This document shows, piece after piece, positions 1-64,000 of a stretch of DNA of 64,000 nucleotides. Within the stretch, counting starts at the first letter, position 1. The number at the start of each line of letters is the position of its first letter. The DNA is taken from NCBI GenBank assembly GCA_013298775.1, contig JAAFIV010000001.1, positions 186,001 to 250,000 on the forward strand. The letters run 5' to 3'. A program made the position numbers and the translations under genes. The DNA is from Ignavibacteria bacterium. GTDB lineage: Bacteria; Bacteroidota; Ignavibacteria; Kapaibacteriales; UBA4661. Below the pieces are notes generated by a model, which saw nothing but the letters and a program-made list of their open reading frames with translations, was not told the DNA's origin and did no database searches.

Positions 1-1503
1 GAGCTGCTCATTGAGTTCATTCAGTTGGCTGTTGCCAGTTTGTAGTTCTTCATTCGCTTTTTCAATCTGTTCGGCTTGCCTTTCCAGCGTTTTTTGTTTG
101 TGTTCGAGATTGATATTGAGTTCAAGCAATTCATTGTTTGCCATCTCAATTTCACGAGTTTGCTCTTCCAAAATTCCCTGTTGCCGTTGCAGATTGATAT
201 TCGCCTCATGCAGCTCCGTATTGGCAAGCTGAATCTCGCTTGCTTGCTCTTCCAACATCTTTTGCTGACGCAGAATTTCCTCGTTTTGCTGCGAAAGAAG
301 TTGGTTCGCTTTCTTTTGCTGATGATTGCTGCGGAACAGCACATACGCCAGCACAAATACCATCACAAACCCAACAGCAAAACTATTACGAATAAGCTGC
401 TGAATTTGATTTTCCTTCGTGAGCAATTCTATTTGTGCTTGTCGCTTTTCGAGCGCGAGCATTGCTTCGAGGTCGGCAATTTTGCGGACACTTTCCTCAC
501 CCGTTACGGAATCTTTCAGCGTGGAATACAAAAGTTGATAATCCAGTGCTTTTTTATAGTTTTCGCGCTTCGTGTAAATTGCTGAAAGGGTCTTACTTGC
601 TTGTTTCATCCATTCGATTTCACCAACTTCGCGGGCGTACTCTAGCGAGGTGGAGGCAAATTCTTCTGCTTTTTTCAATTCCCCTGTCTGCAAGAGAATA
701 CCAGCAATACTACTGAGCGTTTGCGCCACGCCCGACTTATTCCCAATGTCTTCGTATAAGTTCAATGCTTTTTGGAGATAATCCAAGCTCAGGCGCGTAT
801 TTCCTTGTTTGCCGTACACCAGACCAATTTCCAAGCCCGATTCTGCAACGCCGTCGCGGTAGCCTGTTTCCTCGTGAATTGCTTGGCTTTTTACCAAATA
901 TTCCAGTCCAAGCGAGTATTTCCCTTGCCGCGCATAGATTTCACCAATGTTTGTCATTGCCTTACCAACGCCGAGCAAATCGTTTGTTCGCTCGTAAATC
1001 TGCCGCGCTCGCTCGAAATACTCTAGTGCCGCTTGGTAATTGACTTGTCCTTGATAAATAAGTCCAATGCGGTTCAGTGCCTGCCCAATATCCGCCGAGT
1101 CGCGTATTTCCTCACTAATTTTCAAGGCTTTGAGGTGATAATCCAACGCTTGCGGATAATTCCCCCGCCGCCGATACACCACGCCTAAATTATTCAATGC
1201 CCGCGCCATTCCTGACTTGAGCTGCAACTGCTCCGCCAAACCCAATGCTTGTAAGCCGTATTCAATCGCACGGTCTTGGTTGGAAGTGCGATACTCCCAC
1301 GCAAGAGCATTCAGCACTGTAACCCGCTTCTCGCCTTGTGTTTTGGGCAATTCTGCTTTCAGACTGTCAATTATTGCTTTGTTTTGGATAGCCCATGCTG
1401 TACTCGGCTGGAATACAGCAATGAAGCCAAGCGCAAGGCACAGCGCAAGGCGGTAATACGGTAACATCACGTGAACACGATAATCCAATAAAACTTTGGT
1501 CAT
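1..1503 (-). CDS. TPR-repeat, membrane-anchored coiled-coil signalling protein (partial, runs off the left edge)
   Basis: The frame is open for 501 codons from an ATG at 1501-1503 to the window edge, so the C-terminus is missing. An N-terminal hydrophobic segment (about residues 12-38, ending near AWA) looks like a signal peptide; a second ATG at 1465-1467 is possible. Residues about 45-330 are consecutive tetratricopeptide repeats, with recurring A-x-x-x-L-x-x-x-G motifs such as ALNNLGVVY and GQALNRIGLIYQ. A single membrane span (about 362-382, NSFAVGFVMVFVLAYVLF) follows, then a long heptad-rich coiled coil to the edge. In this architecture the missing end is usually a histidine kinase, SpoIIE phosphatase or nucleotide cyclase; which one cannot be told here. 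The extracytoplasmic TPR would be the input domain. Confidence 0.8.
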   Translation of the reverse strand, partial: MTKVLLDYRVHVMLPYYRLALCLALGFIAVFQPSTAWAIQNKAIIDSLKAELPKTQGEKRVTVLNALAWEYRTSNQDRAIEYGLQALGLAEQLQLKSGMARALNNLGVVYRRRGNYPQALDYHLKALKISEEIRDSADIGQALNRIGLIYQGQVNYQAALEYFERARQIYERTNDLLGVGKAMTNIGEIYARQGKYSLGLEYLVKSQAIHEETGYRDGVAESGLEIGLVYGKQGNTRLSLDYLQKALNLYEDIGNKSGVAQTLSSIAGILLQTGELKKAEEFASTSLEYAREVGEIEWMKQASKTLSAIYTKRENYKKALDYQLLYSTLKDSVTGEESVRKIADLEAMLALEKRQAQIELLTKENQIQQLIRNSFAVGFVMVFVLAYVLFRSNHQQKKANQLLSQQNEEILRQQKMLEEQASEIQLANTELHEANINLQRQQGILEEQTREIEMANNELLELNINLEHKQKTLERQAEQIEKANEELQTGNSQLNELNEQL

Positions 1504-1656
1504 AAAAATGCTCCAGCCAAAAAGGAAGGATAGAAAAAGACAGCAACAGCGTGAAGAAGACACGCAAACATGGCATAAAATCAATAAAGAACAAAGGTGC
1601 GTTTGTAAACCGAGAATATAATAAAGTATTTGCAAAAATAGCGTTGTAAACGATAC

Positions 1657-1936
1657 AACTTTCGCAAAATGCTCGTTTTGTAGCACAGACAAGAGTGTCT
1701 GTGCTACCGAAGACACATAAAATCTGCATCAATTGGTAGCGCAGACCTTTGTACACGACAAAATTTCTTCAGCAGTGGCACAGACATTCTTGTCTGTGAG
1801 TGTTGGTGCGGGATTCAGGTAAGAAACACAGACAGAAAGTCTCAAGCCACTGAAGCCTGATTTTACGAGCTTTTCAGAGGTTTTGTCGTGTACAAAGAGC
1901 GCAGACACTCCTGTTTGCGCCATTTACGAAAGTCCT
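1657..1936. repeat. Family-B palindromic element, interrupted by a family-A element
   Basis: Left part AACTTTCGCAAA (from 1657) with TAGCACAGACAAGAGTG, right part ending GCGCC-ATTTACGAAAGTCCT at 1936. Comparable intact copies lie at 52606-52747 and 59808-59899. The right arm is split after GGTAGCGCAGAC by the 151-bp insert at 1747-1897. Outside the element, AAACGATAC (1648-1656) and AAACGAATC (1937-1945) may be a decayed 9-bp target duplication. Confidence 0.75.
1747..1897. mobile_element. Family-A MITE-like element with perfect 17-bp ends and 9-bp target duplication
   Basis: The ends CTTTGTACACGACAAAA (1747-1763) and TTTTGTCGTGTACAAAG (1881-1897) are perfect inverted repeats. The element is flanked by direct repeats AGCGCAGAC (1738-1746 and 1898-1906). 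Removing the element plus one direct repeat restores the right arm of the family-B palindrome exactly as in the copy at 52709. The interior carries the family core GTGGCACAGACATTCTTG. It has no ORF, so it must have been moved by a transposase encoded elsewhere. Confidence 0.85.
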
Positions 1937-2074
1937 AAACGAATCAAATCAACGCTGCGGGATAGAATAATTTGGCATCTTTTGGCGCAGACAGGTGTGT
2001 ATATGCTATCAGTGGGTGTTTTTACTTTTTCCATTTTTGTATTTCCAATTCCATCCAAGCCATGACGGAATGGC

Positions 2075-3019
2075 TCACAACGGCAACAACAACACTTGCC
2101 ATGCCTCTTCCACGCGATTTTTCGACAACAGCAGCTGCGCCACTTTGTGCATACGTTCTTGGAGTTTTTCGGGGCGTTGCTGTGCGCCGTGCAGCAAGGC
2201 GTAGAGCGCACCTAAGGGATTGCCAGAATTTAATTCCAACGAGAAATCTTCTGCTTGCTGTGCGTGATTGTCGTAGGCAGGAAAGCTGCGGTCACGCTTG
2301 GGAACTTGCTCCAGCGAGGCAAGTTTGGCAAGGTCGTTACCCGTGAGAATTGGACTTTTGCGAATATGCTCTGGCAAAGAATCAATTCCAAGTCCAACTA
2401 CTTTTGGTTGTGCTAGTTCAAAGACCGCATCACCACTTGCTCGCGTGTACCATGAAAGCCCCATGCGCCCGACTAAATCCATGCGCTGCGGGTCAATGTT
2501 TTCACCATCAAAAATGGAATTGCTGAGATGAAAGCGTACCACGCGGCAGAGAGCCATATTGCCGCTTCCCTGCACCTCTGGCGCGAGGTGTATCATTTGA
2601 ACAAGTTTGCATTCCATCGAAAAAGGCGATTCATTCACGCTTGGTGGCTTCACGTCGAGGCTTTTGCGCTTCGTAAAACCAGCCTTCACAAATTCATCCA
2701 CGCCCGGCGGATACACGCACGAACTCAAATTCGCCTGCTCGACCATGCCGTAGGTAACGACGCTAATCGTGCATTCGCCTGTTGCCATGAGATTGGAATA
2801 AGTATCTTTGCTTGTGCCGTCCGTTGCGCGGTGTCCGGGACCAATTGCTACAACGGGCGGATTTGAGGCGAACGCGTTGAAAAAACTAAACGGCGAAAGA
2901 TTTGCTTTCCCGTCGCGGTCGGTCGTTCCAACAAGCGCAATTGGGCGCGGTGCAACGCCAGAAAGTAAGATTTTATGCAGTTCGCGGGGAGAAATATCTT
3001 GAGGTTGAAATGTTTTCAT
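2075..3019 (-). CDS. Flavin reductase-like (FMN-binding split-barrel) protein
   Basis: 314 residues from an ATG at 3017-3019. Residues about 1-200 match the flavin-reductase-like split-barrel fold that binds FMN: an N-terminal SGVAPRPIALVGT strand, the LSPFSFFNAFASNPPVVAI segment typical of these proteins, and DTYSNLMATGECTISVV. The C-terminal third (about 225-314) is a helical extension not needed for the fold, with an internal DLAKLASLEQVP motif. Related proteins are flavin reductases or flavoproteins of unknown substrate; no partner oxygenase is adjacent, so the substrate is not assignable. It is divergent from the receiver gene at 3216 and separated from the TPR gene by repeat-filled DNA. 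Confidence 0.8.
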   Translation of the reverse strand: MKTFQPQDISPRELHKILLSGVAPRPIALVGTTDRDGKANLSPFSFFNAFASNPPVVAIGPGHRATDGTSKDTYSNLMATGECTISVVTYGMVEQANLSSCVYPPGVDEFVKAGFTKRKSLDVKPPSVNESPFSMECKLVQMIHLAPEVQGSGNMALCRVVRFHLSNSIFDGENIDPQRMDLVGRMGLSWYTRASGDAVFELAQPKVVGLGIDSLPEHIRKSPILTGNDLAKLASLEQVPKRDRSFPAYDNHAQQAEDFSLELNSGNPLGALYALLHGAQQRPEKLQERMHKVAQLLLSKNRVEEAWQVLLLPL

Positions 3020-3215
3020 GAAAAATTGGCGGCGTTGTGAAACGAAGTGGTGTGAATGTTTTTTTACATATTTTTACATACTGTGCGCAAAGATACGAGA
3101 ATGTTTTTGTGATTCCATCGAACTTTTGTAAAATTGTCGGCTTTATAGTGTGTTCCGTGTGCAAATATCAGACAATACTCGCAGCACCATTCCCTCATCC
3201 TAGATTTTACGCGCC

Positions 3216-3584
3216 ATGCAAACGATTTGCCTTGTTGAAGATGATAAAATTACCCGCAAACTTTTTGTGATGCTCTTAGAACGAGCGGGATTTTCTGTAC
3301 AAGACTTTGAAGAAGGTGTATCTGCGCTGGACTGGATTCGAGCAAATACGCCCGATGCCGTGCTTTCAAACATTGTCCTCTCGGGAGCGATTGGTGGTGT
3401 GGAGATATTGCGCGAAGTGCGTGAGGTCTTGAAACGGCAAACGCCCGTGCTTGCGCTCACCGCTTTTGCACGGCGCGGCGACCGCGAAAAATACCTTGAA
3501 ATGGGCTTCACGGGCTGCGTTGCCAAGCCAATTGACCCACAACATTTTGCCGAAGATTTTAAAATATTGCTGACCAATACCTAG
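3216..3584 (+). CDS. Stand-alone CheY-like receiver domain lacking the phospho-acceptor Asp
   Basis: 122 residues comprising only a receiver domain, with no output domain. The acidic pair (E8, D9, D10), the switch Thr (T82 in LALTAF) and the conserved Lys (K104 in AKPID) are present. The expected phosphorylated Asp at the end of beta-3 is Asn: the motif reads PDAVLSNIVL with N52 (codon AAC). As known for atypical receivers, such proteins usually act independently of phosphorylation or bind a partner constitutively. No kinase gene is adjacent. The 196-bp upstream gap, shared with the divergent flavin-reductase gene, is AT-rich and should hold both promoters; I cannot pick a convincing one. Confidence 0.85.
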   Translation: MQTICLVEDDKITRKLFVMLLERAGFSVQDFEEGVSALDWIRANTPDAVLSNIVLSGAIGGVEILREVREVLKRQTPVLALTAFARRGDREKYLEMGFTGCVAKPIDPQHFAEDFKILLTNT

Positions 3585-3685
3585 AACCATCTGCCATTGC
3601 GGACATCAGTTATCCCCGCGTGCGTGGCAGAAGAGTAATTTTAAACTTAGTGATAACTGACCACTTCCAACTATTAGGTACAACC

Positions 3686-4801
3686 ATGATTATTGGCGTT
3701 CCCAAAGAGATAAAATCCTACGAGAATCGCGTAGGGCTTGTTCCGGCAGGTGTTGAAGTTTTGAAACAGCACGGTCATACGATTATTGTCGAAACAACCG
3801 CCGGAAACGGGAGTGGTTTCAGCGACGAAACGTACATCAAAGCTGGAGCGGAAATTGGCAAAAACGCCGCAGAAATCTATGAGCGTGCGGAAATGATTGT
3901 CAAGGTAAAAGAGCCGATTCTTCCAGAGTACGAGCTTATTCGCGAGGGGCAAATTCTCTTTACCTATTTCCACTTCGCAGCAGACCGCGATTTGACCGAA
4001 GCAATGGTCGAAAGTGAAAGCATTTGTATCGCCTACGAAACCGTTCAGCGTGCTGATGGTTCGTTGCCGCTTCTTATTCCGATGAGCGAGGTTGCAGGGC
4101 GCATGGCAGCTCACGAAGGCTCAAAATATCTGGAACGCGCAATGGGCGGACGTGGTATTCTTTTGGGCGGCGTTCCCGGCACACCTCCAGCGAATGTCCT
4201 CGTTCTTGGCGGCGGCATAGTTGGCACGAATGCGGCGAAAATTGCGGCGGGCTTGGGCGCACGAGTTTCTATTTTGGATACCAACTTGTACCGCTTGCGC
4301 TACTTGGATGATGTGATGCCGAAAAACGTCGTTACACGGATGTCGAACCCAGCAACAGTGCGCGAAATCGCCTACGAAGCAGATTTGATTATCGGTGGTA
4401 TCTTGATTCCGGGCGCGAAAGCTCCAAAGCTCATCACCCGCGAAATGCTCAAAAACATGAAAGAAGGCGCAGTAATGGTGGATGTGGCGATTGACCAAGG
4501 CGGCTGCTTTGAAACAAGCAAAGCCACTACACACGAAAATCCGACCTACACGATTGATGGCGTATTGCACTATTGCGTAGCAAATATGCCAGGCGCAGTG
4601 CCGCTTACCTCCACACTCGCGCTCACCAACGCAACCTTCCCCTACGCACTCGAACTCGCCAACAAAGGCTACAAAAAAGCGATTTCCGACAATAAAGAAT
4701 TACGCTTAGGCTTGAATATCATCGAAGGTACAATCACCTACAAAGCCGTTGCCGACGCGTTTGACTTGCCTTCAGAAGATTCGTATAAATTTATTCCCTA
4801 A
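3686..4801 (+). CDS. ald: Alanine dehydrogenase
   Basis: 371 residues, the normal family length. It catalyses reversible NAD-dependent oxidative deamination of L-alanine to pyruvate and ammonium in the cytoplasm. I chose ATG 3686 because the protein then starts MIIGVPKEIK, exactly the family N-terminus; the frame is open 22 codons further upstream. Substrate-binding R15 and K75 (KVKEP) and catalytic H96 (TYFHF) are present. The Rossmann motif VLGGGIVGTNAAK is followed by the adenine-ribose Asp in SILD, and the active-site Asp is in VDVAIDQGG. It probably forms a hexamer. The next gene follows after only 24 bp and may share its transcript. Confidence 0.95.
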   Translation: MIIGVPKEIKSYENRVGLVPAGVEVLKQHGHTIIVETTAGNGSGFSDETYIKAGAEIGKNAAEIYERAEMIVKVKEPILPEYELIREGQILFTYFHFAADRDLTEAMVESESICIAYETVQRADGSLPLLIPMSEVAGRMAAHEGSKYLERAMGGRGILLGGVPGTPPANVLVLGGGIVGTNAAKIAAGLGARVSILDTNLYRLRYLDDVMPKNVVTRMSNPATVREIAYEADLIIGGILIPGAKAPKLITREMLKNMKEGAVMVDVAIDQGGCFETSKATTHENPTYTIDGVLHYCVANMPGAVPLTSTLALTNATFPYALELANKGYKKAISDNKELRLGLNIIEGTITYKAVADAFDLPSEDSYKFIP

Positions 4802-4825
4802 TATTTTTCCATCATTGTATTGTCT

Positions 4826-5278
4826 ATGAAAACACTCACATCCCTCGCTCTTGCCGCAACAATGGCTCTCAGTGCCAGTATTGGTACGGTTTCTGCACAA
4901 GAAGCAGTTTCTGGTAAAAAAGGCGCAGCAGCACCGGCGGCACCGGCAGCTAGCACACAAGCAGGTACGCCAACGGCAAGCGCAGGTAAAAAATCTGGCA
5001 GTGGTCCAATTCGCGTGAGCAAAATCACACGCGGCACCGTTGTTAGCTTAGTTACGTTGAAGCGCGTCAATGCTGAAGAAGCGGGCGCACTTGCGAATAA
5101 AGGTGCGCTTGCACTCATGGTTGGTTCAAAAGTAGTATATGTCTTGAAAGCTGATGGCAGCTCGGCTGGCGACGACTTAGCGCGTTTGGCTGGCGGAATG
5201 GTCGGCATTGCAGGCAAAACCATGACCAGAAATGGCGCAACTGTCCTTCTCGCAGATGTTATTGAAACCGTGAAGTAA
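4826..5278 (+). CDS. Small exported protein of unknown function
   Basis: About 150 residues from ATG 4826; the frame could start at TTG 4820. An N-terminal signal peptide (about residues 1-25, ending VSAQ) precedes an Ala/Pro/Gly-rich linker (AAAPAAPAAS) and a globular part of about 100 residues (RVSKITRGTVVSLVTLKRVN to the end). I do not recognise the family. It lies 24 bp after alanine dehydrogenase and is followed by a 12-bp tandem repeat and a strong terminator, so it is probably the last gene of a two-gene transcript. Confidence 0.7.
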   Translation: MKTLTSLALAATMALSASIGTVSAQEAVSGKKGAAAPAAPAASTQAGTPTASAGKKSGSGPIRVSKITRGTVVSLVTLKRVNAEEAGALANKGALALMVGSKVVYVLKADGSSAGDDLARLAGGMVGIAGKTMTRNGATVLLADVIETVK

Positions 5279-5319
5279 CGAGCAACGTAACGAGCAACGT
5301 AACGAGCAACGTAACGAGC
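5275..5319. repeat. 12-bp tandem repeat, 3.75 copies
   Basis: The unit GTAACGAGCAAC repeats at 5275, 5287 and 5299 with a partial fourth copy at 5311. The first unit overlaps the stop codon of the preceding gene, so the array lies between the stop codon and the terminator. Confidence 0.95.
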
Positions 5320-5330
5320 GATTGTTCTTG

Positions 5331-5379
5331 AAAAAAAATCCCAAGCCAAGACACAGCGTCTTGCTTGGGATTTTTTTTT
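5331..5379. terminator. Rho-independent terminator (bidirectional geometry)
   Basis: Stem ATCCCAAG-C-CAAGAC (5338-5352) pairs with GTCTTGCTTGGGAT (5358-5371), with one bulged C and a 5-nt loop, preceded by A8 and followed by T9. Confidence 0.93.
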
Positions 5380-5462
5380 GTTCCCAGCAAGTTTCCTAGC
5401 GAATGTTCTTCAAGCAGTGCCATAATTTCTGTAATTTCTTTTCTAGGCTCTTTGTTCTTTTT

Positions 5463-5604
5463 CTCACCGTACGCACACCGCCCTCACCCAACCCTCTCCC
5501 AAAGGGAGAGGGCTTCAGAACTACCTCCTATCAACCCTCGCCCTCTGGGAGAGGGTCTCGCGCAGCGAGGGGTGAGGGAAGCGCGAGGATGTGCGTAAGG
5601 TGAG
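5463..5604. repeat. Family-E palindromic element with 15-bp terminal inverted repeats
   Basis: The ends CTCACCGTACGCACA (5463-5477) and TGTGCGTAAGGTGAG (5590-5604) are inverted repeats with one mismatch. Inside are two hairpin arms of the type CCCTCACCC-AACCCTCTCCC and GAGAGGG. The element ends 17 bp before the start of the sensor kinase gene and so forms most of its leader. A second copy of the interior is at 56721-56812. Confidence 0.75.
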
Positions 5605-5621
5605 TTCTTCTTCTATTTGTT

Positions 5622-8600
5622 GTGATTATGTGCCGACTGCTTCTCCGTTCTCTATCTCGCAGTATTGCTTGTTTTCCAATGTTTTTTTTAATACTTGGAA
5701 TGCTCGCACAAGTATTTTTGATGCAAGTATTTTTGATGCAATCACTGTGCGTGCAATCATTGCAAGCGCAGACCACTCCACGCCTTGCTTCTACCGACCG
5801 CCTACTTTCTCAATACGCATTTGAAAATTGGCAAATCAACGACGGTTTGCCGCAAAATACGGTGCAGTCAATCGTCCGAACACGTGATGGTTACTTGTGG
5901 CTCGGCACGGTAGAAGGCGCGGCACGCTTCGACGGCATTTCCTTTGAAATCTTCTCCAAAGAAACATTCCCTTTATTGACCAATAACGATATTAACGTCG
6001 TTTTTGAGACAAGCAATGGCACGCTTTGGTTGGGTGCGGAAGACGGAAGTTTGTACGCCAAAGCAAGCAATGAAGCAGCGTGGAAGCGATTCGACAAAAC
6101 GAATGGACTCCCTGGCAATGCGATTTGGAAAATTTTTGAAGACCACGCCGGAACGCTTCTTATTTCCACGCTCGGTGGCGGCTTGGTGCGCTTGCAGAAT
6201 GGCGTATTTACGGCACTCACGAAAGCAAATGGCTTGCAAAGTAATGATATTTCTAAGTGTTTTGAAGATACAGATGGAACGCTGTGGTTCGGCACCTTTG
6301 GCGGCGGTGTTCACGCCATGCGGGATGGGCGTATTGTCAAGATTTTTACACAAGAACATGGTCTGCCGAGCAATTCCGTGTACGATATTCACCGCGACAA
6401 TAACGGTACGCTCTGGGCTGGAACAGAAGGCGGTTTGGTCTTTTTGGAAAATGAGAAAAATACAGCTTCGGCACGGTTCCGACCCATTCAACACGAAACC
6501 CTCAAGAACAGCTTTGTCTGGACGCTGCTTGGCGACAAACGCAGCGCAGGAACACTCTGGATAGGCACAGCAAAGGGCTTGTGGCGGTATAACGAAAGCA
6601 CGCGCAGCATCACCGATTCTCTGTCCGCGCTCGGCGGCGAGCTTCCCAGCAACGATATGTACTCGCTCGCCTTCGACTACGAAAATTCGCTGTGGTGTGG
6701 CACCATTGGCGGAGGCTTATGCCGCTTGAAGCAAACAAAATTTACTGCCATTACCGCGAAACAAGGCTTGGCGACTGGCTTTGTGTGGTGCGGAGCGCAA
6801 TTAGCTAATGGTGAAATTTGGATAGGAACAAACAACGTCGGCTTGGTGGATATTCATCGCAATCACGCCTTTCCTGTTGAAAATATCAATAAGCTCTTGA
6901 ATGCGCAGAAAATCTATGGTCTGCACGTGGGACGCTCTGGCACGGTGTACATGGCAACGTGGGGAAGTGGCTTGATTACTAGTTCCGTGGATGGCAACAC
7001 CGTACGCCGCATCAACAAAAAAAATGGGCTTGCTGCGGATAATCTGTGGACGGTACTGGAAGACAGACGTGGTGCGGTCTGGGTGGGAATGGGGTCGGGC
7101 GGTTTGCAGCGTTTTTCCAAAGAATTTTTCCAGAAGAATGGCGCGAAAGCAATCTCAGCGACAAACTATCTTCGCTCCTACACCAGTGCCGATGGGCTTT
7201 CTGGCATGACCGTCCGTCGTTTGGCGGAAGATGCTGCGGGAAGAATTTGGGTAGGAACGCTCAACGGCGTAAACGTCATTGACCCAGCTCGCGGAGACAG
7301 CATTGTTCAGACATTCAGCACGGCAAACGGTTTGCTGAGTAATTCCATTCGCTGTATTATGAACGATAGCGCGTCGGGCGGAATGTGGATTGGTACACCA
7401 TCGGGGCTGCATTACCTGAAAAATGGCGCGATTGCGACGATTACCAAAAAACAAGGCTTGTTCAATGATAATGTTTCCGCAATTCTGGACGATGGCGCAG
7501 GACGCTACTGGATGAGCTGCAATTACGGTGTTTTTAGTGTGGAAAAAAGCGCATTGTTTGCGGTGCTGGAGCATCGCAGAGAGCGCGTAGAATCTACCGT
7601 GTACGGCGTGGATGATGGTTTGCCGAGCGCAGAATGCAATGCTGGAAACCCAGGCGCGTGGCGCGTTGCCGATGGACGTATTGCATTTGCTACCACAAAA
7701 GGTGTTGCGCTTATCAATCCGCTTCTTGTGGCACGAGATTCTGTGCCACCTCCAGTGCGTATTGAGCAAATTCGCACGGACAATGTTGCTCTTCCCCAAG
7801 AATTGCTGGCAGAATCTCAAGCAAAGGAAAACGCCGAAACCCTCATCAAAGCTCGCACAGCGCGATTAAGTTTTCATTTTACCGCGCTCAGTTTAGCATT
7901 CCCGCAACGAACTCGCTTCAAAGTGCGCTTAGAAGGCTACGATGCTGACTGGATAGACATTGGAACGCGCCGCGAGGTGTCCTACACGAACTTGCCGCGC
8001 GGGAAATCGTACCAATTTCACGTGATGGCGCAAAACCACGATGGCGTGTGGAATCCTGTGCCAGCAAGCGTGCGCGTGTATTTGCAACCATTTTTCTATG
8101 AAACGTGGTGGTTTTATGGGATTTGTATTTTTGCTAGTATTGGTGCGGGGTTTGGGGTGTATCGTTTACGCACGCTTCAGCTTCAACATCGTGCTGCCGA
8201 GCTTTCACGCCTCGTGGAAGAGCGCACAGTCGAACTCCAAAATGCAAATGGGCTTCTTCGCACAGCAAATACCCAAGTGCAAGAACAGATGCGGCTTGTA
8301 GAGCAGAAATCGGACGAAGTTTCGGCGGCGAATTTGCGTTTACAAATGTTCATCGCTGAATTAGAACGTACCAATGGCGAACTCAAACAAGCAAATGAAT
8401 TCAAATCCACGATGCTTTCTATGGCTTCGCATGATTTGAAAAATCCGCTTTCTTCGATTCTCGCGCTTGTAGAAGTAACGATGGGGCGCACGAATGATTC
8501 CGCCGTCTTGGAAATGCTCGAACTCGTGATTTCCTCCGCCGAGCGCATGCTCCAGCTCGTGATTGACCTCTTGGATACATCCGCACTGGAGCTGGGACGT

Positions 8601-9380
8601 ATTGAAATTCACAAAGTGATGATAAACGCAACGCTTGTTGTGGACGGCGTTGTAGAGCAATACCTCGCTCAGGCAAAGAAAAAAGGGCAAACTATCGTGT
8701 GGGAAAGCGATGCGCAATGTATGATGGAGGCAGATGCCAAGCGTTTACGCCAAGTTGCGGACAATACCATTTCCAATGCGGTGAAATATTCTCGCAAGGG
8801 CGGTGAAATCGTGATTCGCCTCAAAAGCAGCGTGAACACAGAAGGGAAAACGGAAGTCGTGTTTTCCGTACAGGATAGCGGACCAGGGTTCAGTAAAGCT
8901 GACCAAGAGCAGATGTTTGGCTATTTTAAGCGGCTTTCCGCTCGTCCGACGGGTGGCGAAAATTCCTCCGGTATAGGCTTGGCAATTGTAAAGCAGATTG
9001 TGGATTTGCACAATGGTACTATTCATTTGGACACGGAATTTGGCGTAGGCTCTACCTTTACGCTTCGTTTTCCGGGCTTAAATTCAGAGCAGATTCAGGA
9101 CACGATGGAGCAGATTCAAAACAATGAAACACAAGGATTGGAGAGGGTTTGGTATGATATGGCGCATGTCCTTTTATCCTTGTCGCAAGAGCAGCGCGTT
9201 CCCTTTTTTGAAGCACTCACGAGCAATGATTTTCCAAAACTCGCCAACCTTGCCGAACACCACGTCACCCACGACGAAACGGAGGGAATGGTGATGATTG
9301 CGTTACAATCTTTTGCTGAAAACAAGGATGCAGGCGCGTTAGGGCGGATAAAAGCAGCATTGGTGTCGTTGGCGAAATAA
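5622..9380 (+). CDS. Two-component sensor histidine kinase with periplasmic double beta-propeller (Reg_prop/Y_Y_Y)
   Basis: 1252 residues from GTG 5622 (ATG 5628 equally possible). An unusually long hydrophobic leader contains a tandem VFLMQ duplication. Residues about 65-700 are Reg_prop propeller blades (GYLWLGT, GTLWFGTFGGG, GRIWVGT motifs) and about 715-825 a Y_Y_Y domain ending before a membrane span (about 828-848). A coiled coil leads to the HisKA box (MASHDLKNPL, phospho-His near residue 937) and a HATPase domain with N box NTISNAVKYS, G1 DSGPGF and G2 GIGLAIVK. No receiver or AraC output follows, unlike typical hybrid regulators of this class. Instead there is a roughly 100-residue helical tail of unknown function. 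The signal and partner regulator are unknown; the orphan receiver at 3216 cannot be phosphorylated and is an unlikely acceptor. Confidence 0.92.
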   Translation: MIMCRLLLRSLSRSIACFPMFFLILGMLAQVFLMQVFLMQSLCVQSLQAQTTPRLASTDRLLSQYAFENWQINDGLPQNTVQSIVRTRDGYLWLGTVEGAARFDGISFEIFSKETFPLLTNNDINVVFETSNGTLWLGAEDGSLYAKASNEAAWKRFDKTNGLPGNAIWKIFEDHAGTLLISTLGGGLVRLQNGVFTALTKANGLQSNDISKCFEDTDGTLWFGTFGGGVHAMRDGRIVKIFTQEHGLPSNSVYDIHRDNNGTLWAGTEGGLVFLENEKNTASARFRPIQHETLKNSFVWTLLGDKRSAGTLWIGTAKGLWRYNESTRSITDSLSALGGELPSNDMYSLAFDYENSLWCGTIGGGLCRLKQTKFTAITAKQGLATGFVWCGAQLANGEIWIGTNNVGLVDIHRNHAFPVENINKLLNAQKIYGLHVGRSGTVYMATWGSGLITSSVDGNTVRRINKKNGLAADNLWTVLEDRRGAVWVGMGSGGLQRFSKEFFQKNGAKAISATNYLRSYTSADGLSGMTVRRLAEDAAGRIWVGTLNGVNVIDPARGDSIVQTFSTANGLLSNSIRCIMNDSASGGMWIGTPSGLHYLKNGAIATITKKQGLFNDNVSAILDDGAGRYWMSCNYGVFSVEKSALFAVLEHRRERVESTVYGVDDGLPSAECNAGNPGAWRVADGRIAFATTKGVALINPLLVARDSVPPPVRIEQIRTDNVALPQELLAESQAKENAETLIKARTARLSFHFTALSLAFPQRTRFKVRLEGYDADWIDIGTRREVSYTNLPRGKSYQFHVMAQNHDGVWNPVPASVRVYLQPFFYETWWFYGICIFASIGAGFGVYRLRTLQLQHRAAELSRLVEERTVELQNANGLLRTANTQVQEQMRLVEQKSDEVSAANLRLQMFIAELERTNGELKQANEFKSTMLSMASHDLKNPLSSILALVEVTMGRTNDSAVLEMLELVISSAERMLQLVIDLLDTSALELGRIEIHKVMINATLVVDGVVEQYLAQAKKKGQTIVWESDAQCMMEADAKRLRQVADNTISNAVKYSRKGGEIVIRLKSSVNTEGKTEVVFSVQDSGPGFSKADQEQMFGYFKRLSARPTGGENSSGIGLAIVKQIVDLHNGTIHLDTEFGVGSTFTLRFPGLNSEQIQDTMEQIQNNETQGLERVWYDMAHVLLSLSQEQRVPFFEALTSNDFPKLANLAEHHVTHDETEGMVMIALQSFAENKDAGALGRIKAALVSLAK

Positions 9381-9531
9381 AGGATTGGACAAAAATACGT
9401 CTTGAATTCAAGAGTAGATAAAGTCAGTAGTGGCACAGACATTCTTGTCTGTGTTTGTCGCTTGAACCCTCACCAATACTCACAGATAAGTATGTCTGCG
9501 CCACTATGAAGAAAGTTTTGTCCTGTACAGA
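9380..9531. mobile_element. Family-A MITE-like element abutting the kinase stop codon
   Basis: Core TAGTGGCACAGACATTCTTG (from 9427) and inverted partner ending GTCTGCGCCACTA near 9506, with an outer right end TTTTGTCCTGTACAGA like that of the copy at 1747-1897. Flanks GCGAAATA (9372-9379) and GCGAAAGA (9532-9539) are nearly identical, consistent with a slightly decayed 8-bp target duplication. Insertion appears to have occurred right at the TAA of the upstream gene. Confidence 0.65.
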
Positions 9532-9569
9532 GCGAAAGAACAACACACCACCATACTTTCTCCACGTAT

Positions 9570-10388
9570 CTATGGCGAGCAGTATTCACGCACATACGGC
9601 GTAGCTTCCGTAAAACCCAGTCGTACTGCGGCGCGGAAGTCATCGCAGGCAGAGGCATCGTTCATACTAAGTTTCGCTCTTCCACGATGAACAAAGGCTT
9701 GGAGTGCTTGGGGTTCAAGTTGCAAGGTAACGGTAAAATCGCCAATTGCGCCGATAAAATCGCGCTTTTGCGCCCGCACTTGCCCGCGCAGAAAGTAATA
9801 GCTTGCGTTTGCGTGGTTCATGCGCACGGCATCGCTAAAATCATTCATTGCGCCTTCGTAATCTTGAAGCTCTTTGCGGGCTTGTCCGCGTAAGGAAAGC
9901 GCGTCGTCGGCGTATGGGTCGAGGTCGAGTGCGCTTGAGCAATCCTGCGTTGTTCCAGCATATTGCTTGAGTGCAAATTTCGCCAACGCTCGGTACAGAT
10001 ACGCAATCGCAGCATTAGAATCACGGGAATTGATGCGCAAAACCTCGCTACAATCATTGATTGTACCGGTATAATCTTGCACTTGAAGGCGTGCATAGCT
10101 GCGGAAGCGATATGCAAGTGCGTTCGCGAAGGAAAGGCGAATCGCATTGTCGAAATCAAGAATTGCTCCCTGAAAATCGCCATTATCCGTTTTCAAAACT
10201 CCCCGCTCAAGAAGCTGCTCGGAAAGATTTGATGTGGTTGATTTGCCCTGCATTTGCGCCCACGCTGGCATCATTGTTCCAAACAACACAATACTTATCA
10301 TTCCACAAACACGCATTCCTTCCACGCAGCAATGAAGCCATGCGAAACGCCGTCTGCCTCGTGCTGTGTGTACGTGAATCTTGTTCAT
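9570..10388 (-). CDS. Exported TPR-repeat protein
   Basis: 272 residues from ATG at 10386-10388. A long basic N-region is followed by a hydrophobic stretch (about 27-45, ending AWAQ) that looks like a signal peptide. Residues about 60-265 form at least six tetratricopeptide units, each of the form GDFQGAILDFDNAIRL, YAGTTQDCSSALDLDP, EGAMNDFSDAVRM. TPR arrays mediate protein-protein contacts; no specific role can be read from sequence or context. A Shine-Dalgarno motif is not evident. It is transcribed in the same direction as the chemotaxis receptor upstream. Confidence 0.85.
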   Translation of the reverse strand: MNKIHVHTARGRRRFAWLHCCVEGMRVCGMISIVLFGTMMPAWAQMQGKSTTSNLSEQLLERGVLKTDNGDFQGAILDFDNAIRLSFANALAYRFRSYARLQVQDYTGTINDCSEVLRINSRDSNAAIAYLYRALAKFALKQYAGTTQDCSSALDLDPYADDALSLRGQARKELQDYEGAMNDFSDAVRMNHANASYYFLRGQVRAQKRDFIGAIGDFTVTLQLEPQALQAFVHRGRAKLSMNDASACDDFRAAVRLGFTEATPYVREYCSP

Positions 10389-10473
10389 GGTATGTATAGA
10401 TTGCTTTTCTCGAAAGCGTGTACTGATGCGGCTTTCAGCTTTGTTGTGTGGCAGCGCGGTCTGTTCGCTCGTT

Positions 10474-11922
10474 CTATGCCGTCAGCCGAGCATTGAAGCC
10501 TTTTGCAGCCATTTCTGACGAAGAATCAAACTTGAAGAAATCAACAGAATCTTTGAGGTTTTCGTTCATCATCGTCAGGCTTTCCGCGTATCCTGAAATC
10601 TCGGTAATTTTTGTATTTGCTTCTTTTGCTTGGTCGGCGAGGTTATTGATTTGCTCAATAATTGCTTGTACGGTTGCGAATTGCTCTTCGGTGGCAATCG
10701 CTACGTGCGAGATATTTTGCACAACATTTTCGATGTTCGATAAGATATTCGCGAAATTTGTTGCTAGTTCGCTATTCAAGCGAGAGCCTTCCTTCACTGC
10801 GTCCTGCGATTCACGCATTGCTTTGGTTGCGCCGACGGAGTCTTCTCGGACAATGCGAATTTTACTAGAGATTTCCTTTGTCGCTTGCGTGGTGCGCTCG
10901 GCAAGTTTCCGTACTTCATCGGCAACAACCGCAAAGCCGCGTCCTTGCTCGCCTGCGCGGGCAGCTTCAATTGCGGCATTGAGCGCGAGGAGGTTTGTCT
11001 GGTCAGCGATTTCGTTGATAGTCTGCGTGATGCTGGAAATATCTTCAATGTTATTTGCCAGAGAATCCAGCATTTGTCCCGTTTTGTCGGTTGCTACCAC
11101 AATTCGCTCTGTACTTTGGTCGGTCGCTTCCAACTTTCGTGCGCCTTCTTCGGCAAGTTTCATTGCCGTTTTCGCAATGTCGGCGGCGTGTGTGGTAGAG
11201 CGCGTATTGCTCGTTACCACTTCGCCAACCTGCCCGGCAGCCTCCGCCACAAAGCCCGACATCTCTTCTTGCGCTTTCGAGACCTCCAAAACATTCCCCG
11301 CCGATTGCGCAATATCTTGGCTAATCAACACACTTCCGGAAACAGATTCCAAAATGCGCAGCACCATTCCACGAATAACTTCAATTGACGTATTGTAATC
11401 TTCAAACAATTTTCTGGCAATTCCACCGCGATTAGGATCCACGTCCACATCAAGCGAGCCGCCCGCAAGTTGGTGCATGGAGTCACTCAAAATCTTGAAA
11501 GTATCGGTCAATTGCCGTTGGTTTGATTTTTCTCGCGCAATGATGTCGTTTACCAATTCGGTGGTTTCATCTGCTTGTAAGTGCTGCTGTTGAATAGCCT
11601 TATCCGCCTCGCGCAAGGTCTGTTCAATAAGTGTAGCAATACGATTCAATTCATCATTCGCGGTTCCTTGCTGTAACGGCTCTTTCAATACAATTGAGCC
11701 ATCTTTCGCTTTCGCATTCTGCAATGCGCTGAGAAAGCTCGCAATACGCTTGAAAAAAGGGCGCAGCACAAGAAAAAAAATGAGCAGAGTGCTGGTAATC
11801 TGAACCAATAGCACAAGGATAAGAGCCAGTTCTGCGGGAATATTCCCCAGCACGCCCAATGCAACAAGCACTGCGCTGATGGAAAAAGCAATGGCAAAAA
11901 ATATTGTGAGTTGTTTTCGCAT
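10474..11922 (-). CDS. Methyl-accepting chemotaxis protein with minimal sensing loop
   Basis: 482 residues from ATG 11920-11922; an upstream ATG (11973) would add 17 residues with a poor N-terminus. Two membrane spans (about 5-25 and 30-52) are separated by a very short loop (GNIPAEL), so there is no periplasmic ligand domain. A HAMP segment and a long helical stalk follow. The cytoplasmic hairpin tip [20 protein letters not shown], which contacts CheA/CheW, is intact, as is [18 protein letters not shown]. The receptor probably senses membrane or cytoplasmic signals or signals through partners. No che genes are in the window. Confidence 0.93.
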
Positions 11923-12268
11923 AATCGTTGAGGGGAACGGGGAGAAGTACCACTGGCAAAATTCAATGAGCAAATCAGCACAATAGCACGGATTATCGCC
12001 AATGGTCGTGGACAGAGTAGATTTTCAATACGGTACGAAAATAGCGAAATTACCCTAGGTTAGGAAAAGAATAATGCGGAGAGAAGCGAATGATGTACAG
12101 GAATGAGGACTTTCGCAACATGGTAGTATTGTAACACGACACGTGAGGCTCTTTTTTTCAAAAAAAATCAAAAACACCCCAAAAATACGCAATATTGCGT
12201 ATTGACAGCGAAACGCATTCTCTGTATTTTGCGTTTCACGTGCAGGAGCCTCGCTCTTCCAATTCTAA
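11923..12268. other. Gene-free stretch upstream of the RAYT region
   Basis: It contains the divergent 5' region of the chemotaxis receptor and a fragment GAGGACTTTCGCAAC (near 12105) that matches the left end of family-B elements but continues into unrelated sequence. A degenerate copy of the RAYT-associated arm lies at 12239-12253. No gene is visible. Confidence 0.6.
12202..12231 (+). promoter_or_regulatory. Candidate promoter upstream of the RAYT region
   Basis: TTGA at 12202 and TATTTTG at 12225 resemble the Bacteroidota -33/-7 arrangement. A near-duplicate with the same 23-bp offset occurs at 13170-13199 upstream of the giant surface protein, and both are preceded by AAAAATAC. Confidence 0.35.
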
Positions 12269-12370
12269 GTGCGGGAGCCTCGCTTACAGCGAGCCCCCCG
12301 CACCACGCGCCAAGCGTTAGCACCCGCATACGTGCGGTGCGAGGCTCTCGCTGTAAGCGAGGTCTCGCAC
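12269..12370. repeat. REPIN-like palindrome pair, left of RAYT (family D)
   Basis: Two inverted arms, GTGCGGGAGCCTCGCTTACA (from 12269) and GAGGCTCTCGCTGTAAGCGA (to 12360, closing with GTCTCGCAC), are joined by CACGCGCCAAGCG. The sequence continues as GGAAGGACGCGGCGGCAAA, shared with the right-hand copy at 12996-13099. Both copies have the same orientation and flank the transposase gene, as REP elements do around RAYT genes. Confidence 0.85.
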
Positions 12371-12431
12371 CGGAAGGACGCGGCGGCAAAAGCACGGCAA
12401 GATACAACAAACAACAAAGGAACCCGTACCA

Positions 12432-12977
12432 ATGCTGGTCTATAACGGTGCATATTACCACATCTATAACCGCTCCAACGCACGGGAAATCATTTTTCCT
12501 GCGAAAGACAGTTACGGACGTTTTTTGAAAAAATATCGCTATGGGCTGGATGAATACCTTGATACACTGGCGTACTGCCTCATGCCAACGCACTTTCACC
12601 TCTTGGTGCGCGTGAAAACAGAAGCAACGGTACAAATTGGCTATGCTTTCGGGGTATTGCTTTCGTCCTACACGTAAGGTTTTAATCATCAGTACAAACG
12701 GCATGGTAGCTTGTTCCAGCAGCATACGAAGGCTATTCATGTTGATAATGAGCGGTATTTGACGGCGGTGTTGGCATATATCCACAACAATCCTGTTCGT
12801 GCGGGTTTGGTGACGAAACCCGAAGAATGGAAATACTCCAGCTACCTTGATTATTGCGAGTTGCGCTCAGGTACGCTGCCCAAAAAAGAGTTGGTGTCGG
12901 GATATTTCCCGACGGTGGAGGAATTTCGCCGCTTTTCGGAAGAACGGCGTGGGCAGCCGGAGAAGTATTGGGTGTGA
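12432..12977 (+). pseudogene. REP-associated tyrosine transposase (RAYT, Y1/IS200-like), broken by an in-frame stop
   Basis: The full reading frame encodes about 181 residues but carries a TAA at 12675-12677 (codon 82). Both sides are collinear in the same frame, so a single substitution explains it: the sequence SSYT-stop-GFNHQY stands where the family usually reads SYTKAFN. The N-terminal half has the HUH metal-binding motif PTHFHLLV, and the C-terminal half has YIHNNPVRAGLV and WKYSSYLDY, all typical RAYT signatures. A purine-rich AAAGGA lies 11 bp before ATG 12432. The gene sits between two direct REPIN copies. RAYTs are domesticated IS200-type nucleases that act on REP hairpins; this copy is very probably inactive unless the stop is read through. 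Confidence 0.9.
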
Positions 12978-12995
12978 GTTTCCGTGCCTTGCCAC

Positions 12996-13099
12996 GTGCG
13001 GGAGCCTCGCTTACAGCGAGACCCCCGCACCACGCGCCAAGCGTAATCGCACCACCCACGCACGTGCGAGGCTCTCGCTTCGGAGCGAGGGTCTCGCAC
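12996..13099. repeat. REPIN-like palindrome pair, right of RAYT (family D)
   Basis: GTGCGGGAGCCTCGCTTACA begins at 12996 and the inverted arm GTGCGAGGCTCTCGC...GTCTCGCAC ends at 13099. About 100 bp are close to identical with 12269-12370, in the same orientation. GAAGGACGCGGCGGTAAA follows in both. Confidence 0.85.
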
Positions 13100-13169
13100 C
13101 TGAAGGACGCGGCGGTAAAGCATGGCAACAAAAAACAACACACCCGCAAAAAATACTTAATTTTAGGTA

Positions 13170-13199
13170 TTGATTTTGCATCACGCTTTGTGTATTTTG
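13170..13199 (+). promoter_or_regulatory. Candidate promoter for the giant surface protein
   Basis: TTGA at 13170 and TATTTTG at 13193, 23 bp apart as in the copy at 12202-12231. It would give a leader of about 120 nt before ATG 13329. Confidence 0.35.
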
Positions 13200-13328
13200 C
13201 TGTTGTGCTGTACATAGAACTATGATTTTTATTGCGTTAGAGAGCCGCGCCAAACCTTGCTGTTCGCTCCTACCGCTTCCAAACAATACGCTATTTACTT
13301 TTTTGTTCATTTTTATTCTTGTACTCGT

Positions 13329-16300
13329 ATGTTCTTCTTGCTTCGTCGTTTGTTCGTGCCTGCCCGCTTGGGGGGCTGCTTGTGGTCGGCTGTGCTGGTG
13401 TTTTTGTTTGCTGGTGTGGCGTGGGGGCAGACGTTTTATTTTAACGCTGGCGACCCCTCTGTCAATACAAGCTGGGGAAATATGCCTGGAGGAAGCGGCA
13501 CAAACCCAACCGTAGGCGACTTCAACACTCCGGGACGTATATTCATCATGGAAACAGGAAAAACGGGCACCCTCGCTGGAAACCTCACCTTTGGCGTAGG
13601 CACGACCTTCACCATGCAAGCAAGCTCTACGCTAAACTTCGGCACAGGAAACCTTACCCTGAACGGCGCAATAAATCTGGGTGGGCAGTTTACGGGCAAT
13701 ATGACTTCGACGCTGACGATTGGCGGGAGCGGGGCGGTTACGGGGACAATCTCATCGGGACTCCCACTGTTGCAATTGGGTGGATTCACGCTAAATCGCT
13801 CTGGAAGCATGGTAAGTGCTGTTGTTAGTACATTGAGAATTAACGCGGGTGGTTTCAACCTCAATGCGGGAACGCTCAGTGTTTTGAACCCAAGTATTCT
13901 TGAGTTACAGGGTCCATGCGCCATAGGTACAATGGGCGTTTTCAATGGATACTTGGTTGTTTCTTCAGGTTTTACTCTTATGAATTCAGGCTCAATAACT
14001 ATTCCCGCAGGAAATTTTTTTGAAATTCAAGGAGCAGCTGCAATTGTAGGTAATCCTGTGAGCTATCCAACTGCGACCAGTTCATTGGTGTACAGTCTTA
14101 CTGGACCAAAGACAGCGACAGACGTTGAGTTTCCACCAACGATGAACGGTCAAGTGCGCGTAATAAACGGAGCTACGCTTACGCTGAATAACAACAAAGC
14201 CATTGCGGGCTTATTTGAATTACTACTAGGTGCAATCACCGACATCGGCACAAACACTCTCACGCTGAACGGTGCTATCAATCTTAGCGGTGGCTCACTA
14301 CTTGCAAATTTAGGTCCGAATTTGGTTATCGGCGGAAGTGGAACATTTACCGGAAATCTCACTTTCACAGGCACACAAACCCTCACCAATTTCTTCCTCA
14401 ACCGCCCCAGCGTTACCATCCCGCTCGGTTCACCGCTCTTTGTAAACGGACAGTTCACCCATGTAGCAGGCATCCTCCAAACCACACCGACGAACATCCT
14501 CCGCATGAACAGCAACAATCCCGCTTTGCTCGGCGCGGGTTCAGCAACAGCCTACATCAACGGACCGCTCGAACGCCAAACAGCCGCAGGAATGAGCTAC
14601 GATTTCCCCGTCGGCGATGCCACAAACTACCGTGCTGTCAGGCTCAATAACGTTGCTGGAACTGCACCCATTGTCCGCGTAAGCTATGCTGCCACTGGCG
14701 CGGCAAGCGTTGATGGGACGCTCATGTCCGTCGCTGCTCCGAACTGGCGTATTGAGCAAATCACTGGCACATACACGGGTGCGACGCTAGAGCGCACCGA
14801 TGCTGCCTTTACCGCCACTAGCCGTTGGGGACGCTCTGCCGCGCAAGCAGGAATGTACACGTCCGTCAGTCCCGCACCAGTGGGCATGGTGCTGACCTCC
14901 AACACCGCCGCAGCAACGGCGGGCTATTACGCCGTTGGGACAGTGCTACTCCCCACCACCTTCTACTTCAACGCTGGAGACCCCGCCAACACTGCCAACT
15001 GGGGCAGCAACCCCGGCGGCACCGGCACACCACCGGCAGACTTCACCACCGCCGGAAACACCTACATCATGGAAACAGGAAAAACTGGCACCCTCGCAGG
15101 AAACCTCACCTTTGGCATGGGGACGACCTTCACCATGCAGGCAGGTTCTGTATTGAATTTAGGTACAGGTAACAACCTCATTCTAAACGGAGAAATAAAT
15201 CTTGGTGGGCAATTTGCCACGAATGTTACTTCTACCTTAACTATTGGCGGAAGTGGCGCAATAAGCGGTAATCTGACATTTTCCCCTCCTTCATTTATTC
15301 CTCCCCAAGTGCTTGGCGGGCTAACGATTAACCGAACAGGAAGCACGATAAATCTTGGGTCGTCGCTCAGGGTCAATGGGGCTGGTGTAAATCTTATGGC
15401 TGGCACAATAAACTATGCTTTGCCCACATTTTTTGGACTGGGGAGCAATAGCACGTTTAACACAGGAACATTCGTAACAGGTGGAATTGATGTTCACAAT
15501 GGAGTGATGCTCACGAATAATGGTACTGTAAGCATCCCTGCCGGGAACAATTTTGTTCTTTGGGGAAGTGGTACTGTTACTGGTAATCCAATAAATTATC
15601 TTGCCTCATCAAGCACATTGTATTATCGTTTGACTGGTAATCGCGGAACATCCGACGTAGAATTTCCTACCACAATGAATTCAGAGGTACATATTGTCGA
15701 CGCTGCTGCCACACTGACACTGAATAATAGCAAAACAGTAAACCAACTCTTTGATATGCAAAACGCTGCAAGCGTGGATATTGGAATGGGGAATACACTT
15801 ACGCTGAACGGGGCAATTACAACCAATCTGTCTGGAGGTGGTACTATTACAGGCGGTACAAACCGCTCCCTCGTCATCGGCGGGACAGGCACATTCACAG
15901 GAAACCTCAATTTCTCAGGCGCACAACAACTCCAAAACTTCACCATAAACCGCGCAGGGCTTACCATCCCACTCGGTTCGCCCCTTTCCGTAAGCGGCAT
16001 ACTCGCCCTCACAAACGGCATCCTCAACACCAACGGAAACACCTTCACCGTCAGCAACACAGCCACTAACGCCATTTCTGGTGGTTCTGCTACAAGCTAC
16101 GTGCAAGGGCAGCTTATCCGTAACTTTCTTCCCAATATCGCAGCCGACGGCACAAGCTACGCCTTTCCCATCGGCAACGCAAGCAACTACCGCCCTCTCA
16201 CGCTGCAAAACATTCGCACAGGCGCGGGTACGCCATTGGCTGCGATCTTGCTGCCCACAGGCACACCCGCAAGCGGCACAGGCTTGAGTACGCCCTTCGC

Positions 16301-19300
16301 CGACGCAAACCGCATCTGGCAAGTAAACGCAATGGGTCCTTTCATCTCGTCGGAATTACTTCTGGCAAATCTCCCCGCACTACCTGGAACAGCCCGCCTC
16401 GGCATGGGTACAGCCCCCACAGGCGCGTACAACCGCATAAACTCTACGCCGTCTGGCACGAGCATTTCCTCCGTAGGGCAGATAACAGGCGGCTTTGGGA
16501 CAACGAACCAGTTTGTGGCGATTGGGACGAATCAGCAAAATACCTACTCATGGAATCTTCCCGGAAACGGCTCGTGGACTGTTCCCGCAAACTGGTCTCC
16601 AACCCGCTCCACACCGTTGCCCGACGACATTATGCGCATCGAAACAGCGAACACCGATTTGCTTGTCAGCAACGTTCCAAACGAAACGATTGGACAGCTT
16701 ATCATCGGCGGTGGAAACGGCATGAGTGGTAGCCCGGGCAAGCAACTTCAAGCTGCCGTCGCGGGAAATACGCTCACCATTTCTGGTGGCGCGGGCGATG
16801 ACGTTGTTGTTCCTGCAAGCAATACATTTTGGCAGAGAAACGCGCTCAACATCAGTCTGCAAGCGGGTACGAGCTATGTTGTCAATGGCGGCTTACTCAC
16901 CGAAGTTGCCGCAATACAAGGCGCAGGCTCATTTACGTTGAATGGTTCGCTCGAAATTGCCAACGCAGACGGCTTGAATGGAACAAGCGCGGGAACAGGA
17001 ACAATCCAAAATACAGGCGGAATCACCTACAACCCAACACTTATCGGCTTTTGGGGCATTATGAGCATAAACAGCAATCTTGGTGCTGTTGCTGGAAAGC
17101 CAGCATTAACGAGCTTTCCAAACTTGTACGCTGGAAATGGCGTAACGCTGAATTTGACCAGTTCTCCCACACTCACAAGCAAAGTCATTTTCACTAATGC
17201 TGCAAGCCGCATCAACATTGGCGCGAACACGCTCACAACGAATGATGTCGAAGTGCAAGTCGCTGGCGGCGCGTTCATCGGCTCTGCCACATCAAACCTC
17301 ACGCTTACCAAAACAAGCGCACTACTGAACCCCGTCGCCTTCGCGCCTGGCGGACAACTCTTGAACAATCTCACCATGAGCGGCGCAGGACTCCAAGCCA
17401 CACTCGGCTCACCACTCACCATACAAGGCGCATTAAACCTCACAAACGGTCGCCTCCTCACGAATGGCGTGAACATTCCAACCCTTACACCAACAGCAAG
17501 TGTTTCTGGCGGCTCTGCAACAAGCTACGTCGAAGGTCCGATGGCGCGTCAGGTGGTCAATGGCGGCACGGGCTACCTTTTCCCTATCGGCAAAGCGGGA
17601 ACCTACCTGCCTTTGCGCTGGGACAACATCGGCGGCGCGGGAACGCTGGAAAGTGAAGCGTTTGCGATGGGTTCGGGCGGCGGCGCGGGCGTTGGGCTTT
17701 CGGCAGTGAGCGGCACGGAATACTGGCGGTCGCAGCGCACCGCAGGAACGGTGATGTCGGGGCAGCTTGTTCTCTCGCGTACTGCAGCGATTGCCTCAGG
17801 TAGCGTCGTTGGCGAAGCAAATGCCTTCAACGGCTTGTATGCTGGGCGCGGCGGCACTGTCGGCGGTAGCACCATCACCAGCAATGCCATTACTGCCTTC
17901 GATGGCTTCTACGCTATCGGCGGCGGCTTGATTTACTACTACACCTCCGGCGACCCGCTCAACCCGATGAACTGGAACACTCAGCAAAACGGCATGGGAG
18001 TTAGTCCCGCAGCCCTAAACCTGACAGGAATGGAACTCGTCATTGACGGCAACCGCACCGTAAACGTAACGATGCCCTTCACGCTCGCAATGGGCGTGAA
18101 GATGAGAATTGAAGCGGGTTCTACGCTCAGTGTCGCATCGGGACAAGCCTTTACCAATAATGGCACTTTGGAGATTCTGGGAACGCTCGAACTGCAAGGA
18201 AATGGCGATTTTGCTGGCACTCCTCCGCAATACCTCGTGGGAACAAGCCCCGTAAGCCGTCCCACGCTCCGCTACGCAAACGGCACTCCTGCGCGCAGCA
18301 ACACCACCGACATCGAACTTCCCGCAAGTGGCTTTCAAGGCGACCTTGTTATCAACAATCCAGCAGGAATCGTGCTTCCATCGGCTATTGCGCTCGGTAC
18401 ATCGGGACGCTTGGTCTTGCAAAATGGCATTCTCTTTGGCGAAGATTTCAACAAACTTACCATCACCAATCCCGCCTTTGATGCGGTGTCGGGCGGTTCG
18501 TCGTCATCGTTTGTGGTGGCAAGTCTCATTCGGCAATTACCCCCGAACCTGAACAACACGGGAAACGTCTATGCCTTCCCCATCGGAGCGCGTATTGCCA
18601 CAGCCAATCCCGTGCGCTACGAGTACACACCCTTCGCCCTCACGCAAAGCAGCACTGGCACAATGGGCGCACTTATCGAAGTCGCCGCACGGGAAATGCC
18701 GTTGTCGGTCAGTCCTGGCGTGGGCGTAGCGGCTCTTTCGCAGCAGGAATCCTGGCAAGCGCGTGTGATCTCGGGGCAATATCTGGGCGGCGGCGTGGTG
18801 CTGCAAGGGCGCACCGTGCAATCGGGCAATATCGTTGTATTTTCCGATGGAAGTTTTGGGCAAAGTCTGCTCGGCACGGCGAATGGCGGCGCGTTCACGG
18901 GTTTTGGCTTTGGTGCAAGCGGCGTAGCATCGGCGCGGGCTGTGGCAAATTTACCCTTCCAGTTCGCCCTTGCCACAGCCGCTATTCCGCCCGCTATCAC
19001 CGCCATCACACCCGATGCGGCTGGCGCGGGCTATGAAGTTATCGTCGAAGGCTCAGGTTTGGCGGGCATTTCCAGCCTGACCATTGGCGGCATGGCAACG
19101 CCGTTCCGCATCATTTCGGATAATCGCATTGCCTTCACACCCGCATCAAATCTTGCTGGCACAATTACTGTACAATCCCAACGTGGCACCGCAACAAGCT
19201 CGCAGAGTTTTCGCTTTGTTCCCGCGCCAACACTCGCAAATCAGCCGCCGAGCATTGTCAGCACAGGAACGGTGCTGCTCTTGAATGGCACAAATTTTCT

Positions 19301-22300
19301 CGGCTCGACGCAATCTATGAACGGCTCAATCCCGCTCTCGGTCTCCTTTGGCAGCCTTCGCGCAACGGATGTACAAATCCTTTCCGCCACGCAACTCCGC
19401 GTCGTTGTGCCATTCACCACCGCCAACGTCGTCGCACAAATGCGCATCACGACCGCCGGCGGTACGATTGCCACGGCTTCGGCATTGCAAATTGTCGCAC
19501 CGCCCGTCGTGCGAGGTTTTACGCCAAGCGTGGGCGGCATTGGCACAACAATTCTGGTCACGGGCGCGAATTTCACCAACTCCATGACCGCAGCATTGCT
19601 CAATGCGCAAGGCGGCGGCTTGACGGTGCCACTGACAATTATCTCCTCCAGCCAAGCAAGCATCACGCTTACAGGCAATGAAAACTTCGGCGCACAAACC
19701 CCACTCACGCTCAATCTCACCACCGCAGCAGGAACGGTGCGGGCTTCAGGGCAATTTTTCTTCGTTCCACCGCCGCGTGTAGATTCCGTCTTCTCCGCAA
19801 TGACGAACCAAGCCGTAACAACCCTTCAAAGCGGCGTAGCGGTGCGGATTCTAGGACAAAATTTGATTGGCATTCGCTCAATAACGATTGGCGGCGAGCC
19901 CGCGCTGTCGGTAGAAGAAGTTTCCGACCGAGAAATCATCGTGCGTCCGGGCGGCGGCGCGGCGGGTGTGATACGCATTGAGGCGGCAGGCGGCACGGTT
20001 ACTTCCTCACAGCAATTTATGTTCATCCAAAGCCCTGCCATTTCCAGCATTGTTCCAGCAATGGCAACGCGCGGCTCTGTGGTCGTGCTGACGGGCGTAA
20101 ACCTCGCATTGGTCAGTTCGGTGAGCTTTGGCGGCGTTCCCGCAAGCCGCTTCACAGTGGTCTCGCCGACGCGCATTGAAGCCGTTGTTGGCAATGGCGC
20201 GAGTGGCGCGGTGACGGCATCGAACGGAATGTTTACGATTACTGCGCCGCAAACCTTTACCTTGGCTGCACCGCCCGTCATTACTGCGATTCAGCCCGCC
20301 CGCGCCACCGCAGGAACGGTGATAACTTTACTCGGCGAAAACTTGAATTTTATCGGCATGACCAGCATCAACGACCGTGCCGTACAAAGTGTGCAAATCA
20401 TCTCCTCGACCGAAGCCCGCGTCATTCTTGGCGGCAACGCCTCGTCGGGCAGATTGAGCTTTGAAACGCCCTTCGGTACGGTTCTTTCGCAAATTGCCAT
20501 AGATTTTGTGCCAGGCTCGCAGCCGCTCCCGCCTGTCATTGCTGATGTTCAGCCGCAAGAAGGTATTCCAGGAACGCAGGTTACGTTGACAGGCAACAAC
20601 TTTGAAAATATCACCCGCGTCGCGGTAAACGGCGTAGATGCTCAGTTTTCGCGTACTGGGAGTGGCACAATCGTCCTCGCCGTCCCGCAAGTGGCGCAAA
20701 ACGTGGGTGCGCAAGGTGTGGCGGCAACAATCACCGTCGTTGGCGCGGGACAGACTGTGCAAGCTCCGCAAATGTTCACGTTCTTTTCGCAAGTGCCTGT
20801 GCCGTCTCTCGCAAGTATTAGTCCCGCTTCTGGCGTACAGGGAACAATCATCACGCTTTCGGGCGAAAACATGAACCGCGTTCAAAACGTGCTGTTCGGC
20901 GGCGTTCCCGCCACGCGCTTGGATGCCACCACCGCAACCAGCATTCAAGCGGTTATCGGCAATGGTGCATCGGGAAATGTAGAATTGGTGCTGCGTTCAG
21001 GCGAGCGCGTTCCAACGCAAGTGCAGTTTAGTTTTACGGGGCAAATCCAAGTCGCCGCGCCTATTTCGCCCTTGCAGCGAGATTCTGCGGCACTTGTACG
21101 GCTTTTCACCGCGCTTGGTGGCGAACGCTGGACAAATCGCACGGGCTGGCTCACGAATGCGCCCATCAGTACGTGGTTTGGCGTGGAAACCGCGCTTGTG
21201 CAGCCGTTATCATTTTCTTCCGTAATGCCAATAACGCAAGCAAACGTGCGCATCACGGGACTTCGCCTACCCGCAAACGGCGTAACGGTGAGCAATCCAG
21301 AAGTTTTCGCCGCACTCTTTCGCAGCATCCAAACACAACTCTCCACAACAGGCAGCGCGAACACCGCGCAAGACAGCACCGCACTAGCAACGTTGCGGGT
21401 TCTCGACCTTTCGGGCAACGCGCTCGACACGGAATTCCCGATTGACGCACTTCTGCTGTTTAATCTTCGCACACTGAACCTCGCAAATACGCGGCTTTTG
21501 GGCAATCTCGGCACACTCTGCCAGCGATTACAACAGCTTCCGGGCGCGAATGCTCTCGCGTTGCAAAACCTCGACCTTTCAGGCAATAACCTCACGGGTG
21601 AGATTCCAAGCTGCTTAGGCGTGATTTCACCCGTAAACAACGGCGGAACACCAGCACCAACGCGCTACGCAAATCTCGCCGTTGTGAATCTCAGCAATAA
21701 TCGCTTCTCTGGCACGATTCCCGCATCATTGCTTGCCTTGCGGAATATTCGTCAAGTCAATCTTCAGAATAATTCGCTCACGGGCGCACTACCAACGCTG
21801 GCAAGAACCACGCAACTTGCACAAAACGTCAGCGCGAATAACGTCAGCACGAGTAAAACAAGTACGGATAAAACAAGCACGGAAGCGCATTCCGCCGAAT
21901 CCTTGGAAGTGCTAAACGTGGCGCAGAATCAGCTTTCTGGCTTGCTTCCCCGTGAAATTGCAGCATTTGTTTCGCTCAAAGAATTGAACATTTCGCGCAA
22001 TGCTGTGGGCGGTGAAATTCCAAAAGAAATGGGCGGAATGCAAGCATTGGAGCGACTTATAGCCGACGACAACCTTTTGCGCGGTGCAATTCCCGAAGAA
22101 CTTGCTCGCCTTCGCAATCTCCGCACGCTGGGACTTGCCAATAACGCCCTCTCGGAAGCCCCGAACCTCGCACAAAACCGTGCGTTGGACACATTGCGCT
22201 TGCAAGGAAATCGCCTCCTGTTTGCCGACATCGCGCCAAATATCGCTGTGCGAGCATTCACCTTCGCGCCGCAAGATTCCACCCAAGGTCGTGCGCTGGA

Positions 22301-24239
22301 CACAAGTGTTGTTGCGGGTTCTCGCCTCGTCCTCACCGCTCGCAGCACCGATGGTCGTGCCTTTGGCGATGGGCAAACACGCTTTCAGTGGTTCAAGGGC
22401 GGACAGCAGTTCGGCGTTCTCTCGACCGCACCAACACTGGTCTTTGAGGTTGTTGCGCGGAACGATGCAGGTGTTTATACCTGCCGCATTACCAATCTCG
22501 CCATTCCCAATCTTGCCTATCAAACCCAAGCAATCACGCTGCGCACAACGCTTCCGCCCGCACCAACACTTGCGCCACAACTTGTTTCGCCCCTCAACGG
22601 TGCAGAAAGTCTTGGCATTCGCCCGGAATTTTCATGGCGCACTTCGCAAAATGCAACGGCATATCACGTGGAACTCGCACAAAATCAAGCCTTCACGGCT
22701 TCCCAGCGCGATACCGTTTTTGCAACCACCGCCACGTGGCGTGTGCCGCTTTCCTTTGGAACGCAGTATTGGTGGCGTGTTCGGGCAGTTTCGGCGGGCG
22801 GCGAAAGTCCCTTTTCCGAAGTGCGCACCTTTGTAACAACCACACGCGAACTCTCGGTTACGCTCGACACGGTGAATTTTGGCAAAGTCCCCGCCCGCGA
22901 CCGAGCCGCCCTGCAAGCAACGGTGCGGAATCGCGGCACGGCGCAAATCACCATCAAGGATATTACGCTGCAAGGTGATAGCGAAAATAACTTCCGCATC
23001 CCAACAACGGTGCGGGAAGTACGCCTGAATCCGAATGAAAATTACAGCTTCGAGGTAGATTTTACGCCACGCTCGGCAGGCGAAAAAGTCGCAACCGTGC
23101 AGATTCGCTATGATGCTGGGACGGGTCAAGAATTTACAACATCGCTTCCCGGCAGGCTTCGCGGGCGAGCAAGCGTTCTCAAAATTGTTCCCATAAGTTT
23201 CGATACCGTCCGCGTGGGCGATAAAACCTTCACTTCTGCGCTTGTTATCAATCGCGGCACAACGACGCTTCGCCTCCGAAGCGCACAAATACAAGGCGGA
23301 AGAGCATCCGTCTTTTCCTTCGACAATGCCCTTTCCGCTCGCTCGCTGCAAATCTTTCCCGAAGACACCAGCGCAGTTCTCATGCGCTGTTCAGCCGTTT
23401 CAGAAGGTGCATTGAACGACGTACTGCGCGTGGAAGCCCCCGAAGACACAGCCGAAGCACCAATACGAGCAACCGCCCGCCTTCGCCGCAGTACCGACGT
23501 GTCGGCAGTCATTGGCTTTAGAACCCGCGTGGATTCTGCCTTGCCGGGCGCAAACGTCGTGGCGGAATTATACATCAAAAGCGCAAGCCCTAGCCTCAGC
23601 GACCTCTACCGCGCCAATCAGCCAGCAGTGCGAGCAACAGTGCGCTTGAACAGGAATGTGCTGGTTGCAGCCTCGACGGAATCACGGGTGCGCGTCATTC
23701 GCAATGCAGAAGTGGCTTCCAATCTTATGCGCATCGAAATTCCACCTTTCTCGTGGAACGGGCGCGATTCCGTGCTGACGCAGTTTACCTGCACTGCCAT
23801 TGCTGGAGATACAGCCTTTACGCCACTTACAATCGAAACCCTTCAATGGGGCGCGGCGGCAGAAAACCGTGCGCTGCGTTCCAACGAACAGCAGATTTTC
23901 TTGGAAACCGCACCAGTACAGGTATTCAAAACCTCCTTGTGCTACGAAGGCGGTGAACGCTTGTTCGATGTCAGCACGAAAACAGCACTCGGAGTCATTC
24001 AGCCAAACCCCAGTAAAGATGCGGCACTTATCACCCTCAGCTTGAAAGATGACGACGCAATCACGCTCACGCTCTACGATGTGCTGGGAACGCCCGTCCA
24101 AACGGTGCTTGCGGGCAAACAAGCTGCGGGCGACCATTCTGTGCTGCTTCGCACGGATGCTCTCCCAAGTGGTGCGTATTTCCTCGTCTTGCGGACGCGG
24201 ACGAGTGTTCACCAGCAGCGCGTGGAGGTGGTACGATGA
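13329..24239 (+). CDS. Giant T9SS-exported multidomain surface protein
   Basis: 3636 residues from ATG 13329, chosen because it gives a signal peptide (FVPARLGGCLWSAVLVFLF, cleavage near AWGQ); the frame is open from TTG 13257. Four repeat modules (about 13435-14960, 14961-16540, 16541-17930, 17931-18975) share FYFNAGDP or equivalent openings and a closing ATSYVxGPxxRQ...YxFPIG motif. Eight IPT/TIG domains follow (18985-21055; PPVITAIQPARAT type starts), then plant-type leucine-rich repeats (21400-22210; LRTLNLANTRL), an Ig-like domain (about 22260-22545), an FN3-like domain (22560-22845) and a Hydin-like domain (from 22850). The end (about 23995-24239; QPNPSKDAALITL, SGAYFLVL) is a type A T9SS sorting domain, predicting cleavage and cell-surface attachment or release. 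It overlaps the next gene by 4 bp. Likely an adhesin or cell-surface matrix protein; the ligand is unknown. Confidence 0.92.
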   Translation: MFFLLRRLFVPARLGGCLWSAVLVFLFAGVAWGQTFYFNAGDPSVNTSWGNMPGGSGTNPTVGDFNTPGRIFIMETGKTGTLAGNLTFGVGTTFTMQASSTLNFGTGNLTLNGAINLGGQFTGNMTSTLTIGGSGAVTGTISSGLPLLQLGGFTLNRSGSMVSAVVSTLRINAGGFNLNAGTLSVLNPSILELQGPCAIGTMGVFNGYLVVSSGFTLMNSGSITIPAGNFFEIQGAAAIVGNPVSYPTATSSLVYSLTGPKTATDVEFPPTMNGQVRVINGATLTLNNNKAIAGLFELLLGAITDIGTNTLTLNGAINLSGGSLLANLGPNLVIGGSGTFTGNLTFTGTQTLTNFFLNRPSVTIPLGSPLFVNGQFTHVAGILQTTPTNILRMNSNNPALLGAGSATAYINGPLERQTAAGMSYDFPVGDATNYRAVRLNNVAGTAPIVRVSYAATGAASVDGTLMSVAAPNWRIEQITGTYTGATLERTDAAFTATSRWGRSAAQAGMYTSVSPAPVGMVLTSNTAAATAGYYAVGTVLLPTTFYFNAGDPANTANWGSNPGGTGTPPADFTTAGNTYIMETGKTGTLAGNLTFGMGTTFTMQAGSVLNLGTGNNLILNGEINLGGQFATNVTSTLTIGGSGAISGNLTFSPPSFIPPQVLGGLTINRTGSTINLGSSLRVNGAGVNLMAGTINYALPTFFGLGSNSTFNTGTFVTGGIDVHNGVMLTNNGTVSIPAGNNFVLWGSGTVTGNPINYLASSSTLYYRLTGNRGTSDVEFPTTMNSEVHIVDAAATLTLNNSKTVNQLFDMQNAASVDIGMGNTLTLNGAITTNLSGGGTITGGTNRSLVIGGTGTFTGNLNFSGAQQLQNFTINRAGLTIPLGSPLSVSGILALTNGILNTNGNTFTVSNTATNAISGGSATSYVQGQLIRNFLPNIAADGTSYAFPIGNASNYRPLTLQNIRTGAGTPLAAILLPTGTPASGTGLSTPFADANRIWQVNAMGPFISSELLLANLPALPGTARLGMGTAPTGAYNRINSTPSGTSISSVGQITGGFGTTNQFVAIGTNQQNTYSWNLPGNGSWTVPANWSPTRSTPLPDDIMRIETANTDLLVSNVPNETIGQLIIGGGNGMSGSPGKQLQAAVAGNTLTISGGAGDDVVVPASNTFWQRNALNISLQAGTSYVVNGGLLTEVAAIQGAGSFTLNGSLEIANADGLNGTSAGTGTIQNTGGITYNPTLIGFWGIMSINSNLGAVAGKPALTSFPNLYAGNGVTLNLTSSPTLTSKVIFTNAASRINIGANTLTTNDVEVQVAGGAFIGSATSNLTLTKTSALLNPVAFAPGGQLLNNLTMSGAGLQATLGSPLTIQGALNLTNGRLLTNGVNIPTLTPTASVSGGSATSYVEGPMARQVVNGGTGYLFPIGKAGTYLPLRWDNIGGAGTLESEAFAMGSGGGAGVGLSAVSGTEYWRSQRTAGTVMSGQLVLSRTAAIASGSVVGEANAFNGLYAGRGGTVGGSTITSNAITAFDGFYAIGGGLIYYYTSGDPLNPMNWNTQQNGMGVSPAALNLTGMELVIDGNRTVNVTMPFTLAMGVKMRIEAGSTLSVASGQAFTNNGTLEILGTLELQGNGDFAGTPPQYLVGTSPVSRPTLRYANGTPARSNTTDIELPASGFQGDLVINNPAGIVLPSAIALGTSGRLVLQNGILFGEDFNKLTITNPAFDAVSGGSSSSFVVASLIRQLPPNLNNTGNVYAFPIGARIATANPVRYEYTPFALTQSSTGTMGALIEVAAREMPLSVSPGVGVAALSQQESWQARVISGQYLGGGVVLQGRTVQSGNIVVFSDGSFGQSLLGTANGGAFTGFGFGASGVASARAVANLPFQFALATAAIPPAITAITPDAAGAGYEVIVEGSGLAGISSLTIGGMATPFRIISDNRIAFTPASNLAGTITVQSQRGTATSSQSFRFVPAPTLANQPPSIVSTGTVLLLNGTNFLGSTQSMNGSIPLSVSFGSLRATDVQILSATQLRVVVPFTTANVVAQMRITTAGGTIATASALQIVAPPVVRGFTPSVGGIGTTILVTGANFTNSMTAALLNAQGGGLTVPLTIISSSQASITLTGNENFGAQTPLTLNLTTAAGTVRASGQFFFVPPPRVDSVFSAMTNQAVTTLQSGVAVRILGQNLIGIRSITIGGEPALSVEEVSDREIIVRPGGGAAGVIRIEAAGGTVTSSQQFMFIQSPAISSIVPAMATRGSVVVLTGVNLALVSSVSFGGVPASRFTVVSPTRIEAVVGNGASGAVTASNGMFTITAPQTFTLAAPPVITAIQPARATAGTVITLLGENLNFIGMTSINDRAVQSVQIISSTEARVILGGNASSGRLSFETPFGTVLSQIAIDFVPGSQPLPPVIADVQPQEGIPGTQVTLTGNNFENITRVAVNGVDAQFSRTGSGTIVLAVPQVAQNVGAQGVAATITVVGAGQTVQAPQMFTFFSQVPVPSLASISPASGVQGTIITLSGENMNRVQNVLFGGVPATRLDATTATSIQAVIGNGASGNVELVLRSGERVPTQVQFSFTGQIQVAAPISPLQRDSAALVRLFTALGGERWTNRTGWLTNAPISTWFGVETALVQPLSFSSVMPITQANVRITGLRLPANGVTVSNPEVFAALFRSIQTQLSTTGSANTAQDSTALATLRVLDLSGNALDTEFPIDALLLFNLRTLNLANTRLLGNLGTLCQRLQQLPGANALALQNLDLSGNNLTGEIPSCLGVISPVNNGGTPAPTRYANLAVVNLSNNRFSGTIPASLLALRNIRQVNLQNNSLTGALPTLARTTQLAQNVSANNVSTSKTSTDKTSTEAHSAESLEVLNVAQNQLSGLLPREIAAFVSLKELNISRNAVGGEIPKEMGGMQALERLIADDNLLRGAIPEELARLRNLRTLGLANNALSEAPNLAQNRALDTLRLQGNRLLFADIAPNIAVRAFTFAPQDSTQGRALDTSVVAGSRLVLTARSTDGRAFGDGQTRFQWFKGGQQFGVLSTAPTLVFEVVARNDAGVYTCRITNLAIPNLAYQTQAITLRTTLPPAPTLAPQLVSPLNGAESLGIRPEFSWRTSQNATAYHVELAQNQAFTASQRDTVFATTATWRVPLSFGTQYWWRVRAVSAGGESPFSEVRTFVTTTRELSVTLDTVNFGKVPARDRAALQATVRNRGTAQITIKDITLQGDSENNFRIPTTVREVRLNPNENYSFEVDFTPRSAGEKVATVQIRYDAGTGQEFTTSLPGRLRGRASVLKIVPISFDTVRVGDKTFTSALVINRGTTTLRLRSAQIQGGRASVFSFDNALSARSLQIFPEDTSAVLMRCSAVSEGALNDVLRVEAPEDTAEAPIRATARLRRSTDVSAVIGFRTRVDSALPGANVVAELYIKSASPSLSDLYRANQPAVRATVRLNRNVLVAASTESRVRVIRNAEVASNLMRIEIPPFSWNGRDSVLTQFTCTAIAGDTAFTPLTIETLQWGAAAENRALRSNEQQIFLETAPVQVFKTSLCYEGGERLFDVSTKTALGVIQPNPSKDAALITLSLKDDDAITLTLYDVLGTPVQTVLAGKQAAGDHSVLLRTDALPSGAYFLVLRTRTSVHQQRVEVVR

Positions 24240-26635
24240 AGAATCTGAAAACTACCCTCTTCCCGTCCTACCGTTTCTTAACGGTAGAACGGCTTTCACG
24301 GCACACTTTGTTTGGAAAATCCATTACCGTGAAACCCGTTCTACGCTCAAGAAAGCGTAGGACGGGAAGAGCGTTGGTGCGTGTGCCGTCCTACCGTTTC
24401 TTAACGGTAGAACGGCTTTCACGGTGCTACAATGCCGCGAAACCCGTTCTACGCTTGAACATACGCTTGAACATTGCTTCACTTTGCGCCATGTTCCTGC
24501 TTGCATTTCCCGCACAAACATTCTCCCAACAAAGCGACACGTCGCGTATCAATTTCGACGATTTGCTCACCATGCAAGACACCGATAAACCGCTCTACAT
24601 CAGATACGGCGGCTATGCGCACTACGACGCGGCGGCATGGCAACGGGCGCAGTTTGTGGGTTTTCAAGGAATGAAAACCTGCTGCTTTGATAATTACGGA
24701 GATTCGCTCGCACTTTTTGGCACAAACTTCAGTGCTGGTGCGCTTTTCGAGTATCCGATTGTTGAGCGATTTGGTGCGGCGTTGCGTGTGGGCTATTCGC
24801 GGCACACGGCGCAAATTCGCCGCATACAAGGCACGACCACGAGTTACGCGGGTGTTCCCGTCGGTACGCCGCTTGAGCATCGTTTGGATATTACCCTTTC
24901 TACGCTTGGCGTGGAGCCGCTTCTGACCTTTCGTCCGATTGATTATCTCGTTATCAATGTCGGCGCGAGACTTGATGTCGCCTTGTCTTCAGCGTTTTCT
25001 TACCAAGAAATTTCGCTGTTGGATAATGTAGCTTTTCGGAAACCAAGCGGCGAAAGAACCTCCGTTTGGAACGAGCAATCAGGAGACATACAAGGGCGGC
25101 AAACCCTGACCACATCTCTTGTTGCGGGGCTTTCCTATGAAGCTCCTTTGAATGCACAAGGCACGATTTTTCTTTGTCCCGAACTGTGGTACGCTCGTGG
25201 CTTGACGAGCCTTGCAAGCGGCATGGTGTCTCGCGTGGGCGGTGTAGCAAGGGATGAAAGCTCTTGGCAGCAAGACCGTTTGCGTGTTGGATTTGCCCTG
25301 AAAATATCGCCCTTTCGCACGATTCGCCCAGAAATTACGCCCGAAATGCAGGAGAAAATCAAGATTCTACGCCGCACCGATAGCTTGCAAGTGCTAGAGC
25401 GAGAGCGAAATAAAGTGCAGCTTGCCCGCATGGATTCTGTGAATCGGGTGATTATGGCAAAAATGGATGAATTGAAAAAGCAGGGAATTAGTGTGAATTT
25501 GAAATCGGTAGTGGGCGTGAACGCGGACGGGCGAGAGATACCAAATCCAACAATTTCTGTGGATGAATTTCGCACGAACCATGTTGTAATGCTGCTTCCA
25601 GTGCTATATTTTGAAAATGGATCGAGCGTGATTCCCTCGCGGTATCGCAAAATTCAAGCTGCTGCACGCGAAACATATCGCATTAGCACTCTTGCCGATA
25701 AAACCCCACGCGAAATCTATTACGAAGTGCTGAACGTGATTGGCAAACGCATGAGCGAGCCAGAGAATGCAGGTGCGGTGCTGTTTCTGAGTGCTGGCGG
25801 CACGTCGTCGGAAGCTCCGCGTTTGCTTGAACAACGGGCGCAAGCGGTAAGCGATTATTTGCAAGATGTCTGGAAAATTCCTGCAAAGCGTCTGGTGATG
25901 CAGCCTTCGAGCGCATCTTCAAGTTCTGGAAAGCAAGCGCAGTCTATCGCAAAAAATATTCCTCGTGTGGAGTTTTCGGCATCGCAGCCCAGCATTTGTG
26001 CGCCGTTAAAGTTTGACCGACGGACACGCCGCGCAAGCCCGTCCATGCTTCGTTTTCAGGCAGAAATCAATGCTGGCGCGGGTTTGAAGCAATGGTCGCT
26101 GGAGGTAACGCAATTTGCGGGGGATGAAGTCAGCACGCTGAAAGAAGAAAAAGGCACAAAAACCCCTCCAAGCACGATAGATTGGGACTTTGGCACAAAC
26201 GAGGAAGAAATCCCGCGCTCAAGCCAAGACCTGACGGTGCAACTGACCATGACGGATGTCAATAACCGCACTGCTGACGCGCCTTTGGTGGCAGTACCCG
26301 TTGTGCAGAGTTCGCTGGAGCAGCAAGAGGCTTCGGGTAAAGGTATGAAGCGGCGTACACGGTATGATGTCGTAGGATTTGATGAGTTTGGAAATCCAAG
26401 CGAAGCAAATGCAGAAGCATTGGCGGCACTTCGCGCAGAATTGCCTCAGTCATCGCGGCGTAGTATCTATATTTCTTCGGAATCACTCAATAAAAATGCA
26501 GAAGCTGTCGCCAGTGTGCTGGGAATCAATGATGCTGTCATCATCGTCAAGCCCTTCGCCGCTGCCGAGCGTGATACGTCGCCACTGGCAGAAAACAAGC
26601 ATTATAGAGCGATTGTGCGTGTGGAATTGGAGTAA
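24236..26635 (+). CDS. OmpA-family outer-membrane protein with repeat-derived N-terminus
   Basis: 799 codons from ATG 24236, whose TGA overlap (ATGA) with the preceding gene suggests translational coupling. Residues 8-73 are encoded by two palindromic repeat copies; the recognisable signal peptide (NIASLCAMFLLAFPAQTFSQ) starts only near residue 79, so a TTG start at 24466 may be the true one. An N-terminal domain of about 280 residues resembles a beta-barrel. A helical segment (ILRRTDSLQVLERERN) leads to a divergent OmpA-like domain (PVLYFENGSSVIPSRYRKI, then EQRAQAVSDYLQDVWKI) and a C-terminal domain of about 230 residues. The gene at 53463 is a clear paralogue with the same order. OmpA domains bind peptidoglycan. 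Being coupled to a T9SS cargo gene, it may help anchor or export that protein (inference). Confidence 0.85.
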   Translation: MKNLKTTLFPSYRFLTVERLSRHTLFGKSITVKPVLRSRKRRTGRALVRVPSYRFLTVERLSRCYNAAKPVLRLNIRLNIASLCAMFLLAFPAQTFSQQSDTSRINFDDLLTMQDTDKPLYIRYGGYAHYDAAAWQRAQFVGFQGMKTCCFDNYGDSLALFGTNFSAGALFEYPIVERFGAALRVGYSRHTAQIRRIQGTTTSYAGVPVGTPLEHRLDITLSTLGVEPLLTFRPIDYLVINVGARLDVALSSAFSYQEISLLDNVAFRKPSGERTSVWNEQSGDIQGRQTLTTSLVAGLSYEAPLNAQGTIFLCPELWYARGLTSLASGMVSRVGGVARDESSWQQDRLRVGFALKISPFRTIRPEITPEMQEKIKILRRTDSLQVLERERNKVQLARMDSVNRVIMAKMDELKKQGISVNLKSVVGVNADGREIPNPTISVDEFRTNHVVMLLPVLYFENGSSVIPSRYRKIQAAARETYRISTLADKTPREIYYEVLNVIGKRMSEPENAGAVLFLSAGGTSSEAPRLLEQRAQAVSDYLQDVWKIPAKRLVMQPSSASSSSGKQAQSIAKNIPRVEFSASQPSICAPLKFDRRTRRASPSMLRFQAEINAGAGLKQWSLEVTQFAGDEVSTLKEEKGTKTPPSTIDWDFGTNEEEIPRSSQDLTVQLTMTDVNNRTADAPLVAVPVVQSSLEQQEASGKGMKRRTRYDVVGFDEFGNPSEANAEALAALRAELPQSSRRSIYISSESLNKNAEAVASVLGINDAVIIVKPFAAAERDTSPLAENKHYRAIVRVELE
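24257..24371. repeat. Family-F palindromic element inside a reading frame (copy 1)
   Basis: The 15-bp ends CTCTTCCCGTCCTAC (24257-24271) and GTAGGACGGGAAGAG (24357-24371) are perfect inverted repeats. Inside are CCGTTTCTTAACGG and GAAACCCGTTCTACGC hairpin arms. It is translated as PSYRFLTVERLSR and following residues without any stop. Confidence 0.85.
24385..24453. repeat. Family-F palindromic element inside a reading frame (copy 2)
   Basis: It repeats CCGTCCTACCGTTTCTTAAC and the arm GCGAAACCCGTTCTACGC of the first copy. The same peptide PSYRFLTVERLSR is encoded again. Directly after it, ACGCTTGAACAT is tandemly duplicated (24451-24474). Confidence 0.85.
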
Positions 26636-26696
26636 ATTTTTGTATCATAATAATCCTTACACCAAAAGATTACGCTCTGGTGCATCTTTCCTGTTG

Positions 26697-26863
26697 CTAG
26701 TCTATGCACATAAGTCTGGAAAGCTCGTCAATGCTTGCTTCTCAGACAGACAATTTTGCATCGTTGCACAGCAATGATAGTAATATTGATGACCGAAACC
26801 CCGCATAAAACCACATTGAAAGATTTTGATTCTACGCAAGAAAAAGATGTGTGCATAGACTAG
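26697..26863. repeat. 167-bp segment bounded by 14-bp inverted repeats
   Basis: CTAGTCTATGCACA (26697-26710) and TGTGCATAGACTAG (26850-26863) are perfect inverted repeats. The interior has no ORF of note. No target duplication is visible. It lies between the convergent OmpA and HTH genes. Confidence 0.55.
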
Positions 26864-26897
26864 GCGTGAGTGACCAAGCTGTCCCCGAATAGTATTC

Positions 26898-27236
26898 TTA
26901 CCGTCGCAGAAGCTGTGTGTCGCGCTTCGAGCGTGGTTGGATGCCCCTTTTCGCAAACCAATAGCGAATATTCGATGGATGTACATCCCAGCGTTCTCCT
27001 ATTTCCTTCAGCAAATACCCAGCGTTGTAGGCTTGTATCATTGCGTCCAAATGCTCCGTCGGAAACTGCCGATGTATTCCGAAGGGCTGCATATCAAGCC
27101 CTTCCCGTACAAAGGCTTGGTGCAGTGAAGAAACCGAGCATTTTGCCTTTTTCGCAACAACCCGCAACGATTTCGCTGTTTGATATTTTTTGTGGAGTTT
27201 CTTCACCTTTTTTTCTTTGAGTTCGCCTGCTTTCAT
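26898..27236 (-). CDS. Small protein with two helix-turn-helix motifs
   Basis: 112 residues from ATG 27234-27236. Two helix-turn-helix-like units are visible: about residues 20-50 (TAKSLRVVAKKAKCSVSSLH) and 66-98 (AYNAGYLLKEIGERWDVHPS, then NIRYWFAKRGI). The basic, homeodomain-like units resemble those of transposases, resolvases and some phage regulators. No catalytic domain is present, so it could be a small DNA-binding regulator or a remnant of a mobile element. It is divergent from fumC with about 400 bp between. The family is not recognised with certainty. Confidence 0.65.
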   Translation of the reverse strand: MKAGELKEKKVKKLHKKYQTAKSLRVVAKKAKCSVSSLHQAFVREGLDMQPFGIHRQFPTEHLDAMIQAYNAGYLLKEIGERWDVHPSNIRYWFAKRGIQPRSKRDTQLLRR

Positions 27237-27634
27237 CTGATTTTGAATAGTTGTGATGAGAATAACGTTGTCTGATAATTACAAAAGTAAACCAAAGATA
27301 TTTTTTATGAAAATAAAATACACTAAAAATCTTACTAACAACATAATATCCAATGATTTGTACAAACTTTGACTATTAGCGATGTCCAACTCTTTCGCGC
27401 GTGTTTTCTTGGTTGCGGGTTTGGCAGTTTTTCTGCAAAATTGAGGCGTTGTGCGAATTCCCTGCTTTTCCACAAATATTTGCGGGAATTATTTTTTTGT
27501 CGCATAAATCTCCCGTATTTTAGTAGGCTGTATTTGTGCCTCGCGCTTGCAATGTGTGCATTGCCTAAGAAGCGCATAAATACACACTTTTTTGCAATTC
27601 ACTCTTTCTTTTCATTTTGTTTTCCTCCGAGATT
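27237..27634. other. AT-rich intergenic region between divergent HTH and fumC genes
   Basis: No gene is visible. It should carry both promoters. AT-rich tracts (27285-27360) and CCCGTATTTTAGTAGGC (near 27520) are the best promoter-like pieces, but none is decisive. Confidence 0.5.
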
Positions 27635-29029
27635 ATGGCTTCTACCCGCATTGAAAAAGACACGATGGGCGATATCGCCGTCCCCAACGACAAATACTAT
27701 GGTGCGCAAACGGCGCGTTCTCTCATTCATTTCGCTATCGGCACCGAGCGTATGCCCGACGAACTCATCCGCGCGATGGGTATTTTGAAAAAATCGGCAG
27801 CGATTGTCAATGCGGAATTAGGCTTGCTTCCGAAGGAAAAACTTGATTTAATCGTGCGTGCAGCCGATGAAGTCATTGAAGGAAAGCTCGGCGACCACTT
27901 CCCGCTTTCGGTCTGGCAAACTGGCTCAGGCACGCAAACAAACATGAACGTCAATGAGGTGATTTCTAATCGCGCAATCGAAATGGCGGGCGGCGAACTC
28001 GGCAGCAAAAAGCCTATCCACCCCAACGACGACGTAAACAAAGCACAAAGCTCCAACGACACCTACCCAACCGCGATGCACATTGCGGCAGCAGAACAAA
28101 TTGTGAAATTGCTCATTCCTGCCGTGTCGCATTTGCGCGATACATTGTCTCGCAAGGCTGATGAATTCAAGGACATCATCAAAACAGGGCGCACACACCT
28201 CATGGATGCTACGCCGCTTACCTTGGGACAAGAATTTTCGGGCTACGTGCAGATGCTCGACCAAGCTCTGGTGCGCATCAATGCTGTACTTCCGGGCTTG
28301 TACGAACTTGCTTTGGGCGGCACCGCCGTTGGCACGGGCTTGAATACGCATCCTGAATTTGCGGAGAAATCGGCAAAGCAAATTGCGCACGAAACGGGCT
28401 TGCCCTTCGTCACCGCGCCGAATAAATTTGAAGCTCTCTCTGGACACGACGCGCTTGTATTCGCGCACGGAGCATTGAAAACACTGGCGGCAAGCCTTAT
28501 GAAAATTGCCAACGATGTTCGCTGGATGGCTTCTGGACCGCGCTGCGGCTTGGGCGAGCTTTCCATTCCCGAAAACGAACCTGGCTCCTCAATTATGCCC
28601 GGCAAAGTAAACCCAACACAAAGCGAAGCAATGACAATGGTTGCAGCACAGGTGATGGGAAATGATGTTGCAATCAATATCGGCGGCGCGTCGGGGAATT
28701 TTGAATTGAACGTCTTCAAGCCGCTTATTATCTACAACTTCTTGCAAAGTGTGCGCCTTCTCGCCGATACGTGCGTGATGTTTGAAGAGCATTGTGCAGA
28801 AGGAATTGAGCCGAACCGCGAGAAAATTGAGTATTACATGAAAAATTCTCTCATGCTCGTCACCGCCTTGAACCCGCATATCGGCTACGACAACGCGGCA
28901 AAAATTGCGAAAAATGCGCACAAAAAAGGCACAACTTTGCGCGAATCTGCGCTTGAAATGGGCTTAATTACCGCAGAAAAATTTGATGAAGCAATTAAGC
29001 CATTAGATATGACAAAGCCCGGAATGTAA
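27635..29029 (+). CDS. fumC: Class II fumarate hydratase
   Basis: 464 residues from ATG 27635, which gives the family start [15 protein letters not shown]; an in-frame start six codons earlier is less likely. The enzyme hydrates fumarate to L-malate in the TCA cycle without an iron-sulfur cluster. Family marks are the substrate motif [10 protein letters not shown], the [13 protein letters not shown] segment, the catalytic-His region [11 protein letters not shown] and the superfamily signature [11 protein letters not shown], which contains the mobile loop serine. It acts as a homotetramer. It has its own long upstream region and appears monocistronic. Confidence 0.97.
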
Positions 29030-29042
29030 GTAATAAAGCTCT

Positions 29043-29161
29043 TGTGAGGCTCTCAATTCTTATTGAGGGTCTCACTTTTCTTTGTAATGTCTGCTGTCGA
29101 ATGTTCGTTGCCAGAGTTCTTTGCCGAAGTGAGAGCCTCAATAGGAATTGAGACCCTCACA
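29043..29161. repeat. GAGGCTCTC-type palindromic repeat pair (family D variant)
   Basis: GTGAGGCTCTCAATTCTTAT (from 29043) pairs with GAGGGTCTCAC, and the inverted copy GTGAGAGCCTCAATAGGAAT...GAGACCCTCAC ends at 29161. The arms resemble those beside the RAYT gene (GTGCGAGGCTCTCGC...GAGGGTCTCGCAC) but with an AT-rich tip. It fills the gap between fumC and pyrB. Confidence 0.75.
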
Positions 29162-29206
29162 AGACAATATTTCCCCTTCTCGTTTCACCCCACCAAGCAC
29201 CGCACC

Positions 29207-30154
29207 ATGCTGTTTCCGCACAAACATCTCATCAGCGCACGCGATTTATCCGCCGCCGACGTTGAGATGATTTTCGACCGCTCCCGCGAATACCTTGATT
29301 TCTTGCGCCTTTCCGATCGCTCGCACGACCGCAAACGCAACGACCTTCAAGGCGTATCGGTGGTGCTGGCATTTTTTGAAAATTCCACACGCACCCGTGT
29401 TTCCTTCGAGCTTGCTGCCAAGCGGCTTGGCGCAGAAGTAACAGCATTTCAAGCGGCTGCCAGCAGCGTGGCAAAAGGCGAAACGCTCTTGGACACGATT
29501 CTGAATATCGAAACAATGAAAGTGGATATTTTGGTGATGCGGCATCATCATTCGGGAGCGCATGAATTCTTGTCCATGCAGCAAAATCGCGTTTCAAGCA
29601 GCATCGTGAATGCTGGCGACGGACAGCACGAACACCCCACGCAAGGGCTGTTGGACGCTTTCACCTTGCAAGAAAAATTTGGTTCGCTGCGCGGGATGCG
29701 GTATTGTTTGGTGGGCGATATCCTCCACAGCCGCGTTGCTCGCTCGAACATCCCTGTTTTTCAGGCGTTGGGCGCAGAAGTGGCGGTGTGCGGTCCAGGA
29801 ACGCTTATGCCCAATCTGGATGCCTTTGGCGTAAAGATTTTTAGCCACATTGACGAAGCTGTGCAATGGGCGGACGCTCTGAACGTCTTACGAATACAGC
29901 ACGAGCGAATGCAGGAAGGTTTGATTCCGACGCTGCGAGAATTTGTGCGACAATTCGGCGTGAAGCGGCATCACATTGAGCAAAAACCGAGTTTGGCAAT
30001 TTTGCATCCCGGTCCAATCAATCGCGGAATTGAGCTGGAAGCGGAAGTCGCTGATGCGGCGCAATCGCTGATTTTGTCGCAGGTTGAGCGCGGCGTGGTT
30101 GTCCGCATGGCTGTTCTTTCCTTGCTTGCCGAGCATCGCAAGGGAAGCGTATAG
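29207..30154 (+). CDS. pyrB: Aspartate carbamoyltransferase, catalytic subunit
   Basis: 315 residues from ATG 29207; an open extension to 29063 is repeat-derived and rejected. It condenses carbamoyl phosphate and aspartate in the second step of pyrimidine synthesis. The carbamoyl-phosphate motif FENSTRTRVSFE, the Lys-containing loop SSVAKGETLLDT, HPTQGLLDAFTL and the C-terminal HPGPINRGIEL are all intact. No pyrI or pyrC is adjacent, so it may work as the unregulated catalytic trimer or with partners encoded elsewhere. Confidence 0.96.
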   Translation: MLFPHKHLISARDLSAADVEMIFDRSREYLDFLRLSDRSHDRKRNDLQGVSVVLAFFENSTRTRVSFELAAKRLGAEVTAFQAAASSVAKGETLLDTILNIETMKVDILVMRHHHSGAHEFLSMQQNRVSSSIVNAGDGQHEHPTQGLLDAFTLQEKFGSLRGMRYCLVGDILHSRVARSNIPVFQALGAEVAVCGPGTLMPNLDAFGVKIFSHIDEAVQWADALNVLRIQHERMQEGLIPTLREFVRQFGVKRHHIEQKPSLAILHPGPINRGIELEAEVADAAQSLILSQVERGVVVRMAVLSLLAEHRKGSV

Positions 30155-30227
30155 CGCGCAAAAGTAGTTTTCATACCACTATTTATACACAGCAAAAAAC
30201 TCTCCATAGCTAGAAAATATCAGGCTT

Positions 30228-30307
30228 CAGTGGCACAGACATTCCTGTCTGTGTTTTCCGCTGACCTCCTGCGTCATTATTCACAGACAAGAATGTCTGT
30301 ACCACTA
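30228..30307. repeat. Family-A palindromic core
   Basis: CAGTGGCACAGACATTCCTG and the inverted partner CAGACAAGAATGTCTGTACC are separated by about 30 bp. The right side continues ATTGAAGAGATGTTTGTTGT, a decayed form of the family end. Confidence 0.8.
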
Positions 30308-30357
30308 TTGAAGAGATGTTTGTTGTGCATTGAGTCATTTTTCACAAAAAAAATTCC

Positions 30358-31362
30358 ATGATTACCACCGATATTCTTGTTGTTGGAGCCGGTCCATGCG
30401 GCTTGTTTTCTGCCTTTGAAGCAGGTTTGCTGAAACTGCACTGCCACTTTATTGACTACTTGCCCATTCCAGGCGGTCAGTGCGCGGAATTGTACCCAAA
30501 GAAGCCTATTTACGACATCCCAGGCTTTCCGTCGGTCTTGGCGGGCGATTTAATCAATAATTTGATGAAGCAAATCGAACCCTTCAAACCCGGCTTCACG
30601 CTTGGCGAACGCGCCGAAACAATCACCAAATTGGACGACGGCTCGTTCAAAACAACCACCTCGCGTGGCACGGAAATTACCTCGAAATTTATTTTTATTG
30701 CTGGCGGACTTGGTTGCTTCGCGCCGCGCAAACCCGCGATTGAAAACCTCACCACCTTCGAGCAAAAAGGCGTGGATTATATCGTGCGCGACCCCGAAGA
30801 ATTTCGCGGGAAGCGTGTCGTTATCGCAGGTGGCGGCGATTCCGCATTGGATTGGACACTCGTTCTTGCCGAACTTACTTCTGAATTAACCCTCGTCCAC
30901 CGCAGCAAGCAATTCCGCGCCGCACCTGACTCGGTGCAGAAAATGGAAGCTCTTGCCGCATCAGGAAAAATCAACTTTATTGCGGACGCAAACGTTACGG
31001 GCGTGGCAGGAAATGGCGTGTTGCAGGAAGTAGTAATTACGCATGAATCGGGCGAAGTCGAGCGCAAGGCGGCGGATTGGTTTGTACCGCTTTTTGGCTT
31101 GGCTCCGCAGCTTGGTCCGATTGCCGAATGGGGCTTGGCGTTGGAGAAAAATGCGATTACGGTTAGCCCGATTGATTACAGTACGTCGGTTGAAGGCATT
31201 TATGCGATTGGTGATATTGCCGAATACCCGCATAAACTCAAGCTCATTCTGACGGGCTTCCACGAAGCAGCTACCGCTTGCCACGCGGTGCATCAGAAAC
31301 TGAATCCGAACAAAAAACACGTCATCAAGTACACGACTGTTTCAGGAATTACGCCGTTTTAA
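30358..31362 (+). CDS. Ferredoxin--NADP(+) reductase, thioredoxin-reductase-like (YumC/Chlorobium type)
   Basis: 334 residues, typical length. It transfers electrons between ferredoxin and NADP(H) through FAD. The FAD motif VVGAGPCGLFSAFEAG is at the N-terminus, followed by the type-specific PIPGGQCAELYPKKPIYDIPGFP; the NADP motif VVIAGGGDSALDW is mid-protein and the second FAD motif GIYAIGDIAEYP near the C-terminus. The CxxC redox centre of true thioredoxin reductases is absent, as expected for this FNR family. It is flanked by repeat elements on both sides, so it is likely transcribed alone. Confidence 0.93.
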   Translation: MITTDILVVGAGPCGLFSAFEAGLLKLHCHFIDYLPIPGGQCAELYPKKPIYDIPGFPSVLAGDLINNLMKQIEPFKPGFTLGERAETITKLDDGSFKTTTSRGTEITSKFIFIAGGLGCFAPRKPAIENLTTFEQKGVDYIVRDPEEFRGKRVVIAGGGDSALDWTLVLAELTSELTLVHRSKQFRAAPDSVQKMEALAASGKINFIADANVTGVAGNGVLQEVVITHESGEVERKAADWFVPLFGLAPQLGPIAEWGLALEKNAITVSPIDYSTSVEGIYAIGDIAEYPHKLKLILTGFHEAATACHAVHQKLNPNKKHVIKYTTVSGITPF

Positions 31363-31430
31363 GTCAGAACCTTTGTTTGCTGAAACGGTAAAAAAGTCGT
31401 AGTTTTGCAGTCCTTACGACGCGACGCAAA

Positions 31431-31498
31431 TGGCGCAGACAGGAGTGTCTGCGCTACCATCATGCGGCTTCGGTAGAGCAGACACTCCTGTCTGCTCA
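31431..31498. repeat. Family-B palindromic core
   Basis: TGGCGCAGACAGGAGTGTCT and inverted partner AGAGCAGACACTCCTGTCTG, separated by the characteristic CATGCGGCTTCGG. It lacks the AGGACTTTCG outer ends. Confidence 0.8.
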
Positions 31499-31541
31499 GA
31501 AAAAACGTCATTTTTACACGCGGTTTTGCCCCACAACGCGC

Positions 31542-32702
31542 ATGAAAACTGTTCTTCCATCGCAAAGCATCACCACGCAACAACTGAGTGCGCGTGAGCA
31601 TTCCGTGTTGCAGGCGATTGTCCAGAATTTTATTTTGGATGCTACGCCCGTTGGTTCGCGGAATTTGTCGAAATGCTTGCAGGAAGATTTGCACCTCAGC
31701 CCTGCAACCTTGCGCAATACGATGGCAGACCTTGAGGAATTAGGCTACATCGCGCAGCCACATACCTCGGCTGGACGCATTCCCACTGACAAAGGCTATC
31801 GGTATTACGTGGATTCGCTTGCCGAAATGGGACTCGCCCAGACGCTTGCTCCCATGGGCATTCACCGCATAGAGCCGCTTGCCGCGCTTTCGTCGCAGGA
31901 AATGGACACGATTCAGCAAAATATTACTGCCGCAAAGCAGCATGAATCCTCGCTGCGCGACGTTTCCAAAGTGTTGGGTGCGCTTTCGCGGCACTTGGCG
32001 GTGGTCAGGATGCCGCAAATTGCCAACGCGATTGTGCAGCGCATGGAACTCTTCCAACTGGCTTCGCGGCGGCTGTTGGTCGTGCTGACGCTCAATTCTG
32101 ACATTGTGCGTACACTCACGCTCGAAGCAGATTTTGAGTTGGAATCGCACGACTGCGAAAACCTTGCTCGCGCCTTGAATGAACGCATTGCGGGGAAATC
32201 CTTACGCTTTATCCGCGAGCATTTGCAAAGCCTTGTCCGCGAAACAGAACTCGGCGAATACGCGCTGGAACCCGCCATCGAACACGCAATGATGCGCCTT
32301 TTCGTGGATTCGGCGGAAGAACTCTTCACCGACCACGTGCTGCCGAATACCTCTACGCTGCACATTGCGGGCGCACAGCATCTCTTCGACCACCCTGAGT
32401 TTGGCTCTGCATCTCGTGTTCGAGGCATTATTGAACTTATGGAACATGAGGAAATTATCGTGCATCTTTTGGAGCAAACCGCCCCGATGGAAGGACACGT
32501 GCGCGTGGCGATTGGCAGCGAACTCAGCACTGCGCTTGCTCCCACGCAAATGGAAGATTATAGTTTGCTGACCACAAAGTACCGTTTCGCCAGCGCGAAT
32601 GCTATCGGCACGATTGGACTGATTGGTCCGAAACGCATGAATTATTCCCGCATGATGGCAATTATGCACGTGGTCGCGGACGCGCTTTCGCACGAAGGCT
32701 AG
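31542..32702 (+). CDS. hrcA: Heat-inducible transcription repressor HrcA
   Basis: 386 residues, slightly longer than the usual 340-350. It represses chaperone genes by binding CIRCE operators and is itself stabilised by GroEL. The N-terminal winged helix covers about residues 10-85 (VLQAIVQNFILDATPVGSRN, then LSPATLRNTMADLEELGYI and the family mark HTSAGRIPTDKGYRYYVD). The GAF-like and dimerisation parts run to the end (LGTIGLIGPKRMNY type motif: GTIGLIGPKRMNYSRMM). It heads hrcA-grpE-dnaJ. I could not find a CIRCE inverted repeat upstream of hrcA, grpE or dnaJ. Confidence 0.95.
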   Translation: MKTVLPSQSITTQQLSAREHSVLQAIVQNFILDATPVGSRNLSKCLQEDLHLSPATLRNTMADLEELGYIAQPHTSAGRIPTDKGYRYYVDSLAEMGLAQTLAPMGIHRIEPLAALSSQEMDTIQQNITAAKQHESSLRDVSKVLGALSRHLAVVRMPQIANAIVQRMELFQLASRRLLVVLTLNSDIVRTLTLEADFELESHDCENLARALNERIAGKSLRFIREHLQSLVRETELGEYALEPAIEHAMMRLFVDSAEELFTDHVLPNTSTLHIAGAQHLFDHPEFGSASRVRGIIELMEHEEIIVHLLEQTAPMEGHVRVAIGSELSTALAPTQMEDYSLLTTKYRFASANAIGTIGLIGPKRMNYSRMMAIMHVVADALSHEG

Positions 32703-32768
32703 GGAAAGTCGGCATTGAATCTTCGTACACATTGTTGCGTAAAAACTATCATCATGCAGCTTTTCTAT

Positions 32769-32865
32769 CACGCCAGGCGGCTGTTATCACAAGCGCAGTA
32801 GCCGTCTGGCGGGTATTACACCAACGGCTCACCCGCCGGACGGTCAAGAAACCGCCCGGCGGGAA
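32769..32865. repeat. Family-C palindromic element (decayed copy)
   Basis: CGGCTGTTATCACAAGCGCA and GACGGTCAAGAAACCGCCCG match the two halves of the complete element at 61569-61712. The GTAACTGGTCAGGT ends are missing. It lies between hrcA and grpE. Confidence 0.75.
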
Positions 32866-32945
32866 ATCTGAGTAGCTCAACATGAGTAGCTCAACAAACA
32901 TTCGCTAAAAAAACGCATTCTCTCAATTTTTATTTCATTTCAACT

Positions 32946-33515
32946 ATGGCACAAGAAACAGCACAAGAAATTCCCATCACAGAAGAAACCGTTGCCGCGC
33001 AAACCGCATCAACACAGGCGACACCAGCAGCAACGAGCGAACTTCCTTTGAATGAAGAGCTTGCCAAATTGCGCATGGAACGCGAGGAATTCCGTGAAAT
33101 TTCATTGCGCAAAGTGGCTGAATTGGAAAACTTTCGCCGCAGAACCGAGCAGGAACGCCAAGAACTCATCATTCACGCGAATTTTAAGCTCTTGCAAAAA
33201 CTTTTGCCTATGCTGGATGATTTGCAACGCGCTGTGGAGAGCGGGAAATCTAGCTCCGACAGCAAAGCATTCATAGAAGGCGTGGAATTGGTCTTAAATA
33301 AAACAACCCAAACCTTTGCTGAAGTTGGTGTTACGCCGATTGAAGCATTGGGGCAAGATTTTGACACGAGCTTGCATGAAGCTCTTATGCAAATGCCGTC
33401 GGAAGCTCCAGAGGGACAAATTTTGCAAGAAGCGCAGCGCGGGTATATGCTGGGCAACAAGGTTTTACGCCATGCGCGGGTGATTGTCTCGGCAGGAATG
33501 CCTTCGCAAGACTAA
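32946..33515 (+). CDS. grpE: Nucleotide exchange factor GrpE
   Basis: 189 residues. It releases ADP from DnaK and acts as a thermosensor. A low-complexity N-terminus rich in Q, E, T and A (about residues 1-38) precedes the long dimerising coiled coil (about 39-100, containing VAELENFRRRTEQERQEL) and the beta domain (FDTSLHEALMQMPSEAPEGQ, GYMLGNKVLRHARVIVS). It is spaced 243 bp from hrcA by a family-C repeat, and 151 bp from dnaJ, so transcription may not be strictly operonic. No dnaK is in the window. Confidence 0.95.
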   Translation: MAQETAQEIPITEETVAAQTASTQATPAATSELPLNEELAKLRMEREEFREISLRKVAELENFRRRTEQERQELIIHANFKLLQKLLPMLDDLQRAVESGKSSSDSKAFIEGVELVLNKTTQTFAEVGVTPIEALGQDFDTSLHEALMQMPSEAPEGQILQEAQRGYMLGNKVLRHARVIVSAGMPSQD

Positions 33516-33525
33516 AGAAAGTATG

Positions 33526-33602
33526 AAATATGAATGATGAAGTATGAATCTTGAAAGCCGCTCCAATACTCGTCTCGGAGTTTCATAATTCATACTTCAT
33601 CC
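33526..33602. repeat. Inverted repeat of the ATGAAGTATGAAT type (family G, empty)
   Basis: ATGAAGTATGAAT (near 33539) and ATTCATACTTCATC (to 33601) form a palindrome between grpE and dnaJ. Similar words border the inserted four-helix gene at 48053-48572. Confidence 0.6.
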
Positions 33603-33666
33603 TTTCCTTACGCCTATTTACCGCATCACGACCTTTACTAACGGAAGAAGAAAAACCAAAAACATC

Positions 33667-34845
33667 ATGTCAAAACGCGATTACTACGAAATTCTAGGAA
33701 TTGGGAAAACAGCGCAAAAGGATGAAATTAAAATTGCGTACCGCAAACTCGCAATGCAATACCATCCCGACCGCAATCCCGATAACAAAGAAGCTGAAGA
33801 TAAATTCAAAGAAGCCACCGAAGCGTATGAAATCCTCAGCGACGACGACAAACGCGCTCGCTACGACCGCTACGGGCATCAAGGAGTGCGCGGTGGCGCG
33901 GACTTTGGGCAATATACCAACATGAATGATATTTTCAGTCAGTTTGGTGATATTTTCGGCGGTGGTGGCGGAGGCAGCATTTTCGATGAAATCTTTGGTG
34001 CTGCGGGACGCTCACGTGGCGGCGGCGGACAAGGCAGGACGCGCCAAGAACGCGGTGCGGACTTGAAAATTCGGATGCCGCTTTCGATGGAAGAAATTGC
34101 TAAAGGCGTGGAAAAAACGGTCTTGGTGAAGAAATTTACGAACTGCGGAACGTGCAGTGGCTCTGGAGCGAAGGCGGGAAGCGGTCCTGTAACGTGTACG
34201 GCGTGCAACGGCACGGGCGAAGTCCGCCAAGTTTCGCGCTCTATGTTTGGGCAATTCATCAACGTAACGCAGTGTACGACGTGCGGCGGCTCTGGGCAGA
34301 CTATCAAAGACCCGTGCCAGACCTGCTCTGGCGAAGGGCGCGTCAAAACAGAAGCCACGCTCAAAGTGAACATTCCAGCAGGCGTGAGCGAGGGAAATTA
34401 CATTCCCCTTCGCGGGCAAGGAAACGTCGGGCGACGCGGCGGTCCGGCTGGCGACGCACTTATTATTATCGAAGAGAAAAAGCATGATTACTTTGTCCGT
34501 GCGGGAAATGATGTGTTGTACAATCTCATCATCAGCTTCCCCGATGCCGCTTTGGGCGGTGAGGTGAACGTCCCAACGCTCGAAGGAACGGCGGCAGTGA
34601 GTATTGAAGCGGGTACGCAGCCAGGTACGAAAATCACCTTGCGCGGGAAAGGCATTCCGCAACTTCAAAGCTATGAAAAAGGAAATCAAGTTATTGTGGT
34701 GAATGTGTATATTCCCACCAAGTTGAACGCAAAAGAAAAAGTTACGCTCAAGGAACTAGCAAAAAGCCCAAACATCGCCCCAAAGCCCGATGAACAGACA
34801 GGTACAAAAGATTTTTTCGATAAAGTACGCGAAGCATTTTCGTAG
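33667..34845 (+). CDS. dnaJ: Chaperone DnaJ
   Basis: 392 residues, full-length type I DnaJ, co-chaperone stimulating DnaK ATPase. The J domain (1-70) contains YHPDRNPD. A Gly/Phe-rich linker with six consecutive glycines ([14 protein letters not shown]) follows. The zinc-binding region has all four repeats [24 protein letters not shown] and CQTCSGEG. The C-terminal substrate-binding domains run to the end. It is the last gene of the hrcA-grpE-dnaJ group. Confidence 0.97.
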
Positions 34846-34962
34846 TTATTGGACAATATTTTCGTAAAAAAATGCGATAGATATTTTCTCTCTTTCCTAC
34901 CATCTTTACTATTCTAATCACCCTGCTTTTGCAGTAGATTCACCATCTTTACAGGTGTAATT

Positions 34963-35229
34963 ATGTACAAACGCTTAGAAGAATTTACCGCAAAAGAATT
35001 GGTTGAGCGGCGCAGTATTCAAGAGCTGCTCCATATCGCCTTGACGGAGCTGCGCCACGCTCTCGACCGCCACGACTACAACATGGCTATTTTCCTCAAT
35101 GCGACAGGTGTGCGGCTTCTGAACATTATGATTCAGCAAAACCTCGCTATTGAAGATGAAGCGGAAATGCTCGATACCTTGCGTTCAAATGTGGCAAATC
35201 TTTTGAAATTGCAGAATCGCTTGCAGTAA
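34963..35229 (+). CDS. Small helical protein of unknown function
   Basis: 88 residues from ATG 34963, predicted almost entirely helical (ELVERRSIQELLHIALTELR and EDEAEMLDTLRSNVANLLKL). No signal peptide, membrane segment or Cys. Family not recognised. It stands 117 bp after dnaJ and is followed by a strong palindromic terminator. Confidence 0.65.
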   Translation: MYKRLEEFTAKELVERRSIQELLHIALTELRHALDRHDYNMAIFLNATGVRLLNIMIQQNLAIEDEAEMLDTLRSNVANLLKLQNRLQ

Positions 35230-35272
35230 GCGTCATTGCTGGATTCTTTGCGTATCTGCTTGTAAAAATAAA

Positions 35273-35322
35273 CAATGCCGAACACGCTGTAAACCTGATG
35301 TTTACTTGTGTGTTCGGCATTG
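35273..35322. terminator. Bidirectional terminator between convergent genes
   Basis: A 13-bp perfect stem CAATGCCGAACAC (35273-35285) / GTGTTCGGCATTG (35310-35322) encloses a second stem GTAAAC/GTTTAC. It lies between the small gene on + and hppD on -. There is no long T-run on the + side. Confidence 0.75.
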
Positions 35323-35346
35323 TTCGTTCAAAGTCAATCTTACTTT

Positions 35347-36480
35347 TTACAAATTCCCACGCCGCGCCTGCTCGCGCTCAATGGCTTCAAACAAGGCTTT
35401 GAAGTTGCCTTTGCCAAAGGACTTCGCGCCTTTGCGCTGGATAATTTCAAAAAACATAGTTGGACGGTCTTGTACAGGCTTGGTGAAAATTTGGAGCAAA
35501 TAGCCTTCGTCGTCGCGATCCACAAGGATATTCAGCGTGCGGAGTGGCGCAATATCTTCCTCAATCGCCCCAACGCGCTCCAACAGGTCTTCGTAGTAGG
35601 TTTCTGGCACGGTCAGAAACTCCACACCACGCTTGCGCAATTCACCAACGGTGTGTATAATATCTTTTGTTTCGATGGCTATATGCTGCACGCCTGCGCC
35701 TTCGTAGAACTCCAAATACTCGTCAATCTGCGATTTTCGCTTGCCTTCTGCTGGCTCATTGATAGGAAATTTGATGTAGCCATTGCCATTGGAAACGACT
35801 TTCGACATAAGCGCGGAATATTCGGTGGAAATGTCTTCGTCGTCGAAGGTCATCAGCAGTTTGAAGCCCATCACATCTTCATAAAATTTCACCCATGCGT
35901 CCATTTTGCCTAATTCCACATTGCCAACGCAATGATCCACGTGCAACAGCCCGACGGGTGTAATGGGAAAGAAGCTCCCACGCGCTTCGTAGCCAGGCAG
36001 AAACACGCCTTTGTAGTTTTTGCGCTCCACAAATGTATGCACAGTTTCGCCGTAGGTATGAATGGAGGCAATCACCACTTCACCGTGTTCGTCCTTGAGA
36101 GTATGCGGCGGCTGGGCGGGAATAGCACCACGATTGACGGTTTCATAGAAGGATTTTTCTGCATCATCCACCCAGAGAGCCATTACTTTTACGCCGTCGC
36201 CATGTTTTTTCACGTGTTCTGCAATTGGCGATTGAGAATGGATGCCGCTTGTGAGAATAAAGCGCACTTTATTTTGCTTCAAAACATAGGAAACACGGTC
36301 TCGCACGCCTGTTTCGGGTCCGGCGTAGGCAATGACCTCAAAACCAAACGCTGCTTGGTAATAGTATGCAGCCTGCTTTGCATTGCCGACGTATAATTCC
36401 AAAAAGTCTGTGCCGTTAATTGGCAAGAAATCATGCGCTGTGTGAGCGTTTGCCGAGTCGAGTATTTGTGCGGTTTCCAC
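35347..36480 (-). CDS. hppD: 4-Hydroxyphenylpyruvate dioxygenase
   Basis: 377 residues, normal length. It converts 4-hydroxyphenylpyruvate to homogentisate in tyrosine degradation using non-haem Fe(II). The GTG start at 36478-36480 is supported by AGGAG eight bases upstream on the minus strand. The Fe ligands lie in HVDHCVGN (around residue 180), GVQHIAIETKDI and FFEIIQRKG. The C-terminal helix that gates the active site (GNFKALFEAIEREQ) is present. No other homogentisate-pathway genes are adjacent; the product may instead feed a quinone or pigment route. Confidence 0.96.
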   Translation of the reverse strand: METAQILDSANAHTAHDFLPINGTDFLELYVGNAKQAAYYYQAAFGFEVIAYAGPETGVRDRVSYVLKQNKVRFILTSGIHSQSPIAEHVKKHGDGVKVMALWVDDAEKSFYETVNRGAIPAQPPHTLKDEHGEVVIASIHTYGETVHTFVERKNYKGVFLPGYEARGSFFPITPVGLLHVDHCVGNVELGKMDAWVKFYEDVMGFKLLMTFDDEDISTEYSALMSKVVSNGNGYIKFPINEPAEGKRKSQIDEYLEFYEGAGVQHIAIETKDIIHTVGELRKRGVEFLTVPETYYEDLLERVGAIEEDIAPLRTLNILVDRDDEGYLLQIFTKPVQDRPTMFFEIIQRKGAKSFGKGNFKALFEAIEREQARRGNL

Positions 36481-36699
36481 GTTATTTCTCCTAAAAATCT
36501 GTATGAGATGAGATTGAATTCAAGACTTCAAAATTACGGCTTTTTTGGGAAAGATATATCGCAAATTTCGCTTGGAGCGAAATCTTTTCTCTTCCAAGAA
36601 ATACTTGCGCTTGATACTTGTACAGGATGTAGAGACTGCGTAAGTTTGCGCTCGTTCACGTGAAGATGACGATTTTCCCCTACTTTTCTTTCTTTTGCC

Positions 36700-37113
36700 A
36701 TGGTCAATATCCACATCAACTACGAAGGCGATTTACATTGCCGATTGGAACATGAACCCTCGAAAACGGCTATCGCGACCGACGCGCCGACCGATAATCA
36801 CGGGCGCGGCGAGAGTTTTTCCCCCACCGACCTTGTTGCTGCCGCAATGGGAAGCTGCATGGTCACAACGATGGCGATTGCCTCGAAAAATCGCAATCTC
36901 GACCTCGCGGGAACAAGCGTTCACGTGGCAAAGGAAATGGCTTCCAGCCCGCGTAGAATCGGGCGTTTGGTGGTGAATATTGTGTTACCAGTGCATATTC
37001 AGGAAGAAGATTTTAAATTCCTTGAAAATGCTGCACTCACCTGCCCCGTCCACCGTTCTATGCACCCTGATATGGTGATTGACTTCACGATGAGCATTGC
37101 TGGAAAAGGCTAG
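36700..37113 (+). CDS. OsmC/Ohr-family peroxide-reducing protein
   Basis: 137 residues, typical of the family. Two redox cysteines are present in GSCMVT (about residue 55) and LTCPVHRS (about residue 115), with the active-site Arg/Glu region GRGESFSPTDLVAAAMGSC. Family members detoxify organic hydroperoxides using lipoyl or thiol reductants in the cytoplasm. It lies divergent from hppD with a 219-bp gap and 91 bp ahead of ridA. Confidence 0.9.
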   Translation: MVNIHINYEGDLHCRLEHEPSKTAIATDAPTDNHGRGESFSPTDLVAAAMGSCMVTTMAIASKNRNLDLAGTSVHVAKEMASSPRRIGRLVVNIVLPVHIQEEDFKFLENAALTCPVHRSMHPDMVIDFTMSIAGKG

Positions 37114-37204
37114 CGTACAGGCACTCAGCGAACAATTCTCAGAATAATTCTCATAACAAATTCAACGAAAAATCATTGTTGTTTCATTTCAAATTCTATA
37201 TTCC

Positions 37205-37582
37205 ATGAGAAAAATTATCTCTACCACAAATGCACCGGCGGCTCTTGGTCCGTATTCGCAAGCAATCGAAACACAAGGAACCATGCTGTTTCTAGCAGGT
37301 CAGATTCCGCTTTTACCGAATGGTGAATTGGTACAAGGTGGCATCACCGAACAAACAACACAGGTGTTAGAAAATATCAAGGCTATCTTGGATGAAGCTG
37401 GCTACAGCTTTGGAAATATCGCCAAAGCAACAGTTTTTCTGAAAGATATGAACAACTTCGCAGCAATGAACGAAGTGTACGGAAAATATCTTGGCGATAT
37501 CAAGCCTGCTCGCTCAACCGTAGAAGTGGCGCGTCTTCCAAAAGATGTGCAGGTAGAAATTGAAGTGGTTGCGCTGAAGTAA
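37205..37582 (+). CDS. ridA: RidA-family reactive enamine/imine deaminase
   Basis: 125 residues, full length. It hydrolyses 2-aminoacrylate and related enamines released by PLP enzymes. The substrate-binding Arg lies in [13 protein letters not shown], and the family motifs [21 protein letters not shown] and VEIEVVALK are all present. It forms trimers. It is followed by two imperfect/perfect inverted repeats before a convergent gene. Confidence 0.95.
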
Positions 37583-37614
37583 TCATTGATAAAGAATGCG
37601 GATTAAAAGATAGT

Positions 37615-37740
37615 TTTTGACGCTGATTGGACTGATTTCACTGATAAACGCTGATTTACAAATATGTTAGGCAAAATTAAAACAGTGTTGTATTATCAAA
37701 AAATCTGTGTTCTTCAGTGGAATCAGTCTAATCAGTGTCA
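37615..37740. repeat. Imperfect inverted repeat, GACTGATT-type words
   Basis: CGCTGATTGGACTGATTTCA (near 37621) is mirrored by TCAGTGGAATCAGTCTAATC (near 37714). About 24 bp pair with a few mismatches across a 70-bp loop. It resembles dispersed repeat words rather than a gene. Confidence 0.6.
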
Positions 37741-37799
37741 AAGAAATCAACAACTTGGCTTAACTCTTCATTCGCATAAAGAGTACCTTCTCAAACGAC

Positions 37800-37857
37800 A
37801 ACTCCCGTTCTACGACAGTGATTCTGCTTGGCAGGTACAGCGTAGAACGGGAGTTGT
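37800..37857. terminator. Palindrome with 16-bp stem between convergent genes (family-F related)
   Basis: CAACTCCCGTTCTACG (37800-37815) and CGTAGAACGGGAGTTG (37842-37857) are perfectly complementary. The arm CCCGTTCTACG is the same as in family-F elements. It lies between ridA (+) and the tatD fusion (-) and could terminate both. Confidence 0.6.
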
Positions 37858-37883
37858 TTGTTGTAAGGGTATATTTTCTCGCT

Positions 37884-39368
37884 TTATTTACTTGCGCCGA
37901 ACGACGGAAACCAATACAGCGTAGCTCGCAGCACCGTATAGAGATAGCCCGATTGCTTTACTCTATTGCCATTTCCGTAATCTTTATCGCGCGGAGAAGC
38001 AAAAAAAGCACCGTTTACGTGAAATTCTGCGCCTGGATAAAGTAATCCAAAGGAAGTTGGCACGTTCAGCCCCAGTGAAACAAGTTTTGCATTAAAGCCA
38101 AACCCTGAGCTTGCGTCGGGCGGCGTATCTGGTCCAGCGTTGAAGGTCGTCAGAAGATACGAGGCACCAACACCAAAGCAGACGTTTAAGGTATTTCCAG
38201 GATTGGTGGTAAAATATAATCCCGCATCAATGGCTTGAAATCTATTTGGAAAAGGTTGTGGTGTTGCCCCGCCTGGGATAGGAAGGGTTGGAGCAAAGTT
38301 ATTTCCCGTGTAATAGCCCGCATCAAGCGCAATCACATCGGTAAAATAATACCGCATATTACCGCCATAGATGATTGCTTGCCCAGTGTAAGAAAGCGTC
38401 CCGGAAGGAGTGTGAACGTCAATCAAGGTATGCGTTCCAGCAACTGCGCCGATTCCAAAGGTTTTTGGATAGGGATTCACAAAAGGAACAGGCTTATCGT
38501 CATCGTCGTCATCGTTTTGTGCAAATGCAGTCTGCGTAGCACCAAACGCCATGCAAGAAAAAAGCAATGCAACGAGTATTTGTGCAACATTGCCGCCCGA
38601 AATACGTGTTGGAATGCGGAAAAATTCGTGTGCTGTCGCGCTCGTTGTAGCAAAAACATTTTCGAGGCTCATGGAGCGAATTTCTGCAATTTTCTCCGCC
38701 ACAAGCCGCACAAATGCTGGTTCATTGCGCTTACCGCGATGCGGCACTGGCGACATATACGGCGCGTCGGTTTCAATCATCAATTTATCCATAGGAACAG
38801 AAGCAACAGTTTCAGAAAGAGTGGATGCTTTGAAGGTAATATTTCCAGTAAATGAGACATGAAAGCCAAGTTTGACGGCGCGTTCAGCCTGTTCGGGTGT
38901 GCCAGAGAAGCAGTGTAGCACGCCACGCAAGCTCCCGTCTTGTTCCTCGTCCAGAATGCGCATCATATCGTCGTCCGACTCACGATTATGCACAATCACG
39001 GGCAAATTCCGTCGCTTGGCAATACGCAATTGTGCGCGAAACACGTCCTGCTGCACATCACGCGGCGCGAAATCGTAGTGATAATCCAACCCAATCTCGC
39101 CAATGGCTTGTACGCGCTCGGAAAAACTCAAATCTTCTACCTGACGGAGCGCATCACTACTCGCTTCTAAGGCATGGTGTGGGTGAATACCCATTCCGCA
39201 GAAAATACGTTCATCGGAGCGCACCACGCCTAACACGGATTGGAAGCGCGTCGGTTCAATTGCGGGAATAATCAAATGCGTCAGACCGCCTGCAAATGCT
39301 CGCTCAATCGTTGCAGCGCGGTCGTTATCGAATTGCTTGTTGTCAATATGACAATGAGTGTCAATCAT
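37884..39368 (-). CDS. TatD-type metal-dependent DNase fused in frame to an outer-membrane beta-barrel protein
   Basis: 494 residues from ATG 39366-39368. Residues 1-260 are a complete TatD hydrolase: metal motif MIDTHCHID, GIHPHHA, AIGEIGLDYHYD, HNRESDDD, HCFSGT and IETDAPYMSP, ending where TatD proteins normally end (LENVFATTSATAHEFF). With no stop codon, the frame continues into a signal-peptide-like stretch (QILVALLFSCMAFGATQTAFA), an Asp run (NDDDDDDKP) and about 205 residues of alternating strands typical of an 8-stranded barrel (GAVAGTHTLIDVHTPSG to VLRATLYWFPSF). No ATG, GTG or TTG precedes the hydrophobic stretch in this frame. Either the second gene lost its start and stop boundary, or one indel or assembly error fuses two genes. 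Confidence 0.8.
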   Translation of the reverse strand: MIDTHCHIDNKQFDNDRAATIERAFAGGLTHLIIPAIEPTRFQSVLGVVRSDERIFCGMGIHPHHALEASSDALRQVEDLSFSERVQAIGEIGLDYHYDFAPRDVQQDVFRAQLRIAKRRNLPVIVHNRESDDDMMRILDEEQDGSLRGVLHCFSGTPEQAERAVKLGFHVSFTGNITFKASTLSETVASVPMDKLMIETDAPYMSPVPHRGKRNEPAFVRLVAEKIAEIRSMSLENVFATTSATAHEFFRIPTRISGGNVAQILVALLFSCMAFGATQTAFAQNDDDDDDKPVPFVNPYPKTFGIGAVAGTHTLIDVHTPSGTLSYTGQAIIYGGNMRYYFTDVIALDAGYYTGNNFAPTLPIPGGATPQPFPNRFQAIDAGLYFTTNPGNTLNVCFGVGASYLLTTFNAGPDTPPDASSGFGFNAKLVSLGLNVPTSFGLLYPGAEFHVNGAFFASPRDKDYGNGNRVKQSGYLYTVLRATLYWFPSFGASK

Positions 39369-39413
39369 AATTGGAAAACGGGAAAATATAGGTAGTAAAG
39401 GGATGGAATGGGC

Positions 39414-39475
39414 GTGAGGCTCTCACTGCGTAGTGAGAATGTTTGGCATCTCGTGTGAGAGCGAAAACCCTCGCC
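39414..39475. repeat. Degenerate GAGGCTCTC-type palindrome (family D variant)
   Basis: GTGAGGCTCTCACTGCGTAG followed by GTGAGA, with a partly inverted GTGAGAGCGAAAACCCTCGC. It fills the gap between the tatD fusion gene and the next minus-strand gene. Confidence 0.5.
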
Positions 39476-39491
39476 TCAATGACATGATACC

Positions 39492-41633
39492 TCACACACC
39501 AAGAGCCGTGCGCATTGCAGCAATATCGCTCAGGGGCGCGTGGCACTGATAGTTTTCGCAAATGTAGAGTGTTGGTGCGCCATTGTGCGAGGTTTGATAT
39601 TCGGCTTGCTCAATCCATTCCTTGAGTTCATGCGGTGTGTGATTGTACGCCACAACCGAATATGGCAAAAATGTTTCTGCCAAAAGGCGCAGAATATCAT
39701 GCGTTGCGGGATGCGAGGCGGCTCCAGCGAAAATAATTTCCTGTGCAGATTGTGTCAGAAAATCTGCCGCAATAAGCATTTGTGCGAATCCCGTCGGATA
39801 ACGCTGCACAGATTCCACAAAGTGAGCAATGGTGCGCTCTGCCGAGCGAATGTACTGCGCTCGGTTTGTCAGCCGCCCCAAGCGAGCAAGCACAGATGCA
39901 GCAATGGAATTTCCCGAAGGAATTGCACCGTCGTATGCTTCTTGAGTGCGGATTATCAAGGTTTCATTATCCGAAGCCGAAAAATAAAAACCACCGTCAT
40001 CGGTATTTTCAAAAAGGCGAAGCATCTCATCTGCAAGGAATAGTGAGCTTTTCAGATACTTTGTTTGAAAATGCGTTTGGTATAATTCGAGTGCGCCCCA
40101 CGCCAAAAACGCGTAATCATCCAGAAACGCAGGAATGGCGGCATCGCCTGTACGGTAGCGGTGCAGCAGACGTGGTGGCGCGGTAGAATCATTTTGCAGA
40201 GCAAACATTCGTTGCTGAAAAAAGCCGAAAGATCGCTCTGCTGCTTGTGTGTAGAGCGCGTTATCCAGAACACGCCCACCAACGGCAAAGGCAGCAATCA
40301 TCAGTCCGTTCCAATCGGTCAAGATTTTATCATCTTTCAAAGGGTGAACGCGCTTCTCGCGGTGCGCAAACAATCGCTCACGGAAAACAGACAGCCGCGC
40401 ACGCAATTCCTCAGTATCTATACCGTGTGCATGGGCAAAATCTGCCTCCGAAAGCCGAATATGCGGAATGTTGTCGCCAGTGCGTTCGCGTGTGGCTTCT
40501 TCCTCGAAGTTACCTTCTTCGGTGAAATTGTAAAAAGCAGCAAACAAACGCCCATCGGAATCACCCAGCACCTCGCGTATTTCCTTGCTTGTCCAAATAT
40601 AAAACGTGCCTTCATGTCCTTCACTATCGGCGTCTTCGGCGGAATAAAAACCGCCGTTGTCATCGGTCATATCGCGCAGAACGTAGGTAAAAATTTCCTC
40701 CGCAATGCGGCTATACGCCTCGTTTTTCGTGATTTGAAACGTTTCCAAACACACCAGCGACATCATTGCTTGGTCGTACAGCATTTTCTCGAAATGCGGT
40801 AAAAGCCACTCACGGTCGGTGCTGTAGCGATGAAAACCATATCCCAATTGGTCGAAAATCCCGCCTTTGCGCATGGAAAGTACCGTGCGTTCAACCATTG
40901 CGAGCGCAGAAACCTCGCCCGTGCGCTTAAAATGGCGCAAGAGAAGAAGAAGATTCTGCGGCGAAGGGAATTTTGGTTGCGAACCAAATCCACCAAAGTG
41001 CGGGTCAAAAATCTGCTCGTAACGCGTAAATGCTTGGGTTAGGAGGGTATTCGTTAATTGGTCATTGGTCACTGGTGGTTTCGCGCCGTCGCTTGACAAA
41101 TGACTTTTCTTCAGGTGTTCAAGAATTGCCGTGCTGGATTCGGTGATTTTCTCGCGTTCGGTTCGCCATGAATTTTCAATGTGCTGAATCAAGTACGGAA
41201 AACCTGGGCGTTGGGCGTGATTCTCTGGCGGGAAATATGTTCCAGCAAAAAATGGCTGTTTATCGGCATCCATAAAAATAGTGAGGGGCCAGCCGCCTTG
41301 CCCCGTGAGAGCCTGACAAACACTCATATAGATTGCGTCAATATCAGGGCGTTCTTCTCTATCAACTTTTATGGAAATATAATGTTCGTTCAGGAAGTCG
41401 GCAGTATTGGTGTTCTCAAAGGATTCGCGTTCCATAACGTGGCACCAGTGGCAGGTAGCATACCCAATGCTCAGGAAAATCGGCTTGTTTTCACGCCGCG
41501 CTTGCTCAAATGCCTCGTCGCTCCAGGCATACCAATTCACGGGATTATGTGCGTGTTGCAGCAAATACGGCGATTTCTCGTGGATAAGCGCGTTGGTATA
41601 GGTGTGATGCTGGTGCGTGGGCAATGAAGCCAT
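39492..41633 (-). CDS. Thioredoxin-domain protein of the YyaL/SPATA20 (DUF255) family
   Basis: 713 residues, typical for the family. The N-terminal thioredoxin-like domain (about 10-170) has the family motif NPVNWYAW and the active-site CHWCHVM (CxxC), followed by [11 protein letters not shown] and [10 protein letters not shown]. The rest (about 190-713) is an alpha/alpha-barrel of glycoside-hydrolase or epimerase type ([41 protein letters not shown]). The biochemical role is poorly known. It is cytoplasmic, without a signal peptide. It precedes the tatD fusion gene on the same strand with a 123-bp gap. Confidence 0.92.
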
Positions 41634-41873
41634 ACAACAATAGTAATGACGGCATGAAACAACGGTGAGGGGCGGCTAAGATACGAAAAAATTGCGGAAC
41701 TCGTGCATATTGGTAAATGTAAAATGAGTGTAGAGTAAACATACCGTGAAAACCTTTTTTGTTTGTATCAACAGTAACTGCTCAAGGGCGCAAGGTGAGC
41801 CGTGTCTGCGATGTGCCGATGAATAAGCCAATACCATCGCCTTGCACGTTCCAGCGAGGATTTAAAATAATTT

Positions 41874-41940
41874 GTAACTGGTCAGGTCTTTTCGTCGGGC
41901 GGCTGTTATTACAAGTACGGTAGCCGTCCGGCAGGCGTAG
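41874..41940. repeat. Family-C element, left half only
   Basis: GTAACTGGTCAGGT followed by CGTCGGGCGGCTGTTATTAC matches the outer and inner segments of the complete element at 61569-61712. The other end is absent. Confidence 0.75.
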
Positions 41941-42002
41941 AGCCGCAACGCTTGCCGATGCCAGAAATGAAGGCAATTTTCACCTACATTTTCAAAAAGT
42001 TC

Positions 42003-42035
42003 TTGACTCTTACCTTAGGTTAGTCCGTATTTTTG
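42003..42035 (+). promoter_or_regulatory. Candidate Bacteroidota-type promoter for the efflux operon
   Basis: TTGA at 42003 and TATTTTTG (TAnnTTTG) at 42028-42035, in an AT-rich context. The predicted leader of about 180 nt is long. Confidence 0.45.
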
Positions 42036-42220
42036 TAACAGAATCGTGAACGGCTGATAAATTCTTGTGTTCAGGGAATTGGGATAAAACCTAACACCCT
42101 GTAAAAACACGGAATTTTTCTGCCAGCACGCATCATTTCTTGTGAAACAAAACGATTCTTCATGCGTTGTATGAGATAGATAAACAAATAACGCTGTTTT
42201 TGATTTTTTGAAATGAATAT

Positions 42221-43654
42221 ATGAAACCTTTGCAACTCCTTTGTTTGCGTGTCGTTGTGGGTGCCGTCGCGCTTGTGCTGTGCCTACCTCACAACACTCA
42301 TGCGCAAGCTACCTCTGTCCCAACTGCGCCCGCAACCGAAACACCTGGGACTACACGCACACTCAGCCTTGATGACTGTTTGAAAATTGCGCTGGGGGAA
42401 AATCCTGAAGTTTTGATTGGCTTGGCACAAGCACAAGCTGCTGCAGCTCAGTCTAAATCTGCTTTTGCAGGCTTTTTGCCAACAATGGATATTAATGGCG
42501 GTTACGGCAGAACGCTGAACGACACCACACTCCGTATCTTTCCGCGTCCGCGCCCGAATAGTGCTGAGGTAGAGCTTGCTTTTACCCCATTCTACACGCC
42601 AGATGTTTTTCGCAATGGATTTGCACTCAATGCTTCGATTGATTACGTCATTTTCAACGGACTTCAGCGTGAAAACAATTATGCTGCCGCACAATCTAGC
42701 CTACAAGCCAGCGAGCAGACACTTACTCAAACAAAACGCCGAGTTTTAGCCACTGTCCGCACACAGTTTCTTGCTGTTATGCGCTCGAAGCAGATTTTGC
42801 GCGTCCGCCAAGAAGATTTCGCCATCGGCAAAAAACAGCTCGAACGCATTCGTGCGCAGTTTGACGCGGGTGTAATTCCGATTGCAACAGTCTTCACGCA
42901 AGAAGCAGACCTTGCAAACCGTGAATTGGCGGTGGTGCAAGCGGAAAATGATGTGGAATTGGCAAAAGGAACGCTTTTGACGACGCTTGGCTTAAATCCT
43001 GGCGCGACGGTGGATTTCTCCGAACTTACCTTGCAGCAAAACCTGACAGAATCTGACCTTCGCGCCTTTCGTTCAACAGTTGGCGATTTTGGCAAAGCCT
43101 TCGCAACCTCGCTTGAGAAACGCAGCGATTTAGCGGCGGCAAAGTCGCAGATTGAATCCGCGAACGCAAGCGTCAGTGCGGCTCAGGGTGCGTGGTTGCC
43201 AACGGTGTCGGCGAATGCAAGCTATAATTGGAACAGCCCTGTTGTGAGCAATTTTCAATACGGTTCGCAGTCAGTCGGTTTGAATTTTCAATACAGAATT
43301 TTCGACGGTTTCCAACGCGATGCAAACACCCAACGCGCAAAAGCAACACTTTCACAAAATGAATTGCAAAAGCGTCAAGCTGAACAGCGCATCGCTTCTG
43401 ATGTGCAGAACGGTTTTATTCAACTCAATACTTCTGAAAAGAATCTCGACATCACCGCACGCGCACTCAAAGCTGCCCAACAAAACTTCGATGCGGCTGA
43501 AGAACGCTTCAAAGTTGGCGCGGCGAACATTCTCGACCTCACCACTGCAAACGCAAATCTCGCAACGGCGAAAATTAACCGCATTACCGCGCTCTACAAC
43601 TATCTCGGCGCACAATTCCAGATGAAATTTGCACTTGGAATGTTGGACGAGTAA
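42221..43654 (+). CDS. TolC-family outer-membrane efflux protein
   Basis: 477 residues with a signal peptide (about 1-29, cleavage near THAQ). Two repeated OEP domains are visible: the first from LSLDDCLKIALGENPEV and the second from ALETSLEKRSDLAAAK (reads ATSLEKRSDLAAAK), with long helices rich in Ala, Gln and Asn (ALKAAQQNFDAAEERFKVGA, NILDLTTANANLATA). It forms the trimeric outer-membrane channel for the inner-membrane complex encoded next. It is the first gene of the transport operon, 98 bp before the adaptor gene. Confidence 0.92.
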   Translation: MKPLQLLCLRVVVGAVALVLCLPHNTHAQATSVPTAPATETPGTTRTLSLDDCLKIALGENPEVLIGLAQAQAAAAQSKSAFAGFLPTMDINGGYGRTLNDTTLRIFPRPRPNSAEVELAFTPFYTPDVFRNGFALNASIDYVIFNGLQRENNYAAAQSSLQASEQTLTQTKRRVLATVRTQFLAVMRSKQILRVRQEDFAIGKKQLERIRAQFDAGVIPIATVFTQEADLANRELAVVQAENDVELAKGTLLTTLGLNPGATVDFSELTLQQNLTESDLRAFRSTVGDFGKAFATSLEKRSDLAAAKSQIESANASVSAAQGAWLPTVSANASYNWNSPVVSNFQYGSQSVGLNFQYRIFDGFQRDANTQRAKATLSQNELQKRQAEQRIASDVQNGFIQLNTSEKNLDITARALKAAQQNFDAAEERFKVGAANILDLTTANANLATAKINRITALYNYLGAQFQMKFALGMLDE

Positions 43655-43660
43655 GGCAAA

Positions 43661-43683
43661 GGATGAAATCTGAGGGATGAAGA
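43661..43683. repeat. GATGAAATCTGAGGG word (family G, single copy)
   Basis: GGATGAAATCTGAGGGATGA follows the TolC-like stop codon. It matches the repeat flanking the four-helix gene at 48053 and, inverted, at 48543. Confidence 0.6.
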
Positions 43684-43752
43684 GAAAGCGCGTCAATACT
43701 GGTATTCAACCAAAACCTAACAATTAAAATTCAACACTTTTGAACAAACGTC

Positions 43753-45042
43753 ATGGCGAAAAAGAATAACAAAAAACGGAACATTATTTTAGCAATTATC
43801 GGCGTACTTTTGCTCGGAGGGAGCGTAGCTGCGTACATGATGGGCAAACGCGAAAAAGCTATCGAAGTAACAGTCGAGCAGGTTGGCTTGAAAACTATCA
43901 CGCAGACAGTTTCGGCGACAGGGAAAATTCAGCCCGAAGTGCTGGTAAAAATTTCGTCGGAAGTGAGCGGGGAAATTATCACGCTGCCCGTGAAAGAAGG
44001 CGATACCGTGCGCAAAGGACAGTTTTTGGCGAAAATTCAGCCCGACCTTGTGCAAGCCCAGTTGGAGCAGGCTCGCTACGCTTCGGAGTCGTCGCGCTCG
44101 CAAATAAACACGGTTCGCGCTGATTTGGAACGCGCCCGTCTTGATTTTGACCGCATCAAAGGTTTGTACGAAAAACAATACGCTTCCAAGAGCGATTTCG
44201 ACCAAGCACAAGCCGCTTTCAACAGCGCACAAGCGCGTTTAGAAGGCAGCCAGAAGGATTATGAACGCTCACAGGCTGTTGTACGCCAATCCAGCGTTAC
44301 AAGCGGTCGCACGACGATTTACGCGCCAAGCGATGGTATTGTCGTGGCAATGCCTGTTGAAAAAGGTGAAAAAGTGCTGGGAACGGCGCAATTTCAAGGC
44401 ACGGAGATTATGCAGGTTGCCGACCTCAGCACAATGAATGCTGAAGTAGATGTGGATGAAAACGACGTAGTAATGATTTCTGTGGGCGATACAACCCGCA
44501 TCCGCATTGATGCTTTCCCGAATCGTGTGTTTCGCGGCTATGTCTATCAAATCAGCAATTCCGCGAAACGCGCCGCGACTGGCACACAGGAAGAAGTTGT
44601 GAATTTTGCGATTAAAATTCGCCTTATTGACACCGATGCTCGCCTCCGTCCGGGAATGAGTTGCGATGTGGATATTGAAACTGAAACCCGCTCCAATACT
44701 ATTGCTGTGCCGCTTCAATCGGTCACCATTCGCAAGCCAGAAGAAAAGAAAGACGATAAAGAAGAGCCGAATCCCGCACAAGCACAAACTACGGAGAAGA
44801 AAAAATCTACTTCGGGCGCACAAAAACTGCCTTCGGTGGTCTTCTTGAAAGAAGGCGAAAAAGCGAAAATGGTGCAAGTGGAAACGGGCATCAGCGACGG
44901 CGGCTATATTGAAATTAAAAGCGGCGTGAAGGAAGGTCAAACCGTTGTAAACGGCAATTTCCGCGCTATCAGCCGCGAACTTGAAGATGGTGCGTTGATT
45001 AAAATTGATACCGTCAGCAAGAAGAAGCCGAATAAAAAGTAA
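43753..45042 (+). CDS. MacA/HlyD-type periplasmic adaptor protein
   Basis: 429 residues. One N-terminal membrane anchor (about 9-28, ILAIIGVLLLGGSVAAYMMG) is followed by a lipoyl half-motif (TGKIQPEVLVKISSEVSGEI), a helical hairpin of about 100 residues, the second lipoyl half (IYAPSDGIVVAMPVEKGEKV) and beta-barrel plus membrane-proximal domains. A charged, disordered insert (PEEKKDDKEEPNPAQAQTTE) interrupts the C-terminal domain. It links the MacB-type permeases to the TolC-like channel. F and A repeats separate it from the ATPase gene. Confidence 0.93.
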   Translation: MAKKNNKKRNIILAIIGVLLLGGSVAAYMMGKREKAIEVTVEQVGLKTITQTVSATGKIQPEVLVKISSEVSGEIITLPVKEGDTVRKGQFLAKIQPDLVQAQLEQARYASESSRSQINTVRADLERARLDFDRIKGLYEKQYASKSDFDQAQAAFNSAQARLEGSQKDYERSQAVVRQSSVTSGRTTIYAPSDGIVVAMPVEKGEKVLGTAQFQGTEIMQVADLSTMNAEVDVDENDVVMISVGDTTRIRIDAFPNRVFRGYVYQISNSAKRAATGTQEEVVNFAIKIRLIDTDARLRPGMSCDVDIETETRSNTIAVPLQSVTIRKPEEKKDDKEEPNPAQAQTTEKKKSTSGAQKLPSVVFLKEGEKAKMVQVETGISDGGYIEIKSGVKEGQTVVNGNFRAISRELEDGALIKIDTVSKKKPNKK

Positions 45043-45050
45043 CGGAATTA

Positions 45051-45092
45051 CCCGTCCTACCGTTTCGTAACGGTAGAACGGGTTTCACGGTA
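45051..45092. repeat. Family-F palindrome
   Basis: CCCGTCCTACCGTTTCGTAA and CGGTAGAACGGGTTTCACGG, the same sequence type as at 24257-24453, placed just after the adaptor stop codon. Confidence 0.8.
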
Positions 45093-45123
45093 TGATTAAA
45101 ATATGGATTGAAAAAAATGTTGT

Positions 45124-45201
45124 CGTGGCACAGACATTCTTGTCTGTGCTTTTCGCCTGAAGCCAGCACCAACACTGACAGACAAGAATGTCTGTCCCAC
45201 T
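45124..45201. repeat. Family-A palindromic core
   Basis: GTGGCACAGACATTCTTGTC and inverted GACAGACAAGAATGTCTGTC. The right side continues GTAGAAATTTGGTTGTGTGC, a decayed family end. It supplies an in-frame but spurious ATG for the ATPase gene. Confidence 0.85.
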
Positions 45202-45262
45202 CATGGTAGAAATTTGGTTGTGTGCTGAGATACTCATCTCAACTCTTGACAAAACTCATTTT

Positions 45263-46021
45263 ATGAACGCATCAACCTCTGAACAAACTGTCCTGATTGA
45301 CATTCAGAACATTGCCAAAACCTACGTCATGGGCGAAGAACAAGTCCATGCCTTGAAGGACGTATCTATGACCATTCGCAAGAACGAATACGTTGCGATT
45401 ATGGGTCCTTCAGGTTCGGGTAAATCAACTCTGATGAACATTCTGGGCTGCTTGGACACGCCTTCCAAAGGCTCGTACACGCTGAACGGCAACATTGTCA
45501 GCGATATGGACGACAACGAACTTGCCGATATTCGCAATAAAGAAATCGGTTTTGTGTTCCAAACCTTCAATCTTTTGCCACGTTATTCTACGTTGCAAAA
45601 CGTGGAATTACCGCTTGTGTATGCGGGCTATTCGGCAGAAATGCGCCGCGAAAAAGCGGAAAAAGCCTTGCTGAATGTCGGCTTGGAGCATCGTATGGGA
45701 CACAAGCCAAATGAGCTTTCGGGCGGTCAGCGTCAGCGCGTGGCGATTGCCCGTGCGCTTGTGAACGACCCCTCCATCATTCTCGCCGACGAACCCACAG
45801 GAAACCTTGATTCTAAGACAGGCGACGAGGTAATGCGGATGTTTGAAGAACTCTGGGAAAAAGGCAATACGATTATCGTGGTAACGCACGAGCCAGACAT
45901 TGCCGCCCACGCACACCGCGTTATCCGTGTCCGCGACGGCTTGATTGAATCGGATGTGATTAACGAAAACTATGTGTCGGAATTGCGCAAGCAGGAAGAA
46001 ACCTTGCCGGAAGCGCATTAA
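45263..46021 (+). CDS. MacB/LolD-type ABC transporter ATPase
   Basis: 252 residues from ATG 45263; the longer frame from 45188 reads through a repeat and is rejected. All nucleotide-binding motifs are intact: Walker [11 protein letters not shown]-loop [12 protein letters not shown], signature [15 protein letters not shown], Walker [13 protein letters not shown] and the switch His in VVTHEPD. It should power the two permeases encoded downstream. As a MacB-type pump in a tripartite assembly it would export a periplasmic substrate (peptide, macrolide-like compound or lipoprotein) through the TolC-like channel rather than transport across the inner membrane. Confidence 0.95.
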
Positions 46022-46095
46022 CTCAAAGAACGAGCCGAAATTGAAAAACTGCTACAAAATCCCGTTTGTTACATTTACCAAAATGAGGTAGAGTC

Positions 46096-46794
46096 ATGAA
46101 AAATCCTTGCATACTGTTCTTGCGCAACGTTGCTACCCCTGCACTGATATTGTTGCTTTCTTTTGCACCTGCATTTGCTCAACTTGAGCAAGGACGTTGG
46201 ATGGTTGGTGGCGGTCTGGGCGGTGCGAATATTGCAATAAACGAGCAACAGCCTTTGTGGAACGGACAAAATTTCACGCCCCGATATTTTTCTCAAGCAG
46301 GAATCAATATCGGTACGAATTTGGGCTACTTTGTGACCAATAACCTTGTTGTTGGAGGAAATTTTGGCACGGGAGTGAGTGCGTCGTCCAGCGATAGTTT
46401 TTTCAGGAATGCAAGTGTGAACTGGAATATTGGCGCAGGACCATTTATCCGTTATTATGCTATCCCTCTTAGCAGCGCAGCGGCTTTATTTGGTGGAGCA
46501 TATCTTGGATATTCTGTATCCCTCAGTTCCTTTCCTCCCTATACTCAACCATTTGTGCTTCAACAGCTCAATCCTAATCTCAATATTGGCGGTACGTGGT
46601 TTATCACGAAAAATGTTGCGGTAGAAGGGTATGTTGCATATGAGCGGCGTTTTGTTTTCTTTAACGAAAGACCTCAAATCGTTGCGTTTGGTGGTACAAT
46701 TATTGACAGAGGAACGATTCCAGCCTTTACACAAAATAACGGCGCACTTACTTTCGGCGTAAATTTTCAAATCTTTCTCGACAAATTATTTTAA
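46096..46794 (+). CDS. Outer-membrane beta-barrel protein inside the efflux operon
   Basis: 232 residues with a clear signal peptide (about 1-29, LILLLSFAPAFAQ). The mature part is an OMP_b-brl-type barrel with Gly/aromatic alternating strands (WMVGGGLGGANIAI, GINIGTNLGYFVTNNLVVGG, TFGVNFQIFLDKLF). It ends in Phe after an alternating strand, as barrel substrates of the BAM machinery often do. It lies 74 bp after the ATPase and 9 bp before the first permease, so it is co-transcribed. Its role in the transporter is unknown. Confidence 0.8.
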   Translation: MKNPCILFLRNVATPALILLLSFAPAFAQLEQGRWMVGGGLGGANIAINEQQPLWNGQNFTPRYFSQAGINIGTNLGYFVTNNLVVGGNFGTGVSASSSDSFFRNASVNWNIGAGPFIRYYAIPLSSAAALFGGAYLGYSVSLSSFPPYTQPFVLQQLNPNLNIGGTWFITKNVAVEGYVAYERRFVFFNERPQIVAFGGTIIDRGTIPAFTQNNGALTFGVNFQIFLDKLF

Positions 46795-46803
46795 GCAAAC
46801 ATC

Positions 46804-48051
46804 ATGTTCCAACAACTCATCGAAGGTATGAAAATTGCCTTCAGTGCTATTCGCTCCAATAAACTCCGCTCTGGGCTGACCTCGCTCGGTGTGGTGATTG
46901 GCATTGCGTTCGTTATTTTCATGGGCTGGTTCTTGCAGGGCTTGGACAATGCCTTCGAGGGCGCGATTGCTACGCTCGGCACGGATGTTATCTACATTGA
47001 TAAATTCGATTGGGCTGGACGCAAGTCCTGGCGCGAGACCATGGGCAGACCCGATATCACCATTCGCCAATGCGAGGAGTTGATGAATCGGATGCAAACC
47101 TCCGAAGCCGTCTCCGTTATTGGGCGCAAGTGGCAATCGAATATCAAGTACGGCAATCAAAACTACAACGGCATCACGATTGTCGGCGCGAATAGTGTCT
47201 ATGCGGATATTGCGGCTGGTATCATTAAAACAGGGCGTTTTTTCTCGCCAGTGGAGGACAACTATGGCGCGAATGTGGCGGTTGTTGGGAATGATATTGT
47301 GAAAAATATCTTTGGCGAAAATGTGGACCCGATTGGACAAACAATTAAAATTAAAGGAATTACCTTCACGGTGATTGGCAAAATTGAGAAACAAGGTTCA
47401 ATGTTCGCGCCGCCCTGGATTGACAATCAAATTATCATTCCGCTCAAAGGCTTTTTGAACATTTACGGCACCACGAATAAAATGAAAAGTATTTCGGTTG
47501 CCATCAAAGCTGGCGGCGAGGAAAACGTTGAAAACGTGAAGCTGGAAGCCGTCGGCCATATGCGCCAAATACGCCGCTTGGAGCCAGGCGAAGAAGATAA
47601 TTTTGCGGTGAATGAATCGCAAGCCTTTCGGGATAATATCGCCAATATCCGTGTTGGTGTCTGGGCTGTGGGGCTTGGCTTAACGATGCTTTCCTTCCTT
47701 GTCGGTATTATCGGCATTATGAACATTATGTTTGTGTCGGTAACCGAGCGCACGAAGGAAATCGGCATCCGCAAGGCTCTGGGGGCGCGTCGCCGCTCGA
47801 TTCTGTTCCAATTTCTCGTGGAAGCCTCCGCGCTCTGTTTCATGGGCGCGGTGATTGCCTTCGTCCTCTGCGCCGTCGTGATGTTCGGCATAACCCGCAT
47901 GGAATGGGCAACCTTCCTCTCGCCGTATATTCCCGTGAATTTGCTGATTATTGCCACTGTTGTTTCTATTTTCGTTGGCATTCTTGCGGGAATGATACCA
48001 GCAATGCGAGCCTCACGTTTAGACCCCGTTGATGCGCTTCGTTACGAGTAA
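46804..48051 (+). CDS. MacB/FtsX-type ABC permease 1
   Basis: 415 residues with the MacB layout: one N-terminal membrane span (about 20-42, GLTSLGVVIGIAFVIFMGWF), a large periplasmic MacB_PCD domain (about 45-280) and three C-terminal spans. The last part carries the FtsX signature GIMNIMFVSVTERTKEIGIR, KALGARRRSILFQFLVEA and the end DPVDALRYE. It is not identical to permease 2, so the active complex is probably a heterodimer sharing one ATPase. Confidence 0.93.
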   Translation: MFQQLIEGMKIAFSAIRSNKLRSGLTSLGVVIGIAFVIFMGWFLQGLDNAFEGAIATLGTDVIYIDKFDWAGRKSWRETMGRPDITIRQCEELMNRMQTSEAVSVIGRKWQSNIKYGNQNYNGITIVGANSVYADIAAGIIKTGRFFSPVEDNYGANVAVVGNDIVKNIFGENVDPIGQTIKIKGITFTVIGKIEKQGSMFAPPWIDNQIIIPLKGFLNIYGTTNKMKSISVAIKAGGEENVENVKLEAVGHMRQIRRLEPGEEDNFAVNESQAFRDNIANIRVGVWAVGLGLTMLSFLVGIIGIMNIMFVSVTERTKEIGIRKALGARRRSILFQFLVEASALCFMGAVIAFVLCAVVMFGITRMEWATFLSPYIPVNLLIIATVVSIFVGILAGMIPAMRASRLDPVDALRYE

Positions 48052-48052
48052 G

Positions 48053-48077
48053 AAAGGATGAAATCTGAGGGCTGAAG
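48053..48077. repeat. Left border repeat of the four-helix gene cassette (family G)
   Basis: GATGAAATCTGAGGGCTGAAG immediately follows the permease 1 stop codon and runs up to the ATG of the next gene. It is inverted at 48543-48572. Confidence 0.75.
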
Positions 48078-48078
48078 T

Positions 48079-48465
48079 ATGAAAGCGGAAAAAACAAGAA
48101 CAGAAAATACAGAAGGTCGTGAGGATTTACGGATTCGGACAAAACGTTTTGCTTTGCGTATCATTCGACTTTTCCAGTCACTGCCTTCAACAACGGAAGC
48201 CCAGATTATCGGTAAGCAGGTTTTGCGCTCTGCAACATCTGTCGGCGCACAATATCGTGAAGCATTTCGCGCAAAATCCGACGCTGATTTCATCAACAAA
48301 CTACAAAGCTGCTCACAAGAACTCGAAGAAACAGTCTATTGGCTTGAACTACTCATCGAAGCAGAAATTATCCCAGAACACAAGCTAGCAGACCTCATGC
48401 AAGAGGCAGACGAAATCATGGCAATTTTTATTACAATCATTCGCAAAGTCAAACAACGTCAATAA
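48079..48465 (+). CDS. Four-helix-bundle protein (S23/23S rRNA intervening-sequence family)
   Basis: 128 residues. The family is recognised by DLRIRTKRFALRIIRLFQSL, then IGKQVLRSATSVGAQYREA, SDADFINKLQSCSQELEETV and YWLELLIEAEII, making four helices; it is related to Avd accessory proteins of diversity-generating retroelements. Family members are known from insertions in 23S rRNA genes and as isolated genes; their biochemical role is unclear. This copy interrupts a transporter operon, in the same orientation, between inverted family-G repeats. That position and unrelated function mark it as a later insertion. Confidence 0.88.
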   Translation: MKAEKTRTENTEGREDLRIRTKRFALRIIRLFQSLPSTTEAQIIGKQVLRSATSVGAQYREAFRAKSDADFINKLQSCSQELEETVYWLELLIEAEIIPEHKLADLMQEADEIMAIFITIIRKVKQRQ

Positions 48466-48512
48466 CGCGGCAAAACGATGCACAAAGGATAATCACAAAG
48501 GCACGAACAATC

Positions 48513-48572
48513 TTGCTTCACCCCTCAGATTTCACTCTTTGCTTCATCCCTCAGCCCTCAAATTTCATCCTT
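48513..48572. repeat. Right border repeats of the four-helix gene cassette (family G)
   Basis: Two tandem, inverted copies: CCCCTCAGATTTCA (48520 region) and CTTCATCCCTCAGCCCTCAA-ATTTCATCC (48543-48571). They are complementary to the left border at 48053. Confidence 0.75.
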
Positions 48573-48576
48573 TTAT

Positions 48577-49812
48577 ATGAAGCAAATCATCGAAAGTATT
48601 ATCATGGCATTCGATGCCGTGCGAGCAAACAAGCTGCGTTCAGGCTTAACGCTGCTCAGTATTGCCATTGGCATTTTTGCCATTATCGGCGCGGGAACTG
48701 CCGTTACGTCGCTGAATAATTCTGTAAACGGCGAACTTGCGTCGCTGGGGCAGAATACCTTTCAAATCAAGCGGCGACCAAGTATTATCATGGGCAACCG
48801 CGAGTGGATGAAATATCGTAATCGCAAGCATATTACATTTTCTGCGGGGCGTGAATTTAAGCGCATGATGGGCGAAAGTGCTGAAGCTGTCAGCCTGTAC
48901 GACTATGAGGATAATTTGACCGTCAAAGCGAATAATCTCGCCACCGACCCAACCGTCCAAGTCGATGGCATTGATGAATCGTACATGATTTGCAACAACG
49001 TCTCGGTGGACGAAGGGCGCGAGTTTACGGAGAATGATATTAGTTTGAACCGACCCGTTGCGATTATTGGTGTAGATGTTGCAGAACGCTTGTTTCCTAC
49101 TTCGTCGCCGATTGGTCAGGAAATAAGCATCAAAGGGCATCGCTTCACGGTGATTGGAATGCAGAAAAAGCGCGGTTCTATCTTGGGTTCAAGCCTTGAT
49201 AACAACGTCTATATCCCGCTTCCGCTCTACATCAAGTTCTTTGCAGAATTTGTGAGCGTAACAATTTTCGTAAAATCTCCCTCGAAAGAAGCATATCCCT
49301 TTGTGTTGGATGAAACCATAGGAATAATGCGGACTTTGCGCAATGTGAAGCCGGGCGAGGACAATAATTTTGAAATTGAAACCAATGAATCGCTTGCCAA
49401 TTCTTTTGCAGGATTTACCGAGTATTTAACCATGTTCGGCTTTGCGTCGGGCGCGATTGCGCTCATTGCAGCAGGTGTGGGCATTATGAACATTATGCTC
49501 GTGTCGGTGAAAGAGCGGACGCGGGAAATCGGTGTGCGTAAAGCAATCGGCGCGAAACGCTGGAATATCATGTCGCAGTTTGTGATTGAAGCCGTTACGC
49601 TCTGTCAAATTGGCGGAGTGTTTGGAATTATTTTAGGCTACTTAGGCGGCTTGGCACTGAGCGCGGCGGCTGGCTTTACCTCCGCTGCTGTGCCAACAAC
49701 GTGGGTGGTTGGAAGCGTGGGAATTTGTACGCTTTTGGGTGTGCTTTTCGGCAGCTACCCCGCATGGAAAGCCGCTTCCTTAGACCCAATTGAGGCATTG
49801 CGCTACGAGTAG
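48577..49812 (+). CDS. MacB/FtsX-type ABC permease 2
   Basis: 411 residues, same layout as permease 1: N-terminal span (GLTLLSIAIGIFAIIGAGTA), periplasmic domain (about 45-280) and three C-terminal spans with GIMNIMLVSVKERTREIGVR, KAIGAKRWNIMSQFVIEA and terminal DPIEALRYE. It is clearly diverged from permease 1, supporting an asymmetric permease pair. The upstream 111 bp are repeat borders, so it relies on read-through from upstream or on its own promoter. Confidence 0.93.
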   Translation: MKQIIESIIMAFDAVRANKLRSGLTLLSIAIGIFAIIGAGTAVTSLNNSVNGELASLGQNTFQIKRRPSIIMGNREWMKYRNRKHITFSAGREFKRMMGESAEAVSLYDYEDNLTVKANNLATDPTVQVDGIDESYMICNNVSVDEGREFTENDISLNRPVAIIGVDVAERLFPTSSPIGQEISIKGHRFTVIGMQKKRGSILGSSLDNNVYIPLPLYIKFFAEFVSVTIFVKSPSKEAYPFVLDETIGIMRTLRNVKPGEDNNFEIETNESLANSFAGFTEYLTMFGFASGAIALIAAGVGIMNIMLVSVKERTREIGVRKAIGAKRWNIMSQFVIEAVTLCQIGGVFGIILGYLGGLALSAAAGFTSAAVPTTWVVGSVGICTLLGVLFGSYPAWKAASLDPIEALRYE

Positions 49813-50269
49813 GGGGCGCAAGCCCGCCTACTGCGTTCTTTTGTTGATTTTTTTATGGAAAAATCTTTGGCAAGTTCAGGGTGAAGACCGCATCAAACCG
49901 TATGCTGAATCCTGAACTTGCCAAAGTAGTTTACACCACTGCTACTCTCTTCTTGTCCACAGCCTACCTTTACGTTGCGCATCTGCACGCGCTTGTCAAC
50001 CTTCTGCAACTCTCCCTCGTCCAATACTCAATTCTTGGGAACATTCCTTCGCTAGCGTGGATAGAAGTACCGATAGAATTGCAAGTAAAATAACACTCTC
50101 CCATTTCGCACATCATTTGTATTGATGCGGCTTTGAGGGCATTGTGCAATGATATACATTTCATTGTGCTGCGTTCGTACAACAGCCGCAAGGTAGTGTA
50201 TTGTGTGCATTGCACTTGCTGTTCATTGATTATTCACCGACTTTTCCACTTCATTTTTTCTCGACAATT
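49813..50269. other. Gene-free stretch after the efflux operon
   Basis: It holds a perfect 16-bp inverted repeat (49865-49926) that probably ends the operon, then about 340 bp in which no gene, repeat or clear promoter is visible. Confidence 0.6.
49865..49926. terminator. Inverted repeat / probable operon terminator
   Basis: CTTTGGCAAGTTCAGG (49865-49880) and CCTGAACTTGCCAAAG (49911-49926) are perfectly complementary across a 30-nt loop. The AAGTTCAGGGTGA word recurs in altered form near 61733, so it may also be a repeat remnant. Confidence 0.5.
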
Positions 50270-51277
50270 ATGCGTACATCTCGCACCAATTCTCGCGCGG
50301 TCGCTTTTCTTTTTACAGTTTTTCTCTTTACAGTTCTTCTCTTTACAGTTTTTCTTTGCGTACAGGTCGCATTATTCTCACCAATTGAAGCACGTGCGCA
50401 AACGCCAACAGCAACGGTAGTAGCGACGCAACCAACAGGCATTCAAAGCAAGGAAATACGCCATCTCTTAGGCAAATGCCGTTTGGAAGATTTTCAACAA
50501 TTACCTTTTCAAACGTGGTTTCAAGAGGGTTTTCGGAATTATTCGCCAAACGCGCCTATCGTCCAGGAACTCAAGCAAACACCGCTTGCACGCTTACGTT
50601 TCAAGGTCTTTCTTGGTACATGGTGCGGCGACAGCCAACGTGAGTTTCCGCGCTTTGCCAAACTTGCTTCCGAACTCGGCATCCGCGAAGAAGCAATCGA
50701 AATCATTGCCGTCAATAGTGCCGATAGTCTGCGTAAGCGCAGCCCTACTGGTGAAGAGGTCGGGCAGGATATTTTTCGCGTGCCGACGGTGCTTATATTC
50801 GAGCAAAGTCAAAATAAAAAGCAGGAATGGCACGAAAAAGCTCGTATTGTGGAATATCCTAGCGAAACGTGGGAGCGAGATTTGGTGCGGATTCAGCGCG
50901 GAGAAGACTTTCCGCCAGCGTATCCGAGCTATCCAGTGGTGCGGGAATGGCTCAAAAACGGCATTCTGAGTGATACAAACATGAGTGCAAGCGGCTTGGC
51001 AACACGCCTAAAGCACGTCGTCAGCAGTGAAAGCGAGCTAAATGCGGCAGTGTACGTGCTACTTGCGCGTGGTCAAACACAAGAAGCGGTACTGCTTGCA
51101 CGCGTAAATGCCAATATTTTTCCGCAATCTTCCAACTGCTACGATACGCTCGGCGAGTGCTATGAGAAAGTTGGTAAATTTCCGCAAGCTGTACGCGCTC
51201 TGGAGCGAGCATTGGAGCTGGATGTGAAAAATTCTGCCGCGCTTGCGGCACTAGTGCGAGTGAAATCGAAAAAGTAA
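50270..51277 (+). CDS. Exported thioredoxin-like protein with C-terminal TPR
   Basis: 335 residues from ATG 50270. A long hydrophobic leader contains three copies of a five-residue unit (FLFTV, FLFTV, LLFTV) encoded by 15-bp tandem repeats. A signal cleavage site near EARAQ is likely. Residues about 95-240 form a thioredoxin-like fold with active site WCGDS (CxxS rather than CxxC) and the cis-Pro motif VPTVLIFE. The C-terminus has a TPR pair (CYDTLGECYEKVGKFPQAVR). With one Cys it cannot be a standard disulfide oxidase; a monothiol role or a structural one is likelier. A strong terminator follows. Confidence 0.8.
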   Translation: MRTSRTNSRAVAFLFTVFLFTVLLFTVFLCVQVALFSPIEARAQTPTATVVATQPTGIQSKEIRHLLGKCRLEDFQQLPFQTWFQEGFRNYSPNAPIVQELKQTPLARLRFKVFLGTWCGDSQREFPRFAKLASELGIREEAIEIIAVNSADSLRKRSPTGEEVGQDIFRVPTVLIFEQSQNKKQEWHEKARIVEYPSETWERDLVRIQRGEDFPPAYPSYPVVREWLKNGILSDTNMSASGLATRLKHVVSSESELNAAVYVLLARGQTQEAVLLARVNANIFPQSSNCYDTLGECYEKVGKFPQAVRALERALELDVKNSAALAALVRVKSKK

Positions 51278-51314
51278 ACGGATTGTGCGTGCCAATGCCC
51301 CTTGTACGCTATTG

Positions 51315-51403
51315 AAAATGTCCACGAAGCATAGGAATTACCACAAATAGCGCATGATAATTGCGTGCTGTTTATGAGGATTCGTGCGATTCGTGGACAT
51401 TTT
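51315..51403 (+). terminator. Terminator-like long-loop palindrome
   Basis: AAAATGTCCACGAA (51315-51328) pairs perfectly with TTCGTGGACATTTT (51390-51403), followed by T-rich sequence. The 61-nt loop contains a second small hairpin around GCGCATGATAATTGCGTGC. Confidence 0.7.
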
Positions 51404-51574
51404 TTTTGTTCAATCCGCGTACCCCTCGAATGAATGTCCTTCACAAGGCTCACACAAAACTCACACAAAAGAATCTGTGCAGAAATTTCACAATTTTGTA
51501 TCTTGAGCATTCCGCAAACTCGCGGGAAATGGTCTGTTCACAAATTGTTTCATTTTTTGCAAACAAGGTGCTTT

Positions 51575-52534
51575 ATGGGAGTTCAAGTTTTACTCTCCTT
51601 TCCATGCGCAATTATCCCAATGGCTCTGTTTATCTACATTGTACGCCGTTTGGATAAGTACGACCCAGAACCGTTTTGGCTACTCATGTTTCACTTCGCG
51701 TGGGGCGGAATTATTGCGGTTGGCGCGGCTTCGGTGATTAATGCACAAGCACTAGGATTCTTCGTCGGCGAGGGCATCACGCCCAGCAATGTAACGCCAG
51801 AGAAGCGATTGGCTCTCCTCTTCGTTGTAGCGTGTTTAGGACCGATTGTGGAAGAACTGCTCAAAGCCTCTGTTTTCGGCATCAGCACTCGTTTGCGTGA
51901 ATTCAACAACCTTACCGACGGTATTGTGTATGGCTCTGCGGTTGGGTTTGGGTTTGGTACAGTTGAAAATTTAGTGTATTTCATTCAAAATGCAGCAACC
52001 GATAATTGGGTACAACTCGTCATCAATCGCACGTTTTTCTCTGGGATGATGCACGCACTTTCCTCCGCAACCTTTGCCGCATTTTTGGGTTACGGACGCT
52101 TCAAATATGGCGATATTCCTTGGCGTTTTGCGGTGTATGGCTTTGTTCCTGCTGCCCTTCTCCACATGGCGTGGAATTACTTCATTATGTCGAATGTTAC
52201 CAGTGTGAACATCATTGGTTTTTCGGTGGTGGTGCTTGCTTTTGGCGGCTTGTGTTTTACCTTTGCACGCTCCATGAAGTATGAACACATCTACATTCGC
52301 GAGGAATTGGTGGATGAAGCTCGTTTGGGAAATATTCCGCAAGAATACATTGATTTGCCCTTCCGCGACCACACTTCCGGCGAAGAATACCTCGTCGCGC
52401 TCATCTGCTCGCAAATTGCCTTCGAGCGCATTACAAACAGACAGCTCCGCAGCCCGCATCAAATCGAGCGTTCAAACAAAATTCTGGATGCCTTGCGAAA
52501 GAAAATAAAAGTCCTTCCGCCGCTTCAAACCTAG
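51575..52534 (+). CDS. PrsW-family intramembrane metalloprotease
   Basis: 319 residues from ATG 51575, preceded by AAGGTG; the frame is open to 51434 but that part is not conserved in type. About seven to eight membrane spans. Family motifs are all present: the EExxK-type GPIVEELLKA, FGTVENLVYF, RTFFSGMMHALSSA (His) and LLHMAWNYF (His). PrsW proteases perform site-1 cleavage of anti-sigma factors in Bacillus; the target here is unknown. The C-terminal 85 residues are soluble. No anti-sigma gene is nearby. Confidence 0.9.
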   Translation: MGVQVLLSFPCAIIPMALFIYIVRRLDKYDPEPFWLLMFHFAWGGIIAVGAASVINAQALGFFVGEGITPSNVTPEKRLALLFVVACLGPIVEELLKASVFGISTRLREFNNLTDGIVYGSAVGFGFGTVENLVYFIQNAATDNWVQLVINRTFFSGMMHALSSATFAAFLGYGRFKYGDIPWRFAVYGFVPAALLHMAWNYFIMSNVTSVNIIGFSVVVLAFGGLCFTFARSMKYEHIYIREELVDEARLGNIPQEYIDLPFRDHTSGEEYLVALICSQIAFERITNRQLRSPHQIERSNKILDALRKKIKVLPPLQT

Positions 52535-52605
52535 ATGTTCTGCATTGTGAATATGTGTATGCTCTATGTGTATGCTCTGTGTGTACGCTCTGTGTTATTT
52601 TCTTT

Positions 52606-52747
52606 AGGACTTTCGCAAACGGCTCATTTCATGAAGGCAGACAAGAGTGTCTGCCCTACTGAAGCCCCATGAAACCTATATCTAATGCTAGCGCGGATAT
52701 CTAATGGTAGCGCAGACACTCTTGTCTGCGCCCTTTACGAAAGTCCT
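52606..52747. mobile_element. Family-B MITE-like element with perfect 10-bp ends
   Basis: Ends AGGACTTTCG (52606-52615) and CGAAAGTCCT (52738-52747). The interior palindromes are GGCAGACAAGAGTGTCTGCC and GTAGCGCAGACACTCTTGTC. A 19-bp internal duplication (ATATCTAATGCTAGCGCGG followed by ATATCTAATGGTAGCGCAG) is unique to this copy. No certain target duplication. Confidence 0.75.
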
Positions 52748-52786
52748 CTTCTTATTGACATTCTCATTGAATAATTTTCCTTCATC

Positions 52787-53335
52787 ATGAACTACACTCT
52801 TACATCAGACTATCTCGAAACTGCGATAGATGCTCAAGTTCAGGGCAATGTCGTTTCTCTTTCCAATGGCGATACGCTGCACTTTGAGCAGCATTCTTCG
52901 CAGCATCCGAGCGGGGAAGGTGTGTTTTTTCTTGTGCGCACAGATGCGGCAACAAACAGCGAAGAGCGTGTGCCAGTCGTTGTCGTGCAGGACGGCTCGG
53001 CAGCAATACGGCTTTCAGTCAATGGCTACACGTACAGTATTGATGCGCTCTCGGGGCGCGACCGTTTTTTTCAGCAATTGTTAAAAGCAACCGCTACTAA
53101 AAACTCTGGTGCGGCAAAGGTTGTTGCGCCTATGCCAGGCTTGCTCAAATCAATCAACGTGCAGCAAGGGCAACGCGTCAAGAAAGGCGACCGCTTGTTT
53201 ATCTTGGAAGCAATGAAAATGGAAAATGACATCAAAGCTCCGATGGAAGGTATTGTGGGGCAGATTCACGGCAGCGCAGGAACAGCAGTGGAAAAGAATT
53301 TTCTCTTGTGCATGATTGACAAGGCAGAGCAATAA
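52787..53335 (+). CDS. Biotinyl/lipoyl-domain protein (acyl-CoA carboxylase BCCP-like)
   Basis: 182 residues. The C-terminal 75 residues are a biotinyl domain with the modified-lysine motif EAMKMEN and the flanking VVAPMPGLLKSINVQQGQ and VEKNFLLCMID. The N-terminal part (about 1-95) is the beta-rich linker domain found before BCCP domains of propionyl/methylcrotonyl-type carboxylases. It would carry carboxybiotin between carboxylase subunits, but no carboxylase genes are in the window. Confidence 0.88.
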   Translation: MNYTLTSDYLETAIDAQVQGNVVSLSNGDTLHFEQHSSQHPSGEGVFFLVRTDAATNSEERVPVVVVQDGSAAIRLSVNGYTYSIDALSGRDRFFQQLLKATATKNSGAAKVVAPMPGLLKSINVQQGQRVKKGDRLFILEAMKMENDIKAPMEGIVGQIHGSAGTAVEKNFLLCMIDKAEQ

Positions 53336-53462
53336 AAATTCAAACACATTATTATTTGCCTCAAACATGAGTAGTGATGAGGTGTACAGCCATACACGCT
53401 CAAATCTTGTAACCTCCCAGCACCGCACGGACTTCTTGTAGTTTTGCTTTCCCTTTTTCTTT

Positions 53463-55685
53463 ATGCAATTCTTATACGATGTGAAATTATACGATGTAAA
53501 AATACGACTGCGTTTGAGGAATTCTCAGAAGACTCCCCGCAAACCTCACCACTGCTTGCATGTAGCGATGTTGTGCGCAACGCTTTTTCTCACGCATGCC
53601 GCGCTTTTTGGGCAAAGCTATCGGCTTGGACACTGGCAAGATGGCAGACCGCTTCGGCAGGGAAAGTTTCTTATCGGCGCAGGCTGGGAAATCGGCGGAC
53701 TTGGCTTCACTGCTACACCCGCGACCGTTACCTCTGTTCCCGCCCTTGCGCCTTCGTTGCGCAATCCCGCTTTGGGAACAATGTGCTTAGGCGTGATGTA
53801 CGGTGGCGCGGACAATTTTGATATGGGACTTGAAATTGGCGGAACATACGGTGGATTCCTTTTTTCTACGTTTGCAAAATACGCACTCATGCCGTATTCA
53901 TCGCCGTTTCAAGCTGCGGTCATGGCTTCATTCGGTTTATCGTCATCGGAAATACAATTTGGACCAAATGCCGTTGATAGTGCCGTCGGCAGGCTTTTAG
54001 GCATACAAATTCCTGAGCAAGAGCGATACCTCCGACGCGCACAAATGCTGGTGTTCGACATCTCTGTTCCCCTCAGTTATGATATTTCTCCCGAATGGTC
54101 GCTGTTACTCGCGCCTCGCGCCGCTAACGCTGGGTACGCGGCAGGTATTGGCTTCCGCGAAATCACGAATAACGGCTCTAGTCGCGTAACACTCACCGAA
54201 ACCGAGACACGAGGCTGGTTCTACGGTTTTAGTATTGGTGCGAAAGTTGTGCGCGAATCGCCGCAGTGGTGGCAATATCTTGTTCCTGTGCCGTTTTTGG
54301 CAAGCGGCGCAGCGCAGCTTTCCTTCACATGGGCGCAGGGTCAGTTTTATCAGGTCTCTCTCGGCTATCAGCACGTATTTCCTTCCTTTGGAACGCTCTT
54401 AACCACTGTTACGCAGGACGAAATGACTGCCATCCAAGAAGACCGCCGCCGGCAAGATAGTATTCTTGCGGCGCAGACCACGCTTTTGGAATTGCAGCGC
54501 AGCCGCTTTGGACGGGCGTTGTCGGCGGAAATTGTGAGCATAAAAGGCATGGATAGCACTGGCACAATGCGAGAAAATCCGACCCTCAGCGTCGAAGAAT
54601 TTGAAACCGATGAGTCTCTGCCGCTTTTGCCAATGCTCTTTTTTGAGCATCATTCGCACGTGCTTCCCTCACGGTATCGGCGTATTCGTTCTGGCGACCG
54701 CGCTTCCTTCACCATTAGCAGCAGTGCGCGGCAACGCAGCAATGAAGCCTATCGCAACATTTTGAATGTCGTTGGCAGACGTATGAACGATGCGTCGTCA
54801 GCAACGCTGACCATCACGGGACGCACTTCTGGTATTGCTGAGGAAGCAGGAAATACCGAGCTTGCAACCCGTCGCGCTCAGGCGATTGCTGATTATCTTA
54901 CAGATGTTTGGAAAATTGTTCCGCAACGCCTCATAATTCAAGCACGCCCCAGTGCCGATACAAGCGGGCTTGGCAACACCGACCCCGCCGACACGCGCCG
55001 CGTGGAGCTTCGTTCCGACAATGCAGAAATCCTCACGCCTATTGCAACGCAAGAAATCTTGCGCCGTCCAAGCCTTCAGCAGATTGAATTCAATTTCGAT
55101 ATTGCCGCCGGAGCAGGTTTGAAGCAGTGGAATTTTGAATTAACCCAGCTCGAAGGAACGGAAATACAAACCTTGCGCATGGAAACAGGCAACGATGCTC
55201 GTTTGAATAAATACGTTTGGGCTATCGGCGAGACACAAGCGTCTGTGCCGAGTTCGGGGGAAAACGTTGTAGCACGTTTAGAAATCACGGACTTGACGAA
55301 TCGTGTGGCGGAATCTTCGCTGGCATTGCTTCCAGTGGAATACATCACGCTGGCGCAAAAACGACGCACGACAAAGCCAGACACCAAGCTCTTTCGCGTC
55401 CGCGACTGGCTTACGGGCTTGGGCGAATCTCGGCAACAGGCAAATGACAGCAACAGTATCGCGCTCATTCGCCGTGCAATCACCGCAAACACGCGTCTGT
55501 ACGCACTCTCTTCACTCAGCGACGACCTGAAAGCCTCATTGGAACAGGCATTAGGGCGAAAGATTGAGCAAATACCTTCGGCACGTCTCGCTGCCGCGCA
55601 ACGTCCACTCATTTTACCCGAAGAACGCTTCTATGCTCGTGCAATTGCGTTGGAATTGCGCACGCCGATTTTTACAAAGCAGTAA
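53463..55685 (+). CDS. OmpA-family outer-membrane protein (paralogue of 24236-26635)
   Basis: 740 residues from ATG 53463. An unusual leader contains a tandem LYDVK unit (15-bp duplication) before the signal-like stretch (VAMLCATLFLTHAALFGQS). The N-terminal about 300 residues look like a beta-barrel (KFLIGAGWEIGGLGF, GQFYQVSLGYQHVF). A helix (RRQDSILAAQTTLLELQRSR) leads to the divergent OmpA domain (PMLFFEHHSHVLPSRYRRI; TRRAQAIADYLTDVWKIVPQ; DTRRVELRSDN) and a C-terminal domain of about 230 residues (FDIAAGAGLKQWNFELTQL). The same elements occur in the same order in the OmpA gene after the giant surface protein, so they are paralogues. Confidence 0.88.
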   Translation: MQFLYDVKLYDVKIRLRLRNSQKTPRKPHHCLHVAMLCATLFLTHAALFGQSYRLGHWQDGRPLRQGKFLIGAGWEIGGLGFTATPATVTSVPALAPSLRNPALGTMCLGVMYGGADNFDMGLEIGGTYGGFLFSTFAKYALMPYSSPFQAAVMASFGLSSSEIQFGPNAVDSAVGRLLGIQIPEQERYLRRAQMLVFDISVPLSYDISPEWSLLLAPRAANAGYAAGIGFREITNNGSSRVTLTETETRGWFYGFSIGAKVVRESPQWWQYLVPVPFLASGAAQLSFTWAQGQFYQVSLGYQHVFPSFGTLLTTVTQDEMTAIQEDRRRQDSILAAQTTLLELQRSRFGRALSAEIVSIKGMDSTGTMRENPTLSVEEFETDESLPLLPMLFFEHHSHVLPSRYRRIRSGDRASFTISSSARQRSNEAYRNILNVVGRRMNDASSATLTITGRTSGIAEEAGNTELATRRAQAIADYLTDVWKIVPQRLIIQARPSADTSGLGNTDPADTRRVELRSDNAEILTPIATQEILRRPSLQQIEFNFDIAAGAGLKQWNFELTQLEGTEIQTLRMETGNDARLNKYVWAIGETQASVPSSGENVVARLEITDLTNRVAESSLALLPVEYITLAQKRRTTKPDTKLFRVRDWLTGLGESRQQANDSNSIALIRRAITANTRLYALSSLSDDLKASLEQALGRKIEQIPSARLAAAQRPLILPEERFYARAIALELRTPIFTKQ

Positions 55686-55712
55686 AATCTGCCATCTTCG
55701 GTCGCAAAAACC

Positions 55713-55814
55713 TCAGAACACAACAAAATTTCTTCAACAGTGGCACAGACATTCTTGTCTATGAGTCTTGAATGAGAGTTTGAGAAATCACAGACAAGAA
55801 TGTCTGTGCCACTA
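55713..55814. repeat. Family-A palindromic element
   Basis: The left end ACACAACAAAATTTCTTCAA (55718 region) and the core CAGTGGCACAGACATTCTTG match the element at 1747-1897. The inverted core CACAGACAAGAATGTCTGTG ends near 55810; the right outer end is lost. It provides a spurious upstream ATG for the next gene. Confidence 0.8.
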
Positions 55815-55889
55815 CGAAAGGCGGAGACTATAAATCCTTTCCAAACTTCCCATTTTTCACACCTTCATTATTTACCAAGGGATTTTCCA

Positions 55890-56660
55890 GTGGAATCTAT
55901 CAAAGCACAATTCGACCTCACAGGAAAAGTAGCACTCATCACGGGTGCAAGCAAAGGCATTGGCGAGGCGATTGCTTTCGGGCTTGCCGAAGCGGGCGCG
56001 AGCGTGGTCGTGAGCAGTCGCAAGCAAGAAGCTGTGAATGAGGTAGCAAGCGCGTTGCAGGCGAAAGGCTACCGCGCACACGCTATCGCCGCACACGCAG
56101 GTAGCATCAGCGATGTGAAATGCCTCGTTGATGGTGCAATGGAAGCCTTCGGTCGCATTGATGTCGTTGTGAACAATGCCGCAGCAAATCCCGTCTTCGG
56201 ACCGCTCAATGATTGTAGCGAAGACGCATTTAATAAAATTATGGATGTGAATGTGAAAGGTCCGTTTGAACTCGGCAAACTCATTCACCCAATCATGGCA
56301 AAGCAGGGCGGCGGCGCGGTTATCAATATCAGCAGCGTTGGCGGTATCAGCCCTGAACCTGGCTTGGGTATTTACAGCGTGAGCAAAGCTGCTCTTGTAA
56401 TGCTCACCAAATCTATGGCTGCGGAGTGGGGCGCGGACAATATCCGCGTCAATGCTATTTGCCCAGGCTTGATAAAAACGAAATTCAGCCAAGCAATTTG
56501 GAGCAATGAGCAAATCCTCGACCACACCTTGAGCGGCGTTCCTTTGAAGCGCGTCGGTACGACCGAAGAAGTTGCCGCGCTCGCGCTCTTCCTCGCTTCC
56601 CCAGCAGGTGCCTACTGCACAGGCGGCGTGTACACAGTTGATGGCGGGCATACGATTTGA
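55890..56660 (+). CDS. Short-chain dehydrogenase/reductase (SDR)
   Basis: 256 residues from GTG 55890, chosen because AAGGGA lies about 8 bases upstream and the protein then begins VESIKAQFDLTGKVALITG, the classical N-terminus; the upstream ATG lies in a repeat. Cofactor motif TGASKGIG, NNAAANP, catalytic Ser in NISSVGG and YSVSK are intact. The C-terminus GVYTVDGGH is standard. The substrate cannot be deduced; the sequence style resembles SDRs annotated as sorbitol, 3-oxoacyl or glucose dehydrogenases. Confidence 0.93.
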   Translation: MESIKAQFDLTGKVALITGASKGIGEAIAFGLAEAGASVVVSSRKQEAVNEVASALQAKGYRAHAIAAHAGSISDVKCLVDGAMEAFGRIDVVVNNAAANPVFGPLNDCSEDAFNKIMDVNVKGPFELGKLIHPIMAKQGGGAVINISSVGGISPEPGLGIYSVSKAALVMLTKSMAAEWGADNIRVNAICPGLIKTKFSQAIWSNEQILDHTLSGVPLKRVGTTEEVAALALFLASPAGAYCTGGVYTVDGGHTI

Positions 56661-56693
56661 GGAATGGATGAAATCTGAAATTTGAAGGATGAA

Positions 56694-56864
56694 TTGAAGT
56701 TAAGATAAATTCTTGCGCGGCCCTCATCCCAACCCTTTTCCCAGAGGGAGAAGGGCAAGATTTTGTGGGGTTTCTGAAGCCCTCTCCCTCTGGGAGAGGG
56801 TTGGGTGAGGGCTTCGTGCAGGGCAAGGTTTGATGCGGCTTGTAGGATTTTATCTCAACTTCAA
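56694..56864. repeat. Nested palindromes: family-E core inside an outer inverted repeat
   Basis: The outer arms TTGAAGTTAAGATAAAT (56694-56710) and ATTTTATCTCAACTTCAA (56847-56864) enclose the family-E core 56721-56812 (CCTCATCCCAACCC...GGGAGAGGGTTGGGTGAGGG). Family-G words (GGATGAAATCTGAA) stand just outside. The rest of 56865-57068 shows no gene. Confidence 0.7.
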
Positions 56865-57068
56865 GTATGAAATATGAAAATTGAGGATGCACTGCCCGTG
56901 ATAATAAAAATGCTTGTAAGCAAGATTCCACCTTGCTTGTAGGCGACGAATGCTCAAAGCGCGAAATTCAAAAAACAGCTCTCAATGCTTGATAAAATCT
57001 TGTATTGAGGCGAGTCAAAAAGGTTTCCAATAGCTCAAAATAATTTCAAAACGCACTCCACGCACCCA

Positions 57069-58532
57069 ATGACCACAACCCCAGAAACCGCACCAAAACA
57101 AGGCTTTCGCCGTGAGCTTGGCTTACTTTCTTCCACAATGATTGTCGTTGGCTCAATGGTGGGTTCGGGGATTTTTATTGTGAGTGCGGATATTGCCCGC
57201 ACTGTTGGCTCGCCCGCAATGCTACTTGGCGTGTGGCTTGCAACAGGCGTAATGACGCTCATTGCGGCTCTCAGCTATGGCGAACTTGCTGGAATGATGC
57301 CCGAGGCTGGCGGACAGTACGTGTACTTGCGCGAAGCGTACAACCCGCTTACAGGCTTTCTGTACGGTTGGACGCTGTTCATGGTTATTCAAACTGGCAC
57401 GATTGCTGCCGTCGCGGTCGCATTTGCCAAGTTTTCGGCGGTATTGTTTCCTGTTTTTAGTCCGAAAAATATTCTCTTTTCGCTTGGGAGTTTTTCCGTT
57501 TCGGCGGCGCAGATGCTCGCTATTGCAAGTGTTGTTTTTCTCACAGCTCTGAATCTACGCGGTGTTCGTGGCGGACGCTTGGTACAAAACACCTTCACGG
57601 GCGCAAAGGTACTGGGTTTAGCGGGACTTATTTTTGCTGGACTGATTTGGGGACGCAATGAACTCGCCATCATGCACAACACAGCGGATTTTTGGCAGCA
57701 CGCGTGGATACACGTGGAGAGTGGCAAAATCACGAGCGTAGAACCACTTGCAGGCTGGTCGCTGCTGGCAGCAATGGGCGTTGCGATGGTTGGTTCGGTC
57801 TTTTCGAGCGATGCGTGGAACAATATCACCTTTGCCTCTGCCGAAGTGGTGAATCCAAAACGCACGATTCCACTCAGTTTGTTTATTGGAACAATGCTGG
57901 TGACGGCTCTGTATCTTGTTGCGAATATCTCGTACCTTGTTACCTTGCCACTGATAGGCGATCCCGTTGCCGAAACTGCGCTCCAACGCGGCATACAGTT
58001 TGCTGCCGAAGATAGAGTGGGCGTGGCGGCAGCTTCGGTGATTTTCGGTAATTCAGCAGCAAGTATTATGGCGGTTCTCATTATGTTGTCCACCTTTGGT
58101 TGCAACAATGGTCTTATCCTCGCTGGGGCGCGTGTTTACTACGCAATGAGCCACGACGGTCTCTTTTTCAAACGCGCTGGGGTGCTGAATGAACGTGGCG
58201 TTCCAGCATTTGCGCTCATTATTCAAGCGGTGTGGACGAGTTTGCTGTGTTTGTCTGGCACGTATGGTGATTTACTTGATTACGTTGTATTCGCCATTTT
58301 GATTTTCTACATTCTCACCATTGCTGGAATTTTTGTGCTGCGCAAAAAGCGTCCAAACGCAGAACGCCCCATTAAAGCCTTTGCTTATCCAGTTCTCCCC
58401 GCCCTTTATATTCTCATGGCACTAGCGATGTGTATTGATTTGCTTATCTTCAAACCGCGTTTTACCTATCCGGGATTAGCCTTAGTGCTGTCGGGAATTC
58501 CCGTATATTTTCTGTGGAAACGAGCGCGGTAG
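57069..58532 (+). CDS. APC-family amino acid permease
   Basis: 487 residues with about twelve membrane spans. The family start GLLSSTMIVVGSMVGSGIF contains the unwound TM1 substrate site, and GELAGMMPEAGGQYVYLREA is the TM2-TM3 signature. AWNNITFASAEVVNPKRTIP is typical of the LAT/AdiC-like and YfnA-like branch. The C-terminus is cationic (LWKRAR). It probably imports or exchanges neutral or cationic amino acids; the exact substrate is unknown. It stands alone. Confidence 0.92.
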   Translation: MTTTPETAPKQGFRRELGLLSSTMIVVGSMVGSGIFIVSADIARTVGSPAMLLGVWLATGVMTLIAALSYGELAGMMPEAGGQYVYLREAYNPLTGFLYGWTLFMVIQTGTIAAVAVAFAKFSAVLFPVFSPKNILFSLGSFSVSAAQMLAIASVVFLTALNLRGVRGGRLVQNTFTGAKVLGLAGLIFAGLIWGRNELAIMHNTADFWQHAWIHVESGKITSVEPLAGWSLLAAMGVAMVGSVFSSDAWNNITFASAEVVNPKRTIPLSLFIGTMLVTALYLVANISYLVTLPLIGDPVAETALQRGIQFAAEDRVGVAAASVIFGNSAASIMAVLIMLSTFGCNNGLILAGARVYYAMSHDGLFFKRAGVLNERGVPAFALIIQAVWTSLLCLSGTYGDLLDYVVFAILIFYILTIAGIFVLRKKRPNAERPIKAFAYPVLPALYILMALAMCIDLLIFKPRFTYPGLALVLSGIPVYFLWKRAR

Positions 58533-58761
58533 GGAACGCTGAACTCACGAACAGATAGGGGAAAGGACAAATCGCGCAAGAATAGATGGAAACAGCTTTT
58601 ACCTCGCACCAACGCACTTTCTCTCTCTGTGGTGAATTATCTGCGATTTATCTGCGACGACCTATTTTTTCCTCATCCAAATTTACCACGCTTTTTCTTG
58701 TTGAATCAGTGTGGAAAAATGTGTAGATTACTGTGTTTATGGTCTGTATAATCCAACGAAC

Positions 58762-59325
58762 ATGAAAAAAACAGTGCGCGTAAAAATCGGTGGGCAAGAG
58801 TACAACTTGCGAAGCGACGACGAAGCCAAAGTGCTCGACGTGGCTGCGAAGGTTGATACCCAATTCCGCATGATTCAAGGCAGCAGCAAAGAACAATCTA
58901 CTGCGACACTCTCCATTCTCACTGCGCTGAACGTTGCCGAGCAAGAACACGATGTGCGGCAGCAACAGCAGCGCGATAAACTCTATCTCGCCTCCGAAGT
59001 AGAAAAAATGGTCGCGTATTTGCGCCAGTCCTTTGGCGATGCAACGCTCGGCAATAAAGCCCTTGCCGACAACAAAACGCCAATCGTAAACGCAACAGTG
59101 AACGCAACACAGGATTCAAAAAATCAAGATGTATCAGGACACGAGAAAACGCACGATAAAGCACCGATGCAAAAGCCCCAGAACGAGAAACCAGAAAAAT
59201 CATCGTCCGAACCATCGTCCTATATCGCCCAACGCCTGAGCGCGGCAAGTGTTCATTCCGCAACTGCTCCGGCAGTATCTGTCCCGATACCAACAAATCT
59301 TGGAAAGTCTGATAAAATCTCGTAA
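58762..59325 (+). CDS. zapA: Cell division protein ZapA with long disordered tail
   Basis: 187 residues from ATG 58762. The first about 90 residues are a ZapA domain (KTVRVKIGGQEYNLRSDDEA, a dimerising helix from VAAKVDTQFRMIQ, and a coiled coil LTALNVAEQEHDVRQQQQRD). ZapA binds and bundles FtsZ. The remaining 95 residues are a low-complexity tail rich in Asn, Lys, Pro and Ser (PMQKPQNEKPEKSSSEPSSY). Ordinary ZapA proteins are about 100 residues, so the tail is unusual. A 6S RNA candidate and RNase Y follow. Confidence 0.85.
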   Translation: MKKTVRVKIGGQEYNLRSDDEAKVLDVAAKVDTQFRMIQGSSKEQSTATLSILTALNVAEQEHDVRQQQQRDKLYLASEVEKMVAYLRQSFGDATLGNKALADNKTPIVNATVNATQDSKNQDVSGHEKTHDKAPMQKPQNEKPEKSSSEPSSYIAQRLSAASVHSATAPAVSVPIPTNLGKSDKIS

Positions 59326-59559
59326 ATTTGAGTTCGATGCTCGCGTATCATTTCGCAGAGAGCATACTGCTATAAAAGTATTGCTCGAAACGTGTTCTCT
59401 TCATGTTCTTTGATGTTGCATTGGCATTGTCGTAATGCCACAACAGTATCGTTACATTTTGCATGGAAGTCTTGATTGATGTGGTGTATCAATGTGATAT
59501 ATCAACAATAGAGCAAGCACCCAAAAGTACCGTACTGGTTCACCGTACAGACCCTTACA

Positions 59560-59745
59560 TAAGAACTTATAATCTTTTTGATTAGGGAATTCTGCTCCGG
59601 CTACAAATTACAGGCCTTACCTTCTCCCCAGAAGGAAATTCCGTCCGGTCATCGCACAATAACTGCTTTCTCTGGAGAAACGGGGTTCATTGGAAGCAAA
59701 ATGTAGTAGGGCGTTTACCCACTGTGTCTGAATAGAGTTCTTATC
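59560..59745 (+). ncRNA. ssrS: Probable 6S RNA (RNA polymerase-binding)
   Basis: An about 185-nt segment without a gene lies between zapA and RNase Y. Its ends pair as TAAGAACT (59560-59567) with AGTTCTTA (59736-59743). Inside, CTCCGGCTACAAATTACAGG is followed by a CCTTCTCCCCAGAAGG hairpin, and CTACA can pair with TGTAG near 59702; a long rod with a central bubble is plausible. Size, closing stem and placement after zapA fit 6S RNA, which is often next to zapA in other bacteria. I judged this by eye, without a covariance search. Confidence 0.5.
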
Positions 59746-59807
59746 ATAGACCTATACTTGCGGTGAATCGGTACGGTATTTTTGTTTTTAAATAGTAGGA
59801 TTAAAAC

Positions 59808-59899
59808 ATTCGCAAACGGCGCAGACAAGAGTGTCTGCGCTACCGAAGCCGCATGAAACCTGAATCTGATGGTAGCGCGGACACTCTTGTCTGCGCCGT
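59808..59899. repeat. Family-B palindromic element
   Basis: CATTCGCAAACGGCGCAGAC, the hairpin core GACAAGAGTGTCTGCGCTAC, the linker GAAGCCGCATGAAACCTGAA and the inverted core GCGCGGACACTCTTGTCTGC. It is the most symmetrical copy in the window. Confidence 0.85.
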
Positions 59900-59965
59900 A
59901 GATACTCATAATTCATAATTTTGTCTCTTCCTTTCCCATAGAATTTCATTATTTGGAGCAATGAC

Positions 59966-61528
59966 ATGGATATTCTCATGCCAATAATTCTCAGCGTTCT
60001 GGGCTTGATTTTAGGCGCAGGAGCGGGATATTTTCTTCTAAACAAAGCCTCAGCACGAACAATCACCGAAGCTCGCACCCGTGCGAAAAATATTCTCGAT
60101 GATGCAGAAAAAGAAGCAGAAACGGTCAAAAAAGAACGCCTCTTGGAAGTAAAAGATGAGTGGTTCCAGAAAAAACAAGAATACGACAACCACGTCCAGA
60201 CCAAGAAAAATAAAATGCAGCAGTATGAAAAGCAGGTAAAAACTCGCGAAGAAAACATTGAGAAAAAAGTAGAACTTATCAATCGCAAAGAAAAACAGCT
60301 TCAGCAACTCGAAAAAGATATTGAGAAAAAACGCCACAGTGCCGATGAAATCTACGGTAAGGCGGAAGAAGCATTGAAAGAACAAACATTGCGCTTAGAG
60401 CGCATTACGGGAATGTCGAAAGATGATGCGAAAAAGTATCTGATGGAAAATATGATGAACGATGCGCGTGCCGCAGCAGCGCAGAAAATCAAGGACATCC
60501 GCGACGATGCGAAGGAAAATGCAAAACGTGAAGCGCAAAAAATCATTGTTCAAGCCATTCAACGCACTGCTTCCGACCATTCCATCGAAACAACCGTTTC
60601 GGTGGTGAATCTTGCCAGCGAAGACATGAAAGGACGCATTATCGGGCGCGAAGGACGCAATATCCGTGCATTCGAGGCAGCAACAGGAATTGACCTTATC
60701 ATTGACGATACCCCAGAAGCGGTCTTGATTTCTGGCTTCGACCCCTTCCGCCGCGAAGTTGCAAAAATCTCGCTTGAGCGTCTTATGGGCGACGGGCGCA
60801 TCCACCCAACGCGGATTGAAGAAATTGTTGAAAAAACGACCAAAGAACTGGAAGATGAAATCCGCAGTATTGGTGAAAATTCGCTCTTGGAACTCGGTAT
60901 TCACGGCGTTCACAACGAACTTGTTCGCCTTGTTGGGCGCATGAAATACCGCTCCAGCTACGGACAAAATCTTTTGCATCACTCAATGGAAGTGGCGTAT
61001 TTGAGCGGTGTAATGGCAACCGAGCTTGGCTTAGACCCCATTCCCGCAAAACGCGCAGGATTGCTCCACGACATCGGAAAATGCGTGGATAAAAGTGTGG
61101 AAGGTCCGCACGCGCTTATCGGTATGGATTTGACCAGAAAATACAATGAGCATCCGATTATCGTAAATGCTGTGGGAGCGCACCACGACGATATTCCGAT
61201 GGAAAGTATCTTCGCGCCGCTTATTCAATCTGCTGACTCTATTAGCGGAGCGCGTCCTGGAGCGCGTCGGGAGTCGCTCGAAAGCTATATCAAGCGTTTG
61301 GAGCAATTGGAAGGCATCGCAACCAGTTTCGATGGCGTTACCAAGACCTTTGCTATTCAAGCCGGACGTGAAATCCGCGTCATTGTTGAGCCAGAACGCG
61401 TGGATGATTTGCTTGCAGATTCACTCGCAAATAACATCGCGACTCGCATTGAAAACGAGCTGGAATATCCAGGACAAATTCGTGTAACGGTTGTACGCGA
61501 GCGGCGTTCAATGGCGTATGCACGATAA
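59966..61528 (+). CDS. rny: Ribonuclease Y
   Basis: 520 residues, normal length. This membrane-anchored endoribonuclease initiates mRNA decay. An N-terminal span (about 4-24) is followed by a long charged coiled coil (about 28-200), the KH domain (MKGRIIGREGRNIRAFEAAT) and the HD phosphohydrolase domain (LLHHSMEVAYLSGVMA, GLLHDIGKCVD, VGAHHDD). The start at ATG 59966 gives the family N-terminus. A family-B repeat and a 6S RNA candidate lie upstream. Confidence 0.97.
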   Translation: MDILMPIILSVLGLILGAGAGYFLLNKASARTITEARTRAKNILDDAEKEAETVKKERLLEVKDEWFQKKQEYDNHVQTKKNKMQQYEKQVKTREENIEKKVELINRKEKQLQQLEKDIEKKRHSADEIYGKAEEALKEQTLRLERITGMSKDDAKKYLMENMMNDARAAAAQKIKDIRDDAKENAKREAQKIIVQAIQRTASDHSIETTVSVVNLASEDMKGRIIGREGRNIRAFEAATGIDLIIDDTPEAVLISGFDPFRREVAKISLERLMGDGRIHPTRIEEIVEKTTKELEDEIRSIGENSLLELGIHGVHNELVRLVGRMKYRSSYGQNLLHHSMEVAYLSGVMATELGLDPIPAKRAGLLHDIGKCVDKSVEGPHALIGMDLTRKYNEHPIIVNAVGAHHDDIPMESIFAPLIQSADSISGARPGARRESLESYIKRLEQLEGIATSFDGVTKTFAIQAGREIRVIVEPERVDDLLADSLANNIATRIENELEYPGQIRVTVVRERRSMAYAR

Positions 61529-61568
61529 TTCACGCCAGAATATAGACTTGCACAAATGTTTTCAGATG

Positions 61569-61712
61569 GTAACTGGTCAGGTACTATCTCGTCGGGCGGT
61601 TTCTTGACCGTCCGGCGGGTTGTTCTTGATAAGCGTCGCGGAGACACTCGCCGTAAGGCTACTGTGCTTGTGATAACAGCCGCCCGACGAGAAGAGATAC
61701 CTGACCAGTTAC
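61569..61712. mobile_element. Family-C MITE-like element, complete, with 8-bp target duplication
   Basis: The termini GTAACTGGTCAGGTA (from 61569) and TACCTGACCAGTTAC (to 61712) are inverted repeats that extend imperfectly inwards through CGTCGGGCGG. TTCAGATG occurs directly on both sides (61561-61568 and 61713-61720). The interior pairs TTTCTTGACCGTCC and GTGATAACAGCCGCCCGACG arms. There is no ORF. Confidence 0.85.
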
Positions 61713-61732
61713 TTCAGATGTTTGATTTTTCA

Positions 61733-61800
61733 ACAAGCTCAGGGTGAATATCGCTTGAATGCTCATGGTGAGCTTGTCGAAGCATCTCACAAAACTTACT
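61733..61800. repeat. Imperfect repeat AAGCTCAGGGTGA / TGGTGAGCTTGTCGAAG
   Basis: CAACAAGCTCAGGGTGAATA and GCTCATGGTGAGCTTGTCGA form an imperfect inverted pair between RNase Y and the sensor gene. Related to words near 49870. Confidence 0.45.
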
Positions 61801-61819
61801 TGCCCGACTACGAGACTCC

Positions 61820-63478
61820 ATGATGAAGAGGTTGCACGCCACGTTCACGACAATAGCACCACGCCTTGAGATTGACCGTCTTCGGCGTTTATATCTCATT
61901 GCATTGGGAGCAATTGCGGTGATGGCAATTATTGGGCAAATTGCGATTCAGTACGTTCTTCGGAACGATGAAACCAATTCGCGGATTGTCAATATTGCTG
62001 GGCGGCAGCGTATGCTCAGTCAGCGAATATGCAATCTTGCCACGCAAATCAGTGTTGGTGAACCGTCATTGCAGCCCAGTCTCATCCAAAAGCTGCAAGC
62101 GGCGCATGTTCTCTGGAAGCAATCGCATCGTGGTTTGCAATTCGGCGATTCCACACTGGAGATTCCTCCCAAAAAAAACAGCCAGCACATACAGGAAATG
62201 TTTGCTGATATGAACCCAACGTTCCATCGTATGGACAGCCTCGTAGAAGCATCCATGCGGTTTTCAGCAGAAACGTCTGCTTCGCCTTCGAGATTAGCAA
62301 TGGTGCGGGAGCTTTTGCGAGAATCCGAAATGTTCTTGCCAAAGATGAACGCCATTGTTTTTCAATACGACGAGGAATTTCAAGTAGCCGTACACCGATT
62401 GCAAATGCTGGAGGCTGCGCTTTTTCTGCTCACTCTGCTCACACTTGGTTTAGAGGCACTTTTTATCTTTCGTCCCGCCTTGCGGCATTTACAGACATCG
62501 GTTGATACTTTGGAGGCGCAGAACGACGAGCTTGCGTCGGGGAATGAGCTATTGCACAAGCAGCAAGATACTCTTGAAGCACAAGCACGTGAATTAGAAA
62601 TGATGAATGCCCAAGCTCAGGAACAGAATGTTGAGTTGGAACGCAATCGCCAGACCCTTCAAGAACAGATGCTCACAACGGAAAAAATGCTGCGCGAAGT
62701 ACAAGAAGCACGCCGCGTACAGTCGGAATTCCTTGCAAATCTTTCCCATGAATTTCGCACACCACTTACCTCAATTATGGGGTTCTCTGAAATTCTCCAA
62801 GATGATTTTGTCAGTCCAGATGGTCTGCCGTTTATGCGACAAATTAAAAAAAATGCGAATATTCTTTTCGTGATGCTGAATGATATGATTGACCTTGCGC
62901 AGCTTGAAGCAGGGCAACTGCAGATTCTCCTTGCACCAAGTTCTATTCATGGGGTGATTGATGAAGTATGTACGATTTTTCACATTGAGGCTCAAACAAA
63001 AAAGATGAGCTTAACCTGGAGTGTTGCTCCCGACGTGCCATCATCACTCGTTTTTGATGCACGGAGAGCGCGACAAATTATCTTTCATCTTGTCAGCAAT
63101 GCCATAAAATTTACCTTGCAAGGAAGCGTGGATGTGCGGGCTTCCTATCTGCCCGCAAGCTCTCTGCTACGAATTGAAGTGCAAGATACAGGCATTGGTA
63201 TTGCTCCTCAAGAATTGGAACGTATCTTTGCACCATTTGTTCAAGAAGACGGCTCGGCAACAAGAAAGTATGGTGGATTAGGGATTGGACTAGCTCTTGT
63301 GAAGCGGATTGTTGCTCTCAAAGGAGGTTCAATTCACGTCGAAAGTGAACTACAAAAAGGGTCGGCATTTATTGTTGAATTGCCATGTCAAGAACGGCTT
63401 TTCCCGACAAGTTCGGTGTTGCCGCCGATGCAGAATACTCTCGAAATCGCCGCTAAGGAATGGGAGAAAAACAAGTGA
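61820..63478 (+). CDS. Sensor histidine kinase with PilJ-type sensing domain
   Basis: 552 residues from ATG 61820 (a second ATG follows directly). Membrane span about 22-44, then a PilJ-like four-helix sensing domain (NIAGRQRMLSQRICNLATQI at about 57-76) and a second span (about 196-214). A coiled coil (SVDTLEAQNDELASGNELLH) leads to HisKA (LANLSHEFRTPLTSIMGFSE, phospho-His about residue 310) and HATPase with N box HLVSNAIKF, G1 DTGIGIAPQE, F box APFVQED and G2 GLGIGLALVKR. No receiver domain is present and no regulator is adjacent. PilJ domains are associated with nitrate or type-IV-pilus signalling; the signal here is unknown. Confidence 0.93.
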   Translation: MMKRLHATFTTIAPRLEIDRLRRLYLIALGAIAVMAIIGQIAIQYVLRNDETNSRIVNIAGRQRMLSQRICNLATQISVGEPSLQPSLIQKLQAAHVLWKQSHRGLQFGDSTLEIPPKKNSQHIQEMFADMNPTFHRMDSLVEASMRFSAETSASPSRLAMVRELLRESEMFLPKMNAIVFQYDEEFQVAVHRLQMLEAALFLLTLLTLGLEALFIFRPALRHLQTSVDTLEAQNDELASGNELLHKQQDTLEAQARELEMMNAQAQEQNVELERNRQTLQEQMLTTEKMLREVQEARRVQSEFLANLSHEFRTPLTSIMGFSEILQDDFVSPDGLPFMRQIKKNANILFVMLNDMIDLAQLEAGQLQILLAPSSIHGVIDEVCTIFHIEAQTKKMSLTWSVAPDVPSSLVFDARRARQIIFHLVSNAIKFTLQGSVDVRASYLPASSLLRIEVQDTGIGIAPQELERIFAPFVQEDGSATRKYGGLGIGLALVKRIVALKGGSIHVESELQKGSAFIVELPCQERLFPTSSVLPPMQNTLEIAAKEWEKNK

Positions 63479-63487
63479 TTAAAGTCA

Positions 63488-63568
63488 GTAGTGGCATAGA
63501 CATTCTTGTCTGTGTACGTCACTTCAAACCCGCGCCAATACTCACAGACAAGAATGTCTGTGCCACTA
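63488..63568. repeat. Family-A palindromic core
   Basis: TAGTGGCATAGACATTCTTG and CACAGACAAGAATGTCTGTG. Its central spacer (ACTTCAAACCCGCGCCAATA) is most similar to that of the element at 9380-9531, including the preceding AAAGTCAG. Confidence 0.85.
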
Positions 63569-63686
63569 ATATTTTGAAATTTATCTATTGAATTTTTTAG
63601 CCTTCCTAATACAACGAATGGAGAATAAACCTCTCGCATTCTTCTCGTGAATTCACGTTTTCACAATTTTATTTTGTTGAACGACT

Positions 63687-64000
63687 ATGAATCTCCCCCG
63701 CATACAATCTATCCTCCGCGAGCATGGCTTCGATGCTTGGCTCTTTTATGATTTTCGCGGTAGCAATCCTATCGCATGGCGCACACTCGGCATTCCCGAT
63801 ACTGTGCATTGTTCGCGTCGCTGGGCGGTCGTGGTGCCAGCAGAAGGCGACGTGGTAAAGATTGTGAACGGCATAGAACCGCACACGCTCGCGGCGGTGA
63901 ATGCACGGGAAATCCGCTACGCAAATCGTCAGGATTGGCACGATGCAATCACCACAACTTTGCAGGGTAAACGCCGCATCGCGCTGGAATACTCGCCAAA
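63687..64000 (+). CDS. Xaa-Pro aminopeptidase-like M24 peptidase (partial, runs off the right edge)
   Basis: The frame is open from ATG 63687 to the window end (104 codons). The N-terminal sequence MNLPRIQSILREHGFDAWLF and FRGSNPIAWRTLGIP fits the non-catalytic N-terminal domain (creatinase-type) of M24 metallopeptidases related to PepP/PepQ. The metal-binding pita-bread domain lies outside the window, so catalytic competence cannot be judged. Confidence 0.75.
   Translation, partial: MNLPRIQSILREHGFDAWLFYDFRGSNPIAWRTLGIPDTVHCSRRWAVVVPAEGDVVKIVNGIEPHTLAAVNAREIRYANRQDWHDAITTTLQGKRRIALEYSP

Follow-up and report, generated by a model that had tools for sequence, protein, structure and literature searches.

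A single open frame in an Ignavibacteria bacterium joins a TatD nuclease, a signal-peptide-like stretch, and a predicted outer-membrane β barrel. The frame lies within the 64,000-nucleotide stretch of contig JAAFIV010000001.1 analyzed here (the window). We favor, at a probability of about 0.65, a reading drawn from sequence comparison in which one gene with one stop codon would yield two proteins: a read-through precursor comprising both halves and, in most of the order, a barrel initiated at a nested, Shine-Dalgarno-led start.

Architecture of the Fused Gene

The gene occupies 37884–39368 on the minus strand, as do its parts described below, and comprises 494 codons and a stop. The AlphaFold2 model of the whole protein (mean pLDDT 90.8) consists of a TatD domain (residues 1–252; 38613–39368), a lone helix (residues 260–278; 38535–38591), and eight strands (residues 304–488; 37905–38459). 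The initial annotation, which described an in-frame fusion uninterrupted by a stop, is borne out: the TatD profile is complete and is followed in the same open frame by a signal-like stretch and a barrel.

Residues 2–250 match PF01026 (TatD_DNase) over its length at 276 bits, against a cut-off of 27, and the TatD half matches TIGR00010 at 258 bits, against a cut-off of 206. Its model superimposes on the solved structure 2gzx with a Z of 41.1 and an rmsd of 1.0 over 251 residues, corresponding to a TIM-barrel fold. Six residues that we take to be the metal-binding residues of TatD (H5, H7, E91, H127, H152, and D201) are invariant in all 92 aligned fused proteins. By profile, residues, and modeled fold, this half is a complete TatD nuclease, with nuclease activity predicted. 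A search of the host genome yielded no TatD other than this fused one, and so no second copy able to relieve it.

Modeled alone, the barrel half forms a well-formed eight-stranded structure (pLDDT 89.4) that resembles, among the matches listed, NspA (1p4t; Z 17.6, rmsd 2.2 over 151 residues), OmpA (1bxw; Z 16.5, rmsd 3.1 over 161), and OmpW. On these models it is an eight-stranded outer-membrane protein, its location in that membrane being predicted. The fold is common to OmpA/NspA/OmpW-type barrels, from which the window barrel differs in having no sequence match in the PDB and no match to any Pfam family; PF13505 picks up 19 of the 88 barrels that were aligned.

In eight close pairs, dN/dS is 0.05–0.12 for TatD (residues 1–230), 0.00–0.31 for the signal and linker, and 0.02–0.10 for the barrel; both TatD and the barrel are under purifying selection. 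The barrel value weighs against the idea that this half is a never-exported remnant, tolerated as a tail on TatD, for which we find nothing beyond the fusion itself. As the signal and its site are also conserved, and the eight-stranded model is well formed, we regard such a remnant as extremely improbable.

Between the fused gene and a RidA gene lies an interspersed repeat (37595–37760) that matches 39 places in the host genome; nine of the matches, the window copy included, are ∼159–167 bases long at 86%–100% identity, and there are inverted sub-copies. A single-copy inverted repeat (37784–37871), with two 31-nt arms that are 81% complementary and 26 nt apart, lies between convergent genes and is possibly a two-way terminator.

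A Predicted Signal Peptide Joins the Two Halves

Codons 233–252 (38613–38672) form the end of TatD and, putatively, the beginning of the signal peptide of the barrel together with its n-region. The first of them is an in-frame ATG (Met233; 38670–38672), a candidate internal start 51 residues before the predicted cleavage site, so the earlier statement that no start codon precedes the signal stretch does not hold. The lone helix is hydrophobic and corresponds to the h-region of the predicted signal peptide. It is followed by a predicted signal peptidase I site, AFA↓Q (38517–38528), with the cut between residues 283 and 284, and then by an acidic linker (residues 284–303; 38460–38519). The computed masses, 54.0 kDa for the full-length product and 22.6 kDa for the barrel after cleavage, are close to the 54 and 20 kDa first suggested.

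A hydrophobic run followed by small-x-A/S-Q is found in 110 of 123 fused genes, compared with 25 of 2,460 shuffled junctions. At the motif level this stretch is a cleavable signal peptide, N-terminal in the one genome (G009) in which the halves are separate genes, and elsewhere an internal signal with an A-x-A site, as a polyprotein would carry. Counted from the internal ATG, the signal peptide has an ordinary median length of 30 residues; that of the window would have 51.

From the cut site to the first strand motif there are mostly 18–40 residues in the 98 genes in which the motif was found, with a minimum of 12 in family f2. The periplasm is too wide for such short linkers to bridge the inner and outer membranes, so the barrel would have to be freed, either by cutting or by separate initiation. 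Linker length thus rules out an envelope-spanning uncut fusion. A single uncut protein, in which a cytoplasmic TatD is tethered to the barrel, is very unlikely even though the frame is unbroken between the halves in 113 genomes of the order; the A-x-A↓Q site is conserved, and one relative has the halves apart. The initial annotation had called a single product topologically odd. This overstates the matter, since nothing is out of the ordinary in a cytoplasmic domain that precedes a segment crossing the inner membrane with its C-terminal end facing out; the unusual feature is that what lies outside is an outer-membrane barrel in need of release.

The Fused Frame Is Conserved across the Order

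Matches were obtained in 120 of 123 genomes of the order, the nearest named records being Candidatus Kapaibacterium and Ignavibacteria assemblies, and in all ten genomes of the window's family, nine of which have the fusion. TatD and a long C-terminal part share one frame in 113 of the 123, and in one genome, G009, the halves are separate genes. The remaining nine were not judged, either because TatD is cut by contig ends (G035, G054, and G079) or because there is no usable locus (G027, G060, G065, G068, G083, and G113); fragments from two of them (L127 from G065 and L130 from G079) show the TatD-signal junction.

An assembly or sequencing error, with a base lost near 38570–38600 as first suspected, is a negligible prospect: no support for it was found, and independent assemblies from ten of the order's families, including the named records L002–L004, keep the same open frame, as do two further families of the class. 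On this comparison the fused frame is real and conserved. An out-of-frame start combined with slippage at the T run appears unlikely, as the frame-shifted ORF (38477–38659) ends within the region. The proposal of an internal ribosome entry near this poly-T run fares better in its first part, internal entry being supported by the start-site signals described below, than in its second, as we found nothing tying the run to any function.

Twenty further genes picked from the class comprise ten TatD-signal-barrel fusions, which are all ten of the genes examined from families f13 and f19, six fusions of TatD to a radical SAM domain, and four TatDs alone. All 40 additional TatDs, 33 from outside the class and seven from its other families, stand alone, in a survey that dropped TatD matches beginning after query residue 3. 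A barrel profile matches 121 of the 123 fused proteins, missing L097, which is cut, and L136; its input comprised L021 and 87 of the fused proteins, and these match by construction, whereas families f4 and f19 are absent from it. In five f19 fusions (L135, L136, L139, L140, and L142), a long Lys/Glu/Gln-rich stretch, probably a coiled coil, lies between the cut site and the barrel. Fusions to a radical SAM domain occur in other families of the class (L007, L143–L145, L147, L148, and L150), and TatD seems prone to C-terminal fusion there.

In G009, TatD has its own stop just before upp, and a homologous barrel elsewhere in the genome carries its own N-terminal signal peptide. This barrel may be a strict ortholog; its best matches are the f8 and f5 barrels (∼36%), with those of f1-g2 at 33%. 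The initial annotation had proposed looking for such separate genes in relatives, and the arrangement in this one fits the expectation, on sequence grounds, that the stretch in the middle is a genuine signal peptide and that the two proteins can function apart. The upp gene, encoding uracil phosphoribosyltransferase, is present at the fused locus in many families (L003, L014–L019, L020, L022, and others).

A quick tree gathers the fused TatDs of families f1–f10 and f19 into one group (SH-aLRT 96) that has the split G009 within it, and sets those of f13 apart, without support; the fusion may have arisen once or twice. An ancestral pair of neighboring tatD and barrel genes was rejected as a source, no barrel match being found in 50 stand-alone loci, most with a few hundred bases to ∼1 kb downstream.

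A Candidate Internal Start Site in Most of the Order

The ends of the TatD proteins were aligned after identical proteins and TatDs cut by contig ends had been dropped. At column 241, 64 of the 123 fused proteins have Met, and few have the residues common there in stand-alone TatDs (I, L, and V). Where column 241 is not Met, an ATG often lies at 233, 239, or 240; overall, its position varies among columns 233, 235, 237–241, 247, and 248. An ATG within columns 230–248 is present in 115 of 123 fused genes, in seven of 50 stand-alone TatDs (a set that includes the TatD of G009), and in none of 13 radical-SAM-fused TatDs. Where there were several, this count used the ATG with the best Shine-Dalgarno sequence, and the per-genus analyses used the last. 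Elsewhere in the tatD part of the fused genes, the number of genes with an ATG runs from 6 to 97 of 123 depending on the segment, conserved Met residues probably accounting for the high values. Since other segments reach 97, the ATG count alone is unconvincing; it is the Shine-Dalgarno context that convinces.

With one gene taken per genus, and four fused genes cut at a contig end excluded (L068, L089, L095, and L097), an ATG falls within columns 230–250 in 52 of 54 genera. A Shine-Dalgarno core lies 4–10 nt upstream, mostly 8–9 nt, in 35 of these 52 (for example, GAGGAGGTTATTAGA-ATG in L079 and CAGGAGGTTTTTACC-ATG in L018) and is lacking in 17. Such a core is far rarer at the remaining in-frame ATGs of these genes, with eight of 205 (Fisher p 9e-23), and at tatD starts, with five of 54. 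In these per-genus statistics, related genera are not independent samples.

The Shine-Dalgarno energy at the internal ATG is on average 2.63 kcal stronger than a synonymous-codon null (Wilcoxon p 4e-8). No excess is seen in the same test at other ATGs of the same genes (+0.27; n = 205) or at homologous places in unfused TatDs (−0.06 to +0.43). Stand-alone TatDs have a fairly strong Shine-Dalgarno-like stretch before column 241 (mean −4.64) because of their protein sequence, so only the synonymous control separates fused from unfused genes. The Shine-Dalgarno excess resides in codon choice, not in protein sequence.

Synonymous change is slowed at the same place. In columns 228–241, the synonymous rate is 0.42 of the tatD average (95% bootstrap 0.24–0.60, 17 pairs) in fused genes outside f1, f2, and f4, most of which have their ATG at 241, and 0.72 (0.57–0.79, six pairs) in f4, with ATG 233. 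There is no slowing in unfused TatDs (0.93, 0.79–1.10, 27 pairs) or in f2, which lacks the ATG (1.12, three pairs). An intact anti-Shine-Dalgarno sequence was found at the 16S 3′ end in 22 of 122 genomes, none from the window's family; since the 16S pattern used itself contains that sequence, the result establishes no more than its presence in the order, and genomes without a match may lack a 16S gene or differ. Taken together, an in-frame internal ATG with a Shine-Dalgarno sequence occurs in the order and in fused relatives, and a nested site in the same frame probably serves to start the barrel in most of the order.

The Window's Own Genus and Family f2

For the window itself, the two-start half of this explanation is not supported by the sequence. 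ATG 233 is present in seven of eight genes of its genus, and in the window it has a Shine-Dalgarno energy of 0. In the eighth, L019, the internal-start region has no ATG, GTG, or TTG. The synonymous rate in columns 228–241 shows no clear dip in this genus (0.86, 0.70–1.26, only four pairs). Taken together, the genes of the window give no sign of Shine-Dalgarno use (18% of 34, compared with 19% of 26 controls), so the Shine-Dalgarno test is weak there and ATG 233 could still serve. To judge from these signals, the barrel in the window's genus must come from precursor cleavage, from weak initiation at codon 233, or from both; the missing Shine-Dalgarno sequence and the lack of a usual start in L019 make cleavage the likelier source.

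These observations bear on a simpler scheme, in which a single long precursor would insert into the inner membrane by its signal and be split by signal peptidase I, with no internal start used. It is the best reading for the window's own genus, with neither Shine-Dalgarno sequence nor clear synonymous constraint, and it agrees with the missing start in L019, the absence of any internal ATG in family f2, and the signal and cleavage motif that 110 of 123 genes retain. However, it leaves the ATG enrichment, the Shine-Dalgarno excess, and the synonymous dip in most of the order unexplained, and we consider it rather unlikely as the full account.

Discussion

In the two-protein reading that we prefer, a ribosome starting at tatD would continue into the barrel and produce a TatD-signal-barrel precursor; with no stop between the halves, this long reading is unavoidable, the open frame being observed and its product predicted. 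In most of the order, a second ATG in the same frame, led by a Shine-Dalgarno sequence and lying in the last 10–20 tatD codons, would start the barrel; here the start-site signals are observed and initiation at them is putative. The short form would then begin with a normal signal peptide, ∼30 residues long, in which the last helix of TatD doubles as the positively charged n-region. Signal peptidase I would cut both forms at the observed A-x-A↓Q motif, whereupon the barrel would pass to the outer membrane, and the TatD of the long form, left with a hydrophobic tail, would probably be held at the inner membrane.

Because both readings share a frame, tatD could not acquire a stop codon without cutting the barrel short; this would account for a fusion locked across the order. 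We tentatively extend this argument, at somewhat less than even odds, to an order trapped by its same-frame overlap: TatD, a nuclease that is normally soluble, would be made only as a precursor and, after cleavage, would stay tethered to the inner membrane by the used signal peptide, and a single set of codons would encode both the final helix of the enzyme and, for the barrel, a start site and the n-region of a signal peptide.

We found no report of a TatD-barrel fusion in the open-access literature. The closest arrangement within the class is the TatD-radical SAM fusion, which likewise has a long in-frame C-terminal partner on TatD; unlike the barrel, this partner comes without a signal stretch, and no internal ATG lies at the end of its TatD. 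In the cytochrome b/c1 polyprotein (fbcH) of Bradyrhizobium, signal peptidase cuts at an internal signal, so that, as proposed here, two proteins arise from one frame. In that case both parts belong to one inner-membrane complex, whereas a soluble nuclease and an outer-membrane barrel have no known joint work. Nested genes with a common stop, in the same frame and with an internal start as here, are outlined for the two-polypeptide endolysins of phages (PMC9430671) and for N-terminal proteoform pairs of Salmonella (PMC11005335); alternative starts in the latter tend toward a stronger Shine-Dalgarno context, as in the fused tatD genes. In both systems, as outlined in those reports, the short product is a portion of the longer protein itself, whereas here it would be a different protein with a signal peptide of its own and another compartment as its destination, and two unrelated proteins would be joined in the long form.

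If true, the two-protein reading would provide a deep, clade-wide case of one frame serving two unrelated proteins destined for different compartments, with codons under three demands, those of an enzyme helix, a ribosome binding site, and a signal peptide. Natural experiments are at hand in the lineages whose internal start is strong, in those that lack it (f2 and the window's genus), and in the one that has the genes apart; they would test whether a folded cytoplasmic enzyme placed before a signal sequence permits natural export and cleavage. Annotation of these genes as plain "TatD" would overlook an outer-membrane protein throughout the order.

What the first reader, a model, noticed from the sequence alone, without database searches (positions are those of the whole stretch)
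48053..48572. Four-helix-bundle (S23) gene inserted as a repeat-bordered cassette in an ABC transporter operon
The gene lies between two MacB-type permease genes that otherwise would be adjacent. GATGAAATCTGAGGG-type borders on the left are inverted (and doubled) on the right, and the left border runs straight into the gene's ATG. The same border words occur without a gene at 33526-33602, 43661 and 56663. This looks like a mobile or copy-spreading unit consisting of an S23/Avd-like protein plus its border sequences, a possible undescribed element.
Basis: partly seen in the sequence, partly recalled or inferred. Interest (0 to 1): 0.72.

Follow-up and report, generated by a model that had tools for sequence, protein, structure and literature searches.

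The report
S23 gene inside its own heptad-repeat hairpin
A small gene of the family known from inserts in bacterial ribosomal RNA sits here in an ordinary operon, bracketed by short 7-letter repeats that mirror each other; the same design, with a different 7-letter word almost every time, recurs around most of the relatives examined from many bacterial phyla, which suggests a widespread and little-described selfish element and a source for the puzzling 7-letter repeats scattered through bacterial genomes.

Summary
The S23/IVP gene (48079-48465) lies between two MacB genes whose junction is 30-57 bp in relatives without it, inside a 31-nt inverted repeat (90%) whose right arm is doubled. The arms are tandem heptads; the last left heptad contains the start codon. 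This genome has one S23 gene but 122 copies of the border word, often as gene-less hairpins, so the literal claim that these words mark S23 genes fails. The general form survives: 73% of 154 distinct S23 loci have inverted flanking arrays against 3% of control genes and 3.6% of mismatched flanks; period is 7 or 14 in 100 of 112; the unit differs from locus to locus and correlates with S23 protein similarity (rho 0.36, P 0.001). Three cognate units are most abundant in the genomes carrying the matching S23 gene. S23 elements also lie nested in DNA-methyltransferase genes with the host frame open through them. Best reading: a relative of the 23S-rRNA intervening sequence living in protein operons, with gene-less hairpin derivatives (REPIN/RAYT-like logic, unrelated protein). 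Movement is inferred from empty sites; no target duplication was found, and the transposition chemistry is unknown.

The parts
46804..48051 (+). upstream host gene, MacB-type ABC transporter permease
   Evidence: PF12704 and PF02687 over cut-off
48053..48083 (+). left arm: heptads GGATGAA ATCTGAG GGCTGAA GTATGAA; overlaps the S23 start codon
   Evidence: inverted repeat I1; sequence read directly
48079..48465 (+). S23 / 23S rRNA-intervening-sequence-type four-helix-bundle protein, 128 aa
   Evidence: PF05635 75.5 bits, TIGR02436 97.3 bits; closest solved structure of the subgroup profile 2RLD, E 8.5e-48
48511..48540 (-). inner right arm, inverted copy of the left arm (83%)
   Evidence: inverted repeat I2
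48543..48573 (-). outer right arm, inverted copy of the left arm (90%)
   Evidence: inverted repeat I1; pairs with the left arm in the predicted RNA
48577..49812 (+). downstream host gene, MacB-type permease
   Evidence: PF12704 and PF02687 over cut-off
33516..33607 (.). gene-less inverted pair of related heptads (xxATGAA)
   Evidence: read directly
43662..43676 (+). single border word, exact, a few bases after the stop codon of 42221-43654
   Evidence: context (L003)
56667..56695 (+). single heptad array (GGATGAA ATCTGAA ATTTGAA GGATGAA), no partner arm seen nearby

Best explanation
The cassette is an S23 element: a selfish unit made of one S23-family gene and its own heptad arrays in inverted orientation, related to the S23-coding intervening sequences of 23S rRNA but living in protein operons and sometimes inside protein genes. 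Transcribed with the host operon, the arrays pair into a hairpin with the S23 message in the loop (predicted by folding). Inferred: the S23 protein recognises its own heptad stem and helps the unit, and gene-less derivatives made of arms and a short loop, to copy into new transcribed sites, as RAYT proteins are thought to do for REPINs; RNase III probably cuts the stem, as in rRNA. Shown: anatomy, recurrence, unit diversity, unit-protein correlation, co-occurrence of dispersed copies with the cognate gene, empty sites, open host frames in nested copies. Not shown: binding, cleavage, transposition or its chemistry.
For: Inverted flanking arrays at 73% of 154 distinct S23 loci vs 3.2% of 221 control genes in the same loci, P 2e-44; mismatched flanks of different loci 3.6%, direct orientation 15.6%. 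Best period 7 or 14 in 100 of 112 arms; lag-7 identity 0.70 vs 0.27 background. Unit differs by locus but correlates with S23 identity: Mantel rho 0.36, P 0.001, 0.35 after allowing for G+C. Dispersed copies follow the gene: border word 64 and 50 copies in G000 and G005, which carry this S23, 0-1 in eight other genus/family genomes; G007 unit 63 copies in G007, 11 each in G000/G005, 0 in the other seven; G002 unit 77 in G002, the highest of ten. Gene-less copies fold as hairpins, z about -3.4 to -7.3; cassette z -3.2. Empty junctions. 88 of 103 placed elements point the same way as both neighbouring genes. Nested elements in Eco57I-type, HSDR_N-Eco57I, PglX and one unidentified host gene keep the host frame open in +2; synonymous-shuffle P 0.0002-0.0016 (L036), 0.007 (L061), 0.027 (L032), 0.08-0.29 (L034, L035, L037, L039).
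Against: No target-site duplication or clean recent insertion was seen between G000 and G005; most sites are shared and it is the loops that vary. 27% of S23 loci show no flank repeat at the threshold. S23 has no known catalytic motif, and a reverse transcriptase partner is unlikely: RVT_1 was found in only one of ten genomes, G000, and not in G005, G007, G002 or G045. The G002 unit is also abundant in G007 and G005, so repeats persist, or spread, without a cognate S23 gene. G000 and G005 are sister species, so that co-occurrence is one event. Samples were chosen by profile score or peptide pattern, not at random.
Confidence: 0.6

Rival explanations
1. Domesticated regulator: the heptad hairpins are host regulatory or RNA-stability elements and S23 is their host-encoded binding protein; the gene is embedded in one of its own sites for autoregulation. 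Copies spread only slowly.
For: Repeat sites are mostly conserved between G000 and G005; gene-less copies lie between genes, often just after stop codons; heptameric repeats elsewhere are mostly transcribed and not tied to known mobile elements (PMC4692102); a regulatory role was proposed for TAACTGA repeats (PMC4679880).
Against: A different unit at nearly every S23 locus, absence from most species of the same genus, and nesting inside methyltransferase genes look parasitic rather than regulatory.
Confidence: 0.2
2. Passenger: heptad hairpins spread by another agent (replication slippage, recombination or an unknown transposase) and S23, like GxxExxY and other small genes, is cargo picked up in hairpin loops.
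For: At the same MacB junction other species carry other cargo: a DUF433/DUF5615-like pair in G007, a GxxExxY-type gene with its own inverted repeats in G002, a gene-less repeat in G001. Loops of heptad hairpins receive other palindromes.
Against: GxxExxY flanks do not show the heptad period. The unit-protein correlation and higher unit counts in carriers are not expected of cargo.
Confidence: 0.15
3. RNA-processing unit only: inserted once by rare recombination, the stem is cut by RNase III to split the transcript and uncouple the neighbouring genes; no mobility.
For: Coxiella IVS is cut by RNase III in its terminal stem (PMC4990558); the cassette folds with a long terminal stem.
Against: Does not explain 50-120 dispersed copies per genome or open host frames through nested elements, which indicate that the intact transcript is translated.
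Confidence: 0.05

Closest known systems
23S rRNA intervening sequence (IVS) with S23p ORF, e.g. Coxiella burnetii (PMC4990558)
   Same: S23-family ORF, long terminal inverted repeats forming a stem, tandem heptamers next to the start codon, similar total size (428 nt there; arms 48053-48573 span 521 nt here)
   Different: Sits in a protein operon or inside protein genes, not in rRNA; has many gene-less hairpin relatives in the same genome; heptad unit differs at each locus
REPIN/RAYT (PMC3116915) and TnpA-REP (PMC8266576)
   Same: One protein gene bordered by the same inverted repeat that is dispersed without gene in the genome; repeat family specific to the protein
   Different: Protein is a four-helix bundle of the S23 family, not a Y1/HUH transposase; repeats are heptad arrays rather than 20-40 bp palindromes
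Rickettsia palindromic elements (reviewed in PMC10969869)
   Same: Palindromic insertions tolerated inside protein genes with the host frame kept open
   Different: Those elements are not described with an S23 gene or heptad structure; here a second gene is encoded in another frame of the insert
Heptameric repeats of Calothrix, Nostoc and Xanthomonas (PMC4692102) and TAACTGA repeats of Beggiatoaceae (PMC4679880)
   Same: Dispersed arrays of 7-nt units, mostly intergenic; S23 loci of Nostoc and other cyanobacteria here are flanked by heptad arrays
   Different: The passages read do not link them to S23 genes; whether those particular units have cognate S23 genes was not tested
Avd accessory protein of diversity-generating retroelements
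   Same: Same protein superfamily (established knowledge, not tested here)
   Different: No template repeat looked for; RVT_1 absent from nine of ten genomes searched

Membership tests
S23 / PF05635 protein family | profile match over curated cut-off | tested here: met
   75.5 bits vs 33.8; TIGR02436 97.3 vs 24
rRNA intervening sequence (IVS) | S23 ORF enclosed by terminal inverted repeats | tested here: met
rRNA intervening sequence (IVS) | heptameric repeats beside the S23 start codon | tested here: met
   GGATGAA ATCTGAG GGCTGAA GTATGAA; period 7 across loci
rRNA intervening sequence (IVS) | located in a 23S (or 16S) rRNA helix | tested here: not met
   between two MacB genes; exact search for six conserved 23S words in the S23 loci hit one locus only, by a single 13-base word (L046), a weak screen
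rRNA intervening sequence (IVS) | excised by RNase III | not testable with these tools
   needs RNA
REPIN/RAYT | protein with HUH/Y1 transposase domain | tested here: not met
   only PF05635 matches in Pfam
REPIN/RAYT | dispersed non-autonomous inverted pairs sharing the borders | tested here: met
Classical transposon or MITE | target-site duplication at filled versus empty sites | tested here: inconclusive
   empty junction too diverged to align; G000/G005 comparison gave no clean case
Diversity-generating retroelement (Avd) | reverse transcriptase in the genome | tested here: not met
   RVT_1 in G000 only, not in G005, which carries the same cassette

The most novel reading that the evidence does not exclude
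S23 elements are a class of bacterial mobile element without a recognisable transposase: a four-helix-bundle protein reads a heptad hairpin code, each lineage with its own word, and spreads gene-bearing and gene-less hairpins through transcribed regions. The classical 23S rRNA IVS would be the special case that landed in rRNA, and the long unexplained heptameric repeats of cyanobacteria and other bacteria would be its non-autonomous progeny.
Probability: 0.4. Interest if true: 0.9.

Novelty: new variant of a known kind. Interest (0 to 1): 0.78.

Why it matters
It would connect two old puzzles, what the S23 protein of rRNA intervening sequences is for and where dispersed heptameric repeats of bacteria come from, in one hypothesis with a simple test: does each S23 protein bind its own heptad stem. 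It also points to a very common gene family (298 of 395 genomes of this phylum sampled) as selfish, and shows it nested in phage-defence-type methyltransferase genes with overlapping reading frames.

Tried and rejected
(1) Literal reading that the GATGAAATCTGAGGG word marks S23 genes: rejected. (2) Reverse-transcriptase-driven spread using a resident RT: disfavoured. (3) Exact insertion boundaries or target duplication from 29 (G000 to G005) and 31 (G005 to G000) colinear repeat sites of two sister species: sites mostly shared, loops variable, nothing clean. (4) Flank repeats as a by-product of base composition, or of heptads in general: rejected by control genes, mismatched flanks and direct-orientation control. 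The first control set was contaminated by S23 genes not yet masked; one search replaces it. (5) Seven-sequence alignment A1 was too diverse for a collection scan; A2 was used. (6) Centring a last genome search on Gammaproteobacteria, to test GGGAATC in Xanthomonas, was not accepted by the tool. (7) Ten paper searches found no description of S23 genes with cognate heptad arrays outside rRNA; only open-access text was searched, and short passages of the papers were read.

Full report
Observation. The S23 gene at 48079-48465 (PF05635 75.5 bits, TIGR02436 97.3 bits) sits between two MacB-type permease genes. It is enclosed by a 31-nt inverted repeat, 48053-48083 / 48543-48573 (90%), with a second inverted copy at 48511-48540. 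The arms are tandem heptads: GGATGAA ATCTGAG GGCTGAA GTATGAA, the last containing the S23 start codon. The border word occurs 7 times in the window where shuffles give 1.4. As RNA the cassette folds with a terminal stem closed by these arms (z -3.2).

Own genome. There is one S23 gene but 122 places with the word at up to two mismatches, and none for the word read backwards. Many are intergenic, often a few bases after a stop codon, and several are inverted pairs with a short loop; four of these examined fold as hairpins with z -3.4 to -7.3. So the borders are a dispersed hairpin family and the S23 cassette is its gene-bearing member.

Empty sites. The homologous MacB junction is 30 bp in G006 and 57 bp in G003, and 2-43 bp in G010-G013 (from the coordinates). 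In G005 the S23 cassette is present, its 5' part displaced by inserted sequence that looks TnpB-like by eye. Elsewhere the junction holds other cargo: a DUF433/DUF5615-like pair in G007, a GxxExxY-type gene with inverted repeats in G002, a gene-less repeat in G001 (these gene names are by eye). The junction therefore receives insertions repeatedly.

Generality. S23 genes were collected from relatives, the phylum and a GTDB scan covering many phyla. A local alignment of 300 nt upstream against the reverse complement of 300 nt downstream scores at least 14 in 73% of 154 distinct S23 loci, 3.2% of 221 control genes from the same loci (P 2e-44), 3.6% of mismatched flanks and 15.6% of same-strand comparisons. 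In the arms the best period is 7 or 14 in 100 of 112, and lag-7 identity is 0.70 against 0.27. Six S23 genes on named plasmids (Anabaena, Nostoc, Planktothrix, Treponema) show the same kind of arrays, including one between cas2 and cas1 in each of two records and one between drmD and pglX. S23 genes were selected by profile score or peptide pattern, so the percentages are not population estimates.

Cognate units. Units differ from locus to locus, yet pairs of loci with more similar S23 proteins have more similar units: Mantel rho 0.36, P 0.001; 0.35 after allowing for G+C. Dispersed copies follow the gene. The window's word is present 64 and 50 times (up to one mismatch) in G000 and G005, which carry this S23, and 0-1 times in eight other genomes of the genus and family. 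The G007 unit is present 63 times in G007, 11 times each in G000 and G005, and not in the other seven. The G002 unit is commonest in G002 (77) but also common in G007 (58), G005 (51) and G004 (23). In G045 the unit is confined to about 8 kb around its S23 element.

Nested elements. In L034, L035, L037, L039 (Eco57I-like methyltransferases), L036 (HSDR_N + Eco57I), L061 (BREX-1 PglX, 857 bits) and L032 (host gene not identified) the S23 element lies inside a longer gene, in the methyltransferases between the YTPPELV-like motif and DPACGSG, and the host frame runs open through the element in the +2 frame of S23. Excluding the first five loci, only 3 of 175 S23 hits had an open +2 frame, and the fuller listing shows those are L061, its duplicate L090, and L032. 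Synonymous shuffling gives P 0.0002-0.0016 for L036, 0.007 for L061, 0.027 for L032 and 0.08-0.29 for the Eco57I-like group, whose members are related. This suggests selection to keep the host protein translatable across the insert. Pieces of heptad hairpins also appear in frame elsewhere in some of these genes, read by eye.

Mechanism. The anatomy equals that of the Coxiella 23S rRNA IVS: S23 ORF, 28-bp terminal inverted repeats, tandem heptamers (PMC4990558). The genome-level pattern resembles REPIN/RAYT (PMC3116915): one gene bordered by the repeat that is dispersed without it. I infer that S23 recognises its heptad stem and promotes spread. This is not shown. Comparison of 29 and 31 colinear repeat sites in G000 and G005 found mostly shared sites with variable loops and no clean insertion or target duplication. 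A resident reverse transcriptase is not required for carriage, since RVT_1 was found only in G000 among ten genomes.

Novelty. Heptameric repeats have been reported in Calothrix, Nostoc and Xanthomonas and described as little studied and not generally associated with mobile elements (PMC4692102); TAACTGA repeats likewise (PMC4679880). I found no paper linking them to S23, within open-access text and ten searches. I file the finding as a new variant of the IVS kind; a separate class of mobile element remains possible.

Noticed in passing
L234-L263 (GxxExxY / PF13366 loci); MacB junction of G002 (L229): GxxExxY genes are also flanked by inverted repeats (20 of 29 loci at score 14 or more), with CACAGAG-like words at irregular 8-12 nt spacing rather than heptads: possibly a second protein family with the same cassette design.
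   Followed up: partly
L034, L035, L036, L037, L039, L061, L032: S23 genes nested in methyltransferase-type genes in an overlapping +2 frame that leaves the host ORF open; the methyltransferase cases share the same place before motif DPACGSG.
   Followed up: partly
L344 and L346 (Anabaena and Nostoc plasmids); L348 (Planktothrix plasmid): S23 elements inserted between cas2 and cas1 on the opposite strand, and between DISARM drmD and BREX-type pglX.
   Followed up: no
L315, L323, L342 versus G005 counterparts: Loops of heptad hairpins contain another dispersed palindrome (like GTGGCACAGACATTCTTGTCTGTG) in one species but not the other: nested insertion or replacement.
   Followed up: no
L224 (G007), L233/L225 (G001): The same MacB junction carries a DUF433/DUF5615-like gene pair in G007 and a CCCCCTTTG-type gene-less hairpin in G001; named by eye.
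   Followed up: no
L230 and L226 (G005 contigs C71, C75): The S23 gene of G005 appears interrupted near its 5' end by sequence that looks like a TnpB/IS605-type gene, split over two contigs.
   Followed up: no
G000:C68:245-769: A single RVT_1 reverse transcriptase match in the window's genome, absent from the nine others searched.
   Followed up: no
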